DNA of 64,000 bases from a virus. The stretch covers positions 48,168-112,167 of the IMG/VR virus record IMGVR_UViG_3300042445_001170; one strand, 5' to 3'. A model generated the notes under the pieces. That model did no database searches. It saw only the letters and a list, made by a program, of their open reading frames with translations, and was not told the DNA's origin. How positions within the stretch are numbered: the stretch's first letter is position 1; the number at the start of each line of letters is the position of its first letter. The position numbers and the translations under genes were made by a program. Below, one piece after another: positions 1 to 64,000 of this stretch.

Positions 1-1966
1 CGGTAGCTTTTTTAGCATCTTCAATTGCTTTATCTTTAGCTGCCTGCTCTGCTTCTTTAGCTGCTTTTTCTGCTGCTATCTTGTCCTCAGCTGCCTGCTT
101 TTTATCTGCTTCTGCTTTAGCGTTAGCTTCTTCTTGTGCTTTCTTTTCTGCTTCTGCCTTTGCTATTGCTTCTTCATTAGCCTTCTTTTCCGCTTCTAGC
201 TTAGCATCAGCCTCTGCTTTTTCTTTTGCAGCCTGCTCTGCAGCTAATTTTTCTGCTTCTGCTTTCTCAGCATCAGCTTTTGCTTGAGCATCTTTTTCTG
301 CTTGAATTCTTGCTTCTTCTTCTGCTTTAGCTTTTGCAGCTTCTGCTTCTTTTGCAGCTTGCTCTGCAGCTATACGTGCATCTTCTGCAGCTTTAGCTTC
401 TGCTGCTGCCTTTTCTTGTGCAGCTTTTTGTGCAGCAATTGCTGCTTCTGCTGCAATTCTATTTGCTTCAGCTTGTGCTGCTAACTCTGCTGCTCTTGCT
501 GCTCTTGCTTCTGCTGCTGCAGCTTCTTGAGCTGCTTGGGCTGCTGCTTCTTCTGCAGCTCTTTGTGCAGCTAACGCTGCTGCTGCAGCTGCTGCTTGCG
601 CTGCTGCTTGTTGCTCTGCATAATAATTTGTAGTAACCTGAGCAGCATTTGTCATTGCAGTTACTGCTTCATCAACCTTTGTTGCTGCTGTATTTGCAAG
701 AGTATTTGCCGCTTGAACTGTTGCTGTTGCAGTTTCTGTTAGCTGAGTTAATGTAACCACCTCAACTGCTTTAACTTCAGTCTTATCAACAACTACTGCC
801 TCTGCTGCAGTTTTTTGAGTAGTTAACGTATTAAGAACTGTAGTGTCATTATTAAGAGTTGTTTGTGCTGTAGCAACCGCTGCAACCAACACTGGATCTT
901 TTGTTATTATTGTAGTTGCAAATGCTCCCTGTGTTGGGGTTGTGAAATATCCAGTTCCATCTGCTCTTGTTATTCCATAACCAAGTATGACCTGTGATCC
1001 TCCACCGTTTTCGTAATACCAGATTACAAAGTCCTGCTGCTTATCTGTAGTTGTATTGTAAGTTGGAGAATACTGACTCCAGCCACCACCCTTATCAATC
1101 CACTCATTTATTGCAAGCTGTCCATCTATATACATCTTTGCGCCATCGTCTGAATGTATGGCATACTTTACTGCCACGGCTTCTTCTGGAACAGTAATAG
1201 TTCCTTCAAATTTAACAATTACATTATCTACCCGTCCAGAGTTAAGAACTTGTCCACTGCCAAAAGTATGAGCAACATATGGAACTGTAGTAGTTGAAAG
1301 CGGTGTAGCATTTTCTGCTGGGATAGCTGGAGATGCACCTCCAGGTGAGGCATAAGTTGTTGCATTAACCCCATTGGTTGTTGTCTCTACAGCTGAATTA
1401 TCTGCAGCAGTTTGAGCTGCAGTTAAATTAACCACGTCTGTGGCAACCACAGCAGTTTGCGATTCAACCTGTTGAGTAACTGTATTTAAATTAGTTTGAG
1501 CAGTATTAAGATTTGTTGTCGCCTGTGCAACTACTGCAGTTTGTGATTCAACTGCTACCTGAGCTGTTGCTGCAACTGTTACAGCTGTTGTGGCAGACTC
1601 TATTGCTGTTGTGGCTTCTTGAACCTTGACTGTAGCATCTGCAACTGCTGTTGCAATAGGTTCTTGTGTTGTAGCAATTGTTGCTGCCTGTTGAGGTGTT
1701 GTGTCAGGAACATTTGCTTGAACTGTTGCTATGATCGCATTGCCTTGAGTCTGAGCTGCTGCCTGCAATGTATCTGCTGCTGCTTCAACCTTATCTGCAA
1801 CTATCTCAACTGTAATAGGAGTGGTTGCTGTGGCGGTATCTGAAGAAGGATTTGCTGGAGTTACTTGAACTGTTGGCTCATCAGCATTTGCTATACTGGG
1901 CCCAAAAAGGAAAAGCCAGCCGATAATAAAAAGGCTGGTTAAAAAATACTGTAACTTTCTAGTCAA
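1..1966 (-). CDS. Secreted PA14-domain protein with long Ala-rich coiled coil (3' end beyond window)
   Basis: The frame is open from a TTG start at 1966 to the window edge (655 codons seen, C-terminus missing). An SD (AGGAG) lies just upstream. Residues 1-30 form a signal peptide: RK near the start, a hydrophobic stretch with LFIIGWLFLF, and an AxA site (SIANA) followed by DEP. Residues about 230-350 read as a PA14 (GLEYA-like) domain, with the hallmark SDDGAKMYIDG and a following INEW. Residues about 440-655 are almost only A, E, K, Q and R and should form a long helix or coiled coil. PA14 domains bind carbohydrate in many adhesins and toxins. The protein is probably exported from the infected cell or carried on the virion; which one cannot be told. 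TTG is the only start compatible with the signal peptide. Confidence 0.8.
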   Translation of the reverse strand, partial: MTRKLQYFLTSLFIIGWLFLFGPSIANADEPTVQVTPANPSSDTATATTPITVEIVADKVEAAADTLQAAAQTQGNAIIATVQANVPDTTPQQAATIATTQEPIATAVADATVKVQEATTAIESATTAVTVAATAQVAVESQTAVVAQATTNLNTAQTNLNTVTQQVESQTAVVATDVVNLTAAQTAADNSAVETTTNGVNATTYASPGGASPAIPAENATPLSTTTVPYVAHTFGSGQVLNSGRVDNVIVKFEGTITVPEEAVAVKYAIHSDDGAKMYIDGQLAINEWIDKGGGWSQYSPTYNTTTDKQQDFVIWYYENGGGSQVILGYGITRADGTGYFTTPTQGAFATTIITKDPVLVAAVATAQTTLNNDTTVLNTLTTQKTAAEAVVVDKTEVKAVEVVTLTQLTETATATVQAANTLANTAATKVDEAVTAMTNAAQVTTNYYAEQQAAAQAAAAAAALAAQRAAEEAAAQAAQEAAAAEARAARAAELAAQAEANRIAAEAAIAAQKAAQEKAAAEAKAAEDARIAAEQAAKEAEAAKAKAEEEARIQAEKDAQAKADAEKAEAEKLAAEQAAKEKAEADAKLEAEKKANEEAIAKAEAEKKAQEEANAKAEADKKQAAEDKIAAEKAAKEAEQAAKDKAIEDAKKAT
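1915..1938 (-). terminator. Terminator-like hairpin inside the signal-peptide codons
   Basis: On the minus strand a 6-bp stem (CCAGCC/GGCTGG) with an 11-nt loop is followed by CTTTTCCTTTTT. It lies at codons 10-18 of the PA14 gene. It could be an attenuator or simply a consequence of the hydrophobic codons. Confidence 0.3.
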
Positions 1967-1976
1967 TTAGGATCTC

Positions 1977-2006
1977 CTAAGTAATGCAATATTTTTGCTT
2001 ACTTAG
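1977..2006 (-). promoter_or_regulatory. Leader hairpin touching the SD of the PA14 gene
   Basis: An inverted repeat CTAAGTAA/TTACTTAG (8 bp) continues inward with GCAA/TTGC (4 bp) after a single bulged base. Its 3' arm on the minus strand runs directly into the SD (TTAGGAG). It may control translation, or act as an operator since it covers the predicted transcription start. Confidence 0.5.
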
Positions 2007-2008
2007 TA

Positions 2009-2014
2009 ATTATA
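2009..2014 (-). promoter_or_regulatory. Extended -10 promoter for the PA14 gene
   Basis: The minus strand reads TGC TATAAT, a perfect -10 with the TGn extension. No good -35 is present at 16-18 nt. The predicted start is near 2002, giving a leader of about 36 nt. Confidence 0.5.
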
Positions 2015-2032
2015 GCAGAATGTTAGTTTAAA

Positions 2033-2221
2033 CTACTTAGGATTATCTGTTTTATAAAATCCATTACCTTTAAACTGTATGCCAAATGGTGTAAAGTGTC
2101 TAGTCATTTCAGACTCGCATTCTACACATGTATATCCTGGATCGTCATCAACAATAGACCTATGCACTGACATTGTTGCATGTGCATCGTCGTATGAGCA
2201 TTTGTATTCGTATACTGGCAT
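2033..2221 (-). CDS. FmdB-like zinc-ribbon protein
   Basis: The 62-residue protein starts MPVYEYKC and ends with the FKGNGFYKTD signature, both typical of the FmdB-family putative regulatory zinc ribbon. The second knuckle is intact (CVEC), but the first is C-x-x-D (CSYD) rather than CxxC, so metal binding would need Asp as a ligand or may be lost. The SD AAGGG lies about 9 nt before the ATG. The gene lies 54 nt downstream of the heat-shock gene and may share its transcript. Its role is unknown; family members are annotated as regulators with little evidence. Confidence 0.75.
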   Translation of the reverse strand: MPVYEYKCSYDDAHATMSVHRSIVDDDPGYTCVECESEMTRHFTPFGIQFKGNGFYKTDNPK

Positions 2222-2275
2222 AAGATAATCCCTTAATTTTAGTAGGCAGTTTTTGGACGTACCCAGGTCTCAATG

Positions 2276-2692
2276 TTATTTGATCTTTAGTATTTTGGGT
2301 TGTTTTTCTTTAGGTAGATTTCTGATTACACGGATATGTAGCATACCGTCTTTTAGCTCTACACTTGAAACTTCCATGTATTCACTGAGTTCAAAGATCC
2401 TTGTAAACTTACGTGCAGCAATTCCTTTATGGACAACTTCTCCATCTGTTACTGACGTAATTTCTCCTGTTATCCATAGACTTCCGTCCTCAATTGATAC
2501 AGTTAGATCTTCTCTTGTGAATCCAGCAACTGCCAGCGATAGCTGGTAGTTGTCATCGTCTAGTTTTAATAAATCATACGGCGGAAAAGCTGTATTGTTT
2601 ACCTTGCTTAGACTGTTAAAACGTTCCAACTCTCGGTTGAAACCAATAAAAAATGGATCCTTGAAAAGATCCATGGCGAATTGTGTTACCAT
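2276..2692 (-). CDS. Small heat-shock protein (Hsp20/IbpA type)
   Basis: The 138-residue protein has the alpha-crystallin layout of IbpA-like chaperones: FPPYDLLK at the domain start, VAGFTREDL in the core, HKGIAARKF in the middle, and LKDGMLHI before a basic C-terminus with PKILKIK as a probable IxI-type tail. Such ATP-independent holdases keep unfolding proteins soluble. In a phage it may protect virion or replication proteins late in infection. The SD AAAGGAG is 6 nt from the ATG. The gene has its own promoter just upstream (2748-2777). Length and motifs are complete. Confidence 0.9.
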   Translation of the reverse strand: MVTQFAMDLFKDPFFIGFNRELERFNSLSKVNNTAFPPYDLLKLDDDNYQLSLAVAGFTREDLTVSIEDGSLWITGEITSVTDGEVVHKGIAARKFTRIFELSEYMEVSSVELKDGMLHIRVIRNLPKEKQPKILKIK

Positions 2693-2719
2693 TTTTGCTC
2701 CTTTTAAGCGAGTTAAATT

Positions 2720-2777
2720 AGTACCCCCTATAGGCAGGTACTGATCTATTATATCATTTAGACAACCAAGATTGCAA
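2720..2777 (-). promoter_or_regulatory. Promoter and leader palindrome for the heat-shock gene
   Basis: -35 TTGCAA (2772-2777), 18-nt spacer, -10 TATAAT with TGA extension (2748-2753). An AGTACC/GGTACT inverted repeat (2720-2725 with 2737-2742) starts at the predicted transcription start and encloses a CCTATAGG palindrome; it could be an operator or a leader hairpin. Confidence 0.65.
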
Positions 2778-2778
2778 G

Positions 2779-3186
2779 TTATTTTTTAGACTTTGCTCTT
2801 GCTTTGGCAAGTGCTTCAAAGTCCTTTACTTTAGTGTCTCCCAAGTATCCCCAAGCATATCCATCTGCAATCATTTGTTCGTTTACTGATACTGTCTGGT
2901 CGTCAATAAATAGCCAACCTAAGATTCTTCCATACTTCTCGGAAGAGTCCATCTTTTCAGTTTTTATTTTTACAGACTTGGAATCCTTTAATTTATACTT
3001 TAAGTATTCCTTTGCTTCAAGCCCTAGCTTTTTTTCTGCCAGATCTTTTGTTCTTGATTCTGGCGTATCGATTCCAGCAAGTCTTACTCTAGATGCAAAT
3101 AGTATGTCAAAGCCTAGATCGATGAGGACATCAATTGTATCCCCATCGACTACACCTTCTACTTTTCTAACATAATATTCGTACAT
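2779..3186 (-). CDS. Thermonuclease (SNase family)
   Basis: The 135-residue protein matches staphylococcal nuclease-like enzymes: DGDT calcium-site motif near residue 14, VRLAGIDTPE carrying the catalytic Arg and Glu, and KYGR carrying the second catalytic Arg. It hydrolyses DNA or RNA in a Ca-dependent way. No signal peptide is visible, so it probably acts inside the cell, for example on host DNA, unless released at lysis. Its ATG overlaps the endolysin stop in a TAATG, which points to coupled translation and joint late expression. Confidence 0.88.
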   Translation of the reverse strand: MYEYYVRKVEGVVDGDTIDVLIDLGFDILFASRVRLAGIDTPESRTKDLAEKKLGLEAKEYLKYKLKDSKSVKIKTEKMDSSEKYGRILGWLFIDDQTVSVNEQMIADGYAWGYLGDTKVKDFEALAKARAKSKK

Positions 3187-3797
3187 TACTTAATCTTCTT
3201 AGGTGCTACTTTTTTTGCAGCTGGCTTAACTGTTGCTGCTTTCTTTACTGGTGCGGGTGCCAACTTATTTAAAAGAGGTGCATTTTCTTCTCCAGCATAT
3301 ACTGGTCTACCCCAACCAACAACTGCATTAAGTAGTTTCTTCTTGTTGTCCTTCACATACGCACGAGTTTTTTCAACACACATTCCGCCATTGCGCTGAT
3401 CTCCTTTTGCTGTTCCAGAAGTATTTCCTTCAATAACCTGAATTGTTCCGTCTCCATTATTTTTAATGCATAGACCAACATGCGAAATTCGATTTACGCC
3501 ATCATCTGGAAAATCAAAATAGATCCAGTCACCCGCCTGTGGGTCATCATTACGTGCATCTGACCAACGTCCTTCTTTCTTAAACTGATCAGAAGCTGCT
3601 ACTGTTGATGCTGACTTTGGAAACTTTGCTACACCAGCTGTGAAAGCGCACCAAGAAACGAACGATTGACACCATGGCTGGAAGTTAACCTTCATCCATG
3701 CACCATACTTTGTTTCATTGTCTTTTGGACCTTCAATTGTTCCAATTTCTTTTTTTGCAACTTCGATGATTGCCTCTAAACTTCCTTTTGCTGCCAT
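3186..3797 (-). CDS. CHAP-domain endolysin
   Basis: The 203-residue protein has a CHAP amidase/endopeptidase fold over residues 8-165, with Cys43 (PWCQSF), His106 (ISHVGLC) and an EGNTSG segment near 123 as the likely catalytic set. Residues about 180-203 are a Pro/Ala/Lys tail with repeated PAAKK/APKK that could bind the anionic cell wall. It should cut peptidoglycan cross-bridges or the amide bond for host lysis. There is no signal peptide, so a holin is expected, but no clear holin gene is adjacent. An SD (AGGAG) precedes the ATG. Confidence 0.85.
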   Translation of the reverse strand: MAAKGSLEAIIEVAKKEIGTIEGPKDNETKYGAWMKVNFQPWCQSFVSWCAFTAGVAKFPKSASTVAASDQFKKEGRWSDARNDDPQAGDWIYFDFPDDGVNRISHVGLCIKNNGDGTIQVIEGNTSGTAKGDQRNGGMCVEKTRAYVKDNKKKLLNAVVGWGRPVYAGEENAPLLNKLAPAPVKKAATVKPAAKKVAPKKIK

Positions 3798-3810
3798 TTT
3801 ATTTCTCCTA

Positions 3811-4494
3811 TTATCTACTTAGATTATTTACATGTAAAATTGATAGTGTTTCTATATTTACATGCTCTGGTACCATTAAAGCCCATCTAATTGCATCTGC
3901 TACATCTTCTGGGTTTAAACAATTATTCCTATCACGATCACCACGGCTATTTACATTGCCTGGTGCTATCTCTGTTACTCTAATATTCTTGTCAAACAAT
4001 TCAAATCTCAATATCTCTGCAAGCGCTACTTCTGCATGCTTTGCAACTGTGTAGCTGCTTCCTCCACGATAAACAAAGTGGCCTGCCATTGATGTAATTA
4101 ATACAACATTGCCTCCACCATTTTTTATCATTGATGGCGCTACAGTTTTTGTCATATTCATTGCGCCAACAACATTTAAATCATAAGCTTTTTTCCAGTT
4201 GTCAACATCATCATTTAATATGTTGTTAGGCAAATTAAATCCACCACCTGCGTTATTAACCAATGCATCTATTTTTTTGTCGTAGATATATTTACTAAAC
4301 TTTGCTACTTCTATATTATTAGTAATGTCCATTTGATAGACCTCTATATTGTCTGACTCTATGGACTTAAGCTCATCTATACTTCTTGCAATTGCTATAA
4401 CATGAAAATTATTTTCTGCAAGCAGCCTTGCTGTTGCCTTGCCTATGCCAAAGGAGGCTCCAGTCACTACTACGGTCTTCTTTAAATTTTCCAT
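3811..4494 (-). CDS. Short-chain dehydrogenase/reductase
   Basis: The 227-residue protein is a classical SDR: TGASFGIG cofactor loop (11-18), NNAG (80-83), catalytic Ser135, and YTVAK with Tyr148 and Lys152. It should reduce or oxidise a carbonyl/hydroxyl with NAD(P)H; the substrate cannot be read from sequence. It is a likely auxiliary metabolic gene. There is no SD before the ATG. Instead a TGG TATACT box ends 7 nt before it, suggesting a leaderless message. It lies between the endolysin and an SGNH hydrolase. Confidence 0.9.
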   Translation of the reverse strand: MENLKKTVVVTGASFGIGKATARLLAENNFHVIAIARSIDELKSIESDNIEVYQMDITNNIEVAKFSKYIYDKKIDALVNNAGGGFNLPNNILNDDVDNWKKAYDLNVVGAMNMTKTVAPSMIKNGGGNVVLITSMAGHFVYRGGSSYTVAKHAEVALAEILRFELFDKNIRVTEIAPGNVNSRGDRDRNNCLNPEDVADAIRWALMVPEHVNIETLSILHVNNLSR

Positions 4495-4501
4495 AAATCC
4501 C

Positions 4502-4507
4502 AGTATA
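4502..4507 (-). promoter_or_regulatory. Extended -10 box, possible leaderless start of the SDR gene
   Basis: TGG TATACT lies 7 nt before the ATG at 4494. No -35 of quality is present. The same geometry recurs at other operon starts in this window. Confidence 0.45.
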
Positions 4508-4523
4508 CCATTTCTATTAATTA

Positions 4524-5270
4524 TTATATAGTCTTTGCTATATGCTTGACTATCTTTTCATAGTACTTTTGAGTCATATGGTCATTTAATAAAATCTTTA
4601 AAGGTTTTTTAGGCTGCATGTATGGCTCAATCATGTCTGTACCTAGTATTTCGTCTACCCTTATAGGGGCCTCCAGCCCTCTTTCTAAGCATTGTTTTCT
4701 AAGCTCCTCTACAAACACTAGGTGCTGTTCATATCTCCGCTCAAACTCAATGTCTGGGTCACTTGAATTTATTCTCCACCCATTAGTTATGATGCATATA
4801 AACTGTGGCAGTGGTTCCATAAATACTATACGGCATTTATCAAACTTATTTAAAACATTATCCATGTATTGAGATACTACATCTGCAGCAGATTTATAAT
4901 TATTTAGATGTGTTTGTGGTAGCCAATTTCTAATGTCTATGTATCCAAGCCAAGGTATAACAACATTTCCATCCTGATTCCAATTATCAAGAATATATTT
5001 CTGTGTTCCGCTTGCAAAGTTTTCAAAATCATAATTAAGGGCAGATCGTCCTGGATGTGAGGACATCCATATTTTTATATCTGAGTCTTCATACATTCTT
5101 AATGAGTCTCTAAGCCAAACTTCGTTACCGTTTTCTATGTATCTGGTTACGTAATTCTGATCGGAGTCTTTAAACTCCAACGCAACGTTCTCTCTAAGAA
5201 AAACATCTGGCACACAGTTGCCAAGCTTTGCTGTGTGTGAGTCTCCAACTATTAATATATTTCTCATCAT
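4524..5270 (-). CDS. SGNH/GDSL-like hydrolase
   Basis: The 248-residue protein opens with a beta-strand and GDSH (residues 9-12), the block I nucleophile motif of SGNH hydrolases, and has an N-D-H motif near residue 230 that would supply the catalytic Asp and His. Such enzymes are esterases or acetyl-hydrolases acting on lipids or sugars. In a phage this may trim acyl groups on glycans, but the substrate is unknown. There is no signal peptide. Two Met codons lie in tandem at the start; the first is at 5270, with GGAGAT directly before it, and a TATAAT box ends 6 nt upstream. Confidence 0.65.
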   Translation of the reverse strand: MMRNILIVGDSHTAKLGNCVPDVFLRENVALEFKDSDQNYVTRYIENGNEVWLRDSLRMYEDSDIKIWMSSHPGRSALNYDFENFASGTQKYILDNWNQDGNVVIPWLGYIDIRNWLPQTHLNNYKSAADVVSQYMDNVLNKFDKCRIVFMEPLPQFICIITNGWRINSSDPDIEFERRYEQHLVFVEELRKQCLERGLEAPIRVDEILGTDMIEPYMQPKKPLKILLNDHMTQKYYEKIVKHIAKTI

Positions 5271-5276
5271 ATCTCC

Positions 5277-5282
5277 ATTATA
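5277..5282 (-). promoter_or_regulatory. TATAAT box 6 nt before the SGNH gene
   Basis: A perfect -10 hexamer ends 6 nt before the ATG at 5270; no recognisable -35, which would fall in the Lys tRNA gene. The GGAGAT between box and ATG could also serve as SD, so leaderless expression is uncertain. Confidence 0.35.
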
Positions 5283-5290
5283 CTATTTTG

Positions 5291-5363
5291 TGTCCCCAGA
5301 TGGTATCGAACCATCGACCCGCAGATTAAAAGTCTGCTGCTCTACCAGCTGAGCTATAGGAAC
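5291..5363 (-). tRNA. tRNA-Lys (TTT)
   Basis: Cloverleaf folds: acceptor GTTCCTA/TGGGGAC with two G-U pairs, D-arm GCTC/GAGC, anticodon stem GCAGA/TCTGC with loop CTTTTAA, T-arm GATGG/CCATC with TTCGATA loop, discriminator A. CCA is not encoded. It is last of three tRNAs in one transcript. Confidence 0.95.
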
Positions 5364-5364
5364 G

Positions 5365-5436
5365 TACCCCTGGCTGGGATCGAACCAGCGACCTACAGAT
5401 TAGAAGTCTGTTGCTCTTCCGCTGAGCTACAAAGGT
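5365..5436 (-). tRNA. tRNA-Arg (TCT)
   Basis: Acceptor ACCTTTG/CAGGGGT, D-arm GCTC/GAGC, anticodon stem ACAGA/TCTGT with loop CTTCTAA, T-arm GCTGG/CCAGC, discriminator A. It reads AGA/AGG codons, which are frequent in this AT-rich genome. One base separates it from each neighbour. Confidence 0.95.
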
Positions 5437-5437
5437 G

Positions 5438-5511
5438 TGCAACAGGTAGGACTTGAACCTACGATTACCGAATTATGAGTTCGGGGCTTTAACCAACTAA
5501 GCTACTGTTGC
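5438..5511 (-). tRNA. tRNA with CAT anticodon (Met, or Ile after modification)
   Basis: Acceptor GCAACAG/CTGTTGC fully paired (G1-C72), anticodon stem CCGAA/TTCGG with loop CTCATAA, T-arm GTAGG/CCTAC, discriminator A. The paired first position argues against an initiator tRNA. Elongator Met and lysidine-modified Ile2 cannot be separated by eye. Confidence 0.93.
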
Positions 5512-5520
5512 CTAGTTGAA

Positions 5521-5550
5521 AGTATACCTAATATACTTAATTTTTGTCAA
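5521..5550 (-). promoter_or_regulatory. Promoter of the tRNA operon
   Basis: -35 TTGACA (5545-5550, perfect), 18-nt spacer, -10 TATACT (5521-5526). Predicted start near 5514, three bases before the mature 5' end of the CAT tRNA. The -35 lies in the last codons of the preceding gene. Confidence 0.75.
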
Positions 5551-5770
5551 TAGATTGTTCGACTATTTGCTGCACATACTCAGAAAAATGTTTTCTAATT
5601 GATCCCATTGGTCTTGACCCAAAAGACTCCCAGAGTCTTTTATACTCAACAATATTTGAAAATGTTGTTGGGCACACTACAGTTCCATTATACTCCCTAA
5701 GTACGGTTGGTAGCGGAACATGCTTGCTGCAGCACTTACACTCTTTTGCTTTTTCTTGGTATTCGCTCAT
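5537..5770 (-). CDS. Small Cys-rich protein downstream of the terminase
   Basis: The 77-residue protein overlaps the TerL stop by 4 bp (ATGA), so it is translated with it. Its N-terminal half has CKCC and, about 20 residues later, another Cys (VVCP), hinting at a small zinc knuckle; the C-terminal half is a predicted helix. I do not recognise the family. Position suggests a packaging or late accessory role, but nothing in the sequence shows it. Confidence 0.7.
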   Translation of the reverse strand: MSEYQEKAKECKCCSKHVPLPTVLREYNGTVVCPTTFSNIVEYKRLWESFGSRPMGSIRKHFSEYVQQIVEQSIDKN

Positions 5771-7569
5771 ATTATTTGCATCCTGTCCATTGCTTCTCTT
5801 AAGTCTTCAGGCATTCTTGGCGCCCTAATCATATTATAACTTGTTGTTTCAGGATCATCTTTTGATCCAAAATCATTATCGTAACTCATTGATTCATATG
5901 TATGTATATTTATCTCTTGGTTATTATCAAACTTTGTTCTGCTTATTGAATTAAATATAGCGCCACATGTAGCATCTGCTAAGTCCTTAGAGCCTTTTCT
6001 TGGGTGGTCCACCCTGTCTCTCATAATTCTAAGCTGGCAGAGTTCGTCAATAAGCAAAGGTATATGTGGGCCAATCAATCTTTCTTCCGCAACGATCATA
6101 GCCATATCATCATAATGTTTTTTAGCGACAGACAGAATCTCTGTATTGATGCCATATTGTTTTAGTTGTTGCATCATATCATGAGAGTTCCATCTGTCAA
6201 AGGTACATACTGCTATATTGAATCCCCTTGTTTTAAGAGACAGAATATAGTCTTTTACTTCAGTAAAATCTACAGATTTATCTGGGGTCGGGGTCCAGTA
6301 TCTAACAGCGTCAATCTCCACAATTGGAGCAGGCTGTGAATATGTGTCTGTTACTTTAACATTGACCCACCTATTAACGTGTGCCATAGTAACGGCACAA
6401 TGGTCATGCTTCTGCGCTAAGTCTACATGGATATAATATTTTTTATCTGGGTCTGGAAGAAACCACTCCTCCAGTCTTCCAAATGTATCTACTGCTATTT
6501 GTCCTACGCTAAAAGCTTTTTCTACTTTTTCTCTTGATTTAAAAAATGCATCAACTGCGTCAGGTGGCATGCAAGCAAATCTTGATAAAGCGTCTGTTGG
6601 GTTTGTATAGAAGGCTGTCTTAAAGTCATCAATTTTTCTAACTGGGTTGATCTCCCAAGTCGGGCGCTTAATAGCATATACTTTAGGTATCTTGTAAGAT
6701 ATGATATGGTCTTCTTCCCACTGTATTTCAAACTCATTGCCATCCGTCCCATCAGGAATCTCTTCATACATTTTAAACTTATGTTCCCTGATTACCGTTT
6801 CCTTTTCGCCAATTACAGCATCATATCTTTGCTGAATATAATCATTCTTAAATCTAGGAAATGAAAGCAATATAACTTTGCCAAAATCTGGGAAACGTGA
6901 GTCAACGGATGCCCTGTACATGTCATAAACTGCACTACCAGTTTTTGCTTGATCATGGCCAGTTGTATTTTCAATTGCAAATCCAGATATCTCGTCAAGA
7001 ATAACAACTATAACGTTGTATCCTTCCCACGCCTCTCTTTCCGAGTGCCCAGAGTGAACTGTGATTGCCTTGTCAAACTGTATTTCAGATGCCTTTGCAT
7101 AGTATTTACCAACAAACCATGGAGACTTGTCTATTCGGCTTCTAAAGCCTTTAAAAAACACATTGCTTGCTTGCTGCGAGTTTATAGCAATATTAATTAT
7201 ATCAATTGAGTCACCAGGAGGCTTGCCATAATATGTTGCTGGGTCTTTTAAACATAGTAGTAAATAAACTATGTAGGCTACAGCAATTGTTGAGCAATAA
7301 TCTTTTCCAGAGCCTTTACCTAATTGTGCTACAACTTCATTAGCGGTTTGTTTAAATCTAATAGCACCTTCTTCTTCACCAAATAATTTTTTTAGCGTAG
7401 ACTCTTTATAAATCTGAGAGCTTTTTTCAATTAAAGTATACTGATACTCTGATAGGGGCGGCAAGCCCAAGTAGTTTGGATCATTTACAAATGTCCTTAA
7501 ATCTACTGGCTTTTCTTCAAACTCTTCACCGTCCAGAATATCTATTAAGTCAGAAAAATCAAAGGTCAT
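5767..7569 (-). CDS. terL: Terminase large subunit
   Basis: The 600-residue protein has both activities of a packaging motor. The ATPase domain shows a Walker A of the form GKGSGK (84-89) and a Walker B VIVVILDE (187-193). The RNase H-like nuclease domain has acidic positions at Asp383 (HVDLAQ), Asp458 (FDRW) and Asp529/532 (KDLADA). It translocates DNA into proheads and cuts concatemers. Its start overlaps the stop of the 2OG oxygenase by 4 bp. Unusually, it is some 41 kb away from the portal gene. Confidence 0.93.
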   Translation of the reverse strand: MTFDFSDLIDILDGEEFEEKPVDLRTFVNDPNYLGLPPLSEYQYTLIEKSSQIYKESTLKKLFGEEEGAIRFKQTANEVVAQLGKGSGKDYCSTIAVAYIVYLLLCLKDPATYYGKPPGDSIDIINIAINSQQASNVFFKGFRSRIDKSPWFVGKYYAKASEIQFDKAITVHSGHSEREAWEGYNVIVVILDEISGFAIENTTGHDQAKTGSAVYDMYRASVDSRFPDFGKVILLSFPRFKNDYIQQRYDAVIGEKETVIREHKFKMYEEIPDGTDGNEFEIQWEEDHIISYKIPKVYAIKRPTWEINPVRKIDDFKTAFYTNPTDALSRFACMPPDAVDAFFKSREKVEKAFSVGQIAVDTFGRLEEWFLPDPDKKYYIHVDLAQKHDHCAVTMAHVNRWVNVKVTDTYSQPAPIVEIDAVRYWTPTPDKSVDFTEVKDYILSLKTRGFNIAVCTFDRWNSHDMMQQLKQYGINTEILSVAKKHYDDMAMIVAEERLIGPHIPLLIDELCQLRIMRDRVDHPRKGSKDLADATCGAIFNSISRTKFDNNQEINIHTYESMSYDNDFGSKDDPETTSYNMIRAPRMPEDLREAMDRMQII

Positions 7570-8159
7570 TTTACACCCAATGGGACATCAATATATACAA
7601 AAATTTTATTAGAGTGTGTATATCTTATATCACTCTCTAAGGCCAGCACCTCATGAGATATGTCTGATCTATGAATTAGCATATCACCCTTTTCTGGTTT
7701 GTATTGCATTCCAATCTCTGGGTACGATATCTCTGCGCCATCATAATCATTAAAATAAAATATAACGCCATGGGTAGTATATTCAGCTGGGTATACGGTA
7801 TCGCCCTCTTTTACACTTAAGTTAGCTTCAAGCAAATGAATTGAGTCATGGTTATCTTTATGAAGATTCCATGTCTGGCCTTTTATAAATTTTACAAGGC
7901 TAAGGTTTTCTCCAAGATAAAAATCTTTTTTTAAAATAGATTTTAAATGGTTGTGCACTGGGAGTAAATGGCTTATTTGTTTCTTGGTAGATTTATACCA
8001 ATCTCTTTCAAACCACATGTTGTCTGGGACGCTACTTGCAACACCAGTAATAGAATCACAATCCTGATCAGAAATAAATTTTTTATACACCCATATGCCA
8101 TCACTTAATTTTTTAAAATTGTCTACGCTTGCAGAAAATGGAAATGTATTAGACAGCAT
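7566..8159 (-). CDS. 2OG-Fe(II) oxygenase between the terminase genes
   Basis: The 197-residue protein has the jelly-roll iron triad of the prolyl-4-hydroxylase class: His100-x-Asp102 (LHKD) and distal His169 (SHEV), followed by Arg179 as likely 2-oxoglutarate ligand. The FYFNDYDGAEI and KPEKGDM segments match the virion-region paralogues in this window. It would hydroxylate a protein or small-molecule substrate using O2 and 2OG. It overlaps TerS by 11 bp and TerL by 4 bp, so it is embedded in the packaging operon; no packaging role is known for this family. Confidence 0.85.
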   Translation of the reverse strand: MLSNTFPFSASVDNFKKLSDGIWVYKKFISDQDCDSITGVASSVPDNMWFERDWYKSTKKQISHLLPVHNHLKSILKKDFYLGENLSLVKFIKGQTWNLHKDNHDSIHLLEANLSVKEGDTVYPAEYTTHGVIFYFNDYDGAEISYPEIGMQYKPEKGDMLIHRSDISHEVLALESDIRYTHSNKIFVYIDVPLGVK

Positions 8160-8685
8160 CTGACTCGTGAATCAGAACGCTCTCAACAATACCTGTTATT
8201 TGAGATAATCTTTTTGCAACATCTAGTTTGCATTTAGGGCACCCAGCAGTCACTTCTTTTAGGATTCCAACAAGGATGTCTTGCTTCCTTTCAGTTTCGG
8301 CAATTTGAGATGCAATCTGAGTATTCTCAAGAACTCCGACTGACTGTAGCATTGCTATTCTTTTTGTTTCAATGTCTGCAATTAATTTAAGGGCGCCAGC
8401 CTTTACACTAAGCTGTCCCTGTGTATCAGCATCTTCTACTGTTTTCCAGGCTTCTTTAATTAACATTGCATAATGCTCATCCGCACCAGATATTGCCTCT
8501 CTTGCACGGTCTCTTAAGTTGGTATCATTATGGACCACGGACTTCCATTCATCAACATACTCAAGAACCTCTTTTCTAGAGAATCCAGTAAGTGTTGCTA
8601 TTTGTGTTGCCGAGTTACCCTTTAATAATTCCTGAACAACCTTGTTCATTCTGTCAAAGTGTACGGCAGGCTCTAATTCGCTCAT
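8149..8685 (-). CDS. terS: Probable terminase small subunit
   Basis: The 178-residue protein starts with a helix-turn-helix (about residues 12-48, with SATQIATLTGFSRKEV), followed by a long helical region and a C-terminal part with CPKC. HTH-helix architecture plus position one gene upstream of TerL fits a small terminase that recognises the packaging site. A TGG TATAAT box ends 6 nt before the ATG and no SD is present, so this looks like a leaderless operon start. Confidence 0.65.
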   Translation of the reverse strand: MSELEPAVHFDRMNKVVQELLKGNSATQIATLTGFSRKEVLEYVDEWKSVVHNDTNLRDRAREAISGADEHYAMLIKEAWKTVEDADTQGQLSVKAGALKLIADIETKRIAMLQSVGVLENTQIASQIAETERKQDILVGILKEVTAGCPKCKLDVAKRLSQITGIVESVLIHESDAV

Positions 8686-8691
8686 ATATAA

Positions 8692-8697
8692 ATTATA
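8692..8697 (-). promoter_or_regulatory. Leaderless promoter of the terminase operon
   Basis: TGG TATAAT (extended -10, perfect hexamer) ends 6 nt before the ATG at 8685. The intervening TTATAT has no SD character. The upstream gene ends at 8713, so this is a true operon boundary. Confidence 0.6.
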
Positions 8698-8712
8698 CCA
8701 TGTTTTAGTTGA

Positions 8713-9039
8713 CTAAGACTTATTGGCAATTTTAAGAAGAATCAGATACCCAATTAAATCATCTATGTCATTATCTCCTGGAAAAGCTTGATCATTTTGA
8801 ATCCTATTTAGCTTATCATCAATACGAACTCTAATCTGCTCTGTTGAATCCGCCTTTGAAAATATACGGATTGGATCAAGAGCAGAGTTGCCATAGGACA
8901 CATTTTTTTTAATTAGCATTTCTGCCATCTCTAAGCACTCTACAATTATCTTATGTCCAGAAGGAGCATCTGTTGCTATTAGCTGTAGGTCTGTTATCCA
9001 AGCCTGGTATCCGCCAGCCTTGTTTGGATAATCTGTCAT
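8713..9039 (-). CDS. Nucleotide-modification-associated (PF07659-like) protein
   Basis: The 108-residue protein has a conserved-looking core: YGNSALDP, then RIDDKLNRI, then DDLIGYLILL. This order matches the PF07659 family (DUF1599, called nucleotide modification associated domain 1), often found in phages next to base-modifying enzymes. Its reaction is not known to me. The gene is one base from a methyltransferase, which fits but does not prove a role in nucleotide or DNA modification. SD AAAGGA precedes the ATG. Confidence 0.7.
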   Translation of the reverse strand: MTDYPNKAGGYQAWITDLQLIATDAPSGHKIIVECLEMAEMLIKKNVSYGNSALDPIRIFSKADSTEQIRVRIDDKLNRIQNDQAFPGDNDIDDLIGYLILLKIANKS

Positions 9040-9040
9040 T

Positions 9041-9574
9041 TTATTCCTTTGGCTTTAATACTGCAATGAACTGCTCATTATTGTTTAGATCAGTATTTGT
9101 AGTTAGTATGTCAATGATAAAATATCTTTCGAGAATTGTCAAGATGTCTTTATTTCCATCATCCATGAGTCTGCGTCCGTGAACCACAAATCTGTTTGAC
9201 ATATTAACAATATCTTCTAGGTATGGAACTAGGTACTCTTCTTCAATATGGTCTAGTACAGAAAGAGCAAGTATCGCATCAAACTTTTTTGTCTTTAAGC
9301 TATCCCAGTCAGATGTGTATTTTACCCTAGATTTATCAAATAGTCCATCAAAGTTGTCTACAAGATCTACAACATTGGGTATATCGTATGCTGTTACATG
9401 GTTGAATGTCTGAAGAATAGAGTCTAGGTTTCTTCCAACTCCCGCACCAAATTCAAGAGCAGATTTTCCTTCTCTCATTGCATCAATAACTTCATTGTAT
9501 ACAGAGGTTTTGTTTAGCTCAGTAAAATAATCTATGCCATTTTGCCCAACAAGAGCATCCCAAAAATCTTTCAT
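9041..9574 (-). CDS. SAM-dependent methyltransferase (class I)
   Basis: The 177-residue protein has motif I ALEFGAGVGRNL (39-50), an acidic residue after the second strand (AYDIP) and a fourth-strand motif ILALSVLDHI. This is a small class I Rossmann methyltransferase. No DPPY/NPPY or PC motif of DNA methylases is present, so DNA is not an obvious substrate. It overlaps the upstream HTH microprotein by 4 bp (ATGA). Confidence 0.82.
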   Translation of the reverse strand: MKDFWDALVGQNGIDYFTELNKTSVYNEVIDAMREGKSALEFGAGVGRNLDSILQTFNHVTAYDIPNVVDLVDNFDGLFDKSRVKYTSDWDSLKTKKFDAILALSVLDHIEEEYLVPYLEDIVNMSNRFVVHGRRLMDDGNKDILTILERYFIIDILTTNTDLNNNEQFIAVLKPKE

Positions 9575-9717
9575 TTTTTTCTAACCAACCCGAATTCCTG
9601 TAAATATCTCTGTATAGTCATAGCAGAGACCCCGCATTCTTTTCCTATTTCAGTAACAGTTTTCTTTTGAACAATATATTTTCTATACAGCCAATCTTTA
9701 CTTTGATATAATTTCAT
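9571..9717 (-). CDS. 48-residue helix-turn-helix microprotein
   Basis: The gene fills the gap between the RuvC-like and methyltransferase genes with ATGA overlaps on both sides (ATG at 9717 over the upstream TGA, TGA at 9571 over the downstream ATG). The product has a DWLYRKYIV helix and a TEIGKECGVSAMTIQRYL helix-turn-helix, ending in basic residues. It may be a small DNA-binding regulator or the remnant of a larger HTH protein. Coupled overlaps make it likely to be expressed. Confidence 0.75.
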   Translation of the reverse strand: MKLYQSKDWLYRKYIVQKKTVTEIGKECGVSAMTIQRYLQEFGLVRKK

Positions 9718-10280
9718 CTTTTTGTAAGCACCTGGTTGCTGTAGTGTGCTATGCCAAAACTATCTGCAACATCAAAATCTGAAATCTGTAGGGAATACTT
9801 TTTATTAAAGTAGTCTACAGTTCTTTGCTTACGCATATTCCTTAATTGATTCTTGTACCATGAGTCTGCATACCCTGGGTTTGCCAACCTTATTGCAGAC
9901 TTTTCATCTTTTGTAGGATTTTTGTTGCCAATGTAGGCCTGCCATGCGGATGGGCTAATGGTGATAACCTTAGCGCCAGTAGACATTAGCTCAGCAATAA
10001 CAACTCCATAGACATATGATAATTTTATCACAGCATCAGGTGATCTGACAAGTATGGCACCTTCAACTACTATATAATCACTCTTAAGCTCATCTAACAT
10101 CATTGCCATTTTATTTTTTGCATCGTAAATTTTTTCATATATGTCTTCACCGACTAGGTTGATCTTACCCCACTTAAGAGGTACATCGCCTTCCATTAAA
10201 CAAAAGGCTATAGAGTTTGTTGAAGCATCTATGCCCAAAACCCTATTTGCTTTTGTTTTTACAAGGCTAGCTAATTTCAT
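9714..10280 (-). CDS. RuvC-like Holliday junction resolvase
   Basis: The 188-residue protein carries the RNase H-like acidic set of RuvC enzymes: Asp18 (LGIDAS), Glu73 (VVEGA) and Asp170/Asp173 (DFDVADSFGI). It should cut branched DNA such as Holliday junctions before packaging. It overlaps the upstream zinc protein by 14 bp. A second, unrelated resolvase candidate lies 2.5 kb upstream (12724-13029). Confidence 0.85.
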   Translation of the reverse strand: MKLASLVKTKANRVLGIDASTNSIAFCLMEGDVPLKWGKINLVGEDIYEKIYDAKNKMAMMLDELKSDYIVVEGAILVRSPDAVIKLSYVYGVVIAELMSTGAKVITISPSAWQAYIGNKNPTKDEKSAIRLANPGYADSWYKNQLRNMRKQRTVDYFNKKYSLQISDFDVADSFGIAHYSNQVLTKR

Positions 10281-10545
10281 CGAGGATGTCCTGCAATAAC
10301 TTTCTGGCCTTGGAGTTAGTCTCTTTTAGACATGAAGAGCAAATGTCGTCTGAATTATATCTGCTTAGCTGCGATTTACATTTTTTGCAAAGTCTTACTG
10401 CGCCCTTTTTGATAGCCTTTTTCTCATAATACTTTTGCATAATTCTTTTATTAGTTGCAACTCGGCAACATTCGTCAGAACAATACTTTTGATTATGTGT
10501 TTTTGAATCAAACTCTTTGGCACATTCGGTATTAGCGCAAATCAT
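10267..10545 (-). CDS. Double zinc-knuckle small protein
   Basis: The 92-residue protein has two Cys clusters: an N-terminal CANTEC with KYCSDEC, and a C-terminal CKKC with CSSC, each able to bind one zinc. The linker is Lys-rich. It overlaps both neighbours (RuvC-like and Cas4-like genes), so it is cotranslated with recombination enzymes and may bind nucleic acid. I do not recognise a named family. Confidence 0.75.
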   Translation of the reverse strand: MICANTECAKEFDSKTHNQKYCSDECCRVATNKRIMQKYYEKKAIKKGAVRLCKKCKSQLSRYNSDDICSSCLKETNSKARKLLQDILDEIS

Positions 10546-11333
10546 ATTTTGGGCACCTTATATAAATCTATTTCAACTGTACCGACTGGACCAGACTTGT
10601 CATAGCAAGCTTTTTTAACTGGGCAATACGTGCAAGGCATCTTAGACTTTGTAGATCCTGCTGGCCTTACTGGAAGTTCTCCATTTTTAAAGTTATCCCA
10701 GACTTGCTCCATCCATGCGAAAGCTTCTTCAATTATTGCCTTGTTCTTTTCATTCATTGAAATTGGAATAATTAATATCTCTTGGGTGTTCTTGTTTTCA
10801 TATAGAAAGAACCCCTCTTTAGCATTCTTTAGCTTCATATAGGTTAACAGCTGAAGCATGTGGTTAGCTGATGACTTCATCTCCGACTGTCTGGTATCCC
10901 AAACCTCTTGCTTTGCCGTTTTAATTTCACCAATTACAGTTTCGCCATCATACTCCATAATTAGATCGATAAACCCTCTGATAGGTGGATATTCGTTAAC
11001 AATCTCTTCTTCCTCAGCTTTCCACTCAGGCATTGTGCTGATGAGCTTCTGGAGTCTTTCGTGGGCCTGTGTGCCTTGAGCCATGTTTGCAACTGCTACG
11101 GCGTCATTATCATCAATAAATACAGCACCAGAAAAAGCCATGTACCAATATCTTGGGCATGTGCCATGACCGTATCCAAGGGAGCTTGGGCTAAATGACT
11201 TCTTGGTCATCTCTCCATCTGCTCTTTTGGTATTGCGATAAGACTCATCAAGTAATGCAGCAAATTTTTCTGGGTCGAAGAATTTTCCAGTGTGCTTTTT
11301 AAACTTAAGGTTCTTTACAATATCTCTAGCCAT
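10542..11333 (-). CDS. Cas4/RecB-like PD-(D/E)XK exonuclease
   Basis: The 263-residue protein has the nuclease core His91 (AHERL), Asp123 (GFIDLI), Glu136-x-Lys138 (GEIKTA) and Gln161 (MLQL). Cys59 (TCPRYWY) and the C-terminal Cys234, Cys237, Cys243 form the four-Cys set that holds an Fe-S cluster in Cas4 and AddB-like nucleases. It should resect DNA ends for RecA-mediated recombination. No CRISPR genes are near, so this is a phage recombination exonuclease, not adaptation machinery. Confidence 0.87.
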   Translation of the reverse strand: MARDIVKNLKFKKHTGKFFDPEKFAALLDESYRNTKRADGEMTKKSFSPSSLGYGHGTCPRYWYMAFSGAVFIDDNDAVAVANMAQGTQAHERLQKLISTMPEWKAEEEEIVNEYPPIRGFIDLIMEYDGETVIGEIKTAKQEVWDTRQSEMKSSANHMLQLLTYMKLKNAKEGFFLYENKNTQEILIIPISMNEKNKAIIEEAFAWMEQVWDNFKNGELPVRPAGSTKSKMPCTYCPVKKACYDKSGPVGTVEIDLYKVPKI

Positions 11334-11672
11334 TTATGAGTTATACCTAACGACATACTTAAGTGCATCTACAAGTTTGTCTATGGACTCCTTTACTGAG
11401 TAATATACATTTTTCTTATTGTTATTTACGGTTCCTGCTTTGTCCTTAGCAATTGTTGAATATACTGAAGACATCACTGCAAACTTAGTAGACATAGCCT
11501 GAAGCTCCATTATAAGCATTGGGGCCTTTGCTGATGGTACATCTGGAGTCATTAGTAGCTTAACAACAATAGCAAGTGCCTTATCAAGATGCTCATCTTG
11601 CATATATTCATGCAGATCATTGAACTCAGTGATATCACTAATTAGTTGAAGTGTATTTTTATCTTCCGCCAT
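11334..11672 (-). CDS. Hypothetical helical protein upstream of the Cas4-like gene
   Basis: With ATG at 11672 (SD AAAGGA about 6 nt upstream) the product is 112 residues, starting MAEDKNTLQL. It is predicted mostly helical, acidic in the N-terminal half and basic toward the end. A longer TTG start at 11711 is possible but lies within the upstream membrane ORF. It abuts the nuclease gene. I recognise no family. Confidence 0.7.
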   Translation of the reverse strand: MAEDKNTLQLISDITEFNDLHEYMQDEHLDKALAIVVKLLMTPDVPSAKAPMLIMELQAMSTKFAVMSSVYSTIAKDKAGTVNNNKKNVYYSVKESIDKLVDALKYVVRYNS

Positions 11673-11763
11673 CTTTAATCCTTTTGTCCCACTTGTCAAT
11701 GAATAGCCCAATTGGGTACCCTAATGTAAATCCTACCATTAATCCTAAAAGAAAGATAGTCAT
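11659..11763 (-). CDS. 34-residue single-pass membrane microprotein
   Basis: The ORF starts in an ATGA overlap with the preceding 2OG oxygenase and ends 14 bp inside the next gene. It encodes a hydrophobic segment with several Gly (residues 2-22) followed by a charged tail (DKWDKRIKDGGR), so the C-terminus should face the cytoplasm. It is too short for a standard holin but could be a membrane anchor, a spanin-like or a holin-like factor; function unknown. Confidence 0.6.
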   Translation of the reverse strand: MTIFLLGLMVGFTLGYPIGLFIDKWDKRIKDGGR

Positions 11764-12731
11764 CTTAATCTTCCGTCAACATATATATGATTTTCTTTTG
11801 CAACTTCAACTTTAATTGAAGGGTTTACATCTTGCCACACGGTTCCTTCAATACGAACTTCACGGTCATATATTCCAGTAGAAACCTTTGCCTGCACATC
11901 TTCATCTACTAAACGCAGCCATTCTTCTTCACCATACTTGGCAATACCATCTGCCCATTCTTGTGATCCTGGGTAGTCCCACTGTGCAAAAACTCTTACA
12001 AAAACTTTTTTGTTTCCTTCGGTTACTGCTTTTGCTGAATGGAAATATGGTATTCCTGATGGGAATACTGTGACGTCGCCTACACCTGGCTTATATGTAA
12101 CAACATTTGGGATCTCATCAATTTCATTTAAGAATTCCACTTCTCCACCAGTATAGTCATCATTCACGTATATCGTGATTGTGATAATCTGCTGGGCTCT
12201 TGGCTGACCAACTCTGTGCTTATGTGCGTCAGTGTGAAACGTAATTGCAAGATTTTTCTCTGCATGTATGTCGTGCTTTAAAACCTCAATGACTGAGTAG
12301 TGCATTCTTGTTGAGCCAGGTCCATTAAGCTCCCAATTATCAATATACTCTGGCCAGTATCCAGACTCTGACCACTCATTAATATAGTCATCAAAAACTA
12401 TTTTAAATATAGAATACAGCTTTTCTCTGAAGTCATATAGAAACTTAATGTTTTCATCTTCAATTACATTTGGTCTATGCTTAAAATTAAAAAATGTCTT
12501 TTTGCCAAATGTATGCCATGGGACCCATTTATTTATAGGCGAATTATCTCTTTGCTCTATCGGTAGAGTTCCATGATTGTCTCCTCTTGTCGAGTCTTCC
12601 TCATGCACAATCTCAAACTCACTAGTATCATTTTCATATAAGTCCATTAAGTCATAAAACCTCTTTAGCTCATTTTTATCAAAAAGATCTCTATATATAA
12701 CAACCTGCGGCATAACCTGATATTTATTCAT
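11760..12731 (-). CDS. 2OG-Fe(II) oxygenase in the recombination operon
   Basis: The 323-residue protein is the longest oxygenase in the window. Iron ligands His166-x-Asp168 (FHTD) and His231 (YFHS), with Lys241/242 or Arg246 as possible 2OG ligand. The YVNDDYTGGEVEF and KPGVGDVTVFPSG segments are those of the prolyl-4-hydroxylase group. The C-terminal 70 residues are an extra module of unknown fold. It lies between an Hjc-like nuclease and a membrane microprotein, far from the fibre-linked oxygenase cluster, so its substrate may differ. Confidence 0.87.
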   Translation of the reverse strand: MNKYQVMPQVVIYRDLFDKNELKRFYDLMDLYENDTSEFEIVHEEDSTRGDNHGTLPIEQRDNSPINKWVPWHTFGKKTFFNFKHRPNVIEDENIKFLYDFREKLYSIFKIVFDDYINEWSESGYWPEYIDNWELNGPGSTRMHYSVIEVLKHDIHAEKNLAITFHTDAHKHRVGQPRAQQIITITIYVNDDYTGGEVEFLNEIDEIPNVVTYKPGVGDVTVFPSGIPYFHSAKAVTEGNKKVFVRVFAQWDYPGSQEWADGIAKYGEEEWLRLVDEDVQAKVSTGIYDREVRIEGTVWQDVNPSIKVEVAKENHIYVDGRLR

Positions 12732-13029
12732 TGTGTTCCTCCCAGAACTGTATTAACTCTTCTAAAACCGACCACTCTATTATTCCCAGCCTAACCTTAG
12801 ACTCAGAACCAATAATAATTTTTAGCGCTGGGTGCATGTCCCTGTTTACCTTAAAGGTATCTGTGCATATCTTTGCCCAGTTATCTTTATTCAAAGTAAA
12901 AGAAACGCCAGCTTCTTTATAGTCTACAAGGAATTGCTTCCACTGTGCATCACCCTTTTGATAGTCACCTCTACCAGAATTTTTTTGTGCTTTTGCGCCA
13001 TCTCTTTTAACTTCAGCTCTCTCAGACAT
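12724..13029 (-). CDS. Hjc-like PD-(D/E)XK resolvase candidate
   Basis: The 101-residue protein has the order seen in short phage/archaeal Holliday junction nucleases: an early Glu (RAEVKR), then NSGRGDYQKGDA with Asp residues, then FLVDYKEA where D-Y-K stands for the (D/E)xK pair, then a Lys/Trp helix and HPALKIII. This fits a small PD-(D/E)XK nuclease for branched DNA. The match is by motif order only. It overlaps the downstream oxygenase by 8 bp. Confidence 0.5.
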   Translation of the reverse strand: MSERAEVKRDGAKAQKNSGRGDYQKGDAQWKQFLVDYKEAGVSFTLNKDNWAKICTDTFKVNRDMHPALKIIIGSESKVRLGIIEWSVLEELIQFWEEHNE

Positions 13030-13226
13030 TATCCAACCGAATACCTTGTCTCATGTCCATCTTTACATTTCCAATACATTTCCATTGTTTGATTATTAAA
13101 TTGATATGTATCAACATATAAATCACACTTAGAACAGGGTCTCATTTGTTCTATAACTTCAACCCTTTCATCAAGAGGCACTGTTTCAATAGTAGATTTG
13201 CTTAAAAACTCATCAAGATTTGGCAC
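13029..13226 (-). CDS. Small zinc-finger protein after RecA
   Basis: A GTG start at 13226 with GAGG about 6 nt upstream gives 65 residues; a TTG at 13238 is an alternative. It has CSKC and, about 20 residues on, CKDGH, a possible C2CH zinc site. It overlaps the RecA stop by 14 bp, so it is cotranslated with recA. No known family recognised. Confidence 0.65.
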   Translation of the reverse strand: MPNLDEFLSKSTIETVPLDERVEVIEQMRPCSKCDLYVDTYQFNNQTMEMYWKCKDGHETRYSVG

Positions 13227-14217
13227 TGATATCCTCAATTAGACTGTCAACAACCTCTGGGTTATCACGTAAATATTGAACTGCCTTTGCACGTCCTTGA
13301 AGTCTTTCTCCATTAACAGTATACCAAGCGCCGCCCTTTTCAATTGCTCCGACCATTTCTGCAACATCAAGAGTTTCCCCAACTAAGTCTACTCCTAGTG
13401 AGTCTCCTTGGTAGTAGAAATCGTATTGTCCAGATAAGTTAGGGGGGCCGAGCTTGTTGTAATCAATAATCCAATTGACTGGTCTGCCAACCCTTTGTTC
13501 AATAATTTTGTCACCGACCCTAATGCCAGCTTTGATAGCATTAGCCTCAGCCTCAGAAGACCAAAGCTTAATGACGGTGGAAGAGAAGAACTTGACTGCC
13601 ATTCCTCCTGTCGGTATATGGGAGGCATGCATAGATCCAAACTGATTTCTCTGTTGTGAGATGAGTACCAATAATGTGTTCTTGTTTGCATAGTTTAACA
13701 TTTTGACTGCGTGAGTCATATCCTTTGCTTCAGCGCCGATTTGCTTTGTGTCTTGCAAATCTTTCATTTCATTTCCATCTTTTTCAAAATAAATAGCTGG
13801 CAAGAGTGCTGAAATAGAATCAACAACAATAATATCTACACCAGCATCCATTAGCTTTGTTGCTACATCGACCATATCGTTAACGGTTTTTGCTGGTGAG
13901 TAAATAAGGGAAGAAGAATCTACTCCAAGCATTTCTGCCCATGACTGATCGTACGATGCCTCTGCATCAATCCACGCACAAGTTTTACCTTCTTTTTGTG
14001 CGAGGGCAATCATCTGCAAACAAAATGAAGACTTTCCTGCAGATTTGTTTCCCCAAACAAGAACTTGTCTACCATAGCCTAATCCACCTTTGAGGGCCAT
14101 GTTTAAGCCAATGCTAGGTGTCTTTTGCTTTTCAACTTTTACATCTTGTGCTGCTTTTACTCTTGCTCTTGTTTTTGGATCTAATCCCGCTAGGATGTCA
14201 TCAATCGCTATAGTCAT
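13213..14217 (-). CDS. recA: RecA-like recombinase
   Basis: The 334-residue protein has a RecA core: Walker A GNKSAGKS (56-63), catalytic Glu in WIDAEASYD (about 86), Walker B IIVVDSISAL with Asp133, and the L2 region near 195-215. It forms ATP-driven filaments on ssDNA for strand exchange and concatemer formation. Its C-terminal domain is shorter than that of bacterial RecA, as in other phage versions. A promoter with extended -10 precedes it and an AG-rich SD is present. Neighbours (Hjc-like, Cas4-like, RuvC-like) complete a recombination set. Confidence 0.92.
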   Translation of the reverse strand: MTIAIDDILAGLDPKTRARVKAAQDVKVEKQKTPSIGLNMALKGGLGYGRQVLVWGNKSAGKSSFCLQMIALAQKEGKTCAWIDAEASYDQSWAEMLGVDSSSLIYSPAKTVNDMVDVATKLMDAGVDIIVVDSISALLPAIYFEKDGNEMKDLQDTKQIGAEAKDMTHAVKMLNYANKNTLLVLISQQRNQFGSMHASHIPTGGMAVKFFSSTVIKLWSSEAEANAIKAGIRVGDKIIEQRVGRPVNWIIDYNKLGPPNLSGQYDFYYQGDSLGVDLVGETLDVAEMVGAIEKGGAWYTVNGERLQGRAKAVQYLRDNPEVVDSLIEDISAKS

Positions 14218-14240
14218 TTATTGTCTCTCTCTTTGATACA

Positions 14241-14269
14241 ATTATATCATTAAAATAAATTGCCGTGAA
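14241..14269 (-). promoter_or_regulatory. Promoter of recA
   Basis: -10 TATAAT with TGA extension (14241-14246), 17-nt spacer, weak -35 TTCACG (14264-14269) inside the end of the MazG-like gene. Predicted leader of about 17-20 nt carries the SD. Confidence 0.55.
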
Positions 14270-14639
14270 GCTTTGGTCTAGCCTTATTTTTTTCCATTTT
14301 TTTAAACAAAACTTCGTCAAGGCTGTGTTCTACGAATCCGCCATTTCTCATTGATGCATAAAGATCAAGAGTTCTAATTAAGATGTCAACCATCTCTTCT
14401 ACAATTTCTTCCGACCCTTTATTTTTTCTAATAGCCTCCAGCACCTCTGTTACTTCAGAATGCACTAATGCCAACTTATTCCCAAACACATCAAAGTTTT
14501 TTGGTTGATCCCAAAAACCTTTTTCAATTGCAGTTTCATGAAGCAGCGCAGAAAGAACATCAAGTCCATAATCTGTTGCTAGCTCTATTTCTTTATTCGA
14601 AACTTTCAATGAGCTGGTTGTTATTAAACCCTGATCCAT
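14250..14639 (-). CDS. MazG-like NTP pyrophosphohydrolase
   Basis: The 129-residue protein has the helical MazG signature: HSEVTEVLEA (ExxE pair) followed about 20 residues later by EEMVDIL (ExxD), which bind Mg for hydrolysis of NTPs or dNTPs to the monophosphate. Phage versions adjust nucleotide or alarmone pools. The ATG at 14639 has AAAGGA upstream and overlaps the previous gene by 47 bp. Confidence 0.8.
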   Translation of the reverse strand: MDQGLITTSSLKVSNKEIELATDYGLDVLSALLHETAIEKGFWDQPKNFDVFGNKLALVHSEVTEVLEAIRKNKGSEEIVEEMVDILIRTLDLYASMRNGGFVEHSLDEVLFKKMEKNKARPKLHGNLF

Positions 14640-14826
14640 CTTTATCCTTTAGTTTAAATTTAAAAGATTGACTATCTGAATCGTAATCAACCTGCAACTC
14701 CTTATCTTCTGTTGCTGCATCAATAAATGATGCTGAGGGAATAGATATTTCTTTTTGAACTTCTAAAATTGCCACTAAAATCTTTGAAACATTTAGAGAT
14801 GCAAAAATATCCTGCTCTTCTGTCAT
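14593..14826 (-). CDS. Small protein, member 3 of a local paralogue trio
   Basis: The 77-residue protein begins MTEEQDIFASLNVSKILVAI. The LNxSxxLxxIL segment is shared with the two genes just upstream, which suggests tandem duplication. The rest is acidic with a Lys/Asp-rich end. Start overlaps the previous stop by 4 bp. Function unknown. Confidence 0.7.
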   Translation of the reverse strand: MTEEQDIFASLNVSKILVAILEVQKEISIPSASFIDAATEDKELQVDYDSDSQSFKFKLKDKDGSGFNNNQLIESFE

Positions 14827-15251
14827 TTAATTTCTCCTTGAACTGGCTTAATGCTATGGACGTTCCATGGCCTTCTAATTGAAAAGAAACCCATTGTTTC
14901 TCTTTTTTTCTGAGCCTCGATGCCATCTTCATGGCTGACTAGGTTCATTGAAACTTTATCTGTTTGGGGGTCAAACTTAACAACAACGTGTCCGCCTAGA
15001 TCTTTGATGTAATCAAAAAAATCTGGGTCGTATGGGTTTACTGCTGTGTCATTAGGAGGCAAGTCATACTTATTTAAATGAGTAACCTGATCTCTATCAA
15101 AAACAACCTCTCCAAAATTTTGAAATATCAAGGTTAGCAATGAAGATGCGTTCAGTCTATGAAAGAAATCTTCAACCTCATTGCTTCTTCTTTCGCATTC
15201 TTCTCTGCTTACTGTTACTCCGTCATCCATAAAGACATCATGAGTGTGCAT
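14823..15251 (-). CDS. Small protein, member 2 of a local paralogue trio
   Basis: An ATG at 15251 with GGTGGA 6 nt upstream gives 142 residues; GTG at 15293 is an alternative. It contains RLNASSLLTLIF, then a DPDFFDYIKDLGGHVVV segment that matches the DYIKENGGYVNV segment of the next paralogue, and an LVSHEDG match to LVSKEEG. Two-domain similarity to 15238-15597 is clear by eye. Function unknown; the group sits between MazG-like and DnaE genes. Confidence 0.7.
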   Translation of the reverse strand: MHTHDVFMDDGVTVSREECERRSNEVEDFFHRLNASSLLTLIFQNFGEVVFDRDQVTHLNKYDLPPNDTAVNPYDPDFFDYIKDLGGHVVVKFDPQTDKVSMNLVSHEDGIEAQKKRETMGFFSIRRPWNVHSIKPVQGEIK

Positions 15252-15597
15252 ATTGGTTCCACCTAGCTCTCGTACAAACATAACCCATGTCACCTATTTG
15301 ACCAAGGGTTCTTTCTCCTTCTTCTTTTGACACTAACTTTAATTTAAATTTATCTCCATCAACAATAGTTACATTTACGTAACCACCATTTTCTTTAATG
15401 TAGTCCATAAATGTATCTACATAAGTTGACTCTGCATTTAGATCCATTAGATCTTCTGGCTTTTGATACTTTAGAATTCCTTCAAGCTCTGCAATTGGGA
15501 TCTCTACTGGACCAGCGGTTTTTAAAATTGCAGTAAGCATGTTAGAGGCATTAAGCCTACCCATTACTTGCTGCAGTAAATTTTGTTCTTCTACCAT
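15238..15597 (-). CDS. Small protein, member 1 of a local paralogue trio
   Basis: The 119-residue protein has RLNASNMLTAIL near residue 14, then a short linker with IPIAELEGIL, then DYIKENGGYVNV followed by a beta-rich KFKLKLVSKEEG. Both parts recur in the next gene and the first part in the one after. No known domain recognised. It overlaps its neighbours by 7 and 14 bp. Confidence 0.75.
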   Translation of the reverse strand: MVEEQNLLQQVMGRLNASNMLTAILKTAGPVEIPIAELEGILKYQKPEDLMDLNAESTYVDTFMDYIKENGGYVNVTIVDGDKFKLKLVSKEEGERTLGQIGDMGYVCTRARWNQYAHS

Positions 15598-15959
15598 TTT
15601 TTTATAACACCTTCATCTTGAACCCATTTTTCATTTGGATCGTTTCTTATAAAATATTGCAATACATCGTTTGTAATGCAAGCATGACAACTGCACTTAT
15701 CGCTATGCGAACCAATATGTGGAATTATTCTAGATAGCACATCCTTGATTAAAATTTCAGAAGTATATTCATGAAAATTAGTATCCATTCTTCCAGCAAG
15801 TACAAATTTTAATGCAGAAATATAACCATCTAAATAATGCCATTCTGCTATTTGAGAATCTTCAAGCGGCATGTGATCAAGATAATTCATCTCCATATTT
15901 TTTTTATTTTCAATTGCTTTTAATAATTGATCTTCTATAAAATACTTTGTACTTGTCAT
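15591..15959 (-). CDS. Hypothetical protein downstream of DnaE
   Basis: The 122-residue protein is predicted mainly helical and has a CSCHAC cluster near residue 90 with nearby His residues (SHSDKC), a possible metal site. It overlaps the DnaE stop by 4 bp. I recognise no family. Confidence 0.7.
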   Translation of the reverse strand: MTSTKYFIEDQLLKAIENKKNMEMNYLDHMPLEDSQIAEWHYLDGYISALKFVLAGRMDTNFHEYTSEILIKDVLSRIIPHIGSHSDKCSCHACITNDVLQYFIRNDPNEKWVQDEGVIKKW

Positions 15960-18900
15960 AGCACTTCCTTAATATTCAAGGTCCCATCATCAAGTTTTGC
16001 TAATGTAACCCTGCATTTCATTCCTTCACGCATTTTGGCCAATGTCATTTTATACATAGCTGGGAATGCGATGGCTCTAGTTAAATTCTTATCTTTATCT
16101 GAGAGAACGATGTGACTCATTTGCTTGCCAGCCTTTGTTGTGTATGGAGTAAAGTTTACCACAATGTACTCGTCTTCTTCAAGGTCATACTTCTTCCTAT
16201 ACAGGTAGTCTACAAATAGGTCGCTAGAGTCTGGATTGATATCTGAAACCTTAATATACCTTGCAATTCTATTATCTCCGACAAGAATAAAATACATTTG
16301 ACCTGTTTCAATCTGTGTCTGCTCTGTATGGAATAAGCCTATCGATCCAGTCTCATCTACTAGTTCTACTCTGGCCCACCCATTTCCACGCTTAATAGAC
16401 TTAACCATTCCAAACATTACAAATGAGCCCAAGTCATCAAACTCTTCAATTGGTCTCGCCTGAGCTTTAATTCTTGGAGGAATTCCTTCAAGATTAAATG
16501 TCGGTATACCTAGGTATTCGTAGTAATTGTCTTTTTCATTTCCTTGCCTTTTGTTATCAGTAAACGCAGCACCGCCGATGGAGTTAAGAGCAGCAATAGC
16601 ACGGCTATTAATGCCAGAACCCTTTTTCGATGCCTTATCAATAAAGTCAGCATAGTCACTGAACGGTCTTCTTTCTATGATCTTGTTTGCAATACTATCT
16701 GAAATAAATTTTACTTCAGCTAGACCAAATCTAATTGCATTTTCTTGTAATGAAAAATATACCTGAGACTCATTAATGTGTGGTAGCAGCACCTTTAGAC
16801 CAAGTCTCTTAGACTCAATTAAATATTCTGTTCTCGCATCTTTATCATTTTCATTTTTAAGAATTGAAAACATGAACTCAAGTGGGTAATAGAACTTAAG
16901 CCAAGCAGTATAATAACTAAGCATAGAGTAAGCAACAGCATGGGAGCGGTTAAAAGAATAACCAGCATGCGCTTCAAAATCATGCCATAGTGCTTCTGCC
17001 TTTTTCTTAGTAATGTGTTCTGAAGCCCCAGCAATAAACTTATCCTTGAACTGGTCAAATTCTTTTGCATCTTTTTTCTTTCCAATAATCTTGCGGACCT
17101 TATCAGCCTCTGCCCAAGTCATACCGCCCAAGTGTACACATGCCTGCATAACCTGCTCTTGATATATAATAACACCGTATGTGTTCTCGGTAAACGGCTT
17201 CATGATTGTATGCATATAGTCTACCGCCTCATTACCATTTTTACGATTAATGTAAGCTGCACCGACTGTATTCATTGCTCCAGGACGAACAAGGGCATTG
17301 GATGCAGCAAGATCTTCAAACTTGTCTATACCCATTTTAATCAAAAGGTTTGTATAAGGCGTTGCTTCTGCCTGGAACACACCCTTTGTATACCCGTCGT
17401 TCAACATCTTGTAAACATTGGCATCGTCCAGGGTCATTTCAGAAAGATTAATTGTCTTTCCATGCCTATCTTTAATAGACCTTATAGTGTCAGAGATCAC
17501 AGATAAAGTCTTAAGACCTAGTGCATCTAGCTTAATAAGACCTATATCTGCAACCGTATCCATGTCGTATGCGACGACTGGAATTCTTCCTGAAACTTTA
17601 TCTTGAGAATCTTCACGAGATTCAACTGGCGCAAATTTTCTTAAATCATCTTTTGCGACAACCACGCCAGCGGCGTGTACGCCAACTGATCTTATTCTTC
17701 CACGAAGCCTGTCGGCAAGCCAAACAACTTCTGGATAGCGCATTCTAAATTCTTTTGTATTTGGTGAATCAATAAAGTCCTCAAAAGTATCTACGGATTT
17801 TAGTGCACGGTTAACTTCTTGCAGAGGAACCATGAAAACACGAGAAGCATCTCTAACTACACCCTTGTCTTTAAAGTATGTATATGTTGAAATGGATGCA
17901 ACGTGCTTAAACTTCTTCTTCAAATAATCTTTAACTTCTTTTCTACGGCGGTCTTCAAAGTCGGTATCGATATCTGGAAAGTCGTTGCGCTCTTCATTAA
18001 TAAATCTAAAGAACAGAAGATCGTATTTAATAGGGTCAACATCAGTAATTCCTAATGTATAACAAACTAAAGATCCAGCAGCCGAACCACGGCCTGGACC
18101 AACCATAATATTATTTTCTTTAGCCCAATTAATCATGTCTCCAACAACAAGGAAGTATGAGGCAAAATTTTTCTTGGCAATAATCCCAAGCTCTTCGTTA
18201 AGCCTATCGATATAAATAGGGTCTGAAGCCTTCTGAAGCCTCTCTAAGCCCTTTTCAGCCAACTCCCTTAGTCTTTCATCAGCATCGGTCTTTGGAACTG
18301 GCAGGAGGTCTAGGCCCTGATAGAAGTCATATTCCCCAACCTTATCAGCAATTTCCATTGTATTCTCATAGATGTCTGTTCGATTAATGCCAGCCTTATT
18401 AAAGTCTGCTTCTATTTCGGAACGGCTCTGAATAAATAAATTCATATCTTGAAATGATATTCTTCTATCAGGATAAAGATAGTTAAATCTATCTAACATA
18501 TCCTTCATGTTTCTAGACATATCAAAATCCATATCCTTATCAGCCTTTGGAGATGTTGATAGGATTAGCAATGCTTCTTCTAGTATTCTATCTTCTTCTT
18601 TAGCAAAGTGAGCATCTCCTGTTGCCACCGCCTTAATTTTAAGTTCATCTGCAAGCCTTAGTAGCGCTGAGTTAATTTCCATAGGGTTATGTGATTGGAC
18701 TTCCACATAAAAATCATCCCCAAACATTTGCTTAAAGCTTTTGAGCAAAATCTTAGCCTCATCATCATTGCCCTTTTCAATAGCCTTACTAATAAGACCG
18801 TTAAGACATCCACTGAGTACGATAATGCCTTCTTTATAATCATTAAGAATTTCCCTATCAATACGTGGCTTATGATAAAAACCTTCATTCCAAGCAAGCT

Positions 18901-19225
18901 CTTGCAAAGCATTAATATTTTCCAACCCCTTTTTATTTTTCGCTAGCAAAATAATATGGTTATAGGCCTGAATAGATTTGTCTGTTTTAGATGATCTGTC
19001 AAACCTATCGGTTGGAGAAATGTACGCCTCAACACCAAGAATTGGCTTAATGCCAGTTTCCTTTGCGGCAATCTGCATATCTCTGTGTGAAGAGAGAGTA
19101 CCATGGTCTGTAATTGCAATCGCAGTTTGCCCAGCATCTAACGCTGCTTGGCATAATTCTTTAGGTGAATTTAGTCCATCCATTAATGAATAGTAGGAGT
19201 GAACATGTAGGTGTGTAAAGCTCAT
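15956..19225 (-). CDS. dnaE: DNA polymerase III alpha subunit (DnaE type)
   Basis: With ATG at 19225 (TAATG with the upstream stop, AGGCGGA as SD) the protein has 1089 residues. It begins with a PHP domain (THLHVHSYYSLMDG, ITDHGT, GVEAY). The polymerase core shows GPGRGSAAGS near 373, the catalytic PDIDTDF near 415 and KLDALGLKTL for the third Asp. The C-terminal third has a helix-hairpin-helix region and an OB-like fold. It is a full replicative C-family polymerase, so the phage brings its own replisome core. A longer start at 19243 lacks a good SD. Confidence 0.95.
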   Translation of the reverse strand: MSFTHLHVHSYYSLMDGLNSPKELCQAALDAGQTAIAITDHGTLSSHRDMQIAAKETGIKPILGVEAYISPTDRFDRSSKTDKSIQAYNHIILLAKNKKGLENINALQELAWNEGFYHKPRIDREILNDYKEGIIVLSGCLNGLISKAIEKGNDDEAKILLKSFKQMFGDDFYVEVQSHNPMEINSALLRLADELKIKAVATGDAHFAKEEDRILEEALLILSTSPKADKDMDFDMSRNMKDMLDRFNYLYPDRRISFQDMNLFIQSRSEIEADFNKAGINRTDIYENTMEIADKVGEYDFYQGLDLLPVPKTDADERLRELAEKGLERLQKASDPIYIDRLNEELGIIAKKNFASYFLVVGDMINWAKENNIMVGPGRGSAAGSLVCYTLGITDVDPIKYDLLFFRFINEERNDFPDIDTDFEDRRRKEVKDYLKKKFKHVASISTYTYFKDKGVVRDASRVFMVPLQEVNRALKSVDTFEDFIDSPNTKEFRMRYPEVVWLADRLRGRIRSVGVHAAGVVVAKDDLRKFAPVESREDSQDKVSGRIPVVAYDMDTVADIGLIKLDALGLKTLSVISDTIRSIKDRHGKTINLSEMTLDDANVYKMLNDGYTKGVFQAEATPYTNLLIKMGIDKFEDLAASNALVRPGAMNTVGAAYINRKNGNEAVDYMHTIMKPFTENTYGVIIYQEQVMQACVHLGGMTWAEADKVRKIIGKKKDAKEFDQFKDKFIAGASEHITKKKAEALWHDFEAHAGYSFNRSHAVAYSMLSYYTAWLKFYYPLEFMFSILKNENDKDARTEYLIESKRLGLKVLLPHINESQVYFSLQENAIRFGLAEVKFISDSIANKIIERRPFSDYADFIDKASKKGSGINSRAIAALNSIGGAAFTDNKRQGNEKDNYYEYLGIPTFNLEGIPPRIKAQARPIEEFDDLGSFVMFGMVKSIKRGNGWARVELVDETGSIGLFHTEQTQIETGQMYFILVGDNRIARYIKVSDINPDSSDLFVDYLYRKKYDLEEDEYIVVNFTPYTTKAGKQMSHIVLSDKDKNLTRAIAFPAMYKMTLAKMREGMKCRVTLAKLDDGTLNIKEVL

Positions 19226-19431
19226 TAGTATCCGCCTGTGCATTCATTTCTAGTATGATATAACCTAATTTTAGTTAATATCTTTTTTGTTGGTGCATAT
19301 AAATCTTCTTCACAGCATCCACATTTCATATGCCATTCTCTAGCAAAGAAATCGTATACTGCACCTACATAATTTTTATACTTATTTGAAACAAATGTCT
19401 CAAATGGATCTGGTATCTCGTAGGTAATCAT
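19225..19431 (-). CDS. Small Cys-containing protein ahead of DnaE, leaderless
   Basis: The 68-residue protein has CGCCEED near residue 37 and another Cys near the end, plus aromatic N-terminal residues. It shares a TAATG with dnaE. The ATG has no SD; a TAGAAT box ends exactly 6 nt upstream, which fits a leaderless message that continues into dnaE. No family recognised. Confidence 0.65.
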   Translation of the reverse strand: MITYEIPDPFETFVSNKYKNYVGAVYDFFAREWHMKCGCCEEDLYAPTKKILTKIRLYHTRNECTGGY

Positions 19432-19437
19432 GTTGTC

Positions 19438-19466
19438 ATTCTACTAAATAACACAGGGGCAGTCAA
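19438..19466 (-). promoter_or_regulatory. Leaderless promoter of the dnaE operon
   Basis: -35 TTGACT (19461-19466), 17-nt spacer, -10 TAGAAT (19438-19443), then 6 nt to the ATG at 19431. The -35 lies in the loop side of the hairpin that follows the ssDNA-binding protein gene. Confidence 0.65.
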
Positions 19467-19479
19467 TAGACTGCCCCTG
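19454..19479 (-). terminator. Strong hairpin after the ssDNA-binding protein gene
   Basis: Perfect 11-bp stem CAGGGGCAGTC/GACTGCCCCTG with a 4-nt loop, 13 nt after the stop codon. It is followed on the minus strand by TGTTATTTAG, a weak U-tract. It is probably a transcript 3' end or stabiliser, overlapping the promoter of the next operon. Confidence 0.65.
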
Positions 19480-19491
19480 CTATTTAATTAT

Positions 19492-20163
19492 TTACCAGTC
19501 TAAGTTGCTGCTTGTGGCTGAAGGCTCATCTGCATGAGTACTTTCTCCAGCAAAGAAAGCTTCTTGTTCCGTGTAAGGCATGTCACGAACTGCTGCAGTT
19601 TCAAGTTCAAACAGTTCTAACGCTGAGGCGTCGAATGGCGCTTCATCTTTTGCTAGTGGAATGATTGTATAGCTTGTATCTGTTTTTGTTCCAGAGCGCT
19701 TAACACGCCACATCAGATTAGTGATGCTTCCCATTTCGCCAGCATATTCAATAAGTGTTGGTGTAATTGTCTTGCCGCTTGACCCCTGAGAAAGAATGGC
19801 CACATATGGATCTTCCTTGCCATCGTCAACAAGAACATTAATGTAAAGTCGTGAACGACCCTTCCATCCCGCCTTGTAATCCTTACGATGTTGCTCGCAT
19901 CCGTAGCACTTGCCTTGATCTTCCATTGTGCAAAGACCCTTACGGCGATAATCTTTTGGATTTGTATGCTCTACAGCAATAAATCCAAGTCCAGCCTTTT
20001 CGCTGTATGTCGGTGAGTCTGGATCCAGTTCCTGCAAGAAACGAATCTTTACGCTCTCTGTATCCTCTAGCTTTACCCAGCGACCCTTTGTACCTTCGCC
20101 ACCAGTTGACTGTGGCTTGTCCATAACTTTATTAAGATCTTTTAGACCTTTTACTATTCCCAT
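19492..20163 (-). CDS. Single-stranded DNA-binding protein (gp32-like)
   Basis: The 223-residue protein has an OB-fold-like middle: RFLQELDP, a Cys set (LCTMED, KCYGC) that may hold zinc as in T4 gp32, and RLYINVLVDDG with following strands. The C-terminus is acidic and ends in NLDW, like the partner-binding tail of SSBs. It lies between primase and polymerase genes. SD AAAGGAG is well placed. The family call rests on layout, not on a strict motif. Confidence 0.75.
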   Translation of the reverse strand: MGIVKGLKDLNKVMDKPQSTGGEGTKGRWVKLEDTESVKIRFLQELDPDSPTYSEKAGLGFIAVEHTNPKDYRRKGLCTMEDQGKCYGCEQHRKDYKAGWKGRSRLYINVLVDDGKEDPYVAILSQGSSGKTITPTLIEYAGEMGSITNLMWRVKRSGTKTDTSYTIIPLAKDEAPFDASALELFELETAAVRDMPYTEQEAFFAGESTHADEPSATSSNLDW

Positions 20164-20205
20164 ATATTTCTCCTTTATAGTTGATGGTATAAATCCATCT
20201 GTTTA

Positions 20206-21210
20206 TTATTTTTGATGGGTCCAAGATTGATATTCAATATTGGAAACTGCGTTTTTAATACAGGCTTTAATTTCCTCTTCGGTCATGTCGCCAGCATCTT
20301 TTGCATCATGTGGATATATCTTACCATATTCGTACGAAGCCCACAAGAGGTCTTTATTCTTTAGTCTAGAGGCTATGCTGTTAGCAAGCTCACGCCCAGC
20401 GTGGTCAGCGTCTGTCATTAAAGTGACTTTATTAAAATATCTATTTATTAGTGCTAGGTTTTCTGTAGATATATGTCCTCCAAGTGTTGCAATAACATTG
20501 GGGAATCCAGCCTGATGCACACGGATTGCATCAAAGCTAGACTCTACAATAATAACATTATCTCCTATTTTTTTAGCACGGTGAATGTTAAACATAGTTT
20601 TGCTTCTGGGAAGGTTGGTGCTATTCTTAAATTTCTTTTCCGATATTGATCTGCCAACAATTCCTACTGGTAGTCCATCTGGACTATGCACTGGAACCGT
20701 AACCATGTCCTGCTTAGGTGAATATCCTAGAGAAAAGTGTGCTATTGCAGACATATCGATTCCTCTAGATTTAAAATAGTTTTGTGCTTCTTGACTTGCA
20801 ACTAGGTCATTATGTAAATTCTTTAGTATCTCTTCTGGAAACTCTACGAACTCTGGCTTATCTTCTAGCATATCGTTTAAAAGGTCGTCAAAGTTTTCTA
20901 GGGTCTCCGCTTCTTTTGAGTAAACATATCTCATAGCTTCAAAGTCATTCTTATGTAAAACTCTTTTAACTAATTCTATTAGCGATCCAGTTTCGCCACA
21001 TGATGGATTAAAGCATAGCCATGCCCCAGTTGTTTTACTTATGCTACAACTTGCGCTGTGTCTGTTGGAATGAAATGGGCAGTAGAAAGAGATCTCTATA
21101 TCTGTTTCACCAGCTACCTGTAAGCCAAGGCTTTTTACTATTGCCTTTATATGTTGCTTAGAGTATTGCGTGGTATCAGCTTTCCTTGCGTAATTGCTTC
21201 GTGCCGCCAT
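20206..21210 (-). CDS. DNA primase (CHC2 zinc finger and Toprim)
   Basis: An ATG at 21210 with AGGAAAG upstream gives 334 residues; ATG at 21261 lacks an SD. The zinc finger has Cys44-Pro-x-His47 and Cys66, Cys71. The Toprim domain has Glu223 (IIVESSFDA) and Asp267-x-Asp269 (MTDADHAG). It makes RNA primers for the DnaE polymerase together with the DnaB-like helicase encoded just upstream. It is shorter than bacterial DnaG because the helicase-binding domain is missing. Confidence 0.9.
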   Translation of the reverse strand: MAARSNYARKADTTQYSKQHIKAIVKSLGLQVAGETDIEISFYCPFHSNRHSASCSISKTTGAWLCFNPSCGETGSLIELVKRVLHKNDFEAMRYVYSKEAETLENFDDLLNDMLEDKPEFVEFPEEILKNLHNDLVASQEAQNYFKSRGIDMSAIAHFSLGYSPKQDMVTVPVHSPDGLPVGIVGRSISEKKFKNSTNLPRSKTMFNIHRAKKIGDNVIIVESSFDAIRVHQAGFPNVIATLGGHISTENLALINRYFNKVTLMTDADHAGRELANSIASRLKNKDLLWASYEYGKIYPHDAKDAGDMTEEEIKACIKNAVSNIEYQSWTHQK

Positions 21211-21458
21211 GCCATCTTCTTTCCTACGTAAGTCCCATAGAGTGTCATTAGGAACATCCATGTTGTACCGTCAAATTCTACCGAAAAGTTAGTATCTATG
21301 TCAAGTACCCTAAGATAACCTTTGTCTCTCATCTGGTGAGTAAGCATACTTTCATATTGATGCTTAATGCGAACCATATCAGAGTCGTCTAAAAATTCAA
21401 CTCTAACCTGAAATCTTTTTATCGGTTTGTGATTCATTATTCTGGAATGGATTCTCAT
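21147..21458 (-). CDS. Hypothetical protein between helicase and primase
   Basis: The 103-residue protein overlaps the helicase gene by 56 bp and the primase start by 64 bp; a second Met at 21437 is possible. It looks like a small alpha/beta fold with a basic N-terminus (KPIKRFQVRVEF). Tight embedding in the replication operon suggests a replisome accessory, without direct evidence. Confidence 0.65.
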   Translation of the reverse strand: MRIHSRIMNHKPIKRFQVRVEFLDDSDMVRIKHQYESMLTHQMRDKGYLRVLDIDTNFSVEFDGTTWMFLMTLYGTYVGKKMAWRHEAITQGKLIPRNTLSNI

Positions 21459-22665
21459 AAATCTCTTTTACGATACCTCTGTTGATATCCCAATCTAAGT
21501 ATAAACCAAATTCGTGTCCATGTCGATTCTTACGTGAAACAATCTCAATCATATTAGTTCCTGGGTATCTGTGCACAGCCATAGCCATATCTGCATCGTA
21601 CTCGATAGCCTTTGACCATGCCACCTGCGACATCATTGGTGGGTTATCTTGGTCGGATACATCATCTGCGGTTGCTGCAGTGATATCAATAATAGGAATG
21701 TTGTTAGAGACCGCTAGCATTTTAAATTCACGAGAAACGTTTCTATTTCTTTCTACTTCAGAGTTGCTGCGCTTGTTATCATTAAACAACTGATGGTAGT
21801 CAAGGATAACTAGGTCTGGCTTATGCTGGTCAATCTTACCCTGAATAGTTGCTGGTGTGACTTCTGTATTGCCCTCATTTGAAATAAGGATAAAGCTATT
21901 CTTGTCAGCAAACTTCTTTGTAGACCATGAACGGAAGTCGTCAATATTAATATCTCCCTTTGAAAAGTCAGAAGCCTTAAATAGTCCAGAGCCAAGCATT
22001 GTATAAATACGATCACGCATATTCTCTGGTGACATTTCAAGAGAAACAATCATTGGCTTAAACCCTTGCTCCCATGCCTTACATGCAAGGTAGGAAGTAA
22101 ACCATGTCTTACCACGCCCTGGCCAGCCGATAGCAACGATAAGGTGTCCTGGAGCCATACCTGTTGGGTATGCCAAGTCTATGGCCTCAAAACCCGTCTT
22201 GATGCCTGGAGAACCGCCCATCTCGGCAGAGCGTACTCTCAACAACTCCATATGTCTAATTGCTGCTTCGGCATCTGTAATGTCTAGATCTCGAACATTG
22301 TTAGTAAATCTACTTAGGCCTGCTAGTTGTGACTGCATGTTTTCAAGAACTCTAGATGCAGCATCTTCTTTAAGTGATGATCCTGCACGAAGAATAATAG
22401 TCTTAAGTTTATTTGAAATAAATTCATTCTTAAGTGTATCAAGGTAGTAACCAGTTTGACCCTTGACATCAACTGGCTCGAAGTCCTTAAACTTCTCCTG
22501 CAAGATTCCAGCCTCTGGCACAGCTTTAAATTTATAGTAATAGGATTTTAGCCCATCCCAAATATCTTTATGTGATGTAAATAGGTCGTCTACGTTGTCT
22601 GCAAGTAGTGTGCTTATGTCCTTATTCTTACATACTGCTGAGATTAGTTCCGCTTCTGTATTCAC
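21403..22665 (-). CDS. dnaB: DnaB-like replicative helicase
   Basis: The 420-residue protein has a small helical N-terminal domain and a RecA-like C-terminal motor: Walker A GWPGRGKT (180-187), VSLEMSPENM (motif typical of DnaB), Walker B LVILDYHQL with Asp289, and a late SRKNRHG that would be the arginine-finger region. It unwinds DNA 5' to 3' at the fork. It overlaps the small upstream gene by 4 bp. Confidence 0.92.
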   Translation of the reverse strand: MNTEAELISAVCKNKDISTLLADNVDDLFTSHKDIWDGLKSYYYKFKAVPEAGILQEKFKDFEPVDVKGQTGYYLDTLKNEFISNKLKTIILRAGSSLKEDAASRVLENMQSQLAGLSRFTNNVRDLDITDAEAAIRHMELLRVRSAEMGGSPGIKTGFEAIDLAYPTGMAPGHLIVAIGWPGRGKTWFTSYLACKAWEQGFKPMIVSLEMSPENMRDRIYTMLGSGLFKASDFSKGDINIDDFRSWSTKKFADKNSFILISNEGNTEVTPATIQGKIDQHKPDLVILDYHQLFNDNKRSNSEVERNRNVSREFKMLAVSNNIPIIDITAATADDVSDQDNPPMMSQVAWSKAIEYDADMAMAVHRYPGTNMIEIVSRKNRHGHEFGLYLDWDINRGIVKEIYENPFQNNESQTDKKISG

Positions 22666-22985
22666 TCTACTCCGCCTTGCTCTACCATCTTCTTCGTTTC
22701 TTCTAGTAACAAACGACGCTTCTCTTTATCTTTTTCAATCTCAGTCCTTACTGTATCCATTTTATCAAAGTTATATAGGAAGAACTGTATCGTGTGGCCG
22801 TGTTTTGTTAAATGGAAATAGTATTCCAGCAACTCTTTTGCACGGTTAAATCCTACACTATCAATGACGTCTTGCATAGCCCACTTCTCACGGAATTTAT
22901 TAATCGATGCCTCTTTGCCATATTTCTCTTTATACAAATTTTGAAATAGGCTAAGAAGGATGTAGGGCTCTTTATTATTTGCCAC
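22662..22985 (-). CDS. Small helical protein, possible helicase accessory
   Basis: A GTG start at 22985 gives 107 residues. The protein is helical with YKEKYGKEASINKFREKWAM, a YYFHL-HTIQFFLYNFD aromatic segment, and a charged coiled C-terminus. Position directly ahead of dnaB and ATGA overlap suggest a loader or partner of the helicase, as an inference from context only. Confidence 0.65.
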   Translation of the reverse strand: MANNKEPYILLSLFQNLYKEKYGKEASINKFREKWAMQDVIDSVGFNRAKELLEYYFHLTKHGHTIQFFLYNFDKMDTVRTEIEKDKEKRRLLLEETKKMVEQGGVE

Positions 22986-23178
22986 GCTTTAGCTCTTCCT
23001 CGACCTCTTCTGTTTTTTGAATTAGCTTATTCTCAACAAAAGCATATACTCGTTCCGTGGCAGCATCTACTGTTTCGCCTTGCCTTACGTCATCTTCAAT
23101 GCCCACGCCAATTTTAATACTCTCATAGTTACCAAGGTTTCTAGTAAATGAAAGATCTACCTTTACTCTCGTTGTCAT
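22975..23178 (-). CDS. Small conserved-looking phage protein (NLGNYES motif)
   Basis: The 67-residue protein begins with a beta-strand, then NLGNYESIKIGVGIE, then a helix ending in charged residues. The NLGNYES segment is familiar from short hypothetical phage proteins. It overlaps the zinc-finger microprotein upstream by 4 bp (ATGA). Function unknown. Confidence 0.7.
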   Translation of the reverse strand: MTTRVKVDLSFTRNLGNYESIKIGVGIEDDVRQGETVDAATERVYAFVENKLIQKTEEVEEELKRGK

Positions 23179-23288
23179 TTATGTTCCGCCTTCTTGTGTC
23201 TACTCAATGTATCGCTGGCAAAAATGCCCCAACGAACTTCTATGTCCCGCTTACAGATATCGCAAGTAACAACCCTACTTTTTTCCAT
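23175..23288 (-). CDS. 37-residue C2H2 zinc-finger microprotein
   Basis: The ORF runs from ATG 23288 to TGA 23175 and overlaps the next ATG (ATGA). It encodes CDIC and, 18 residues later, H-x4-H (SRHKKAEHK), a complete single C2H2-like finger. A one-finger phage protein may bind nucleic acid or a host protein. The coupled overlaps on both sides support translation. Confidence 0.7.
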   Translation of the reverse strand: MEKSRVVTCDICKRDIEVRWGIFASDTLSRHKKAEHK

Positions 23289-23406
23289 CTTCCACTCTTT
23301 TCACAGTCACGGGGCCGTTCTTAGAATTCCAATTCTCAACTTCTTTTTCTCTTTTTCTTTTCTTTGCAGCGCCAGTTTCAAGTTTATATATTGCAATATA
23401 GCTCAT
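23275..23406 (-). CDS. 43-residue basic microprotein
   Basis: The ATG at 23406 forms TAATG with the stop of the HTH gene and the ORF ends 14 bp inside the zinc-finger ORF. The product is very basic in the middle (KKRKREKE) and may bind nucleic acid. No family recognised. Confidence 0.6.
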   Translation of the reverse strand: MSYIAIYKLETGAAKKRKREKEVENWNSKNGPVTVKRVEDGKK

Positions 23407-23891
23407 TACTCCGCCTTCCATACTGGTACAAACTTTCCATCTTCTGTCTTAGTATACAATACTAAGTTGTTTTTGAGAAGGGCCTGGACCTCTGCTTTTG
23501 AAGGAATTTCTTTTGAGTGTCCTGAATCTAATATATGTTGGTGTATATCCAATATGTTCTTTTGATTAAACATATACTGAGACCAATTTTCGCTATCTGG
23601 TTGTCCTATTGGATATATCTTTTGAGGGGTGGCAACCTTTTCATTTAATATATATTCTTGTATAGTTACCCTATGCTTGTTAAGCATAGAGGCAACTTCT
23701 ACAACAGTATAGGCTGTTTCCATATTCTTTTTAACTTGAGAATATGAATACATGACTCTCTTCTTGTCTGGGTAACACCAAGCAATCATTTCATCCTTTG
23801 ATCTGGATGCCTTTAAAACTTTATGTATCTTATCGTTTAAGAAGAAATACCGTAAGCTTTTTGATTTGCCGTCTCTTTTGATTCCAGCCAT
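23406..23891 (-). CDS. HTH (MerR/excisionase-like) DNA-binding protein
   Basis: The 161-residue protein has a central winged-helix-type HTH (about residues 60-85, TAYTVVEVASMLNKHRVTIQEYI) of the kind found in MerR-like and excisionase-like regulators. The N-terminal part is basic. It is the third gene of the operon that starts after the control region at 24.9 kb and is a candidate for the regulator of that region. This role is inference. Confidence 0.7.
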   Translation of the reverse strand: MAGIKRDGKSKSLRYFFLNDKIHKVLKASRSKDEMIAWCYPDKKRVMYSYSQVKKNMETAYTVVEVASMLNKHRVTIQEYILNEKVATPQKIYPIGQPDSENWSQYMFNQKNILDIHQHILDSGHSKEIPSKAEVQALLKNNLVLYTKTEDGKFVPVWKAE

Positions 23892-24022
23892 TTTCCGAAA
23901 GCACTCGTTTCTTTATTGCACATCCAGCGTTTGCCGCACATGATACAGAATAATTCCATATGTAGTTTTTGAGAGAAAACTCTATCTACAAAAACTCGTC
24001 CATTACATTTTCCGCACCACAT
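23837..24022 (-). CDS. Small zinc-ribbon protein
   Basis: The 61-residue protein has CGKC at residues 3-6 and CIMC at about 26-29, with a further Cys in RWMC, a compact zinc ribbon. It overlaps the HTH gene by 55 bp and the phosphoesterase stop by 1 bp. Likely nucleic-acid binding; function unknown. Confidence 0.7.
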   Translation of the reverse strand: MWCGKCNGRVFVDRVFSQKLHMELFCIMCGKRWMCNKETSAFGKWLESKETANQKAYGISS

Positions 24023-24822
24023 TATAGTGTAAACAACTTCCCGTCAACAACACATGAATAGTCAGGAGCCACATGGATCATCTGAATATGCGGGTAGTCG
24101 TTAACAATGTGAGCAATTGCAAATCCCTTTTGCCAGTCATGGTGTTGCATATATTTCATTCCTGGGCCCTTCTCATCACACATATGCCCAAGCTCGTAGC
24201 CACGAAGTGTTTCTCCCTCACCATTATTTCTTAGTTCATAAGTAACTAGGTGTGAGGCAATTCTATGAGAGTGTCCTCTAATCAATGAAATCTGAAGGTC
24301 TTCCATGTCTTTACGAACAGATCCAGTTGCTGCAATAGAGAGTCCATGGTGTACGTGAATATCTCCAAAGCGACGCTTTGGCAATTCGTTATAGTGAATA
24401 TATTCATATCCTAGTGAGTCAAGTCCCCATAAAGCTTCTGGTGTTACTTCATTTATGTAGTCTGGAAGTTTTGCATCGACATAATTGAAGATTCTTACAT
24501 CATGATTACCAAGCGCTGAAAATAATTGAGCCTCTGGTAGCATGTCTCTTGTCTTTGCATAAAAATCTCTTGCGCCTTTTGCTTCGTGACGCATCATTGG
24601 AACAATAAGATCCCTGCTATCTGTTTTATGAAGGTTTAAAAACTCTGCTGATCGACCTTCTGTGTACTTGCTGTAGCAAGCCTGATCGTCTGTGTCACCA
24701 AGGTAGTCAACGACATCTGGCTTAAACCACTTCATTACCTTAAACCAAAGTGCAATCATTTTATCATCCTGATATGGGAACTGCTGGTCGGATGAAATCA
24801 TCCACTTTAAATCGTTACTCAT
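24022..24822 (-). CDS. Calcineurin-like metallophosphoesterase
   Basis: The 266-residue protein has the full two-metal motif set: SSDQQFPYQD (Asp12), LGDTDD (42-46), GNHD (105-108), HVHHG (157-160) and RGHSHR (182-187). It hydrolyses a phosphomonoester or phosphodiester; candidates are nucleic-acid ends, cyclic nucleotides or phosphoproteins. It is the first gene after the control region, with SD AAGGTAG, so it is probably the first early-operon product. Confidence 0.88.
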   Translation of the reverse strand: MSNDLKWMISSDQQFPYQDDKMIALWFKVMKWFKPDVVDYLGDTDDQACYSKYTEGRSAEFLNLHKTDSRDLIVPMMRHEAKGARDFYAKTRDMLPEAQLFSALGNHDVRIFNYVDAKLPDYINEVTPEALWGLDSLGYEYIHYNELPKRRFGDIHVHHGLSIAATGSVRKDMEDLQISLIRGHSHRIASHLVTYELRNNGEGETLRGYELGHMCDEKGPGMKYMQHHDWQKGFAIAHIVNDYPHIQMIHVAPDYSCVVDGKLFTL

Positions 24823-24842
24823 TGTCTACCTTAATATGTAAA

Positions 24843-24864
24843 AAAGTCACGGGTACGTGACTTT
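24843..24864 (-). terminator. Hairpin with U-tract between promoter and phosphoesterase gene
   Basis: Nine-bp stem AAAGTCACG/CGTGACTTT with TACC loop, followed on the minus strand by a run of T (six including the stem end). It can stop transcription from the virion genes. Because it lies just downstream of the promoter start it could also act as an attenuator of the early operon. Confidence 0.7.
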
Positions 24865-24866
24865 GA

Positions 24867-24904
24867 TGTTACAGTAATTGTAACATATTGATATGGCTTG
24901 TCAA
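24867..24904 (-). promoter_or_regulatory. Promoter and operator at the virion/replication boundary
   Basis: -35 TTGACA (24899-24904, perfect), 16-nt spacer, -10 TACAAT with TGT extension (24877-24882). A perfect palindrome TGTTACA-N5-TGTAACA (24867-24885) covers the -10 and the start point, the place expected for a repressor site. Predicted start near 24870. Confidence 0.75.
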
Positions 24905-24912
24905 TAGGCTAT

Positions 24913-25359
24913 TTAAGCCTGTGTGTTGTTATCTACGTTTCCTACTGCTATCCATCTTATAACCAGTCCGTCGGTTCCTGTTGCAATCGACGATGGGATC
25001 AGCAAGCACTTAAAACCAAGCTTTGTTGATTCTGTCAAACATACTGTATGCAAAGCCTTTACGCCAGCATTAGGATTTTCAATTTGTAGCGATACTGAAG
25101 GAATGTCGGTGAATGTAACATTACCGTATTCGACTGTATATGGGACAGCTTTCTTTGGCTCTGCCTTTGCTGGAAATGAGCTATGTATTGTAGTATTTGC
25201 AGACCTCAGACTAGGAGCTCCAGTTGTATTTGTAATATTAATTACAGTAATTTTTTCACCAAGAGCAACCTTAGCAATATTTGAATTCATTCTTTGGATG
25301 ACTTCAGCAGATACTGGGTCTCCATCATTTATTACTACTGGGTCTATGTTGATAGCCAT
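24913..25359 (-). CDS. Small virion-region protein, last gene of the structural operon
   Basis: The 148-residue protein is beta-rich, begins MAINIDPVVINDGDPV with a short helix (SAEVIQRMNSNIAKV), and ends in hydrophobic strands. It follows the S74 fibre and a coiled-coil microprotein, so a baseplate or fibre accessory role is likely. SD AAGGAG overlaps the upstream stop codon. No family recognised. Confidence 0.65.
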   Translation of the reverse strand: MAINIDPVVINDGDPVSAEVIQRMNSNIAKVALGEKITVINITNTTGAPSLRSANTTIHSSFPAKAEPKKAVPYTVEYGNVTFTDIPSVSLQIENPNAGVKALHTVCLTESTKLGFKCLLIPSSIATGTDGLVIRWIAVGNVDNNTQA

Positions 25360-25361
25360 TA

Positions 25362-25505
25362 TTACTCCTTAGCGTCTTCCGCATTCTTTGTATCTGTTAG
25401 CGTAGTCATTTCTGCACGTAGTATAGCGATATGTGTCTCATATTGTGAGACAATTTCTCCAATGCGCTGTTGTAGTGCTTGAACTACAAGTTCTAATTTT
25501 TCCAT
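25362..25505 (-). CDS. 47-residue coiled-coil microprotein
   Basis: ATG at 25505, TAA at 25362, directly before the SD of the next gene. The sequence is a continuous heptad-like helix (LELVVQALQQRIGEIVSQYE) with an acidic tail. It may trimerise with the adjacent fibre protein. A possible extended -10 (TGG TATTCT, 25530-25535) lies upstream. Confidence 0.6.
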   Translation of the reverse strand: MEKLELVVQALQQRIGEIVSQYETHIAILRAEMTTLTDTKNAEDAKE

Positions 25506-25538
25506 TATTTTTCCATTCTATTCATATAAAGAATACCA

Positions 25539-28322
25539 TTAAGCCTGGATTCCGTCAAGTCTTTCCTTAAGTGTATCTACTTCATCTTTTAATTCTTGTA
25601 TTGCTAATACCAATAGGGCAGACATTCTGTCATAGCCTATGCTTATTGGATCCCCCTGTAAATTGTAGTTTACAACTCCCCTAAATTCTGGAATTAGGGC
25701 GAGATCTTCTGCTATAAGTCCAGATTGTATTGGCTCAATGGCAAGCACATCATCGTTTATATAATTAAAGTTAACTGGCTTAACTCTTAAAGTCGCATCC
25801 AAATATCCAGACTTAGGTATTTCAACTATATTTTCCTTAAGGGTTCTGCTAGAACCCAGTACTTTTAGGTAGCCGCTTGAATTTTGAACAACAGATGTTC
25901 CAGAAGTATTTCCAGATCCAGTTGCTGAGTTCAATGAATTGGCAAATATTCTTCCGTCTGACCAGATTTTGGTAAGATCACCAGCATTAAATGAAAGAGT
26001 GCTTGTGCTTGCATATCCAAGAAAAACTGATCTATTTGCGTAGATAGTTCCGCTTCCCTGATTTTGCATATATAAATGTATTTGACCTGTGTCTGTTGAT
26101 AAAACTAAAGAGCCATCATTTATTCCACCCGCAGAGCTTCCAGAATAGATATATGATGTTCCGCCTCCAGTGCTCATTGTCAAGCTTCCAGCGTACAGAT
26201 AAGATTTTTGCATTTGATTGAATAGGTTGGAAGACTCTATCTTTACTCCTGGGCTATTAAACCAATCATTTCCGCTTGAGACTAGCTCAACATTTCCTTT
26301 AAATGTTCCGCTTGCTCCTGTTATATTACCCTTAAAATAACCATTATCTGCATACACATCGCCTCTAAATATTGCAGTTCCAGTAGATGCATCTAGTAGT
26401 ATTGAGTATAGTCCAGTAGATGGATTTGTCATGTATAAACCAGTGTCATCTAAATAGACTGGCCTGGTTCCGCCAGAACTTATTTTCATATTGTTGCTTG
26501 CTTGCAAAGCATTAATAACTCTTGTAGTTGGATCTACGCTTAGCCCATTACCAGATTGAACTGCTGTCGCACCTTTAGCAGCATTTCCTCTTACAGTTGA
26601 TGCTGCAACTCCGTCTACAGTTCCGCTAACATTACCAGTCAATGTTCCATTTGGCTGTAGCGCATTATCGGCAGCAGTTTTTGCTGCAATAGTGTCATCT
26701 AAAATTTGTTGTGCTGTTTTTGATGTACCGAATGTACTTCCAAGGCCAATGCTTCCACTAATAATCGCATTGGTTGCTCTTAGTACTCCAGAGGAGTCAA
26801 CGCTGAAAGATGCATTTGCTGGATTATTGTTTCCAGACCATAGCTTATAATATGTTCCAGGCATTCCAGCAACACCCCAAGTTGTAGTTCCATCTATATA
26901 AACACTTGTAGCTAAAGAAGATCCAGCACGAATTTGTCCAGCGCTATCTAGGGATATATTATTTTTTGAAAGGGTTGTAGGCGACAGGGTCCATCCGCCA
27001 ATAGTTCCTGCATTTGCAGTTATTGTTCCGTCTGCTGCATTTAATGTCACAGAGTTGGTGCCATTAGCAATTTTGAGTCCTGTTGAGTTTAAAGCAAAAC
27101 CGTTCCCAGTTAATGTTCCTGCCGTATTGATTGTTCCATTATAAATAGATGCGCCAGATGTAGAAAGATTTATATTTCCGCCAATTGTTGCAGTTCCTGT
27201 TGCACCGATATTTCCATCTATGTTTAAGGTTGAGCCATCCCATTTAATGTAATTGCTGGTTGGTCCACCTACTTTAAATTCTGCTGTGCTGCCTGAGTTT
27301 ATATACCAGTAGTTGCTTGAGTTAAAAAGTAAACCACGTTTTCCAGAAACAACTCCATCCCCAAATTTAAACGCTCCAGCAGATATATATCCATTCATGA
27401 CTGGTGTTCCTGGTATTGCTAATGTGCCACCAGAGACATATCCAGAAGTTGTATTGTTGTATTGATCATATGTCGCTACTGCAAACTCGTATGTTACTCC
27501 AACGCCAAGCCCTTCTAATTTGTATGATGTACCAGAACCAGGAGAATCGGCATATGAATATACAGAGTCTCCAACAGGCTTAAACCTTATCCTGTATCCT
27601 CGAATGTCTCCAGATGTTACTGCGCTCCATTGTATTGTGGCATAGCCATTAAATCCAAGATAGGCAGATGGATCAATTCCACCACTTACTGTTGCTGAGC
27701 CAACCGCAGGTGGCCCATCAATATCAACAATAACTGGGTCTGTGGGTTTTATAACTCCACTTATGTAGTATTTGTTTGCACTTGTTGTATCGGCATGAAA
27801 AAATTTATCTCTGTGTAAAACCTTTATATATCTATCTGCTGTAGTTGATGTAAGAATATTTGCCTGTGTGGAATTTCCAACCCACACAACTGGCTCTGAT
27901 CCAGTAAATGTTGAGGAGGTTCCTTCCCATATGATTGTATCTACATAGTTTTCCCAGGTTGGCTTATCCCATTTAACTTGATAAGAAAGGAGGCCAGAGG
28001 TAACAACAACATTTGCTGGCGGCTGTGTGTAATCTGGAACAGCTGCGGCAATCTGCTGTCTAGTTACAATAAATCTTGGTGATGGTGGACCAAATACAAC
28101 AGTTTTATCTGCTGGGTCGTCGTTAGTTAATATGTATGAAAATATAAATGCGTAGTCTTTAAATAAGTTTAAGTCTATATTTTCTATGACTAAATCATAG
28201 GAGCTCTGGCTAGTAGATGATACAGCTTTAGCAGCAGCTGCTGCATCGGAAGATAGGTCTGGTGCTGCATCTTGTGGTGAAGGTTGATACCCACCAGAAT
28301 CTAGGTAGTCAGCTTTTGCCAT
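25539..28322 (-). CDS. Tail fibre/spike with Fn3 repeats and S74 chaperone domain
   Basis: The 927-residue protein starts with an Ala/Ser linker, followed by Fn3-like modules (about 100-180 and 205-305, with DIRGYRIRFKPVGDS). A long Ser/Thr/Gly/Asn-rich beta-helix-like body spans 310-800. The C-terminus (about 820-927) is a Peptidase_S74 intramolecular chaperone: Ser/Lys dyad in SSRTLKENI, GLIAEDL, YDRMSALL and a terminal coiled coil. Such domains trimerise the fibre then cut themselves off. This is a host-recognition protein at the tail tip. Confidence 0.85.
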   Translation of the reverse strand: MAKADYLDSGGYQPSPQDAAPDLSSDAAAAAKAVSSTSQSSYDLVIENIDLNLFKDYAFIFSYILTNDDPADKTVVFGPPSPRFIVTRQQIAAAVPDYTQPPANVVVTSGLLSYQVKWDKPTWENYVDTIIWEGTSSTFTGSEPVVWVGNSTQANILTSTTADRYIKVLHRDKFFHADTTSANKYYISGVIKPTDPVIVDIDGPPAVGSATVSGGIDPSAYLGFNGYATIQWSAVTSGDIRGYRIRFKPVGDSVYSYADSPGSGTSYKLEGLGVGVTYEFAVATYDQYNNTTSGYVSGGTLAIPGTPVMNGYISAGAFKFGDGVVSGKRGLLFNSSNYWYINSGSTAEFKVGGPTSNYIKWDGSTLNIDGNIGATGTATIGGNINLSTSGASIYNGTINTAGTLTGNGFALNSTGLKIANGTNSVTLNAADGTITANAGTIGGWTLSPTTLSKNNISLDSAGQIRAGSSLATSVYIDGTTTWGVAGMPGTYYKLWSGNNNPANASFSVDSSGVLRATNAIISGSIGLGSTFGTSKTAQQILDDTIAAKTAADNALQPNGTLTGNVSGTVDGVAASTVRGNAAKGATAVQSGNGLSVDPTTRVINALQASNNMKISSGGTRPVYLDDTGLYMTNPSTGLYSILLDASTGTAIFRGDVYADNGYFKGNITGASGTFKGNVELVSSGNDWFNSPGVKIESSNLFNQMQKSYLYAGSLTMSTGGGTSYIYSGSSAGGINDGSLVLSTDTGQIHLYMQNQGSGTIYANRSVFLGYASTSTLSFNAGDLTKIWSDGRIFANSLNSATGSGNTSGTSVVQNSSGYLKVLGSSRTLKENIVEIPKSGYLDATLRVKPVNFNYINDDVLAIEPIQSGLIAEDLALIPEFRGVVNYNLQGDPISIGYDRMSALLVLAIQELKDEVDTLKERLDGIQA

Positions 28323-29300
28323 TTAAAAACTAAGTCCTAGTCTATATTCTATATCCATTTGCTTACCAGCAACCTTAACAATTTCAGAAGACAAAACAGA
28401 TCGACTTATCAATCCGTATATTGGATCAAATGAATCCTCATCATTAATTCTTAAACCATCCATATATACTGTTGTGCCAGATGTTGTTTTTGACTTAGCC
28501 CCAACAAGTATTTTATTTATTGAGCTAGCGTCTGGCGTTCCAGATTTATACGAAGACCCTAGAAGCTCAGAAAGCGTTTTACTTTTAATTTTATCTGGTG
28601 TCTGCGGTGATGTTATTGATACGTCACCTGTAATTCTAGTTTCAAAATAATCAGTATCTCCGCTATAGAACCTTATGTACACATAGTCAAGATTAGTGTC
28701 TGCCTGTCTGAACGCAAGTGTTAGGCTGTCGTATATGCTGTAGCCAGACAAATCAAATGTGGCATTAAACCAATATTCTTTTGTAGAGTAAGTCGCTGGT
28801 GATGTTACTGCTGGTGCAGTTACTTGAAATAAGTATGATCCAAGCCTTGGTGTTGGAGTAGAAACAAGTGTTGGATTATTGCCAGATGAGTCTACCCATG
28901 GCAAAGCATTTTCAAAAGAGCTTATGTATCTATTAGAATAGTCTGACTTGCTTGTTGATTGTGATGGAAACAGTCCAACTTCCTTTATTGATCCAGCCAC
29001 GTCATTAGGTAGTGAAGTCTTGTATATGACAGAGTATGTTGATATTCCAGTAACTGGGTCTGTTTCAATATTAGGCGAGTTCAGATCAACTGGGACTTTA
29101 TAAAATTCAAAACCAAGTCTTGTATCATCGACTGTTGGGGTTTCAGACCCTATGCCAATAGCTATCGCCTTGCTGCTAAAACCTAGGGTGCCAGCTAAAT
29201 AGTTTGTTAAGAATCTTTTTCCAAACTTAGTTAAAATATTATCCTGTCTATGAAGCTCTACGCCATCTTGATAAAAGATATAAGTGCCTTTCATCTCCAT
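28323..29300 (-). CDS. Tail/baseplate-associated protein
   Basis: The 325-residue protein starts MEMKGTYIFYQDGVELHRQDN and is beta-rich. The N-terminal third (FGKRFLTNYLAG, IGIGSETPTVDDT, SIKEVGLF) resembles small tail-tip proteins of siphoviruses; the middle looks like a carbohydrate-binding jelly roll (SLTLAFRQADTNLDYVYIRFY). It ends one base from the S74 fibre gene. Function by context only. Confidence 0.65.
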   Translation of the reverse strand: MEMKGTYIFYQDGVELHRQDNILTKFGKRFLTNYLAGTLGFSSKAIAIGIGSETPTVDDTRLGFEFYKVPVDLNSPNIETDPVTGISTYSVIYKTSLPNDVAGSIKEVGLFPSQSTSKSDYSNRYISSFENALPWVDSSGNNPTLVSTPTPRLGSYLFQVTAPAVTSPATYSTKEYWFNATFDLSGYSIYDSLTLAFRQADTNLDYVYIRFYSGDTDYFETRITGDVSITSPQTPDKIKSKTLSELLGSSYKSGTPDASSINKILVGAKSKTTSGTTVYMDGLRINDEDSFDPIYGLISRSVLSSEIVKVAGKQMDIEYRLGLSF

Positions 29301-29680
29301 TATCCACCACCCCCTTGTACGCCACGAACGGCATCTCCTGAATTATTTTTTACATTAAAATTAAATTTTAATTTAGCATTTCCATTAATATCATTAACTA
29401 CATCTATTTTCTTTAATGTTATATCTGCTAATGTTGGAAATGGCTTCTGACCAGTTCCATCATCTGGTATTGTGTACTCTTCGCCTTTTTTATAATTGCT
29501 GGTTGGTGGCTTTGAGTTTGGCAGTGTTAGTATTACACTTCCATCTAGTTGTGCTGTCACAACCAGGTCGTAATATTGACTTTTAAGAATGTCTACAAGC
29601 GGATCATCTGCTGGTAGCTGAATTTTCTGCTTAGTAGTAAAACCACTAAACTTTATCTTATTATTATCTACAGTTGCCAT
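29300..29680 (-). CDS. Small tail-region protein, leaderless start
   Basis: The 126-residue protein is beta-rich, with a proline/lysine linker near 60-75 and a terminal GGGG. No family recognised. It overlaps the next gene by 1 bp. The ATG has no SD; TGG TAGAAT ends 6 nt before it, so a separate leaderless transcript for the tail-tip genes is likely. Confidence 0.65.
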   Translation of the reverse strand: MATVDNNKIKFSGFTTKQKIQLPADDPLVDILKSQYYDLVVTAQLDGSVILTLPNSKPPTSNYKKGEEYTIPDDGTGQKPFPTLADITLKKIDVVNDINGNAKLKFNFNVKNNSGDAVRGVQGGGG

Positions 29681-29686
29681 TTTATC

Positions 29687-29692
29687 ATTCTA
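29687..29692 (-). promoter_or_regulatory. Leaderless promoter of the tail-tip operon
   Basis: TGG TAGAAT (extended -10) ends 6 nt before ATG 29680, in the 17-nt gap after the hub gene. No -35 of quality. Confidence 0.5.
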
Positions 29693-29697
29693 CCATT

Positions 29698-32600
29698 TTA
29701 TCCAGTATAAATCGACCTGCATTTTACTGAGGTTGATAGCCCATTGTCCCAGGAATGACCTATATCTAATACAACATATTTGCTTGCAGATTTGCCAGAT
29801 GGAATTGTATCGTCTGAAGCATATACTGAGTTTAGGGGATATGATATCTCAACCATATCTCCTACTTGAATTAGAGGGTTTGGAAAGCATTGTATATCTA
29901 TTGATGTCTGTTGTCTAGACCATTGGTCTTTCATCCATGTAGATAGCTCTTTTGCTTCCCGCTCTTTTTGTATCCAGGTTGAATCAAATCCAATAATTTC
30001 AATATCTTTTAACTTTGCTATTTCTGGGTCTATGTATTCAAATGGATCCGTTGCAACTATTTGATCTCCTACTACTTGAAAGCTTCTTGTCTGACCATCG
30101 GCAAGTGGAACAAAGGTTCCAGCATTATTTAAAACATATGCCTCTATGCCAAAAGAATTTACCGATGATCCAATAAGTGTAACAAATGGATTTAAAGTTA
30201 TTTGTGCAAATCTTGGCTGGCCTGGTCTTTGTGCATACTTAGCACTTATATATTTTAGCTCTCTGGCTACTGGACCAAACTCTTTAAAGAAGGTTGGAGA
30301 TGAAACCTTCGACCCCTTTGTTAAAACAAAGTCTCCAAAAGATTGAGATAGGTATGACTGTGAACCAAGCATTCCGCTATACGGATTATAAGGTGTAGTA
30401 GAAGCAAACTGAGATTCTGAAATTGCATTACTGTACAGGTAGTCGTAGCTAATTGAGCCCTTCTGTGAAAATAGGCCAACTTTTTCTGTTATAGGCAACA
30501 CATAGCTAGCGCCGTTGTCTGTGGCTACAATTGTAGTGTTATCAAATTTAATTTTAAAGGTTCTTCTTGTTGTATCATAATTAACCTTAACGTCTAGGTT
30601 ATATAGCTGACCACCAGAAACACCAGTTACAGTTGTTGTGTCTCCCTTTTGAGAATCTGTTATTGCAACTTGATAGGGCTTGGAGCCCTTTTTAAATCTC
30701 CACAATCTTATATTCTTGTCAGTCAATTTACCCGTGGCGGTTGTCTGTTCTGTTTTAATTTCAATGTAGTAACCAGTAGCTCCATTGTCCGATAGGCATA
30801 TTGCAAGTCCACCTATTACCTGATCTGCGCCAGTTAATCGTCCAGCAGAGTCTTTCATTAGTGGAAAGTAGAAGCTCGTTCCAACAGAAAAGTTTTTTGT
30901 AGTTGAATCTATAAATTTTGCATCTATAGTTGCAACTGTATAGTTTTTATTTAATGACACGGTGCCTGGCTGTGATACTGTAAGCATAGATCTTGGCACA
31001 CTTTTGCCAAAGCTATCAGAAGCCTCTATAGATATTTTAGAGTTGTCTATAGAAGGAGTGCCAGTAGACTGTGTGGCCTCTGTTAACAACCTTACCTCAA
31101 AGTCATCTTTGTAGTCCGCTATATCTACACTGTGTGAAGATACGGGAGTGCCGAATGCTCCTCTAGTTTTAATTCTATATTCTCCAGTTGGCTTAAAACT
31201 ATTTACTTGACCTAGAGCCTGATACTTTTGAAGGTCTATGTCTGACTCTATCCATTGGCTCTGAGGGGAGCCAGCAAGGTCTGTATACGAATACCTGATT
31301 GCATCATACTCTATAACTTCATCATTTAAAACTAGGTACCCAGTTTTATTTAAAGCTCTTAGATCAAGCCCGTCCATTGTTGTTATTAAATTTATCCACA
31401 GAGAGGATCCAGCCAAAGAAGATGCTGCTAAATTCTTTACCAATGCGCCTGCTCCAAGAGAATACACTGGTGATTGCCATAGTAGATCAGCACCAGCATT
31501 ATAAGAAGAACTCATTTGTGGTCTATAAAGAATTTTAACTCCCTGCACTGACGGCAAATCTTCTTTAGACATTGATATAATATTTGCTTCTTCTTGAGTA
31601 ACTCCACTAGAAACAAGCGGGTTGTATCTAAAAGTAAAAGATTTAGTTTTATTTTTGTTATAAATCCATTCTCTTGTATAGAACTGAAGGATATTATTCT
31701 CATCAAATGTAGCTACCATTTGTGTGTCTTTACATAAGTCCTGTATACACTCCCAAACAGTTTTTGTATCGTCTGTATACCAGTAGTACGGAGTTATTGC
31801 AGATTTATCATTACCGTCTGGCGATAGGTTAAAGTTATAATTTGTAAACCCTATCCCATCCAGCAGTCTTTTAATAATAGCAGGTGACGGGGCATCTTTT
31901 ATCAAAATATCTGGCGCTACTATTTTTTGCAATAACAAAGCCTGATCTAGTGCTTGCAAATCAACTTGACCAAATTCATCTACTGTCCAAGAATCTGCAT
32001 AGAAGTATCCTTGCTGAATCTTTTCAATAGTGTTGTCTGATTTAGTTATATTGTAGTATGGTTTAAAAAGAACATTGTTATAAAAATATGACTTGGTTTT
32101 ATCAAAAACAAATGTTTTGTCGTAAGAAATTCCAGACCTATCTTCAAAAAACAACCTAGCATTTAAAGAATTTGCAGTAACATTTCCTACTGGGGTTAGG
32201 CCGTTAGATGAATCAGATGCTTTTTTTTGTGTGCTAAATGACATTATCTTATCTGACATATCCTTTACATATCTAGCGGATATCTCAATTACACCCAAGT
32301 ATGTGTCTGATACATTTATTGAATTGATCTCAACTACAATAGAGTCTATGTCTACTGGCTCCGTAGGAGATGTTGTCCATTCTGTTGTGGACCAGGTTGT
32401 TCCACCCTGATAGTATAGGTTAACAACACCAGTTGAATCAACGCTACCATTTGTTAAAACAGTTGTTGTTGTTCCGCCTTTTGTAATTTTTACTGTCCAC
32501 GTTACTGGCTTTACATATGTCATGTCAGACCAGACTTTAGAAGTTCCATTGTCTGACACTAGGCTTCTTATTCCGTATGATGTTTCAAACTTAATAGATA

Positions 32601-33057
32601 TCTTATTTGTAACTGTATTCTTGCCAGATGGATAGGAAACTGTTAATTTACAATTTGATAGAGATGTACCGCTTGATTTTGGCGTTACCCAATACTGATA
32701 CTTATTCTTTGATCCAGCGTAATACATTCTGTATGGCTCTTTAATTAGTGTGTTGTACGGCAACAAAGCGTTATAAGTTATACCAGAATTACTTGTACTA
32801 TTAGATATAAAGTATTTAATTCCAGCAGAAGATGGTCTCTTGGGGCTTATAATACTTGCAAGCGGGAATAGCTTTAAAAATGGTTTGTACTCTACGCCAG
32901 CAGAGTCTTTTAGCGTTACTGTTTCCCCACCAAGATTTTCAACAGTCACTCCAGCAATAAGGTCGTTCATGTTATATTCAGCCCACAGCCCTGGTGACAT
33001 TGATAAAGTTGAAGACTTTTTAATTTGATTTAAAATGTCTGTTGATGAGCTTAACAT
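29698..33057 (-). CDS. Tail hub/baseplate protein with lectin-like insertion
   Basis: The 1119-residue protein is encoded second after the tape measure, where siphoviruses encode the tail-associated hub. The first 450 residues read like a hub (SPGLWAEYNMNDL, a long beta region, then RFYNP-like segments), and the end has PNPLIQVGDMVEISYPL typical of hub domain IV. Residues about 700-880 look like a concanavalin A-type sandwich (GLAICLSDNGATGYYIEI, RTFKIKFDNTTI), a possible glycan-binding insertion. No peptidase or lysozyme motif seen. Confidence 0.7.
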   Translation of the reverse strand: MLSSSTDILNQIKKSSTLSMSPGLWAEYNMNDLIAGVTVENLGGETVTLKDSAGVEYKPFLKLFPLASIISPKRPSSAGIKYFISNSTSNSGITYNALLPYNTLIKEPYRMYYAGSKNKYQYWVTPKSSGTSLSNCKLTVSYPSGKNTVTNKISIKFETSYGIRSLVSDNGTSKVWSDMTYVKPVTWTVKITKGGTTTTVLTNGSVDSTGVVNLYYQGGTTWSTTEWTTSPTEPVDIDSIVVEINSINVSDTYLGVIEISARYVKDMSDKIMSFSTQKKASDSSNGLTPVGNVTANSLNARLFFEDRSGISYDKTFVFDKTKSYFYNNVLFKPYYNITKSDNTIEKIQQGYFYADSWTVDEFGQVDLQALDQALLLQKIVAPDILIKDAPSPAIIKRLLDGIGFTNYNFNLSPDGNDKSAITPYYWYTDDTKTVWECIQDLCKDTQMVATFDENNILQFYTREWIYNKNKTKSFTFRYNPLVSSGVTQEEANIISMSKEDLPSVQGVKILYRPQMSSSYNAGADLLWQSPVYSLGAGALVKNLAASSLAGSSLWINLITTMDGLDLRALNKTGYLVLNDEVIEYDAIRYSYTDLAGSPQSQWIESDIDLQKYQALGQVNSFKPTGEYRIKTRGAFGTPVSSHSVDIADYKDDFEVRLLTEATQSTGTPSIDNSKISIEASDSFGKSVPRSMLTVSQPGTVSLNKNYTVATIDAKFIDSTTKNFSVGTSFYFPLMKDSAGRLTGADQVIGGLAICLSDNGATGYYIEIKTEQTTATGKLTDKNIRLWRFKKGSKPYQVAITDSQKGDTTTVTGVSGGQLYNLDVKVNYDTTRRTFKIKFDNTTIVATDNGASYVLPITEKVGLFSQKGSISYDYLYSNAISESQFASTTPYNPYSGMLGSQSYLSQSFGDFVLTKGSKVSSPTFFKEFGPVARELKYISAKYAQRPGQPRFAQITLNPFVTLIGSSVNSFGIEAYVLNNAGTFVPLADGQTRSFQVVGDQIVATDPFEYIDPEIAKLKDIEIIGFDSTWIQKEREAKELSTWMKDQWSRQQTSIDIQCFPNPLIQVGDMVEISYPLNSVYASDDTIPSGKSASKYVVLDIGHSWDNGLSTSVKCRSIYTG

Positions 33058-33518
33058 TATACTTGTTCCAGTGTTAGGCTAACATCCCAAAATTCTTGTG
33101 GATCTACTCCGCTTACCATTTTGACATTTCTTTTATTTAGGCTAAAGCTGCAATTGGTAAACATGACTGTTATTATTTCATCTCTTGCTGAGACTCCGTT
33201 GTAAGATATTTTTAATTTAAATGAGCCTATTCCTTTTGCTTTATAGAATGCTCTAATTTGTTCTGCGCCGTAGCCGCCATCGACAGTCATTGTGCTTGTT
33301 GAAGGCAATGTATTCCATGAGCACTGAATAGAATACTTATCCGCAATAAATATTTTACGCATAGTTCCATTAGCCATACGCTCTGCTCTTTCAATTCTAT
33401 TTGTATCTAAGGATACTGGCTGCCTATTGTGCTCGGACAGCTTAGTCCAGGTAGGGGTAGTTGCATCTGTTCCAGTGTCAATAAACAGTAGTGATCCTAC
33501 AGGTAAAGTTAGCGCCAT
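33057..33518 (-). CDS. Minor tail protein (distal tail position)
   Basis: The 153-residue protein is encoded directly after the tape measure, the usual place of the distal tail protein. It is beta-rich, starts MALTLPVGSLLFIDTG, contains RKIFIADKYSIQCSW and ends with SLTLEQV; it resembles tail-tube or Dit beta-sandwich folds. Shorter than typical Dit. SD AAGAGG present upstream; 1-bp overlaps on both sides. Confidence 0.65.
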   Translation of the reverse strand: MALTLPVGSLLFIDTGTDATTPTWTKLSEHNRQPVSLDTNRIERAERMANGTMRKIFIADKYSIQCSWNTLPSTSTMTVDGGYGAEQIRAFYKAKGIGSFKLKISYNGVSARDEIITVMFTNCSFSLNKRNVKMVSGVDPQEFWDVSLTLEQV

Positions 33519-36500
33519 TATGTCCTCTTTGTTCCTACCATTTTAGCATTAAGCTTTGCATCTTGTCCAATAGCTTGCTTTGTCATTGTTACAACCTGTC
33601 TTACAAACGATTCCGTATTCATTCCATCAGATGGATAAATGTTTTGTGTTAAATTAATTGTGCTTCCTGATCCAACATTGAATGCCGCTGCTTGGAAATT
33701 AGACTGTGGAACAGAATACTGCATGTTGTTAATTCTTTCAAGAAGTGGAAGTATTCCTGGTTGTCTTACAGCTTGGGCGTTTACAACAAACTCTCCATTT
33801 GAAACATATGCTCCAGAAGCATACTTGCCTTTTGGCATCATTGGCATATAAATAGAATCAGATGTACCAGTTCCTGGTCCAGAAAGTAGACCGCCATCTT
33901 TATAGGACTTAACCCTTCCACTCTGATCTCCCATGGCTGCAAGCCATGAACCAATTATTTTTCCATCTTGCATTACCATTCCATTAGAAGTATAAGTAGT
34001 GTCACCCTGTAGCCAGGAAGATTTATGAGCCTTATAAAATGCTCTCATTGCTGCATCTCTGCTTGCGAACTCTTTACCGCTTAGCTTAGAATCTGGGATT
34101 ATATATGACTGGGTCTGGGACGGAGATCCTACTGGCATAGATTCATATTCTTTTTTAGTGACCTTCTTGCCAGACTGTGTAAAGTATTGGATAGGGTCTC
34201 CAGTTGCTCCTGTACCAGTTTTCTTTCCAGCAATTTTTCCAGGATCTGCCAGTGTTGCTGTCTTTGAGCCAGCGTTACCAAGATCTATTTTCTTGCCATT
34301 AATAATTACATCACCGTTTACAACAATTCCTTGTTCTTTTAGCGATGCCTCAAGGCCAGATGATACTGAATCGAATAGAGCCTGCCCTGCAGCAATTCCA
34401 ACATTTCCATCTTTATCTTTTGGAAGCCCAGACATATCTACCTTTGCATCTGTCGCTGCTTGAGTAATTGCTGCAAGCATTCCCTTAGCTTCATCTGTTG
34501 TCTTCCACTTCTTAAGGTCATCCTTATGAATCTCAATGGCCAGTCTATATGTAGTCATGGCTTTATTTAAGGCTTCAATTTTACCTTCATTAGTTTCAAT
34601 TTCTTTAGTTACGTCGCCAAGCTTTTCTCCTGCGTATGCAGCTGCATCGCCAAGATCTTGCTGCTTTTTAGCCATGGCTTCTGCCGCTTTTTTAAGAGGG
34701 GCATTTGCTTTTTCTGTTGCTGCGTCGATGGCCTTAATCTGTGCGTCATACTGCTGTGTAGCAACCAGGCCTTCAAGATCAAGTCTTGCTTGCTGTGCAC
34801 CAGCTGTGTTTCCAGTAGCCTCTGCATTTTGAAGCTCAAGTTTTTTAGCCTCAATTGCTCTTCCAGAATCTTGCTCATTCTTTTTATCCTGGAGTGCTTT
34901 CTTTCTTGCATCCGCTAATTTATTGTTGGCATCAATTTGCTTGTTAATTGCAGCAAGTCTATCTCTATCAGATATTTGTTGTGCTACTGACTGTCCCTTT
35001 AATGCCTTTTGATATTTTTCTTGCAATCCCTTAAGTTTATCTAATGCAACATATTGCGCCTTTAGTATTCCGCCTCTGTTTGTTGTTTCAACGCCCTTTG
35101 CAACGGCGCTTTGCAAAGCATACAGAGCATTTGTTTGTGCAGCAGAAAGTCCAGATAGATCTCCAATAAATCCTCTTGCTTCAATTCTAGTTTTTTTCCA
35201 AAGAGTTAGCGCAGTATCTTGCTCAGAGGCAATCTTTCTTAATGCAGGATTTTGTTTTTCCATTTCATCAAGTGTTTCTTTGCTAAGTCTTTTCTGTCCT
35301 TCTAGCTTACTTGAGATCTGATCTAGTGCCTGTTTTTCTGCATCCCATTTAATCTTATCTGACTCGGCTGTACTAATAAATGAAGGCTTGCTCTTATCTT
35401 TTTTACGTGCCTTCATTGCATCAGACTCTTTATCTGCAATTGCAGTATCAATTCCCATTGCTGCAGTGTTAAGAGCATTTGCTTGTTCAGTTGGGTCTAA
35501 ATCTTTTCTAACTGCATCGCTGTACGTGTTAAGTGCTTCACGGGCTGCATCAACAGAAGTTTTAATATTCATAAAGGCTTTAGATGAAGTTGTAAAAGCT
35601 GATGTGTTATTTGATTGATTGGAGGCTTTATACATTGCATAAATTTTTGCTGTGGCGTCCTCTGCAGACATACCCATAGCCATAAGTTGCTCTTTTAATC
35701 TTATAGCAAGGTCTGCCTGATCATCATAGCTTGTCTTATTGATAAGCGCTATCTGATCTTTATATACAGAATTAACTTCTTTCTTTAATTTTTTGTATTG
35801 CTCTATAGTTAATTTTAGTGGCGTTCCAGATGTAGTCATGCTCTCATACATCATTTGATTTCTTTCTTTAACAGCTTGAGCATCCGCTACAGTTTCTTTT
35901 AATTTTTTATTAAAGTCGGTAAATCTAAGCCCAGCCTTCTTTGCTGCCTCCGCTGTCATTCCATAGCCTAGTGCATTTAATCTCATGCTTTCTTGATGAT
36001 TTTTCCATAGTTTAATTCCAAGAGTTACCGCTGTAACAGCTCCGAAAGCGATTAGATTAAATCTAGTCATTGCAAGTCCAAGCTTTCCAATAACTGCCTG
36101 GAACTTCTTGCCGCTGGTTGCCATCTCTGTTATTGCAGTTCCATACTTAGTTAGGCCACCAGTTTTTCCAGATATAACTCCTACTGGTGTCGTCATCGAT
36201 GCAGGAACTTTTGACATTAGCTTGCCCTTACCTCCGCCGCCCATCATCGCAGCAGATTGCATCATCATGGGTAGCATAAAGCCAACTTGTTGAATTATCA
36301 TAGATATGATTGGGTTTGCAACCTTGCTAGCAATAAATTGTGCTCCTGCTGCGACTGCCATACCTCCAGCAATCTGTCCGCCAATTCCGTATTTATTATT
36401 TGGAACTATGCCACCAGAAACTCTAGGAACAAAAAGTTCAGGTCCTTTTTCTCCAACAATATAGGCCTGTCCTCCATTAACTGGGCCGCCCTTTTCTCTT

Positions 36501-39500
36501 CCCTCTAGACCAAATATGATCTTCTTTAAAGATTCTGTAAGCGGGGTATCTTTTTTAGATTCCCAGTTTAAATACTTTTGTCTTAAAATATCTTTATCTA
36601 TTGGCGATAGTTGTTTTAATACAGACCTATCTCCAATCAAATCTGATGCGGCTGATCTTACTACTGCGTCTAAAACGTCTGGTTCCAGTGCATTCTTTAA
36701 AGATCCTTTTGCATCCTTGACATATCCATAAGGCTTTTCTTTAGCAAGAGCTGCTGCAAATTTATCATAGAATAATTTTTGAGTATGCTTTCTTAATCCA
36801 GTATTTGCAAATAAGGTGTTAGCCATTTCAATAGATAATGAGTTTACGCCCCATGGCGCTGACTCATACATGCTTGGCTTTGGTGCACCTGTTGGTCCAA
36901 AGCCTGCACCGATTCTATGCATTGCTTTGCCTTTTAATACATTACCAATCATTCCGCCAATAGCAAATCCATTTGCTGAGGATTTAAATCCAGCATCCGA
37001 TAGGCTAACAATATGTCCAGACTGTCTTCTCTTTAGTTCTTCTGCTGCTGCAATCTTAGCAAGTGCCGCTGGTGTAAGGTTAGTTTCTTTTGAAGGAACT
37101 ACTGCAGAGTGTACTCCGTGAAGTTCTCTCCACTTTACATCTCTTGCATCTTCAAGTCTTTTAATCATTTTTGCATAGACAACTTTTTCTTGCTGATTTA
37201 GATCAAAGCTTCCAATAGTTTTTTTCAGTCTTGGCAAAGTTGCTTCAATTTCTTCAAGCATTCTTGAATTATAAGCGTCTGGGGTCATACCCTTTGGAAT
37301 GTCCATTGTAGACTCAGCAAAAAACTTCTTTGCTCCGCTTCCCTTAATTCCAAGCAAATTAACCATTGCCTGATCTCCAACTGAAGGCATGAATCCAGCA
37401 TAATCTCTTAAGCCAGATGCTGTTGAGAATACTCCAGCAGTTCCTACATCTGATAATACATTTCCAGATAAGTTTCCTCTGCCTAAATCTTTATCTCCAC
37501 GAAGAGATGACGCAAGAAGCTGTCTAAAATACTCATCTGTAGTAAATTTACCATCTTGCACAGTAAGGGCTTTATCGAATGGTGATTCGAGAACTAGTAG
37601 CTTTCTCAATCCCTTTGGATCGGTTGGATCACGCATTACATTAAGAGTTTGTTTTGGAGCCTTTAGTCCATGTGCTTCACGAGCAATTTGTGTTGCTCTC
37701 ATTTCAGCAAGTGCTGCCTTTTCATCAAGCATTGGTTTAACAAAAACCTTTTCGCCGTTTCTTGTATATACGCCACCAATACCAGGAACTGGGAAGCTTC
37801 TTCCAGATGTTGGCTCTAGCAAATCTCCATATTCTGTTACTGGATGCTTTGCAAATCTAGAATCTTTAACTGCAATGTCTGCCTTTTCCATTGCTGCTTT
37901 CATTGCTCTTTGTTGTTCTACCTGCTTAATTGTTTTAGGCATACCAAGGAACATTGCTTTTCCTCCGCCAAATAATCTTTGTGCAAACTGTCCTGGAATT
38001 TCTCCGCCTGAATTTGCTGCAATTTCCTTTGTTAGCGGAAGAGCTCTGCCTCTTGTAAGGAGAAGTCTCATCATCTGAGTAATCATGTGACCTCTTTGAA
38101 TTACAGGCATTCTCTTAATAAGGTTTTGTGCATTTCCATACTTAAGCTCTTTTGCTAATAGATCTGCAGTTTCTCTTGCAGCGTTACCAGTCAATGGGAC
38201 TCTGTCTACAAATTTACCCTGCGTCATAGAAGCCAGCCAGTTTGTAAAGTTATTAACCTTACTGCTTCCAGCCATAGCTAAGTATGCGTTTCCTCTTGTT
38301 CTGTTACTCTTTATGTTTCCATTCTCTTCAGTAAAGAAATTTCTATCTTGATCTAGGTGCTCTGATGCGTAGTCAAGCTTTCCATTTGCTGTAAATGTAT
38401 TCATCACTCTCTGTAGAGAAACTTGGTCTATATCTGCTCTAGCCATCAGCGCAGCAACTAGGCTTCTAGTTGGTTGAATTCTTGCATTAGCAGATGGTCT
38501 TCCTCCAGGCTTTAGCTCTTCGGCTTTGTCCTGCCATAATAGGTCTTTGTATTTTGCTTTTGAAGTTGACCCATCTTTATTTACTACTGTTCGCCCCATG
38601 CCTTGCATGTCAATATACTCTTGCATACGTCTGGACTGTTGTATTCTAAATCTATTAAAAGCTTTTCTATCTACCTGACCAGTTTTTGGATCTTTAGTTC
38701 TTTGCATAGCTTCTTCAAAATCTCTTTTTGCCATAGAGACTGCTTCGTCTTCACTAAATCCTAAATGATTTAATACTGCTGCATCGTGTAATATGACTCT
38801 ATTTTTTAAAGATGCGTCATAGCTAGGATCTGAATTTCTTGTTAGCCAGCCCTTTAATCCAGTAAATAAGTTTTCTGAAAGCCCTCCTCCAAGATTTCTT
38901 CCAAGGCCAGATGTATTTCCAGGCCCACCATTTAATGCATGCATTAGTGGCATATTGTCCTGTGCAATATCTGCTGGAATGACTGCTTCGCCAGGTGTTA
39001 GAACTACTGGTACTTGCCCTCCATCTGCAAATGCTGGGGTTCCGCCAAGAAGATTGCTTATGATTGGCATATTTTCTTGTGTTGATTTTTTATTAATTAC
39101 AAATGATCCAGCCTCAGCTGTTGTATGGTATGTATCGCTATTTCCTGTTCCAGGGACTATTCCGCCATCTGCAAACTTAGGTTTTGTTGTTTGAATATTA
39201 TATCCTGCGCCCGATGTTCTAACTCCACCAAGTGCTCTTGCAATCTTGTCAACAATATCTTTTGTTGTTCCTTTATGGAACATTTCCTTCATGTTTGATT
39301 TTCCAGTTAAAGGATCTACAACTGGTTGTGACGTCAATGGGACTGTAGTTAGATTTGCAACTCTTCCCATACCAGCTGCAGTTGCTGCTGCAGTTTCGGC
39401 AAGCATTGCCTCTACTGTCGCATTCATCTGCATAACTTTTGCTCTCGCTTGATCTACAGTTATCTTGCTAGCCTGCAGCTGTGCAACTATTGCTTCTGTT

Positions 39501-41878
39501 TCGGCAGCAGCTAATTGTGTTATTTCAGAAAATTGTGGTAGTAATGCTTGATAAGAATCTGCTAGGCTTGATGTAACTGTGCCAGTTGCCATTACTTCTG
39601 CCTTTAATATCTTTATTTCTGCTTCGGACTGCATCGCTATTGCTGCTGTCATTGCATGCCATTTTGCTGCCTCTTGTGCAACGATACCAGTTGAAGTTCC
39701 GTTAACAGATGTAACTCCTGGAATCTTTGGCATATCTTGATTCATGTATGCTTGTGGATTTTTTCCAATTCTTACATTTACTGGACCAGCTCCAGGAACT
39801 GTTCCAAATATTGTTCCCATCTGCTGGCTCTGTGCTGGTATAAGGTGGGACATATCTCTTGAATATGGTGCTCCAATTAATGGATTATCTTTATCTACAA
39901 TTCGTTGTCCTGCTCCGCCTGCAGCAATTACTCCACCTGCAATTGTTGATATAGCTGGCTGAACTGCAACTTTTGCTGCATTCGCTTTTAGCTCAAGGTT
40001 ATTAAAAGACTGTGTTAATGTATTTACTGCATTTGATAAAACAATTGTTGCTTCTGAGTCTGAATAGAACGAAGTTGCTAATCCTTTTGCTGCTGCTTCT
40101 GCAGCCATGATTTCTGGGGTAAGTAGCTTGAATCCTTGGCCACCTTTAGCAAGTTGTCTTAAATGGAATATACCCTTTACAACATATCCAATAAAGTTGC
40201 CCATCACACCAGCCATCATAATAAGAGGACCAGCAATTGCTGTTAGGCCTCCTAATGCATTCAAGAATGTTTTAACTGGGCCTGGAAGGTGCTGGAAGAA
40301 CTTGATGATTGAATCTACAACTTTTAATACTTGTGTGCTTATTCTTAAGAACTGCTCACCTGTTTGTGCTAAATCTGCCTGTACTGATGCCCATGCTCTT
40401 TTAAATTGTCCAGATGCTGACTCTGTCATCATCTTTAATTCTCGCTCAGATATCTGTGCAAGATCTACTGCGCTTGCCTTCATTAAGTCCATGACTTGAA
40501 GTGTCTGCGATCCTTGCTTTCCTAGGTTTTCAAATAGTGCAGACATTCTTGCAAACTGGAACTTACCAAATAGCTGCTCAATTGCTCTTGACTTATCTAA
40601 TGGGTTTAGTTTGTCTAGCGCTGCCTGCAACGCCATAATAGTTCCTGTTAAGTCACCAGCGTTACTATTTACAATACCCTTTAAATCGATTCCAAATCCT
40701 GCAAACTGCTCGGTTGCAACTTTAGTTGGGTTAATAAGAGAAGCCATTGCTGACTTAATTGCGTTAGCGCCTTCAGCAGCATTTACTCCACCTTCTTTCA
40801 TGGCAGTAAGGTAAAGTGCTAAATCTTTTACATCTCCGCCAAGCGATTTAATTACTGGTCCTGCTTTAGGGATTGCTTCAGTTAAATCTGCAAGGCTTGT
40901 TGATGTCTGGTTTTCAACTGCGTTGAGGAAGTCGATTGACTGTGTAAGCTCTTCTGTATTTTGCTTAAATGCATTTTGAATAGCAAGCGTTGCTTTCATA
41001 GCATCTTGTCTATCTACTTCACCAAGAACTGCAAGTCTTGTTGTTTGCTGGGTAGCTTGAATTAAATCATTTCCCTGCTGACCAGTTGCTGCAAGGTCAG
41101 CTGCTAATGCAATTGTTTCTTTGTATGCAACTCCGTATGAGCTAGCAATCTCTTTTGCTGTAGCCTTTACGTCTTTTCTAACCTGAGCTAAGTCTGCTGA
41201 AGATGTCGCTGCAAGACCGCCATAAACTTTTGTAAGTCTTACTAGCTCTGCATCTGCTTCTCTAAATGCTTTTTGTGCAGCCATTCCAAATGCTGCAAGA
41301 GGTACAGTTAAACCAACAGTTAACTGACGACCAGCCCACTGTGTATTCTTACCCCAGTTAATAAGCTGATTAGATCCATCAAGCATAACCTTGTTCATGA
41401 TTGCTGCTTCTTGGCGAGCAAGTGCCATCTTGTTCTTTACTTCATCTAAGCCTTTTGCAACCATTACGTTGTACTGCATTAGGCCTTGTGCATTTTTACC
41501 AACTGGCTGAACTATTGCTTGCTGAAGCATTACTTGCTGCTTTGCAAGATCTCTAATTAAGTTGCTAGTTTTCTTTGTGTGGCCGTTCCAAGCATTATAG
41601 TAATCGTTGAGCTTTAAACGGCCTCTATCTAAGTTCTTGCCGAACTTGTCTACGTCTGAAGATAGTGATACAAAGTGTGAAGAGAACTGGCCAGTTGAAC
41701 GCATCGTTTCTGCAAACGACTTGTTCATCACTGCAATTTGATTTGCAAGCTTGGCGTTAGTTCCCGCTGTTGTTTCTTGTAATTTTACGAGTTGGGCAGT
41801 AACCGCAGCTAGTTGAGTTCTTAAACTCGTGAAGTCTGCGTGGGCGGTAATATTGGTCGTGATTAAATTATCTGCCAT
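33518..41878 (-). CDS. Tape measure protein with kinase-like insertion
   Basis: At 2786 residues this is the largest gene. The N-terminal 600 residues match the PhageMin_Tail core (ALAADLAATGQQGNDL, TAMKEGGVNAAEGANAIK, FGKFQFARM), followed by a hydrophobic segment near 540-590. Four ADGG/GGP-type modules with GE...VIP endings occur near 900, 950, 1800 and 2660-2710. Between 960 and 1790 lies a large insertion; its part at about 1355-1560 looks like a protein or lipid kinase fold (VFVKP, AEMRATQIAREAHGL, RGDKDLGRGNLSG, LSDVGTAGVF). A second hydrophobic segment is near 1840-1890. At 1.5 angstrom per residue the protein could span up to about 400 nm, less if the insertion is folded. Confidence 0.92.
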   Translation of the reverse strand: MADNLITTNITAHADFTSLRTQLAAVTAQLVKLQETTAGTNAKLANQIAVMNKSFAETMRSTGQFSSHFVSLSSDVDKFGKNLDRGRLKLNDYYNAWNGHTKKTSNLIRDLAKQQVMLQQAIVQPVGKNAQGLMQYNVMVAKGLDEVKNKMALARQEAAIMNKVMLDGSNQLINWGKNTQWAGRQLTVGLTVPLAAFGMAAQKAFREADAELVRLTKVYGGLAATSSADLAQVRKDVKATAKEIASSYGVAYKETIALAADLAATGQQGNDLIQATQQTTRLAVLGEVDRQDAMKATLAIQNAFKQNTEELTQSIDFLNAVENQTSTSLADLTEAIPKAGPVIKSLGGDVKDLALYLTAMKEGGVNAAEGANAIKSAMASLINPTKVATEQFAGFGIDLKGIVNSNAGDLTGTIMALQAALDKLNPLDKSRAIEQLFGKFQFARMSALFENLGKQGSQTLQVMDLMKASAVDLAQISERELKMMTESASGQFKRAWASVQADLAQTGEQFLRISTQVLKVVDSIIKFFQHLPGPVKTFLNALGGLTAIAGPLIMMAGVMGNFIGYVVKGIFHLRQLAKGGQGFKLLTPEIMAAEAAAKGLATSFYSDSEATIVLSNAVNTLTQSFNNLELKANAAKVAVQPAISTIAGGVIAAGGAGQRIVDKDNPLIGAPYSRDMSHLIPAQSQQMGTIFGTVPGAGPVNVRIGKNPQAYMNQDMPKIPGVTSVNGTSTGIVAQEAAKWHAMTAAIAMQSEAEIKILKAEVMATGTVTSSLADSYQALLPQFSEITQLAAAETEAIVAQLQASKITVDQARAKVMQMNATVEAMLAETAAATAAGMGRVANLTTVPLTSQPVVDPLTGKSNMKEMFHKGTTKDIVDKIARALGGVRTSGAGYNIQTTKPKFADGGIVPGTGNSDTYHTTAEAGSFVINKKSTQENMPIISNLLGGTPAFADGGQVPVVLTPGEAVIPADIAQDNMPLMHALNGGPGNTSGLGRNLGGGLSENLFTGLKGWLTRNSDPSYDASLKNRVILHDAAVLNHLGFSEDEAVSMAKRDFEEAMQRTKDPKTGQVDRKAFNRFRIQQSRRMQEYIDMQGMGRTVVNKDGSTSKAKYKDLLWQDKAEELKPGGRPSANARIQPTRSLVAALMARADIDQVSLQRVMNTFTANGKLDYASEHLDQDRNFFTEENGNIKSNRTRGNAYLAMAGSSKVNNFTNWLASMTQGKFVDRVPLTGNAARETADLLAKELKYGNAQNLIKRMPVIQRGHMITQMMRLLLTRGRALPLTKEIAANSGGEIPGQFAQRLFGGGKAMFLGMPKTIKQVEQQRAMKAAMEKADIAVKDSRFAKHPVTEYGDLLEPTSGRSFPVPGIGGVYTRNGEKVFVKPMLDEKAALAEMRATQIAREAHGLKAPKQTLNVMRDPTDPKGLRKLLVLESPFDKALTVQDGKFTTDEYFRQLLASSLRGDKDLGRGNLSGNVLSDVGTAGVFSTASGLRDYAGFMPSVGDQAMVNLLGIKGSGAKKFFAESTMDIPKGMTPDAYNSRMLEEIEATLPRLKKTIGSFDLNQQEKVVYAKMIKRLEDARDVKWRELHGVHSAVVPSKETNLTPAALAKIAAAEELKRRQSGHIVSLSDAGFKSSANGFAIGGMIGNVLKGKAMHRIGAGFGPTGAPKPSMYESAPWGVNSLSIEMANTLFANTGLRKHTQKLFYDKFAAALAKEKPYGYVKDAKGSLKNALEPDVLDAVVRSAASDLIGDRSVLKQLSPIDKDILRQKYLNWESKKDTPLTESLKKIIFGLEGREKGGPVNGGQAYIVGEKGPELFVPRVSGGIVPNNKYGIGGQIAGGMAVAAGAQFIASKVANPIISMIIQQVGFMLPMMMQSAAMMGGGGKGKLMSKVPASMTTPVGVISGKTGGLTKYGTAITEMATSGKKFQAVIGKLGLAMTRFNLIAFGAVTAVTLGIKLWKNHQESMRLNALGYGMTAEAAKKAGLRFTDFNKKLKETVADAQAVKERNQMMYESMTTSGTPLKLTIEQYKKLKKEVNSVYKDQIALINKTSYDDQADLAIRLKEQLMAMGMSAEDATAKIYAMYKASNQSNNTSAFTTSSKAFMNIKTSVDAAREALNTYSDAVRKDLDPTEQANALNTAAMGIDTAIADKESDAMKARKKDKSKPSFISTAESDKIKWDAEKQALDQISSKLEGQKRLSKETLDEMEKQNPALRKIASEQDTALTLWKKTRIEARGFIGDLSGLSAAQTNALYALQSAVAKGVETTNRGGILKAQYVALDKLKGLQEKYQKALKGQSVAQQISDRDRLAAINKQIDANNKLADARKKALQDKKNEQDSGRAIEAKKLELQNAEATGNTAGAQQARLDLEGLVATQQYDAQIKAIDAATEKANAPLKKAAEAMAKKQQDLGDAAAYAGEKLGDVTKEIETNEGKIEALNKAMTTYRLAIEIHKDDLKKWKTTDEAKGMLAAITQAATDAKVDMSGLPKDKDGNVGIAAGQALFDSVSSGLEASLKEQGIVVNGDVIINGKKIDLGNAGSKTATLADPGKIAGKKTGTGATGDPIQYFTQSGKKVTKKEYESMPVGSPSQTQSYIIPDSKLSGKEFASRDAAMRAFYKAHKSSWLQGDTTYTSNGMVMQDGKIIGSWLAAMGDQSGRVKSYKDGGLLSGPGTGTSDSIYMPMMPKGKYASGAYVSNGEFVVNAQAVRQPGILPLLERINNMQYSVPQSNFQAAAFNVGSGSTINLTQNIYPSDGMNTESFVRQVVTMTKQAIGQDAKLNAKMVGTKRT

Positions 41879-41887
41879 ATACTTATA

Positions 41888-42256
41888 TTACTCTATTCGG
41901 TATCCTAATCCTGCTCCGACGCCAAAACCAGCTTCGCTGGCAAAAGATCCTTGTAATGAAACAACATCATCTGCTGCTGCATTTATACCAAGCGCTCTTC
42001 TTCTAACATCTTCGAAGGAGGAACCCTCCTCATTTTCATTACTGCTTTCATTTAAATCTACTCCCTGAATTGAAGCTAAGAATCTTCTTTTCTCCGATTC
42101 AGTCTTTTGCATTGATTTAAAAGTCTGGATTAACTCTGGCATTGAAAGATTATCTTCTAATTGTTCGTAATTTATCCAATTACCAAGAAGAAAAACTTCC
42201 CCTTCTAAAGCGGCTAGATCTAGTTCTGACCAGCCAGTACTGCTGCCGCTAGTAGG
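41888..42256 (-). CDS. Tail assembly chaperone, -1 frameshift extension
   Basis: This frame is open from 42256 to the stop at 41888 and joins the upstream chaperone by a -1 slip at CCCAAAC. The fusion has 99 residues of frame 0 plus 122 of this frame (221 in all). The extension is acidic with many Ser/Asn/Glu and ends GLGYRIE. An internal ATG at 42142 has no SD, so independent translation is unlikely. It precedes the tape measure, as G/GT pairs do. Confidence 0.85.
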   Translation of the reverse strand, partial: PTSGSSTGWSELDLAALEGEVFLLGNWINYEQLEDNLSMPELIQTFKSMQKTESEKRRFLASIQGVDLNESSNENEEGSSFEDVRRRALGINAAADDVVSLQGSFASEAGFGVGAGLGYRIE

Positions 42257-42552
42257 TTTGGGTCGTCCATCTTAATTCCTCCGCAAACTTCTAGAATGCG
42301 ATTGATAGTTGGAACGTCAAGTGTGTCTTCAAATGCGTCTTTATCTGCTACTAGGTCTGGGAGTTGCTTTTGTAGTGCCACTCCGCATGCCTCAATAAGA
42401 ATTGTCAATGTCTCATCTTCTGATGTTACTTCTTGTGTTCTCTGAATGACTTTCATAAACTCACGAAGCTCTTTAATTGTTAAAGGCTTGAGTTTAACTG
42501 TTGCGCCATTTTGTAGTTGAATTTCTTCAACATCATATACTGTAGTTGCCAA
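42220..42552 (-). CDS. Tail assembly chaperone (frame 0 product)
   Basis: The 110-residue protein starts at TTG 42552 with a strong SD (AGGAGG). It contains ATVKLKPLTIKELREFMKVIQ, typical of small siphovirus chaperones that coat the tape measure, and ends shortly after the slippery site. Position between the major tail protein and the tape measure is diagnostic. Confidence 0.87.
   Translation of the reverse strand: MATTVYDVEEIQLQNGATVKLKPLTIKELREFMKVIQRTQEVTSEDETLTILIEACGVALQKQLPDLVADKDAFEDTLDVPTINRILEVCGGIKMDDPNLLAAAVLAGQN
42256..42262 (-). promoter_or_regulatory. -1 ribosomal frameshift site CCCAAAC
   Basis: The heptamer C CCA AAC has the X XXY YYZ form in frame 0 (CCA codon at 42261, AAC at 42258). 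After slippage the tRNAs re-pair on CCC AAA and the -1 frame runs open into the extension. The frame 0 stop is at 42220. Confidence 0.85.
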
Positions 42553-42581
42553 TTTAATCCTCCTAGGATTTCGTCTTAATT

Positions 42582-42610
42582 ATTGTATCATATCGGAAAT
42601 ATCATAGCAA
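42582..42610 (-). promoter_or_regulatory. Promoter after the tail-tube terminator
   Basis: -35 TTGCTA (42605-42610), 17-nt spacer, -10 TACAAT with TGA extension (42582-42587). It would restart transcription for the chaperone and tape measure genes. Confidence 0.6.
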
Positions 42611-42617
42611 TAGAAAA

Positions 42618-42637
42618 CCCCCTAATTTCTTAGGGGG
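42618..42637 (-). terminator. Intrinsic terminator after the major tail protein
   Basis: Stem CCCCCTAA/TTAGGGGG (8 bp) with a GAAA tetraloop on the minus strand, then TTTTCTATT. It lies 24 nt after the stop codon. Confidence 0.85.
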
Positions 42638-42661
42638 CAATCTATTAATTAATTATATTAA

Positions 42662-43375
42662 TTAGGCTGTCTTGTTAAGAACACGGTCTACGATGAAACC
42701 ATATTCCTGACCTGACTTTGAGCCGTCTGGAAGCAAACGGAATGTAACTGGGAATGTTGATGCTGCGTTACGAGCCAAAGAGAACTGTGACTGTTGTACA
42801 GAAAGAACACGACGTGCATAGTATACACGCTCTGCCTTTGATACACCTGCTCCAGAAGTTGGAGCCTGACCTACTGCAACAAGCTGACGCTCTGTTGGAG
42901 CCTCGCCGAGAGCACCACCAGCAAGACCAAGCTTGTCTACTGTTGCTCCTTCTGTGAGTGTGCTTGAGCTCTGGCCGAATACTGTAAGAACATTCTCTAG
43001 AGTACCTTCTGCCATTTCTGTAGCGATCATAACTTCCATTGACTCCTTGAAAAGCTTTGCTGTATCAAGAAGCTGATCTACTGTAACTGAACCGTATGAA
43101 GGGTTGTATGTTACCTGAAGACCATTGTTTGTGTAACCAACGTTTCTGTAATAGAATGCTGGTGTAGTTGTGCTAGTTACCTCATTCAAGGTATCTGTGT
43201 AAGACTTTCCGTCTGCTGATGCTGTTGGTGCTGAAAATGCTGGTGCTGTTGAACCAACTTCTCCAGGTGCAAAATTCTCGACGTATCCTGATGTTGTAAC
43301 GTCTAAGTTTGTGATAAATAGTGGTGAAGCACCAACTAGAATATTCTTAGCATTACCTGCAATTTGATTTGCCAT
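42662..43375 (-). CDS. Major tail (tube) protein
   Basis: The 237-residue protein is encoded just before the tail chaperones, has a perfect SD (AGGAGGT) and its own downstream terminator, all marks of a highly expressed tube protein. The sequence is beta-rich with a helix (VDQLLDTAKLFKESMEVMIATEM) and a C-terminal strand region (FPVTFRLLPDGS). Small, Ala/Gly/Ser-rich, no Cys. Identity rests on position, expression signals and composition. Confidence 0.8.
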   Translation of the reverse strand: MANQIAGNAKNILVGASPLFITNLDVTTSGYVENFAPGEVGSTAPAFSAPTASADGKSYTDTLNEVTSTTTPAFYYRNVGYTNNGLQVTYNPSYGSVTVDQLLDTAKLFKESMEVMIATEMAEGTLENVLTVFGQSSSTLTEGATVDKLGLAGGALGEAPTERQLVAVGQAPTSGAGVSKAERVYYARRVLSVQQSQFSLARNAASTFPVTFRLLPDGSKSGQEYGFIVDRVLNKTA

Positions 43376-43498
43376 TTGTAAAACCTCCTGTTAAATAAAC
43401 ATATATATATATTGACTTACATTTTAAATCTAATCAAAGCTGGCTAGGCTCTCTTTTTCCTCTTAGCTAATTTTACTGGATAACTAGACTAAAAGCAA

Positions 43499-44008
43499 CT
43501 AGTTGAATCTGCCCTTGGAATCGGTGGTCCTTGAATACTTGACCTCTAGGATGACATCTGTGGATATAAAACCCTGAAGTTCTGCTGAAGGCTCTATGGG
43601 TGATGTCTCGACCACATGAATGCTGTGGAATATTAATTTATCTGTATCTCTGGCATTATTGGCATCCCTGGCTGACTCATCCATTCTGCGGAATAGGTCC
43701 ATCATGAGGTTTCTTATTTCATATACCTCTGTGATATCTGTAGAGTAAATTGTAAATAGGACCTTTTCGCAGGCTATTAGCCAGATGTCCTCAAATGACA
43801 TTCCGATCTTATCGTACACAATATGTTTTTTGCCATTTAGGAATTGATCCATTTCTGGTGACTGCTGAACGGGGATAATAGGAATTATTTCTCTTCCTAG
43901 ATTATCTGAATAGTAGTCATACGGATCAAATATTCCAGCGTCTTTTAATTCTTTCCACAAAAATTTACGAAGCTCAAACATTGCGTCTATTTTATAGTCT
44001 ACCGTCAT
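43499..44008 (-). CDS. Tail terminator/completion protein
   Basis: The 169-residue protein is the last of the connector genes before the major tail protein. Alpha/beta layout with an N-terminal helix (IDAMFELRKFLWKEL), a central strand set and a helix EVYEIRNLMMDLFRRMDESA, as in tail terminators. ATGA overlap with the upstream gene. The 122-bp gap after it holds the SD of the tail protein and a weak -10 (TAAAAT) only. Confidence 0.65.
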   Translation of the reverse strand: MTVDYKIDAMFELRKFLWKELKDAGIFDPYDYYSDNLGREIIPIIPVQQSPEMDQFLNGKKHIVYDKIGMSFEDIWLIACEKVLFTIYSTDITEVYEIRNLMMDLFRRMDESARDANNARDTDKLIFHSIHVVETSPIEPSAELQGFISTDVILEVKYSRTTDSKGRFN

Positions 44009-44793
44009 AGTGAGCCTCCAAATGCTGCCTGTAGTGATGCGTCCGCCTGTGTTCTTATTTTACCAGGACTGAAGCTATATTGCACCTTCTTTATACTAAT
44101 TGGAATATTTAATGCTTTTGTCATTTTTGAGTTAAATATTCTTTGTAGTCCTGATGACTTTATGGATGAATTTACTAGCTGCCCGCCAAAAAATCTTCCG
44201 TAAGATAATGCGAATTGATTTGTTACCTGTGCTCCTCCTGGCCTCTTGACGGTCACTGACGTGCCTTTAGGCATAAACACTGTTTCACCATCTAGTTCAA
44301 ATACTAGGCGCTCAGCGGACCTTGGGCGGATTACTACGGGCATCCCAGTCTCCATCACAAGAGCTTTATTTGCAAATATGTATTTCTTCTTTTGTTTTTT
44401 ATTTTTAGATGGGACTGAAGATTTAGATAATTTAAAATCATAATTGATTCTAAAAGAAAGTCCGTCAGTATCAAATCTAGATAGCCTAAATAGTCTCGAT
44501 GTTGGAACGCCAACCTTGTTCCATTCATAAACGTGATGCAATGATCTTGGTCTTACCCTTGCCTGTGAATCAATATATTCGCCAAAATCTTTTTCTATTT
44601 GATTAAATATTGTTGTTTTAAATAAATTCTTAAACTCAGCATTTGTTGTTAGCTTTGAAAGCACCGCTGCTTCATAATACAAGAATGCAGATACTTGTGC
44701 CACTGTACTATCCCTAAGAACTCCTGGGGCTGAACCTGCCATTAATCTTTCAAGTCCGCTGGCAGTTTGAATTAAGGCTACGCTAGAATCCAA
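44005..44793 (-). CDS. Neck/tail completion protein
   Basis: A TTG at 44793 (GGAG 10 nt upstream, 11-bp overlap with the previous gene) gives 262 residues; a TTG at 44847 is the longer option. The protein is basic with a central KNKKQKKK stretch and beta-rich C-terminal half. Its place between head closure and tail terminator fits an HK97 gp10-like neck component. No strict motif. Confidence 0.65.
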   Translation of the reverse strand: MDSSVALIQTASGLERLMAGSAPGVLRDSTVAQVSAFLYYEAAVLSKLTTNAEFKNLFKTTIFNQIEKDFGEYIDSQARVRPRSLHHVYEWNKVGVPTSRLFRLSRFDTDGLSFRINYDFKLSKSSVPSKNKKQKKKYIFANKALVMETGMPVVIRPRSAERLVFELDGETVFMPKGTSVTVKRPGGAQVTNQFALSYGRFFGGQLVNSSIKSSGLQRIFNSKMTKALNIPISIKKVQYSFSPGKIRTQADASLQAAFGGSL

Positions 44794-45208
44794 TTTCCTG
44801 GTTCTCCGATCTCTTTGCAACAGAGTTGTATGCAAGAACATTACCAAATGGATCGGTAATCGGGGTAGAGCTTATTACCTCAAATACTGTTGGTGTATTG
44901 TTTGGATAATTTATTTCTTTCCATATTACATTGCCAGACATATCTCTAACATTAGTAATCTTTTCTCTATATGTTATCTGGTCTGGTGTTCTGATTTCAA
45001 GCATTTGTTCATTTATGTATCTATTGTTAAATATCTGTTTATCTCCGCCTCGACCAGAACCAGAATTTGAAATTATTCCTTTTGCCGCACATGGCACGGA
45101 CCTAGTAAATATCCATTCCTTTTTAATAGCCCCAGTATTCTCATCCTGAGTGTCTAATTGAAGATAGATGTCTAGCTTCATTGGCATTAATGAAGTTGCT
45201 AGGCTCAT
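44783..45208 (-). CDS. Head closure/stopper protein
   Basis: The 141-residue protein has the head-stopper pattern: DIYLQLDTQDENTGAIKKEW, then a loop with SGSGRGGDK, then strands VRDMSGNVIW and a C-terminal VFEVISSTPITDPFG. Stopper proteins seal the portal after packaging and dock the tail. Upstream neighbour ends at the base before its ATG. Confidence 0.7.
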   Translation of the reverse strand: MSLATSLMPMKLDIYLQLDTQDENTGAIKKEWIFTRSVPCAAKGIISNSGSGRGGDKQIFNNRYINEQMLEIRTPDQITYREKITNVRDMSGNVIWKEINYPNNTPTVFEVISSTPITDPFGNVLAYNSVAKRSENQEIGF

Positions 45209-46186
45209 TTAAATTATAACCATGCCGTTTGTGACATATGGTGCAAGTAATTGATCTGCATATAGACTTCCAGTTCCTTTATGTGCACTATCCATAAATT
45301 CAAACTTCCAGTCAAATGTACTTATGTTTTTTACGTATCTATCTTTCCAAGTACGATCTTTTTCAAAGTACTGCTGCATTAATGTCAGGCAAGCTTCAGA
45401 CACATTATCTGGCACACGCTCCCAACCGTACCATCCAGTAACAACATATTTATAATCTTTTTTAAAAGCTCCAAAGTAGGATCTATCATTAATGCTTGGA
45501 GGAACTAGCCCATTAGCTGTGTATACTAAATTGTCATACATATCTTGTTTATTTACTGCAAGACCATAATTTGATTCAGATATCTTTAAATCATAGGGCC
45601 AATTATTAATTTGTGACGGATAATCTTTTAGCACAATGTCTTCTTCTTTAAGAACGGTAATCCCAATAATTCTTGTTTTTAATGGAAGTATGTCTGTTCC
45701 ATTGCCATACTGCGTCTCTGTCATATATCTTTGTGAAAAGAATTGATTTGTATAAGCATCAATTAGTTTTCTTGCATATCGTTCTGCATTTTTTAATTCA
45801 TTATATGACCTATAGTTTGGATCAGATACGTCTGTTCCAACATTTAGTCTATCAAGAGATTCAGAAATGCTGACGTATGGTCTAACAACATCTAGTATTT
45901 GCTTGTGTGTTGTTGGTGTTCCATTTACAGAATAGCTCCATGTAATTTCTAATGTTGGCTCATTAAAATTAGATGCGGCTTGTGGAATTATAATTTCATA
46001 AGTTCCAAAATCTGAATCCAACTTTGTTGCAGTGTAGGAGGCTGACGGCAGGCTACCAAACGGTGCTCCGTCTGGGTTTGATCTTTTAACTAATGCAGTG
46101 ACTGTTCCATCTGCATCGGTTATTTCACCTGCCCAGTAAATTTTAGTTATTACTCTTGAGGCTTGATCTTTATATATTTCTGCCAT
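45209..46186 (-). CDS. Head-tail connector with Ig-like N-terminal part
   Basis: The 325-residue protein has a beta N-terminal part (about 1-100, with TYEIIIPQAASNFNEPTLEI) fused to a helical connector part (ELKNAERYARKLIDAYTNQFF, then VPDNVSEACLTLMQQYF) that resembles HK97 gp6-like adaptors, which bind under the portal. The extra N-terminal domain is longer than in typical adaptors. Confidence 0.65.
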   Translation of the reverse strand: MAEIYKDQASRVITKIYWAGEITDADGTVTALVKRSNPDGAPFGSLPSASYTATKLDSDFGTYEIIIPQAASNFNEPTLEITWSYSVNGTPTTHKQILDVVRPYVSISESLDRLNVGTDVSDPNYRSYNELKNAERYARKLIDAYTNQFFSQRYMTETQYGNGTDILPLKTRIIGITVLKEEDIVLKDYPSQINNWPYDLKISESNYGLAVNKQDMYDNLVYTANGLVPPSINDRSYFGAFKKDYKYVVTGWYGWERVPDNVSEACLTLMQQYFEKDRTWKDRYVKNISTFDWKFEFMDSAHKGTGSLYADQLLAPYVTNGMVII

Positions 46187-46202
46187 TAACTTATGTTAAC
46201 GT

Positions 46203-46595
46203 TTAGTTATAGAAGTCTTGAACTTCCTTTGGTGTCGCTAAACGAAAACCCTCCTCTGTATCAAAGATTTTTTGAGCATCTTCTTCTGACATAGCCACAA
46301 AAGGATGGTCCTTTGTAAAAGTTTTTCCATGAATATCGTATCTCATGTTCTCTCTTGTCATTCTAACTAAGATTGTATCTTCAGCCTGTGCCTTTGGGTC
46401 AAACTTTGGAAGAATTTCAATTTCTTCTGTGTCCTTCTCAATTGCATCTAATGTGCTTTGATATACGCTCCAAGTAACGCCTTCTTCTGCTAGAGCAGCA
46501 ATAATGTCTTTTTTATTCTTTAGGCCTTCTGTATCAACCGCAAAATCTGTTGCAATTATTTTTAATTCAGCTACCTTTAATGTGTCAAACGACAT
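46203..46595 (-). CDS. Capsid-associated protein with SAP/HeH-like N-terminus
   Basis: The 130-residue protein starts with TLKVAELKIIATDFAVDTEG and KNKKDIIAALAEEGV, a helix-extended-helix (SAP/LEM-like) motif seen in phage head-fibre and head-completion proteins. The C-terminal part has small strands (TILVRMTRENMRYDIHGK). SD AGGAG, own promoter upstream. Probably a head decoration or connector factor. Confidence 0.65.
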   Translation of the reverse strand: MSFDTLKVAELKIIATDFAVDTEGLKNKKDIIAALAEEGVTWSVYQSTLDAIEKDTEEIEILPKFDPKAQAEDTILVRMTRENMRYDIHGKTFTKDHPFVAMSEEDAQKIFDTEEGFRLATPKEVQDFYN

Positions 46596-46625
46596 ATTCT
46601 ATTTCTCCTTTTTCTAGGTCCTTTA

Positions 46626-46654
46626 ATTATAGCATTGTTAAATTTAAATGAAAA
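46626..46654 (-). promoter_or_regulatory. Promoter after the capsid terminator
   Basis: -10 TATAAT with TGC extension (46626-46631), 17-nt spacer, -35 TTTTCA (46649-46654), the latter being the U-tract of the terminator. It restarts transcription for the connector genes. Confidence 0.6.
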
Positions 46655-46676
46655 GCCCCCAAAATTAATTGGGGGC
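46655..46676 (-). terminator. Intrinsic terminator after the major capsid gene
   Basis: Stem GCCCCCAA/TTGGGGGC (8 bp), 6-nt AT loop, then CTTTTCATTT on the minus strand; 26 nt after the stop codon. Confidence 0.87.
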
Positions 46677-46702
46677 CTTTCGGTAGTTTAATTCTTAATT
46701 AA

Positions 46703-47752
46703 TTAAGAAGCAACCTTAACGTTCTTTACAACTACCCAAGCGTCTGCCTGCTCGATTTGAACGCCAACACGAGTATACATTGTGTACTCGATTGAGTCCT
46801 TACGTGGCCAGAAGAAGCGGTAAACAGTAACATCACGCTTGATACCAATAACAACGTTATTTGGGAATGTCAAGTGGATATCTCCGTGTGAACCTGATGG
46901 GCTTGCGTATGTACCTGTCTGTGTCTCAGGAAGCAATGGAACTTCAACGATTGGAATACCAAATGCGTATGGAGCGACATAACCTGCTGGACCACCAAGA
47001 ACTGGAACATCTCCACGGATGATGCCTGAAGCAATGTCCTGTGGGTTAACATTCTGAATGTTTGTTGATGTTGAGTATAGGTAATCTTGGATCAAGTTTG
47101 ATCCTGCAAGGAAGCGAAGGTCTGTACGACGTTGCTTGTACTTACGTGGAAGAGCCTTAAGAGCTGAGTTAAATACTGCACGAGAAACTGCAGCACCTGC
47201 AGCATCGACAACGTGACCGCTTGTCTTTGCCTTCTTAACTACACCGTCAAAAGACTTGTATAGTGCATCGCTTGAAAGTGATGTATCACCGTTAAGAATA
47301 ACATCTTCGATGTCATTTCCTGCCTGTGTTGCCATCATACGTGCAATGTGATCTTCTAGATCTGCACCTTCAATGTTGTCTTCTAGAGACTCTGTTGAAA
47401 GCTCCCAGTCCATGCGAAGCTTCTTAGTTGTGAGAGAAATTTTTGAGAAAGTAACACCTGAGTTAGCTCCTGTGTTTTCGCCTTCAGATGCAAGCTTTAC
47501 AAGCTTCTCTCCTACGGACATACGATCAATTTCTGTTGTGTCAGCTTTCATGCGGACTGTACGTGCAACCTTACCAATTACGGTAGCATCGAACATATAG
47601 TCCAAGAATCGTGCTGATTGTTCTGGGTTTAGAAGTCCACCGTTGCCATTTTCTGAAGCAACATGAACGCCTGAACCACCTGTTGAAGAACCGAACCCAG
47701 TTGATACTGTTGCACCAGCTGCTGCGGCCTTTTCTAATAATTCATTACTCAT
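46703..47752 (-). CDS. Major capsid protein (HK97 fold)
   Basis: The 349-residue protein shows the HK97 pattern: a flexible Gly/Ser N-terminus, MKADTTEIDRMSVGEKLV, LTTKKLRMDWELSTESLEDN (spine helix and E-loop region), DIEDVILNGDTS, a P-domain and a C-terminal region with FPNNVVIGIKRDVTVYRFF and YTRVGVQIEQADAW. It is preceded by the protease-scaffold gene and followed by a strong terminator. No cross-linking Lys/Asn pair can be assigned by eye. Confidence 0.92.
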   Translation of the reverse strand: MSNELLEKAAAAGATVSTGFGSSTGGSGVHVASENGNGGLLNPEQSARFLDYMFDATVIGKVARTVRMKADTTEIDRMSVGEKLVKLASEGENTGANSGVTFSKISLTTKKLRMDWELSTESLEDNIEGADLEDHIARMMATQAGNDIEDVILNGDTSLSSDALYKSFDGVVKKAKTSGHVVDAAGAAVSRAVFNSALKALPRKYKQRRTDLRFLAGSNLIQDYLYSTSTNIQNVNPQDIASGIIRGDVPVLGGPAGYVAPYAFGIPIVEVPLLPETQTGTYASPSGSHGDIHLTFPNNVVIGIKRDVTVYRFFWPRKDSIEYTMYTRVGVQIEQADAWVVVKNVKVAS

Positions 47753-47773
47753 TTTTATTTCACCTACCTTATT

Positions 47774-48352
47774 TTAGTTAAAGATTTCATTTACGGAACC
47801 GAGGAAAGCTCCAGACCATTTTGATTTTGATTTGGTAAATACCTCAGACCCGCCAAGGTCAGAGGACTTCTTAATTGCGGTATCGCCTTCTACGGCATCA
47901 ACCTGCTTTTGAACACCATCAATGGTGCCCTTTATTTCTGTCACAGCTGCACTAAGTGCACTGTGCTTTTCTGCCAACTCAGAAATTCTATCATCGACGC
48001 TCTTGCTGAAAGCTTCAACAGATGTTTTAATTTCTGTAACTTGTGCAGCATTTGCTTCTGTAGCTTTTGTGAGTGTCTCTGCGAAAAAGCCTTTGAGATC
48101 GCCTAACATTTTTGCAAAATCAGGTTCATCAACCATAACTTCTACTGTATCGGCTGCTTTTTCAACGTTGTCGGCAGAGGTATCTTCAGCTGTAACTTCT
48201 ACAGCTTCCAATGATTTGTCAAAAAGATTGACATTTGATTCATCGTTAGCTTCCGCTACGACTTCCTCAACTTCTGGAGTAACTTCGGCTGGCGCTTCAA
48301 CAATTGCTTCTGCAACTACTTCTGCATCATTACCTACATTAAGTTTTTCCAT
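47774..48352 (-). CDS. Nested scaffold protein from an internal start
   Basis: An in-frame ATG at 48352 (Met263 of the protease gene) has AAGGAGGT exactly 6 nt upstream, the strongest SD in the head module; the SD itself encodes E-G-G. The product would be 192 residues: acidic, helical, no Cys. This mirrors lambda C/Nu3, where scaffold is made in excess from inside the protease gene. Confidence 0.7.
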   Translation of the reverse strand: MEKLNVGNDAEVVAEAIVEAPAEVTPEVEEVVAEANDESNVNLFDKSLEAVEVTAEDTSADNVEKAADTVEVMVDEPDFAKMLGDLKGFFAETLTKATEANAAQVTEIKTSVEAFSKSVDDRISELAEKHSALSAAVTEIKGTIDGVQKQVDAVEGDTAIKKSSDLGGSEVFTKSKSKWSGAFLGSVNEIFN

Positions 48353-49138
48353 GTCATTACCTCCTTCTACGTTTGCCTGTTTTGCTAATTGTGTTTCAGG
48401 CAACGGTAATCTTGACTTCTTAAATGAAGCAAGAATTTTATCTATTTCTTTTGACTTGTTAATGTCTGAACTTTCTACCCAACCGATTAGCGCAGCTGGT
48501 TTTCCAGATATTGGTGAATCAAAAGTTTTTTCTGTAGACATAAACACTGAGTCGCTGTCTTCGCAATAAAAAATATTTTCTGTTACTACATTTGTAGCAA
48601 GGCCTTTGTAAATCATTTGTCCATTAACCTTTTCGATTGATAGAATGTTACATAGCTCATTTGCTGGTGAGTCAACAATTGAAAGTTCAACAAGATCATA
48701 GTCTTTAATAAATCTTACTGCCTCTCCTGTTGCTTTGTTAACTTCATTGTCAGACTCTTTAATTTTTCCGCCGATTGAAAAACCAGAAAGAGTGCCGTCA
48801 AGAACTTTTTCCCAAGTATCTTGTGCACCCTTTGAAATGTATGAAGTTACATAAACGCCATTGTAAAAAGTTTGAGACTTTTGGTCATAGTATGTTTCTG
48901 GCTTAAATGAAACAACTTTACCAACTGCAATTGACTGATGCATCTCACGAAGATTTCCTCTGAAATTTTCAAAAGCTTTTACGCTTGCTTCTGCTGTGAC
49001 TACATCGCCTGTCTGGTCAACATTGTCTAATGTTGCAAAACCAGATACAGTTCTATTTTCTCGGTTGACCTTAGTAAATGGAATCGACAAATGTAAGTTG
49101 TCGCCATTACTAGACCAATGGCCTTTTTCAATGTTCAT
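47774..49138 (-). CDS. Prohead protease fused to scaffold
   Basis: The 454-residue protein combines two parts. Residues 1-180 are an HK97-type (U35) prohead protease: His67 (EMHQSIAVG), SGFSIGG with Ser121 as likely nucleophile, and DLVELSIVDSPAN. Residues about 263-454 are acidic and helical (VEEVVAEAN, then ATEANAAQVTEIKTSVEAF), as in scaffolding proteins. The region between (180-262) has an extra domain of unknown role. A perfect internal SD precedes Met263. Confidence 0.88.
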   Translation of the reverse strand: MNIEKGHWSSNGDNLHLSIPFTKVNRENRTVSGFATLDNVDQTGDVVTAEASVKAFENFRGNLREMHQSIAVGKVVSFKPETYYDQKSQTFYNGVYVTSYISKGAQDTWEKVLDGTLSGFSIGGKIKESDNEVNKATGEAVRFIKDYDLVELSIVDSPANELCNILSIEKVNGQMIYKGLATNVVTENIFYCEDSDSVFMSTEKTFDSPISGKPAALIGWVESSDINKSKEIDKILASFKKSRLPLPETQLAKQANVEGGNDMEKLNVGNDAEVVAEAIVEAPAEVTPEVEEVVAEANDESNVNLFDKSLEAVEVTAEDTSADNVEKAADTVEVMVDEPDFAKMLGDLKGFFAETLTKATEANAAQVTEIKTSVEAFSKSVDDRISELAEKHSALSAAVTEIKGTIDGVQKQVDAVEGDTAIKKSSDLGGSEVFTKSKSKWSGAFLGSVNEIFN

Positions 49139-49191
49139 ATGCTTAATTTTAGTGGTTTATCTACTATAACGCAAATAACAGTTGATTAAAC

Positions 49192-50784
49192 TTATTTGAC
49201 TTTTGGACCATCGCCTTTGGGGTTTCTGGCCTCTCCGCTTTTATCTGGGGCATTTGCGGATCTTTGCTGATCTCGCAATCTATTGCCAGTAGACTTGGCA
49301 TTTTGATCAGCCACTTGCTGTGGCTTTAAATCTACCATTTCGTCCCCGCCGTCGACGGTTGTCATATTTTTTCTAATACGGACTTCGTTAGGGGTAATTA
49401 CCTGCATTCTCAAATAGATTTCATCAATACGGCTTTGAGTCTCTTCGTCTGTGAGACTGAGCTCGTTAAACTTTAATTGAACAACATCTGTTTTTTCTGC
49501 AATTAAATAATTTAATTTCTTTTCAAGTCTATCTTGCGCTGGGCGGCAAACTTGCTCTTTAAATGTCTTATCCGCATCCCTAGCAGCGGCCAAGTTGATT
49601 CCTTCTGGGATACCTATTTTGCTAATTGGAACACGATGAGCCAAAAGGATTTCATCTCTATTAGACTTACGATAGATATTAAATGAAGACTCTTGCTCCC
49701 CTGCTTCAATTGGCTCCATCTTAAATTCGGTCTTTGAGTCTGGGGTATCTGCTGGAAGCGGGATATACAATGATCTGTGGTTCTTACCCTTTAATCCAAC
49801 CTGGAAAAATTCAAGAAGTTTTCTTTCTGATTCTGGTGAGAGCTTTGCTCCCTTTACTGTAATAATGTATCTTGGGACCGCCTTGTTTTCAAAGTAGTCT
49901 AGGTTATATCTTCCAGCAAATTCATTTCCTGCCAGTGCTTGCTGCGCTGCAATGATGTCTGGGACTCCGTAGTAGTTGTTCATTGGAGTGTATTTCTTTA
50001 AGTGGATAATTTCATTTGGTCGATCTTCTTGTCCTGCAATTGGGCTTGGTGTTTCTAAGTCTCCAAAATTACGGAAGAATACAGCCTTGCCGTAAAGTAG
50101 CTGAATGAATCCGTCACGGAATCTACGCACACGCATTGTTTTAGCTGGTATATGGCCGATATAGCCTATGTCTCCTGCTGTTGTGCGTCCTACCTCTATG
50201 TAGCCATTTCCAGTTGCCTCAAGGTCTGTGTAGGCCTTTATAAGGGTCTCTGTAAAAGACTCTTCTTCATTACAATCGTCAAGCCATTTGTCTAGCTGTG
50301 TTTTAATTCTATCAATTTTTGCACGGGCCCTGTCTAATTGTTTGTCATCATTAATGGCATCCATTGCATCTTTAGCCTTTGATGTTTCTGCGAACATATA
50401 TCCAAGACCAACAATATTCGAAACCTTTGCATTAATTGCTGCGTAGTTATATGTTGAAACTTCATAAATTTTTGACAGATACTCTAGATTATAGGTTGGC
50501 TCTACAAGATCAAATAATGCATACCCGCTAATTGCTTGCTGCAAAAGGTTTTGCTGTGTGCCGACGCCAGAAGTTCCTACAAAGGCTTTTGAAAAATCAC
50601 GGTTAATTTTACGTTTAAAATTTGTTCCAAGACCTCTTAACTTTTTAATCTCATCTAGGCCTATCTTGAATGGATCTTCGTGCTCCTCGGATTTTTGAAA
50701 ATGGAACCAGTCTGAGGTGTTGGATATATCGATAGTGTTTCCATTATCAATCTCGTCTTCTAAAAATTCTACTTTTCTATTCAT
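49192..50784 (-). CDS. Portal protein
   Basis: The 530-residue protein has the HK97/SPP1-like portal pattern: SKIYEVSTYNYAAINAKVSNIVG, GNGYIEVGRTTAGDIGYIGHI, HLKKYTPMNNYYGVPDIIAAQ, and DEILLAHRVPISKIGIPEG followed by NLAAARDADKTFKEQVCRPAQDR, split here over helices at the wing/stem. It forms the dodecameric DNA gate and binds the terminase. The C-terminus is polar and disordered. Confidence 0.88.
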   Translation of the reverse strand: MNRKVEFLEDEIDNGNTIDISNTSDWFHFQKSEEHEDPFKIGLDEIKKLRGLGTNFKRKINRDFSKAFVGTSGVGTQQNLLQQAISGYALFDLVEPTYNLEYLSKIYEVSTYNYAAINAKVSNIVGLGYMFAETSKAKDAMDAINDDKQLDRARAKIDRIKTQLDKWLDDCNEEESFTETLIKAYTDLEATGNGYIEVGRTTAGDIGYIGHIPAKTMRVRRFRDGFIQLLYGKAVFFRNFGDLETPSPIAGQEDRPNEIIHLKKYTPMNNYYGVPDIIAAQQALAGNEFAGRYNLDYFENKAVPRYIITVKGAKLSPESERKLLEFFQVGLKGKNHRSLYIPLPADTPDSKTEFKMEPIEAGEQESSFNIYRKSNRDEILLAHRVPISKIGIPEGINLAAARDADKTFKEQVCRPAQDRLEKKLNYLIAEKTDVVQLKFNELSLTDEETQSRIDEIYLRMQVITPNEVRIRKNMTTVDGGDEMVDLKPQQVADQNAKSTGNRLRDQQRSANAPDKSGEARNPKGDGPKVK

Positions 50785-51118
50785 GAACTTTACCGCCTCT
50801 TAGTACTGAGTCTTTGTAGACTCCGATATCGTATGGGTCTGGTGGGAGTCCCCACTTAAGTCTTTGTTCTTGCTCTGCAAGCTCTTCGTCATTAATTTTT
50901 CTGCGGCCAGATAGGAACTTGGGTTGGCCTTCGTCAATACCGAATGAGCGAACTTCTCTAGCCAAAGCATCGATTCTGGATTTATTGCCTTTGATTGATG
51001 TGATCGAAAGAAAATTGCCATCGTCGTCTCCAATCCATCTGCCATCTGGCATTTCCCAGACATAGATTCCTAGGGTCGTCTCTTCAACAATTTTAGTGTT
51101 TTTCTTTAAGATATCCAT
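50777..51118 (-). CDS. Conserved-looking small protein next to the portal
   Basis: The ATG at 51118 gives 113 residues (a TTG at 51127 is possible). The pattern LGIYVWEMPDGRWIGDDDGNF, then GIDEGQPKFLSGRRKI, then GLPPDPYDIG looks like a short protein family I have seen beside actinophage portal genes. It overlaps the portal start by 8 bp. TGG TATGAT lies 8 nt upstream of the ATG as a possible near-leaderless promoter. Function unknown. Confidence 0.7.
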   Translation of the reverse strand: MDILKKNTKIVEETTLGIYVWEMPDGRWIGDDDGNFLSITSIKGNKSRIDALAREVRSFGIDEGQPKFLSGRRKINDEELAEQEQRLKWGLPPDPYDIGVYKDSVLRGGKVHE

Positions 51119-51176
51119 AGACCACAATCATACCATTATCTGGTGCCAAAGTCCATATTTTGTAACAGAGAATGCA

Positions 51177-53006
51177 CTAAATTACAATATTTGAACTAGC
51201 AAATTCAATAGAGTAAACCGAGTACGGGGTTAAGTCATTCCCTGATGTAGATTCTGATATGGAGAGCTGTTCTGATCCAACAGAATTTGACCAATTGCCA
51301 ATATAATAGTTATAATGCCTTAATATTTGTCCAGATGTCAATACTGATTGGTAGATGGCTATATTGTTATACTTGGATCCTACCCCATATACAGTCCCGC
51401 CAACATTCTGATTGATCTTAATTATGCCAGAAGTGGCACTTGATAGGGTGATGACTATGTGATGTGGAAACCCAACCGTAAAGTAATTTGAGACATTTGT
51501 CTGGCTTGTCACATTTTGTCCGTTTACATATATTTCAGACACTCCGCTTTTATTTATAGTGCCATCAGATGACCATTCAAATATCTTAGATCCATTTGAG
51601 AATAAAACATTTCTGCCAGAGCCAGGGGTATATATCATTTCAATGCTTCTTGTTGCTACTGTAGAGTCTACATTAAACCCGCCAATATCATGCATGGAGA
51701 GCCCATTGTTTTTGTTATAAGACAGGATTCTTTCGTTATATCTAGATAGGTCATAGTCTTGATCTGAATATATTCTATCTCCAGAATTGTCTGCATAGTA
51801 GTCTAAGTTATTAAAGAAATCAATTGAAAGAGATTCAATTTTTGGAATGTCAAAAGACGTGTCGTCAGATGACATTGTTGTCTTGATATATACACGCTCA
51901 TTTGTTGTTAAATCATTTTTGCTGAAGTAGGGCAAGGACTTGTTGTTTTGACAAGGCTGCCAATCAGTAAGGCCATCTAAACTAATTTCAACAGATATGT
52001 TGTCGTAGTCTGGGGAGTAGGTTAGCTGTGAGCTATTTATTCCAATTCCTGAAGGCACTAATATTTCTTGGGTAAAGCTAAAGCTGGCTGACTGGGCTGT
52101 ATCTGTTTTTGCAAATGTTATGTAGTCGTGGTCTATAGACAGTATGGCATCGCCACTGGTTAATTCTGACCATTTGATTGCAGATGGATAGTAGTACTGT
52201 TTAACTGGCATTATTTTTGAATGATTTAGCGTGAACAAAACTCCGCCGTCTGGCTCTACTATTTGCAAATGATTTAGCTCATATGAACCAGAGTCATAAT
52301 GATTTTGTATTTTGCTTTCTGATAGGGCATATCTATAGAATGCAACACAGTCTATCACAAATGGCTCGACTTCATCCGATGGCCCAGACATAAAAGAAAC
52401 TGTCTGGCTATCAAAGGGATACTCTTCTGAGACACTCTTTGTTGATTTATTGATTCCATTTACATATAATAAAATTGAAGATCCGTTATACACTGCAGAT
52501 ATATACGATGCAGAAGTTTTTTCTATTTTAGCTATTGCAATTGCCGACCCTATATAAAATAATACGTTGCCGTCTTTATAGGTTAGTCCAATTAAATTAG
52601 ATGTATCGAATGCCAATGGTATTTCATTTGTAGAATTTTGTGGTGGCTTAAACCACAAGTCTATGGAAAATGGATTATTCTTATATATAGACGTTGCCAT
52701 TCCTGGCGTATCATATATTATTTTTGTATCTGAGTTCATCTTAGTTCCAGATATAGATCCTGGCACAAGTGGCATCAGTATTGAATTTGATGAGTTAAAT
52801 GAGACTCCGTTGTTGCCGCTTCCTGAATAGTCATAAACTACTGCTCCGCCTAAGTTTGCATAAGATATGCCATTATCTCTTAAGTCTGCGTATGTGGAGT
52901 ATTGAGTTCTAAGTGCATCGTAGGATACTGTTGTTCCAGATATAACTTCGTCTAGCAGGTAGAATGATGTTGGGTGGTCATTTAAGACTACGCTTTTGTA
53001 TGACAT
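51177..53006 (-). CDS. Virion protein with two LamG/concanavalin-like domains
   Basis: The 609-residue protein has a LamG-like sandwich at about 60-240 (NPFSIDLWFKPP, LLYVNGINKS, VIDCVAFYRYALSESKIQNHY) and a second one at about 440-590 (IEMIYTPGSGRNVLFSNG, IYVNGQNVTS, NNIAIYQSVLTSGQILRHYNYY). Both end with the short helix usual in phage LamG repeats. Likely a glycan-binding head or tail fibre component. It is encoded between the collagen-like fibre and the portal. Confidence 0.8.
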   Translation of the reverse strand: MSYKSVVLNDHPTSFYLLDEVISGTTVSYDALRTQYSTYADLRDNGISYANLGGAVVYDYSGSGNNGVSFNSSNSILMPLVPGSISGTKMNSDTKIIYDTPGMATSIYKNNPFSIDLWFKPPQNSTNEIPLAFDTSNLIGLTYKDGNVLFYIGSAIAIAKIEKTSASYISAVYNGSSILLYVNGINKSTKSVSEEYPFDSQTVSFMSGPSDEVEPFVIDCVAFYRYALSESKIQNHYDSGSYELNHLQIVEPDGGVLFTLNHSKIMPVKQYYYPSAIKWSELTSGDAILSIDHDYITFAKTDTAQSASFSFTQEILVPSGIGINSSQLTYSPDYDNISVEISLDGLTDWQPCQNNKSLPYFSKNDLTTNERVYIKTTMSSDDTSFDIPKIESLSIDFFNNLDYYADNSGDRIYSDQDYDLSRYNERILSYNKNNGLSMHDIGGFNVDSTVATRSIEMIYTPGSGRNVLFSNGSKIFEWSSDGTINKSGVSEIYVNGQNVTSQTNVSNYFTVGFPHHIVITLSSATSGIIKINQNVGGTVYGVGSKYNNIAIYQSVLTSGQILRHYNYYIGNWSNSVGSEQLSISESTSGNDLTPYSVYSIEFASSNIVI

Positions 53007-53013
53007 CCCGAAC

Positions 53014-54114
53014 CTACTTTTCTTCTAGTAATTTTACTCTTGCTGTAAGTTCTTGGACTGCTTTAATTAGCGGAGAAATAAATTCTTCGTATCTTAATGC
53101 TTGCTGTCCTTCTGGATCATTCACATCAGAAATTACCCAACCGCCAAAGTCTGCAATGTTAGCTTCATCTAATACAGACTTAACCTGTTGTGCAATTAAT
53201 CCGTAATGTGTTCTGTCCCCGTCAATTTTATTATACTTAACTGGGCTAAGATTATTGATGAAACTTAATCCTAAATCTGATGCCGCTACATTCTCTTTTG
53301 TTCTTTCGTCAGAAATTACTGTTGCTGCTGTATTTAAATATATATTTTTCCAAGCTCTTGTAACGTTATCTGGGCCAGAGTTAATAGGTCCTAGTAGGCC
53401 TAAAGAAAATGAATTTGTTACGAATGGATACCACGATGAGTTTACTCCAGTTGATGAAGTTGCTGTTGTTTGCAAAGCAATTCTTGTTGCAATCGGATCT
53501 ATAACCGCATTTGATCCTGCTGGACCAGCTGGGCCTGTTGCACCTTGTGCGCCATCTGCTCCACGAGGAATTACAAAATCTAATAAAACTGCACTAGACG
53601 TTCCACTATTTGTAACTGTTGCGCTAGTTCCTGCTGCTGACGTGGTTGTTGAATTTACTGATATGGTTGCTGCAGCATCCCCCTTGGGGCCTGTTGCACC
53701 TGTAGCACCAGTTGATCCAGTATCTCCTTTTGGCAGAACTAAATTTAAAACTTGAGACGGAGATGTACCAGTTATAGTTGCAGATGCCGTTACTCCTGCT
53801 GTGACTGTTCCGATAGATAAAACATTAGAAGGTCCAGGGCCTCCCAAAATTCCATCTTGTCCTCTTGGAATATTAAAAATTAAAGATTGTGATGGAGATG
53901 TTCCAGTAATAGTTACAGATGCATCTTGACCAGCACTAAGTGTATTTGTTGCAGATACAGTTAAAACATTTGACGGGCCAGTTAGTCCTTGAGGACCAGG
54001 ATGTGCTGCTATGTACGTTGCAATATCTTCGCCTAAAATACCAAGATCCCTAGGTACATCGGGTGAATCCGAGTAACTTGGGAAATGCCATCCATTAACG
54101 CCTACTGTTGCCAT
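53014..54114 (-). CDS. Collagen-like tail fibre with S74 chaperone domain
   Basis: The 366-residue protein has three G-x-y segments (GPQGLTGPS near 36; GDTGSTGATGATGPKGDA near 130; GADGAQGATGPAGPAG near 183) between two or three small beta repeats (ITGTSPSQSLIFNIPRG and ITGTSPSQVLNLVLPKG). The C-terminus (265-366) is a Peptidase_S74 domain with SDERTKEN, IAQQVKSVL and a final coiled coil. The collagen-like parts could be substrates of the hydroxylases encoded just upstream. No SD; TGG TATAAT ends 6 nt before the ATG. Confidence 0.87.
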   Translation of the reverse strand: MATVGVNGWHFPSYSDSPDVPRDLGILGEDIATYIAAHPGPQGLTGPSNVLTVSATNTLSAGQDASVTITGTSPSQSLIFNIPRGQDGILGGPGPSNVLSIGTVTAGVTASATITGTSPSQVLNLVLPKGDTGSTGATGATGPKGDAAATISVNSTTTSAAGTSATVTNSGTSSAVLLDFVIPRGADGAQGATGPAGPAGSNAVIDPIATRIALQTTATSSTGVNSSWYPFVTNSFSLGLLGPINSGPDNVTRAWKNIYLNTAATVISDERTKENVAASDLGLSFINNLSPVKYNKIDGDRTHYGLIAQQVKSVLDEANIADFGGWVISDVNDPEGQQALRYEEFISPLIKAVQELTARVKLLEEK

Positions 54115-54120
54115 TTTTTA

Positions 54121-54126
54121 ATTATA
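54121..54126 (-). promoter_or_regulatory. Leaderless promoter of the collagen-like fibre gene
   Basis: TGG TATAAT (extended -10, perfect hexamer) ends 6 nt before ATG 54114; the six bases are TAAAAA, so there is no SD. It is located in the 16-nt gap after the last hydroxylase gene. Confidence 0.65.
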
Positions 54127-54130
54127 CCAC

Positions 54131-54748
54131 CTATGAAATTATCTTACTTCTTTTAAACATGAAAGCTGGGCACATGTACTTATTGCCAGAAACAAGTGGA
54201 GTTGAGGCATGAAAATATGGTTTTACTGAAGGGAATATGACAAGGCTGCCAGCTTCTGGCTTAATCTTTATGTCCTGTTCTGGGAATGCTAGGTCTCCTC
54301 CAACGTAGTCATCGTTTAAATAAAGAACAATTGAGGCAGTTAGTCTTGCCTCATCGTCATCTTCTTCACAATCTATGTGGGGCCCCATTTGAGCTGGTGG
54401 GAAATACTTTCTTATTGTAACTTCATTCGGCAAAAACCCTAAATCTTTATTTAAAGATTCGGAATAGTCTGCTACGCACAAATTAATTGCATTAAGTATT
54501 GTAGCCACAATTAAAGCATATCTTTTATCTACATCGTTGTTTGACTGTGGGGCAGTGAAGGCACCAGACTTGTATTCTCCAAAAATATCATTTGGGTTAT
54601 TGCTTGATGTCCATCTCATCCATTTTGTTAAATGAGCATTTTCTTGAGATAGGACATCTAGCCTTTCAATTTCTTTTACAAACTCGTTTGGGTTGGCAAT
54701 AACATTTTTATAATAATAAATGTTATTATCAAGAAGTTCTTTTATCAT
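54131..54748 (-). CDS. 2OG-Fe(II) oxygenase (cluster member 6)
   Basis: The ATG at 54748 forms ATGA with the upstream stop and gives 205 residues; a start at 54793 would overlap by 49 bp. Iron ligands His124-x-Asp126 (PHID) and His180 (YFHA), with Lys190 as 2OG ligand candidate; YLNDDYVGGDLAFPEQ and KPEAGSLVIFPS match the group. The acidic loop after the HxD (EEDDDE) is unique to this member. Prolyl-4-hydroxylase class by family knowledge; substrate unknown. Confidence 0.9.
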   Translation of the reverse strand: MIKELLDNNIYYYKNVIANPNEFVKEIERLDVLSQENAHLTKWMRWTSSNNPNDIFGEYKSGAFTAPQSNNDVDKRYALIVATILNAINLCVADYSESLNKDLGFLPNEVTIRKYFPPAQMGPHIDCEEDDDEARLTASIVLYLNDDYVGGDLAFPEQDIKIKPEAGSLVIFPSVKPYFHASTPLVSGNKYMCPAFMFKRSKIIS

Positions 54749-55443
54749 TCTCTGCCTTCTGGCATTACTGGTTTGCCTTCTGGTGTTGCCCACTTTTTAT
54801 AAATCTTTTCTTGTTCTGCTCTTACTGCCTTTAATTCTGTTGCCCAAGCTTCTCTCTGCTCTTCAGTATATTCTATGCTAGCATCATCCCAAAATGAACC
54901 GATTGTATATCTTATGCCACCCTTTACTGTAGTAACCATATGCTCTCGTGTATGTCCACCAGCAAATATTGCAGTTAGACCAACCTTTGGCTTTATGTCG
55001 ATATCGCTATCCTTAAACTTTAGGTGACCACCTTCAAAATCATCATTTAAATAAATAAATACCGCATACTTACTTCTTTCAAATGCTGTAGGGTTTCCAA
55101 GTTCATCTGAGTTGTCGGAATGATAGTCTGCAAAAGCGCCCTCAATCCATCTCTGTGCATGGTAGCTAACTTCAGAAACTTCAAACCCTAAAAGCTCTTC
55201 AGTCTTTGCTTTTATTTTTTCTTTGAGCTGATTAAAGAAATCTTCTGGCAAACCAAAAAGTTTTAAATTAGGGTCTGAAGGCCAGTATCCCATAGCTTCT
55301 GATCCATAAAATGATATCTCGTTCCACTTTAATATCTTGTTTTCAACCAAAAAATCAAAATAATTTATAATAGCAGAACAGGTTTTTTGATCTACAAAAT
55401 TTTCTACTATAAAGAATTCATCTCTTATTTTTGGAATTGGCAT
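54745..55443 (-). CDS. 2OG-Fe(II) oxygenase (cluster member 5)
   Basis: The 232-residue protein has His108-x-Asp110 (YHSD), His168 (REHMV) and Arg178 (GGIRYT) in place of the Lys seen in some siblings. It has YLNDDFEGGHLKF and a C-terminal charged helix (EEQREAWATELKAVRAEQEK) that the other members lack. It overlaps the next gene by 4 bp and follows the previous one by 1 base. Confidence 0.9.
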   Translation of the reverse strand: MPIPKIRDEFFIVENFVDQKTCSAIINYFDFLVENKILKWNEISFYGSEAMGYWPSDPNLKLFGLPEDFFNQLKEKIKAKTEELLGFEVSEVSYHAQRWIEGAFADYHSDNSDELGNPTAFERSKYAVFIYLNDDFEGGHLKFKDSDIDIKPKVGLTAIFAGGHTREHMVTTVKGGIRYTIGSFWDDASIEYTEEQREAWATELKAVRAEQEKIYKKWATPEGKPVMPEGRE

Positions 55444-55444
55444 G

Positions 55445-56227
55445 TCAGTATCCTAAATTCTTTCTTTCAGAATATCTCATGTTTGCTGGGTTTTCTCTTT
55501 CAATTCTTTTTTGCTCCATCTTGGCCCATGTATAAGCTCCATAGTGCTTTTGATTTGCAATCCATTGTGGGTGACCATCATAATAGTATTGGATAAAGTT
55601 TCTTATAAAGAACTTGTTGCCATTTCTAATTGTTCTTACTCCATGGAAATAAGGGTCTTGTGAAGGGAATACAAGGATGTCTCCAGCTTTTGGCTTATAT
55701 GGGAAATATTCTTCTCCTATATAAAACTCAATGTCTCCGCCCTCATAATCATCATTGATGTATGTTGTACATGTAAGCAAAAACTTTGGACCAGGCATAT
55801 CTCTTTCTGAAATAATAAAGTCTGTGTGGTACTGCATTGACATTTCGTTTCCCATTGTATCAACATTTGCATCATATTTTGAAAAAGATGATGTCATTAA
55901 TTTAGCTGATTCTGGCAATACAATCCCGTATGTATTTTTGTAATCTTCAATAGCAGTATTATAAGCCTCATAGACTCTATCTGAAAGCATCTTTTCTTCA
56001 TCGTATCTTGGGCCGAATTCTCTAGGCTCATCCTCATTATGTTTTTGTTGAGAGTATGTTCCAAATATTGACCACTCGTCCCAATTTCTTAAATAGTATC
56101 TGCCTTCTGCATCGTGATCTGACTCTTTCATGATTCTATACAACTCGTCAGCATCTGGGAGAAGCCCCTGGTATATTCTTACATTTGGCAAAAGCTCAAA
56201 AGATGTATACTCATAATTATTTGTCAT
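55445..56227 (-). CDS. 2OG-Fe(II) oxygenase (cluster member 4)
   Basis: The 260-residue protein has His134-x-Asp136 (YHTD), His195 (YFHG), and Lys205 or Arg209 as likely 2OG ligand. YINDDYEGGDIEF and KPKAGDILVFPSQ are the group motifs. The C-terminal 50 residues (GHPQWIANQKHYG) resemble the end of the 11760-12731 oxygenase (SQEWADGIAKYG), so these two may share a sub-family and substrate. Confidence 0.9.
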   Translation of the reverse strand: MTNNYEYTSFELLPNVRIYQGLLPDADELYRIMKESDHDAEGRYYLRNWDEWSIFGTYSQQKHNEDEPREFGPRYDEEKMLSDRVYEAYNTAIEDYKNTYGIVLPESAKLMTSSFSKYDANVDTMGNEMSMQYHTDFIISERDMPGPKFLLTCTTYINDDYEGGDIEFYIGEEYFPYKPKAGDILVFPSQDPYFHGVRTIRNGNKFFIRNFIQYYYDGHPQWIANQKHYGAYTWAKMEQKRIERENPANMRYSERKNLGY

Positions 56228-56891
56228 TGTCTACTCTACCTAATCTAGTTATTGTCCAAAAGAATGGTGCGGTGTATCTTGTTCCGCTTGTTACTTTTGT
56301 TACCCCATGAATATAGTTCTTATCTCCTGGGAAAAAATATGCAGCCCTTGGCTTTGGTTTAAACTTTATATTTTGCAATGGGAAGAACAGCTCTCCACCT
56401 TCATAATCGTCATTCAGATAGAATACAGTTCCTATGTCATACCAAGGAAACTCATTCTCTGTTCCAGCATCTGGGCCTTCGTGAAGCTCTTTATCCGCAT
56501 GTGGGAATTGCATTGCTCCTACTGGCCACCTTACTATAGCTGCGTCAGTAGGTGAAACCTCTACATCAAACTTCTCTCTAATGTGAGGAGTCATTCTTTT
56601 CACAACAAGATTTAATATTCTAACAACTTCTGGGTCAGCTTTCATTAAGGAGTCTTTAGTTGCAACTCTATCTTCCCATACTCTGTGGTCATAAATAATA
56701 TTTCCGTTTTCGTTCCACTGTGACTCTGTGACGTCCCAAATTTTATTGTTTCTTGCAAAATTTAAAAGATATTCTTGTTCTTCTAGCGTGACCATGTCCT
56801 CTAGCTCTACTACATTATCTGGTGAGTTGCCGAAATGACCAGATGGGGTAATTGACATTCTTGCAAACCTAGCTCTTTTTGTATATTCCAT
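56217..56891 (-). CDS. 2OG-Fe(II) oxygenase (cluster member 3)
   Basis: The 224-residue protein has His131-x-Asp133 (PHAD), His195 (YIHG) and Arg205 (SGTRYT). Group motifs YLNDDYEGGELFFP and FKPKPRAAYFFPG. The N-terminal 100 residues are helical and differ from the siblings. It overlaps the next gene by 11 bp. Confidence 0.9.
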   Translation of the reverse strand: MEYTKRARFARMSITPSGHFGNSPDNVVELEDMVTLEEQEYLLNFARNNKIWDVTESQWNENGNIIYDHRVWEDRVATKDSLMKADPEVVRILNLVVKRMTPHIREKFDVEVSPTDAAIVRWPVGAMQFPHADKELHEGPDAGTENEFPWYDIGTVFYLNDDYEGGELFFPLQNIKFKPKPRAAYFFPGDKNYIHGVTKVTSGTRYTAPFFWTITRLGRVDNDK

Positions 56892-56898
56892 TTTTCAC

Positions 56899-57627
56899 CT
56901 ATTCATATTTCTTTAAAGACCTGACGTTGAGCTTATACGCTCCACCATCTTTTGTTCTAAACTTTTTTGCCTGCTGGTTGTGCCTTTTTTCTATTTCATC
57001 TTTAGAATAGAATTTTTTTTCCATCTTCCAGTCTTCTCTTTTATATGGTATTAATTGCATGTAAGGTGTTCCTGCTGGAATGGTGCCCTCAAAATCTTTT
57101 TTAAGAAAAAATGGCATTAGGCCAGGAGTATCCATCTTATCATTATCTATTATAGCAGAAGTGGTAATAAATGGTAAATCAAATCTATTTATTGGATGAA
57201 TGTACATTACGCTATATCCATCTGGAACGGATGGCGCCCAGTTTGGATACCAGTGAAAATGATAGTCATCGCATCCAATTGGTGTTGGGAAACTTTTCAT
57301 TGGCTGTCTCACTCCTATAAAATCCTCATAGCCAGCTTCCGTTTTTACAAAAGTAGTTCCATCTGTATTCTTTTTAAAAGTTATATTACATGGTGTTACG
57401 TAAACATATCCGCTTATAAATATATCAAGTAGTCCTGGACATGATCTAAATGTTCTTACTGGACCGCCCTCTGTATTTAAATATGGCTCCTGGGTATTTG
57501 GGTCAATTTCAAATTTTGGAGCATCCTTAAACCATTCTGGCATTAAAGACTTTGTGGTCTGCGGAGCATACGAATCAGAAATAATGTTATATAGCCTATT
57601 AGAATGAAATGTTATTTTATTTGTCAT
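56899..57627 (-). CDS. Uncharacterised beta-barrel protein in the oxygenase operon
   Basis: The 242-residue protein has PEWFKDAP, a Cys-containing CPGLLDIFISGYV, a central Trp/His-rich GCDDYHFHWYPNW, then TTSAIIDNDKMDTPGLMPFF and IPAGTPYMQLIPYKREDW. The AGTP...P...E segment also occurs in the next gene (DUF6065-like), so both probably share a barrel fold. Proteins of this type occur in other phages next to 2OG oxygenases, as far as I recall. No HxD...H set is present. Function unknown. Confidence 0.7.
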   Translation of the reverse strand: MTNKITFHSNRLYNIISDSYAPQTTKSLMPEWFKDAPKFEIDPNTQEPYLNTEGGPVRTFRSCPGLLDIFISGYVYVTPCNITFKKNTDGTTFVKTEAGYEDFIGVRQPMKSFPTPIGCDDYHFHWYPNWAPSVPDGYSVMYIHPINRFDLPFITTSAIIDNDKMDTPGLMPFFLKKDFEGTIPAGTPYMQLIPYKREDWKMEKKFYSKDEIEKRHNQQAKKFRTKDGGAYKLNVRSLKKYE

Positions 57628-58321
57628 TTACCCGTAGCCTCAAAGTCTTGGTCTCGTGTTCACCGACAACTTTTCCCTTATGATCCGTTGCGTTCCTATA
57701 GAAACCCGCCCACTTACCAGACTGATTAATTTTATCTACTGTCATTCCGTATTCTCTTCCATCGTAGGCCGATCCGACATAGCCCTTGCCATCATAAAGA
57801 TCTACCTCATATCCATTAATTTCTTTTAGTGATATTGGAAGTATTACGGCAACGGGTGTGCCAGCTTTTATGGTTATAACTTTTCCTGGTGAAGTAACTC
57901 TCCATACGACTGGAACTTCCCCAGAAAAAAATGATGTTGTTAATAAAGTTGTAAATGCTTGTGCTCCATCTATAAAAAAGTTGGGGGCTGGCATTGTTAG
58001 GATTGTTGTGTTTTTATCAGTCTTAAATGTAAGTCCAGTTATAAAGCTTATTGTTGCATTAGACCTATTTGTATGAACATATTTTTCTCCAGAAAGTACT
58101 TTAATGTGTATGGGCTGGCTGTCTGATATTCCGTCCCAAATAAAGGAGATGTCTTCTGGGAAGGATATTCCCCATCCTAAAGTATTAGATAGGCTGACTG
58201 GAAAACAGTTATATGCATGTCTGTCTGCAGTCTCATCCATCCATTCTCTATTTACTTTTATTTGTTCTATTTTTGCTGGGTTGTCGCCAGTCTTAAAAAC
58301 ATTTATTTTACGCATATCCAT
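57617..58321 (-). CDS. DUF6065-like protein
   Basis: The 234-residue protein has the layout I associate with DUF6065: REWMDETADRHAYNCFPVS, LSNTLGWGISFPEDISFIWDG, then strands to IKAGTPVAVILPI, and a Tyr/Gly-rich end with NQSGKWAGFYRNATDHKG. It is a beta-barrel-like protein of unknown activity, found in phages and bacteria near oxygenases or methyltransferases. Overlaps both neighbours by 11-14 bp. Confidence 0.7.
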   Translation of the reverse strand: MDMRKINVFKTGDNPAKIEQIKVNREWMDETADRHAYNCFPVSLSNTLGWGISFPEDISFIWDGISDSQPIHIKVLSGEKYVHTNRSNATISFITGLTFKTDKNTTILTMPAPNFFIDGAQAFTTLLTTSFFSGEVPVVWRVTSPGKVITIKAGTPVAVILPISLKEINGYEVDLYDGKGYVGSAYDGREYGMTVDKINQSGKWAGFYRNATDHKGKVVGEHETKTLRLRVNDK

Positions 58322-59006
58322 CTGTATACTTTTTCTCTATCTCTCGATATGCTGGTGTGTGTGGTGCTTCTAGGTAATCAAGCATTGTTACTATAGAATA
58401 CTTTGTTCCGCTTGTTACTGGAAGTGAGGCGTGAGAGAATAAGTATGAAGAAGGGAATAGATAAAGGTCTCCCGCCTGTGGCTTTATTTTTAAATTAAAC
58501 TTATCAAAAAATAACTCCCCGCCTTCGTAATCATCGTTAATATACCCAACTGAAGATAGCACACAGATATAGGAGTATCCGTGGTCAGAGTGTACTTGAA
58601 AATGCTGCCCTGGTCCATATTTAACAAAGTTAAAAGACTCCCAGTAATTTAGTGGTGCAAGGTTAAACTTTTGTCTATAGTCTTCTACTGGGCCTAGCTG
58701 TGCATCTTTAGCATTTTCCCATATTGATTCTAGTTTAATTTGATCTGCGCTTTTGCCATCATCATCCTGTTTGTTTTTCTTAATTTTAAAATCAAATGCG
58801 TCTCTATACTTTAAATCGCTCAAAGCATAACCAGTTGTGGCCTGCTTCCATTTATAAGTTGCATGTGGTGAGTCTGAGTATCCAACACCTTCGGCATCTG
58901 GGTCTCTGGATAAACATTCTTCAAGCCTGTTAATCAAATTCATTTCTTTTGGAAATACATTTCTATATACAAGAACTCCTGGCGCTAACATCTCTGGCTG
59001 ATTCAT
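58308..59006 (-). CDS. 2OG-Fe(II) oxygenase (cluster member 2)
   Basis: The 232-residue protein has His139-x-Asp141 (HSDHG), His192 (FSHAS) and Lys202 (GTKYS). Group motifs YINDDYEGGELFF and KPQAGDLYLFPSS. It is very similar along its length to the first cluster gene (shared FVKYGPG, YRDAFDFKI, SYLFSHA), so these two are a recent tandem duplication. SD GGAGGG is strong, suggesting independent initiation. Confidence 0.92.
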   Translation of the reverse strand: MNQPEMLAPGVLVYRNVFPKEMNLINRLEECLSRDPDAEGVGYSDSPHATYKWKQATTGYALSDLKYRDAFDFKIKKNKQDDDGKSADQIKLESIWENAKDAQLGPVEDYRQKFNLAPLNYWESFNFVKYGPGQHFQVHSDHGYSYICVLSSVGYINDDYEGGELFFDKFNLKIKPQAGDLYLFPSSYLFSHASLPVTSGTKYSIVTMLDYLEAPHTPAYREIEKKYTDGYA

Positions 59007-59007
59007 A

Positions 59008-59715
59008 CTACCCTCCCATATTCAATTTAGTTTTATTTTTTAGTCTAACAAAGCTGTCAAACTCATCTCCGTGAGAATTATCGTTATAGTCTGTCATTGT
59101 TACTACAGAGTATTTTATGCCATCAGAAACTGGCATAGCTGCGTGTGAAAATAAATATGTTGAAGGGAAGATGTAAAGATCCCCAGCTTTAGGTTTAATT
59201 TGTAAACCAAGTTTTGGGAAAACAATTTCTCCGCCAACATAGTCATCGTTTATATAGCCAACTAATGAAACTGTTGACACATAAGAAAACCCATGATCTG
59301 CATGCTCTTTAAAGTAATTGCCTGGACCATATTTAACAAAGTTCATTTTTTCCCAGAAATTCATTTGTATGCTATACATGTTGCAATAGTCTTGAAGAGC
59401 TGGGTTTTGTGCGTCATATGAGTCTTGCCATATTTTTTCAAATACAATTTGATGCTTGTCTTTTTCGGGGAAGCTTGTTTTTTCAATTTTAAAATCAAAG
59501 CAGTCTCTATAGTCTATAGATTTCTTACTGCCGCCGACGGTAGCTCGTTGCCACCTGTAACCTTTAGACAAAGAAAGCTCTTCCTCTAGTCTTTGGGAAA
59601 GATTTAAATCTTTTTTAATTACATCTCTGTAAACCCAAAGTCCAGGGAAAAGCTGTTCTTTTGAAGACCATGTCTCCGATAAATCATTTTGCATTTCTGC
59701 CATTAAGCCTATCAT
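59008..59715 (-). CDS. 2OG-Fe(II) oxygenase (cluster member 1)
   Basis: The 235-residue protein has His138-x-Asp140 (EHADHG), His191 (FSHAA) and Lys201 (GIKYS), with YINDDYVGGEIVFP and KPKAGDLYIFPST between. The ATG at 59715 lies 6 nt after the -10 and would be leaderless; ATG 59703 with TAGG upstream is the alternative. As first gene of the oxygenase operon it should be the most strongly expressed. Confidence 0.9.
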   Translation of the reverse strand: MIGLMAEMQNDLSETWSSKEQLFPGLWVYRDVIKKDLNLSQRLEEELSLSKGYRWQRATVGGSKKSIDYRDCFDFKIEKTSFPEKDKHQIVFEKIWQDSYDAQNPALQDYCNMYSIQMNFWEKMNFVKYGPGNYFKEHADHGFSYVSTVSLVGYINDDYVGGEIVFPKLGLQIKPKAGDLYIFPSTYLFSHAAMPVSDGIKYSVVTMTDYNDNSHGDEFDSFVRLKNKTKLNMGG

Positions 59716-59721
59716 TTATTC

Positions 59722-59750
59722 ATTATGACATTTAAGTATATAAATGTCAA
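59722..59750 (-). promoter_or_regulatory. Promoter-operator of the oxygenase operon
   Basis: -35 TTGACA (59745-59750, perfect), 17-nt spacer, -10 CATAAT with TGT extension (59722-59727), 6 nt to the ATG at 59715. A perfect 8-bp palindrome GACATTTA-N6-TAAATGTC (59727-59748) fills the spacer, where a repressor could block RNA polymerase. Confidence 0.75.
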
Positions 59751-59776
59751 TTATTAAAATAAACAGCTTTTGTATA

Positions 59777-61105
59777 TTAGATCTTTAAGTTGTGTAGCAG
59801 AATTCCATCTGCAACGAACCAGTCTTGTGGCTCTGTATTTAATCTATATACTGTTGCTACTCCATCAACCATTGTGATTGATTCGATTAGCTCGTCTGTA
59901 AGAGATCCATCTTCATTTACATGAACAAGGTAGTCTCCTTCAACTATATCTGCTGAAACTTGAACCTGGTACATGCCTTCTCTTTTAATGAATACATGCT
60001 GTACTAGAGATACTTTCTTTGACTCATTGCCATTGAAATACATTACCTGCGGTACAATTTTACCAATTTTTGAAGTTACTGTTGCTTCAACATTTCCTGA
60101 AGAAACTAGGCTGTCTGAATTCCATAGTGCTAGATCAAACTCTGACTCTTCTTGTGAGCCAACTAATGGGATTCCAGCCAAATCTACTGAGACGATTGTA
60201 TCTCCGACTGCTAGATCTTTAATAGCTTTCATTCCTGTTGTTGTTTTAATAAGTGTGTTTTCTTCTATGCATCCGCCAAACCCTGGAGGAGAGAAGAACC
60301 CTGGTGGTGCAAAGAACCCTGGAGGACCGAAGAACCCTGGTGGTGCAAAGAACCCTGGAGGACCGAAGAACCCTGGTGGTGCAAAGAACCCTGGAGGAGA
60401 AAAGAACCCTGGAGGGGAAAAGAACCCTGGAGGGGAAAAGAACCCTGGAGGTGCAAAGAACCCTGGAGGAGAAAAGAACCCTGGAGGGGAAAAGAAGCTT
60501 GGTGGTGAGAAGAATGTAGTTATGCTATTAGACGCACCTGAAGTCTGTCCTGAACCAATTGCATTTGTTGCATATACTGTGTAGGTCTGAGCAGTTCCTT
60601 GCTCTTGTGATACTGAAACTGATGTGGAGGTTGTGTTACCAGTCTTTCCATCAGATGATGCCCAGTAATAGGCACCTAGTGGTGATCCTCCGTTTGCTGG
60701 AGTAGACCATGAAACTACGTCCACTCCTGCTGAAGATGATGAAGCCGAAACTCCTGTTACTTGAGCTGGAACAGTAGCTGAAAGCGGTGTCAATGTTGCT
60801 TGTGTTGAAGGACCATTACCAACTGCATTAGATGGAGTTATTGTAAATGTATAGTTTGTTCCACCAGCAAGGCCTGTAAAAGACTTTGTAGTAGAGGTTG
60901 ATGTTTGTGTTGTTGTTGCTGGATTTGACACTATTGTATATAGTGTTGCTGCTGGTGAATCGGATGGAAGCGTCCAAGACAAGTTCGCTGAACCGTTATT
61001 GAACGCCCCTCCGTTAACACCAGTGGCAGTAAATCCAGTAACCGCCTTTGGCTCCAGGAAGTTGTCCTGTGCTGAAGACTTAATACCGATTTTCTTATTT
61101 GCCAT
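59777..61105 (-). CDS. Fn3 - FFxPPG repeat - Hint domain virion protein
   Basis: The 442-residue protein has two Fn3 domains (about 20-110 and 113-193), 13 tandem hexapeptides FF(S/A/G)PP(G/S) at 198-275, and a Hint/intein-like domain at 279-442. Hint features: Cys279 after F-G-G, block A-like CIEENTLIKT, MKAIKDLAVGDTI, the SLVQHVF His motif, and a C-terminal VYRLN...WFVADGILLHN. Asn439 is followed by LKI and the stop, not by Cys/Ser/Thr, so splicing is not expected; cleavage or ester formation at Cys279 is. SD AGGAG. Probably a fibre or surface protein that processes itself. Confidence 0.85.
   Translation of the reverse strand: MANKKIGIKSSAQDNFLEPKAVTGFTATGVNGGAFNNGSANLSWTLPSDSPAATLYTIVSNPATTTQTSTSTTKSFTGLAGGTNYTFTITPSNAVGNGPSTQATLTPLSATVPAQVTGVSASSSSAGVDVVSWSTPANGGSPLGAYYWASSDGKTGNTTSTSVSVSQEQGTAQTYTVYATNAIGSGQTSGASNSITTFFSPPSFFSPPGFFSPPGFFAPPGFFSPPGFFSPPGFFSPPGFFAPPGFFGPPGFFAPPGFFGPPGFFAPPGFFSPPGFGGCIEENTLIKTTTGMKAIKDLAVGDTIVSVDLAGIPLVGSQEESEFDLALWNSDSLVSSGNVEATVTSKIGKIVPQVMYFNGNESKKVSLVQHVFIKREGMYQVQVSADIVEGDYLVHVNEDGSLTDELIESITMVDGVATVYRLNTEPQDWFVADGILLHNLKI
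60281..60514 (-). repeat. 13 tandem 18-bp repeats encoding FFxPPG
   Basis: Units of 18 bp, plus-strand core AAGAACCCTGGAGG/TGG, differ mainly at the codon for Ser, Ala or Gly. The first unit has Ser for the last Gly. Copy number may vary by slippage. Confidence 0.95.
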
Positions 61106-61133
61106 TTTTTATCTCCTATTATTTTTAATCTAA

Positions 61134-62936
61134 TTAAGCTGACAGATCGCCAACAAGTACCCAAGTATTTGCTGCTCTCTTTATTAATGTTGCTGATGAC
61201 CATTGTGCACGAAGCTTTAAGCCTGGAGTTGCATTTACTGTAACTCCACCTGCTGCTGCGATGTCTACTGCTCCTGCTCCCACTCTTAGAACATCTAGCG
61301 ATGTGCCGACTGGGAATGCAACTGCTGCATCTGTTGGAATTGTGACTGTTGTTGCAGAAGCTGAGTTCATTTCAATCATTGAGTCTTTTTCGTTAATTGA
61401 TGAAAGTGTGTAGCTTGCTGTCTTCTGTGAAATTGGTGTAGCAGATGGGACCTTGCCTGCAAGTGCTGTTGTTACAGTAGTTGCATAGTTTGCATCGTCT
61501 CCAAGTGCTGCAGCTAGTTCATCAAGTGTATTCAATGCTGCTGGTGCTGCTGCGATAACTGCATTTACCTGTGCTGTTGCATCTGCAATAGCTTCTGACT
61601 TAGCAGTTGCAATTGCTGAAGCCTGTGCTGTAGATACTGGCTTATTTGCATCTGATGTATTATTTACATTTCCAAGACCTAGGGTGGCTGCTGTTACTGC
61701 TGCAACCTCTGACTTAAGTGCTAGGAGTGATGTATCTGAAATTCCGTGAACATTTGTTGTATCAGCGTTGTGGTCTGATACCTTTGTATCTGCTGCAGAG
61801 GCTGCTGCTGAAATAGCTGCTGCCTGTGCATTGGAAGCCTTAGTTGTAGCGTCTGCTGCAGCTGCTGTAATTGCACCAGCTACCGCTGTGTCTGCTGCTG
61901 CTCCTGCTGCGGCAATTGCTTCTGTTTTAGCAATTGCAGTTGTATTTGCTGCTGATGTGATGGCTGCTGCTTGAGCTGCTGCTGCTTTAGCTGTAGCGTC
62001 TTCTGCTGCAGTTGTTGTTGCTGCATTAGCCTTAGTTGTAGCGTCTGCTGCTGCTGCAGAAATTGCTGCTGCTTGAGCGGCGTTAGCCTTAGTTGTAGCG
62101 TCTGCTGCTGCAGTTGTAATTGCACCTGAAACTGCAGTTGTACGATCTGAAACTAAATCGTAGTCAGCAATTATTGCACCTGCTGGGATTGTTACTGTTC
62201 CAGTAAATGTAGGTGAAGCAATTGGAGCCTTTGTAGCCAAACTGTTTGTTACAGTTGTAGAAAAGTTTGCATCTGATCCCAGTGCATTTGAAAGCTCTAG
62301 AAGAGTGTCTAGCGCACCTGGTGCGCTATTAACAATGTTTGAAAGCTGTGTAGCTACATAGCCTTGGCTTGCTACAGATGTTGGTGAATTTGAAAAATCA
62401 ATATTCAAATCTCCAGTTGTAGAGTTATAGTTAAGACCATTTCCAGAAACACTTATCTTATTTCTAACAGAAGAGTCGCTAATTTGAGCTGCTGGAATTG
62501 TAGCGGCTGAATCAAGTGAAGCAACTCCGTAAGCAACTCCCTTGTCTGACTCTGGGACATATGTTGCATCTGATGTGCTTTGAAGTCCTGCTACGCCTGC
62601 TGCTACAGCTGTTGATATAGCTGATGCTACGTATGTCTTGTTTGCCCATATTGTGTCATCAATTGCTACTGTGATTGTGTTAGCACCGTCATTATATGTC
62701 TTTGTAAGACCTGTTCCAACTGCAAGAGCTGAATTTATTGCATCTTGTGCAATTTCTGTAACGCCAGGTGTATCTGATGCACCATATGCAAGTGTGCTCC
62801 AAGCTCCTGTACCGTTACCAAACTTAAACTTATTTGTGTCTGTTTCGTATCCCATTTCTCCTGCTGCTAGAATTGGGTTTACTGAGGTCCAGTCTGCTGC
62901 GACGCCTCTTCTTACTTGAATTCTTACTGTTGACAT
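61134..62936 (-). CDS. Tail fibre with Mtd-type N-terminus and Ala-rich repeats
   Basis: The 600-residue protein begins with RRGVAADWTSVNPILAAGE and YETDTNKFKFGNGTGAW, the N-terminal domain of Mtd/hyaluronate-lyase-like phage fibres. It has two copies of a repeat with AP(G/A)AL(D/N)TL.EL..ALG.DANF/Y.TTVT (about 210-240 and 465-495) and a central block of ADATTKANAAQAAA-type repeats (about 270-390) that likely forms a trimeric coiled coil. The C-terminal domain ends in ANTWVLVGDL. A receptor-binding or fibre shaft protein. Confidence 0.82.
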   Translation of the reverse strand: MSTVRIQVRRGVAADWTSVNPILAAGEMGYETDTNKFKFGNGTGAWSTLAYGASDTPGVTEIAQDAINSALAVGTGLTKTYNDGANTITVAIDDTIWANKTYVASAISTAVAAGVAGLQSTSDATYVPESDKGVAYGVASLDSAATIPAAQISDSSVRNKISVSGNGLNYNSTTGDLNIDFSNSPTSVASQGYVATQLSNIVNSAPGALDTLLELSNALGSDANFSTTVTNSLATKAPIASPTFTGTVTIPAGAIIADYDLVSDRTTAVSGAITTAAADATTKANAAQAAAISAAAADATTKANAATTTAAEDATAKAAAAQAAAITSAANTTAIAKTEAIAAAGAAADTAVAGAITAAAADATTKASNAQAAAISAAASAADTKVSDHNADTTNVHGISDTSLLALKSEVAAVTAATLGLGNVNNTSDANKPVSTAQASAIATAKSEAIADATAQVNAVIAAAPAALNTLDELAAALGDDANYATTVTTALAGKVPSATPISQKTASYTLSSINEKDSMIEMNSASATTVTIPTDAAVAFPVGTSLDVLRVGAGAVDIAAAGGVTVNATPGLKLRAQWSSATLIKRAANTWVLVGDLSA

Positions 62937-62967
62937 TATGCCACCCCTTATTTTATATTATTTGTAA

Positions 62968-62973
62968 ATTATA
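62968..62973 (-). promoter_or_regulatory. Extended -10 promoter upstream of the Mtd-type fibre
   Basis: TGG TATAAT, perfect hexamer with TGn extension; no clear -35. Predicted leader of about 25 nt carries AAGGGGTGG as SD. Confidence 0.5.
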
Positions 62974-62991
62974 CCACTGAGCCCATTACAA

Positions 62992-63351
62992 TTAAGCGTT
63001 AATTGTGCTGGAGTCAAAGGATAGATCGTATGAAGTTGTTGAAGGGGTTCCGCCGTCAGCGAATTTAGTCGCTGTTGTTACAACCCCGTTTGCCTGAACT
63101 GTATAGACTGGATTGCCATCGTAATCGATTGCTAATCCAATATCCATAAAGCTAATTGCTCCAGATGTATCTACTACATCTGTTGTATGTGCTAAAGAGA
63201 CCCAAGTTCCATTAATCTGAACCTGTAGTCTCCCTGTTGTTTCATCAAATGCTATCGGGGCGGTGCCTAATACAATATTAGAATCAAACGTAGCTGTACC
63301 AGCCACATTCAATCCATTCTTTACTCTAAAATTCTTATTTACTGTTGCCAT
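62992..63351 (-). CDS. Short fibre-associated virion protein
   Basis: The 119-residue protein starts MATVNKNFRVKNGLNVAGTA, a start I associate with small structural proteins next to fibres in T4-like and other phages, followed by strands (TFDSNIVLGTAP) and RLQVQINGTWVSL. Probably a fibre adaptor or short tail-tip protein. Confidence 0.7.
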   Translation of the reverse strand: MATVNKNFRVKNGLNVAGTATFDSNIVLGTAPIAFDETTGRLQVQINGTWVSLAHTTDVVDTSGAISFMDIGLAIDYDGNPVYTVQANGVVTTATKFADGGTPSTTSYDLSFDSSTINA

Positions 63352-63383
63352 TTAAGTTCACATATCCCCTAATTGTTATTTGG

Positions 63384-63408
63384 TGGGGGATTTTTAAGGA
63401 ATCCCCCA
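63384..63408 (-). terminator. Stable hairpin between fibre genes
   Basis: Stem TGGGGGATT/AATCCCCCA (9 bp), 7-nt loop, 14 nt after the stop at 63423. The minus strand after it (CCAAATAACAATT) has no U-tract, so this may be an mRNA 3' end or processing hairpin rather than a classical terminator. Confidence 0.5.
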
Positions 63409-63422
63409 AAACCTTTATTTAA

Positions 63423-64000
63423 TTACTTAAGTAGTGTTCCAGATACTTTAACTGTTGAGTTGTCTGTTGGTGTAACCTTTACAAGAACATTTGCACCAGA
63501 TACTTCTGCTGTAATTGTTCCTCTTGATCCATTAGTTCCAACAATTGCATATTCTGTAATTGCTACGTTATCTGATGCATCTAGTGTTAATAGGATTTCA
63601 GATATTTCATTGTGTGTTGCGTTATCAATCTTAACAAGAAGCTTGGCTGAACGGTAGTCTGCCTTTGCCCACTGGTAAGCTGTTCCAGCAACTGATGCTG
63701 TTCCAGTTGATGAGGCTGCAATCTGCTTTGCCTGATCATTTACATTTAACGCTGTGAAAGATGTTGTTCCTTCTTGCTGAGCTGTGTTAGCTGCTGCTGC
63801 TGTAGCTTCGGCTGCTGCTTGAGCGGCGTTAGCCTTAGATGTGGCGTCTGCTGCTGCTGTAGCTTCGGCTGCTGCTTGAGCGGCGTTAGCCTTAGATGTT
63901 GCGTCTGCTGCTGCAGTTGAAACTGAAGCTGCGTCGCCTGATACTCTAAGTGCTGCTTCTGCTGCTACCTTAGATGTGGCGTCTGCTGCTGCTGTAGCTT
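63423..64000 (-). CDS. Ala-repeat virion protein (5' end beyond window)
   Basis: The frame is open from 64000 to TAA at 63423, so about 192 C-terminal residues are seen. The upstream part consists of 19-residue repeats around AAADATSKANAAQAAAEAT. The C-terminal domain (from QWAKADYRSAKLLVKID to LVKVTPTDNSTVKVSG) resembles a small beta domain at the end of structural proteins in T4-like marine phages. Likely a fibre shaft with a tip domain. Start and full length unknown. Confidence 0.75.
   Translation of the reverse strand, partial: ATAAADATSKVAAEAALRVSGDAASVSTAAADATSKANAAQAAAEATAAADATSKANAAQAAAEATAAAANTAQQEGTTSFTALNVNDQAKQIAASSTGTASVAGTAYQWAKADYRSAKLLVKIDNATHNEISEILLTLDASDNVAITEYAIVGTNGSRGTITAEVSGANVLVKVTPTDNSTVKVSGTLLK
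63791..63904 (-). repeat. 57-bp tandem repeat (2 full copies, third partial) in the Ala-rich protein
   Basis: Copies 63791-63847 and 63848-63904 differ at one base; part of the unit recurs at about 63969-64000. Each unit encodes 19 residues (one heptad-rich helix segment). Similar but diverged units occur at about 61.8-62.1 kb in the neighbouring fibre gene. Confidence 0.9.

Follow-up and report, generated by a model that had tools for sequence, protein, structure and literature searches.

The C-terminus of a predicted fibre protein from a lake phage belongs to the Hint superfamily. As far as aligned relatives allow us to judge, this is a family-wide trait in which the reactive residues are conserved together with a very short, lysine-bearing tail, and it extends beyond what the original prediction had claimed. 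We propose that the Hint end may be a cap that processes itself much as type A bacterial intein-like (BIL) domains do and so departs from the fibre, whether or not the short tail is joined to the fibre in the process; our confidence in this reading is evenly balanced. The fold, position, conservation and exchangeability of the Hint end are established here.

The window, i.e. the whole stretch of DNA that was analysed, is 64,000 nucleotides long and forms the end of a virus record of 112 kb. The gene lies at 59777..61105 on the minus strand, as do all of its features given below, and encodes a protein of 442 amino acids in which a fibronectin type III (Fn3) domain, a rod of FFxPPG repeats and a Hint domain follow each other, an architecture also seen in 15 viral contigs. 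Its position suggests that the product is part of the virion. Of the Fn3 domains, in the plural, that the original prediction had named, one at residues 36-103 (60797..61000) is significant in Pfam (PF00041, E 2.2e-7, above the cut-off), whereas a second Fn3-like stretch at about residues 113-196 (60518..60769) is suggested by weak matches to tandem-Fn3 PDB sequences that extend to residue 191, below Pfam significance. The rod (residues 198-276, 60278..60514) can be read from the sequence as about 13 FFxPP[GS] hexapeptides, and there are 11 exact matches to FFxPPGFF in the DNA of the window, where shuffles lead us to expect 0. The repeat has a period of six residues, unlike the period of three of the Gly-X-Y repeat of collagen. 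It is followed by the Hint domain (59789..60271), which extends from Cys279 to Asn439 and is directly preceded by Gly-Gly. The reading frame and its coordinates, Cys279 at intein position 1 (60269..60271), the terminal His438-Asn439 of block G (59789..59794) and the tail of Leu-Lys-Ile before the stop (59780..59788) are all as first described.

Inteins, hedgehog proteins, BILs and bacterial toxins are all known to contain Hint domains. When the window protein is searched alone, the Pfam matches to Intein_splicing (9e-5), Hint_2 (0.003) and PT-HINT (E 0.06) all remain below the cut-off. Despite this the assignment to the Hint superfamily is solid, because it draws on both structure prediction and a family profile. 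An AF2 model of the window Hint domain, made with 39 diverse tails that were collected via the rod motif, reached a pLDDT of 94.9 and a pTM of 0.89, and the confident Hint fold that it predicts is the one whose lack had been named at the outset as a refutation; with the five closest, near-identical Hint sequences the pLDDT was 34. In a Foldseek search of the PDB with this model the best match was Tetrahymena BIL2 (1.4e-7), followed by the RadA intein, with Clostridium thermocellum BIL4 at 8.7e-7 and hedgehog at 5.5e-6, and every one of the top matches is an intein, a BIL or a hedgehog Hint domain. The best match of the family profile A2 among PDB sequences is likewise a BIL domain (2lwy, E 2.8e-7), so the suggested likeness to bacterial intein-like domains is upheld by structure matches and profile alike.

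With the type A BILs (e.g. 2lwy, C. thermocellum BIL4, and 6y75, Tetrahymena BIL2) the window domain shares the Hint fold, Cys1 and the C-terminal His-Asn. They have no conserved +1 nucleophile, and with Leu at +1 the window domain falls within their sequence definition. The phage family differs from them in that its domains invariably close the protein, save for a tail of 0-28 residues, and are fused to a phage rod, in that block B mostly carries Gln or Glu, and in that an invariant Asn358 and a near-invariant Pro426 belong to no known motif. Compared with class 1 inteins, the window domain lacks a +1 Cys, Ser or Thr as well as a C-extein, its clade has SxxQ in place of the TxxH of block B, and no close relative that we collected has a long C-extein. 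The description of a C-terminal Hint domain with no usable downstream extein is thus borne out, the stop coming three residues after the domain. That normal splicing is excluded holds for the ordinary class 1 route, but type A BILs can ligate through a freed amine, so that a +1 nucleophile is dispensable (PMC4031507).

Scanning IMG/VR for DNA that encodes FFxPPGFFxPPGF gave at least 119 stretches, and a Hint domain of the window family is found on 67 of 117 rod ORFs among the matches listed. With further scans the collection grew to at least 96 distinct domains, the window and a few jumbo-phage domains counted in. The relatives, at least 95 of them, come nearly all from freshwater phages and sit on FFxPPG rods, with a few on the collagen-like fibres of jumbo phages. 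Most are some 20-35% identical to the window domain, and near copies occur in 15 viral contigs (67-100% identity in the Hint domain), all with Cys1, HN and a tail of 3-7 residues. The whole 442-residue protein found nothing at 1e-3 in a tblastn search of the phages collection; the Hint part only, at a relaxed E-value, found the jumbo-phage relatives there. Weak matches in Vibrio 1.265.O, in a DNA methyltransferase and in LR756508 are true inteins in other genes and were excluded. The motif GGC[IV]EEN also picked up inteins of ribonucleotide reductase and DNA polymerase, which were left out too. Some phage contigs encode two Hint-ended family proteins each (L193/L198, L208/L209 and L217/L218).

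The relatives in Lupandier-group jumbo phages (Dickeya AD1 gp108 and NCTB BN7874_136), known through annotation, likewise combine a rod, an Ig-like domain and a C-terminal Hint domain and have short tails that end in Lys (HN-TDIVAKAEKK and HN-AVMVAKK); they differ from the window protein in their Gly-X-Y collagen rod and canonical TxxH. Next to such a Hint-ended collagen-like fibre lies NCTB BN7874_135 (L163, 4480-4941), a stand-alone Hint-like protein that lacks Cys1 and ends in HNKVD. NCTB BN7874_136 is already annotated as 'putative phage tail protein, contains intein domain', and in BFVD similar proteins of uncultured phages are named 'Hint domain containing' or 'Fibronectin type III'. We found no published description of the family in the non-subscription literature covered, and this large family of Hint-ended fibres is apparently undescribed.

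In every one of the 96 domains collected the Hint domain is C-terminal, with 0-28 residues beyond it. Position 1 is Cys in 84, Ser in 11 and Lys in one (Cys or Ser in 95/96), block B reads [ST]xx[HQE] in 95 of the 96 (54 Gln, 25 His and 16 Glu), and the last catalytic residue is Asn in 82, Asp in 11 and Ala in three (Asn or Asp in 93/96); the +1 residues are L, R, K, V, Y, G, A and T. The five catalytic positions rank 3 (Cys279), 8, 9, 10 and 11 in conservation among the 167 columns of a 47-row alignment, which by chance would have a probability of about 5e-7 if columns were exchangeable, a value that the rarity of Cys inflates somewhat. Substitutions at these positions are mostly to Ser1 and Asp, residues that inteins also use (PMC7664689). 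Given the conserved Cys/Ser1 and Asn/Asp, self-removal of the cap is the simplest reading. Counting against it, the terminal Asn/Asp is missing in three members and Cys1 in NCTB BN7874_135, so the fold can be retained where the chemistry is incomplete, and the strong conservation could have a structural cause. Asn358 (96/96 domains) and Pro426 (94/96), both invariant in the 47-row alignment, are more conserved than the catalytic residues, and neither is a known catalytic position.

Selection on the domain can also be followed at the DNA level. Against relatives, the dN/dS of the Hint domain is 0.03-0.28. Among 42 distinct DNA sequences from the one subgroup that ends in HNK-stop, the codons vary for Cys1 (25 TGC, 17 TGT), Asn (25 AAC, 17 AAT), Lys (37 AAG, 5 AAA) and the stop (28 TAA, 14 TAG). 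All of these changes are synonymous, and therefore each of the four is kept by selection, including a single Lys after the Asn. Such patterns indicate that the Hint domain is not decaying and that the residues after the Asn matter somehow. Phage genes often hold inteins, and with the +1 nucleophile and block B His missing one might think of an ordinary intein in decay that lost its C-extein by chance; since all 95 relatives collected share the C-terminal position and reach their stop within 0-28 residues of the domain, and since purifying selection is strong and the reactive residues are retained, we give this next to no credence. A split intein with its C-extein in the next gene was dropped, as the stop is conserved and no partner was seen; a search of the same virus record found no second Hint gene.

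The block motifs had been called intact, and this applies to Cys279 and His438-Asn439 but not to the histidines of blocks B and F, which in the window are Gln369 and Asp428. The stretch between Asn358 and Arg375, both invariant, aligns without gaps in the family, and there block B (residues 366-370, SLVQH, 59996..60010) has Ser366 for the Thr and Gln369 for the catalytic His, i.e. S366-L-V-Q369 and not TxxH; His370 neighbours Gln369, at a position that the family does not conserve. In most relatives the His has likewise given way to Gln, and in one clade to Glu. Some inteins function without a block B His (PMC7664689). The Ssp DnaB intein cannot spare this His when -1 is Gly, but bulky -1 residues can stand in for it (PMC6333167). 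The largest subgroup has Pro at -1 (35 of the 54 Gln members), which may affect the acyl shift. Phe stands there in all 15 readable members of the Glu clade and an aromatic residue in none of the 25 His members. The Phe of the Glu clade fits the published compensation, although a general link between a missing block B His and bulk at -1 was rejected, there being too few independent changes and the window, with Gln and Gly, not fitting. The YN-Gly-Cys clade (L046, L054, L068, L096, L106, L122, L134 and L145) has Glu in block B and always Phe before Cys1. By the Ssp DnaB precedent Gln369 with Gly278 at -1 is an unfavourable pair, which makes self-cleavage at Cys279 less certain than the original prediction had it, and it is mainly for this reason that we hold the cap at even confidence and no higher.

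The tails of relatives are VKM, YKWWLLM, LKMY, RKAF or a single Lys. Every HN member collected on an FFxPPG rod has a Lys at +1 or +2, and the members that combine TxxQ with HN have exactly one Lys after the Asn in 36 of 36 distinct cases. These tails raise the idea of micro-splicing, in which a BIL-type ligation would attach the tail of 1-7 residues to the rod end and leave a mature fibre of rod plus short basic tail. Besides the constant Lys and the purely synonymous variation of the lone Lys and the stop, this could draw on the Hint-less rod end PPRFGGGGLRFY (L048), which resembles a predicted product, PPRFFG-LKMY (L078), on other Hint-less rods that have PPAFK ends or short basic or aromatic tails, and on the reported splicing of type A BILs without a +1 nucleophile. 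The likeness of the tails was, however, judged by eye, Hint-less ends such as PPGFWD, GVFAV and Cys-rich ones do not match, the tails differ in the Ser1/Asp and YN-GC clades, and among the BILs studied cleavage products predominate. We regard such ligation as unlikely, and are equally sceptical of the broader idea of a widespread micro-splicing family with no +1 nucleophile whose mature fibre end would be made only after assembly. Short Hint-less rod proteins of about 110-130 amino acids (L066, L067, L061, L118 and L151) close with PPxFK, so that a Lys follows the rod.

The Hint end is also exchanged between fibres. Between the window and L161, dS is 0.71 in the N-terminal part and 0.10 in the Hint domain, and for L113 the values are 0.46 and 2.0. 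Clusters of N-terminal parts at 60% identity hold several Hint types and Hint-less fibres together; with N-terminal parts of at least 60% identity on fibres that lack it, the Hint domain is dispensable in the mature fibre. In L053 the same FFxPPG rod is followed by Pfam Peptidase_S74 (PF13884, E 7e-10), which is absent from the window protein. By these comparisons, the rod end is an exchange site for C-terminal modules. Such swapping of tip cassettes, and the different ends on near-identical N-terminal parts, would also suit a Hint-fold tip that never cleaves, staying on as an exchangeable or trimer-forming end with its conserved residues as structural leftovers; so would the loss of the block B His in most members and of Asn/Asp in three. 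A tip of this kind is possible but in our view doubtful, since conservation is near its highest at the five catalytic positions, where swaps mostly keep the chemistry (Cys/Ser and Asn/Asp), and it would leave a Cys1 in every copy of the fibre and the single Lys after the Asn (36/36, in one clade) unexplained.

The S74 domain, an intramolecular chaperone at the C-terminus of phage fibres, is known from other phages to cleave itself off when assembly is done. Its fold and chemistry are unrelated to those of Hint domains, and because it occupies the same place in L053 we favour an assembly-related purpose for the self-processing cap. We infer the catalysis, timing and role of the cap as follows. 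A newly made fibre would end in the Hint domain, and through an acyl shift at Gly278-Cys279 its rod end would come to sit on a thioester. Cyclisation of Asn439 would free the short tail. The thioester would then be hydrolysed, or captured by the amine of the tail itself, and the Hint domain would depart from a rod with or without the added Lys-bearing tail. Until the fibre is assembled, the cap probably aids the folding, register or solubility of the sticky FFxPPG rod.

The original prediction had also considered transfer to another nucleophile and a self-anchoring fibre, for which we saw neither a partner nor an acceptor motif. In a hedgehog-like variant the Cys279 thioester would pass the fibre C-terminus to another protein of the virion, to a lipid or to an amine of the host, for anchoring or cross-linking. 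The hedgehog Hog/Hint domain (1at0) is also C-terminal and cleaves off the N-terminal part; the hedgehog autoprocessing domain is matched by the predicted fold (E 5.5e-6), and the Ser1/Asp clade has no HN but retains [ST]xxH. Unlike Hog, the window domain has HN, lacks the block B His and, ending three residues after the Asn, has no sterol-recognition region. With no sterol- or lipid-binding extension seen either, such transfer is purely possible, and we rate it as highly improbable. The polymorphic toxins of the PT-HINT type (PMC3482391) likewise have filamentous repeats followed by a Hint domain near the C-terminus, whereas the window protein ends at its Hint domain with no toxin domain after it.

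To our knowledge, little is understood of what BIL domains do in nature, and the clear structural gene context of this family makes their role testable. If our reading is true, phage assembly would gain a fibre cap that removes itself, an analogue of S74 that uses different chemistry; the family would also provide a natural set of Hint domains in which Gln or Glu has taken the place of the block B His, and could supply short tags for C-terminal cleavage or ligation.

The portal protein encoded in the window is closest to those of Streptomyces phages, e.g. BillNye and StarPlatinum (55-58% identity), and therefore the host is probably an actinobacterium. Directly downstream of the rod gene, at 54131-59715, lie six genes for 2OG-Fe(II) oxygenases (PF13640), interspersed with a DUF6065 gene (57617-58321) and an unassigned gene (56899-57627). 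Elsewhere, ORFs of the 2OG-Fe(II) oxygenase type occur near 94 of 116 rod loci among the matches listed, as a raw count. The two may be connected through hydroxylation of prolines in the rod.
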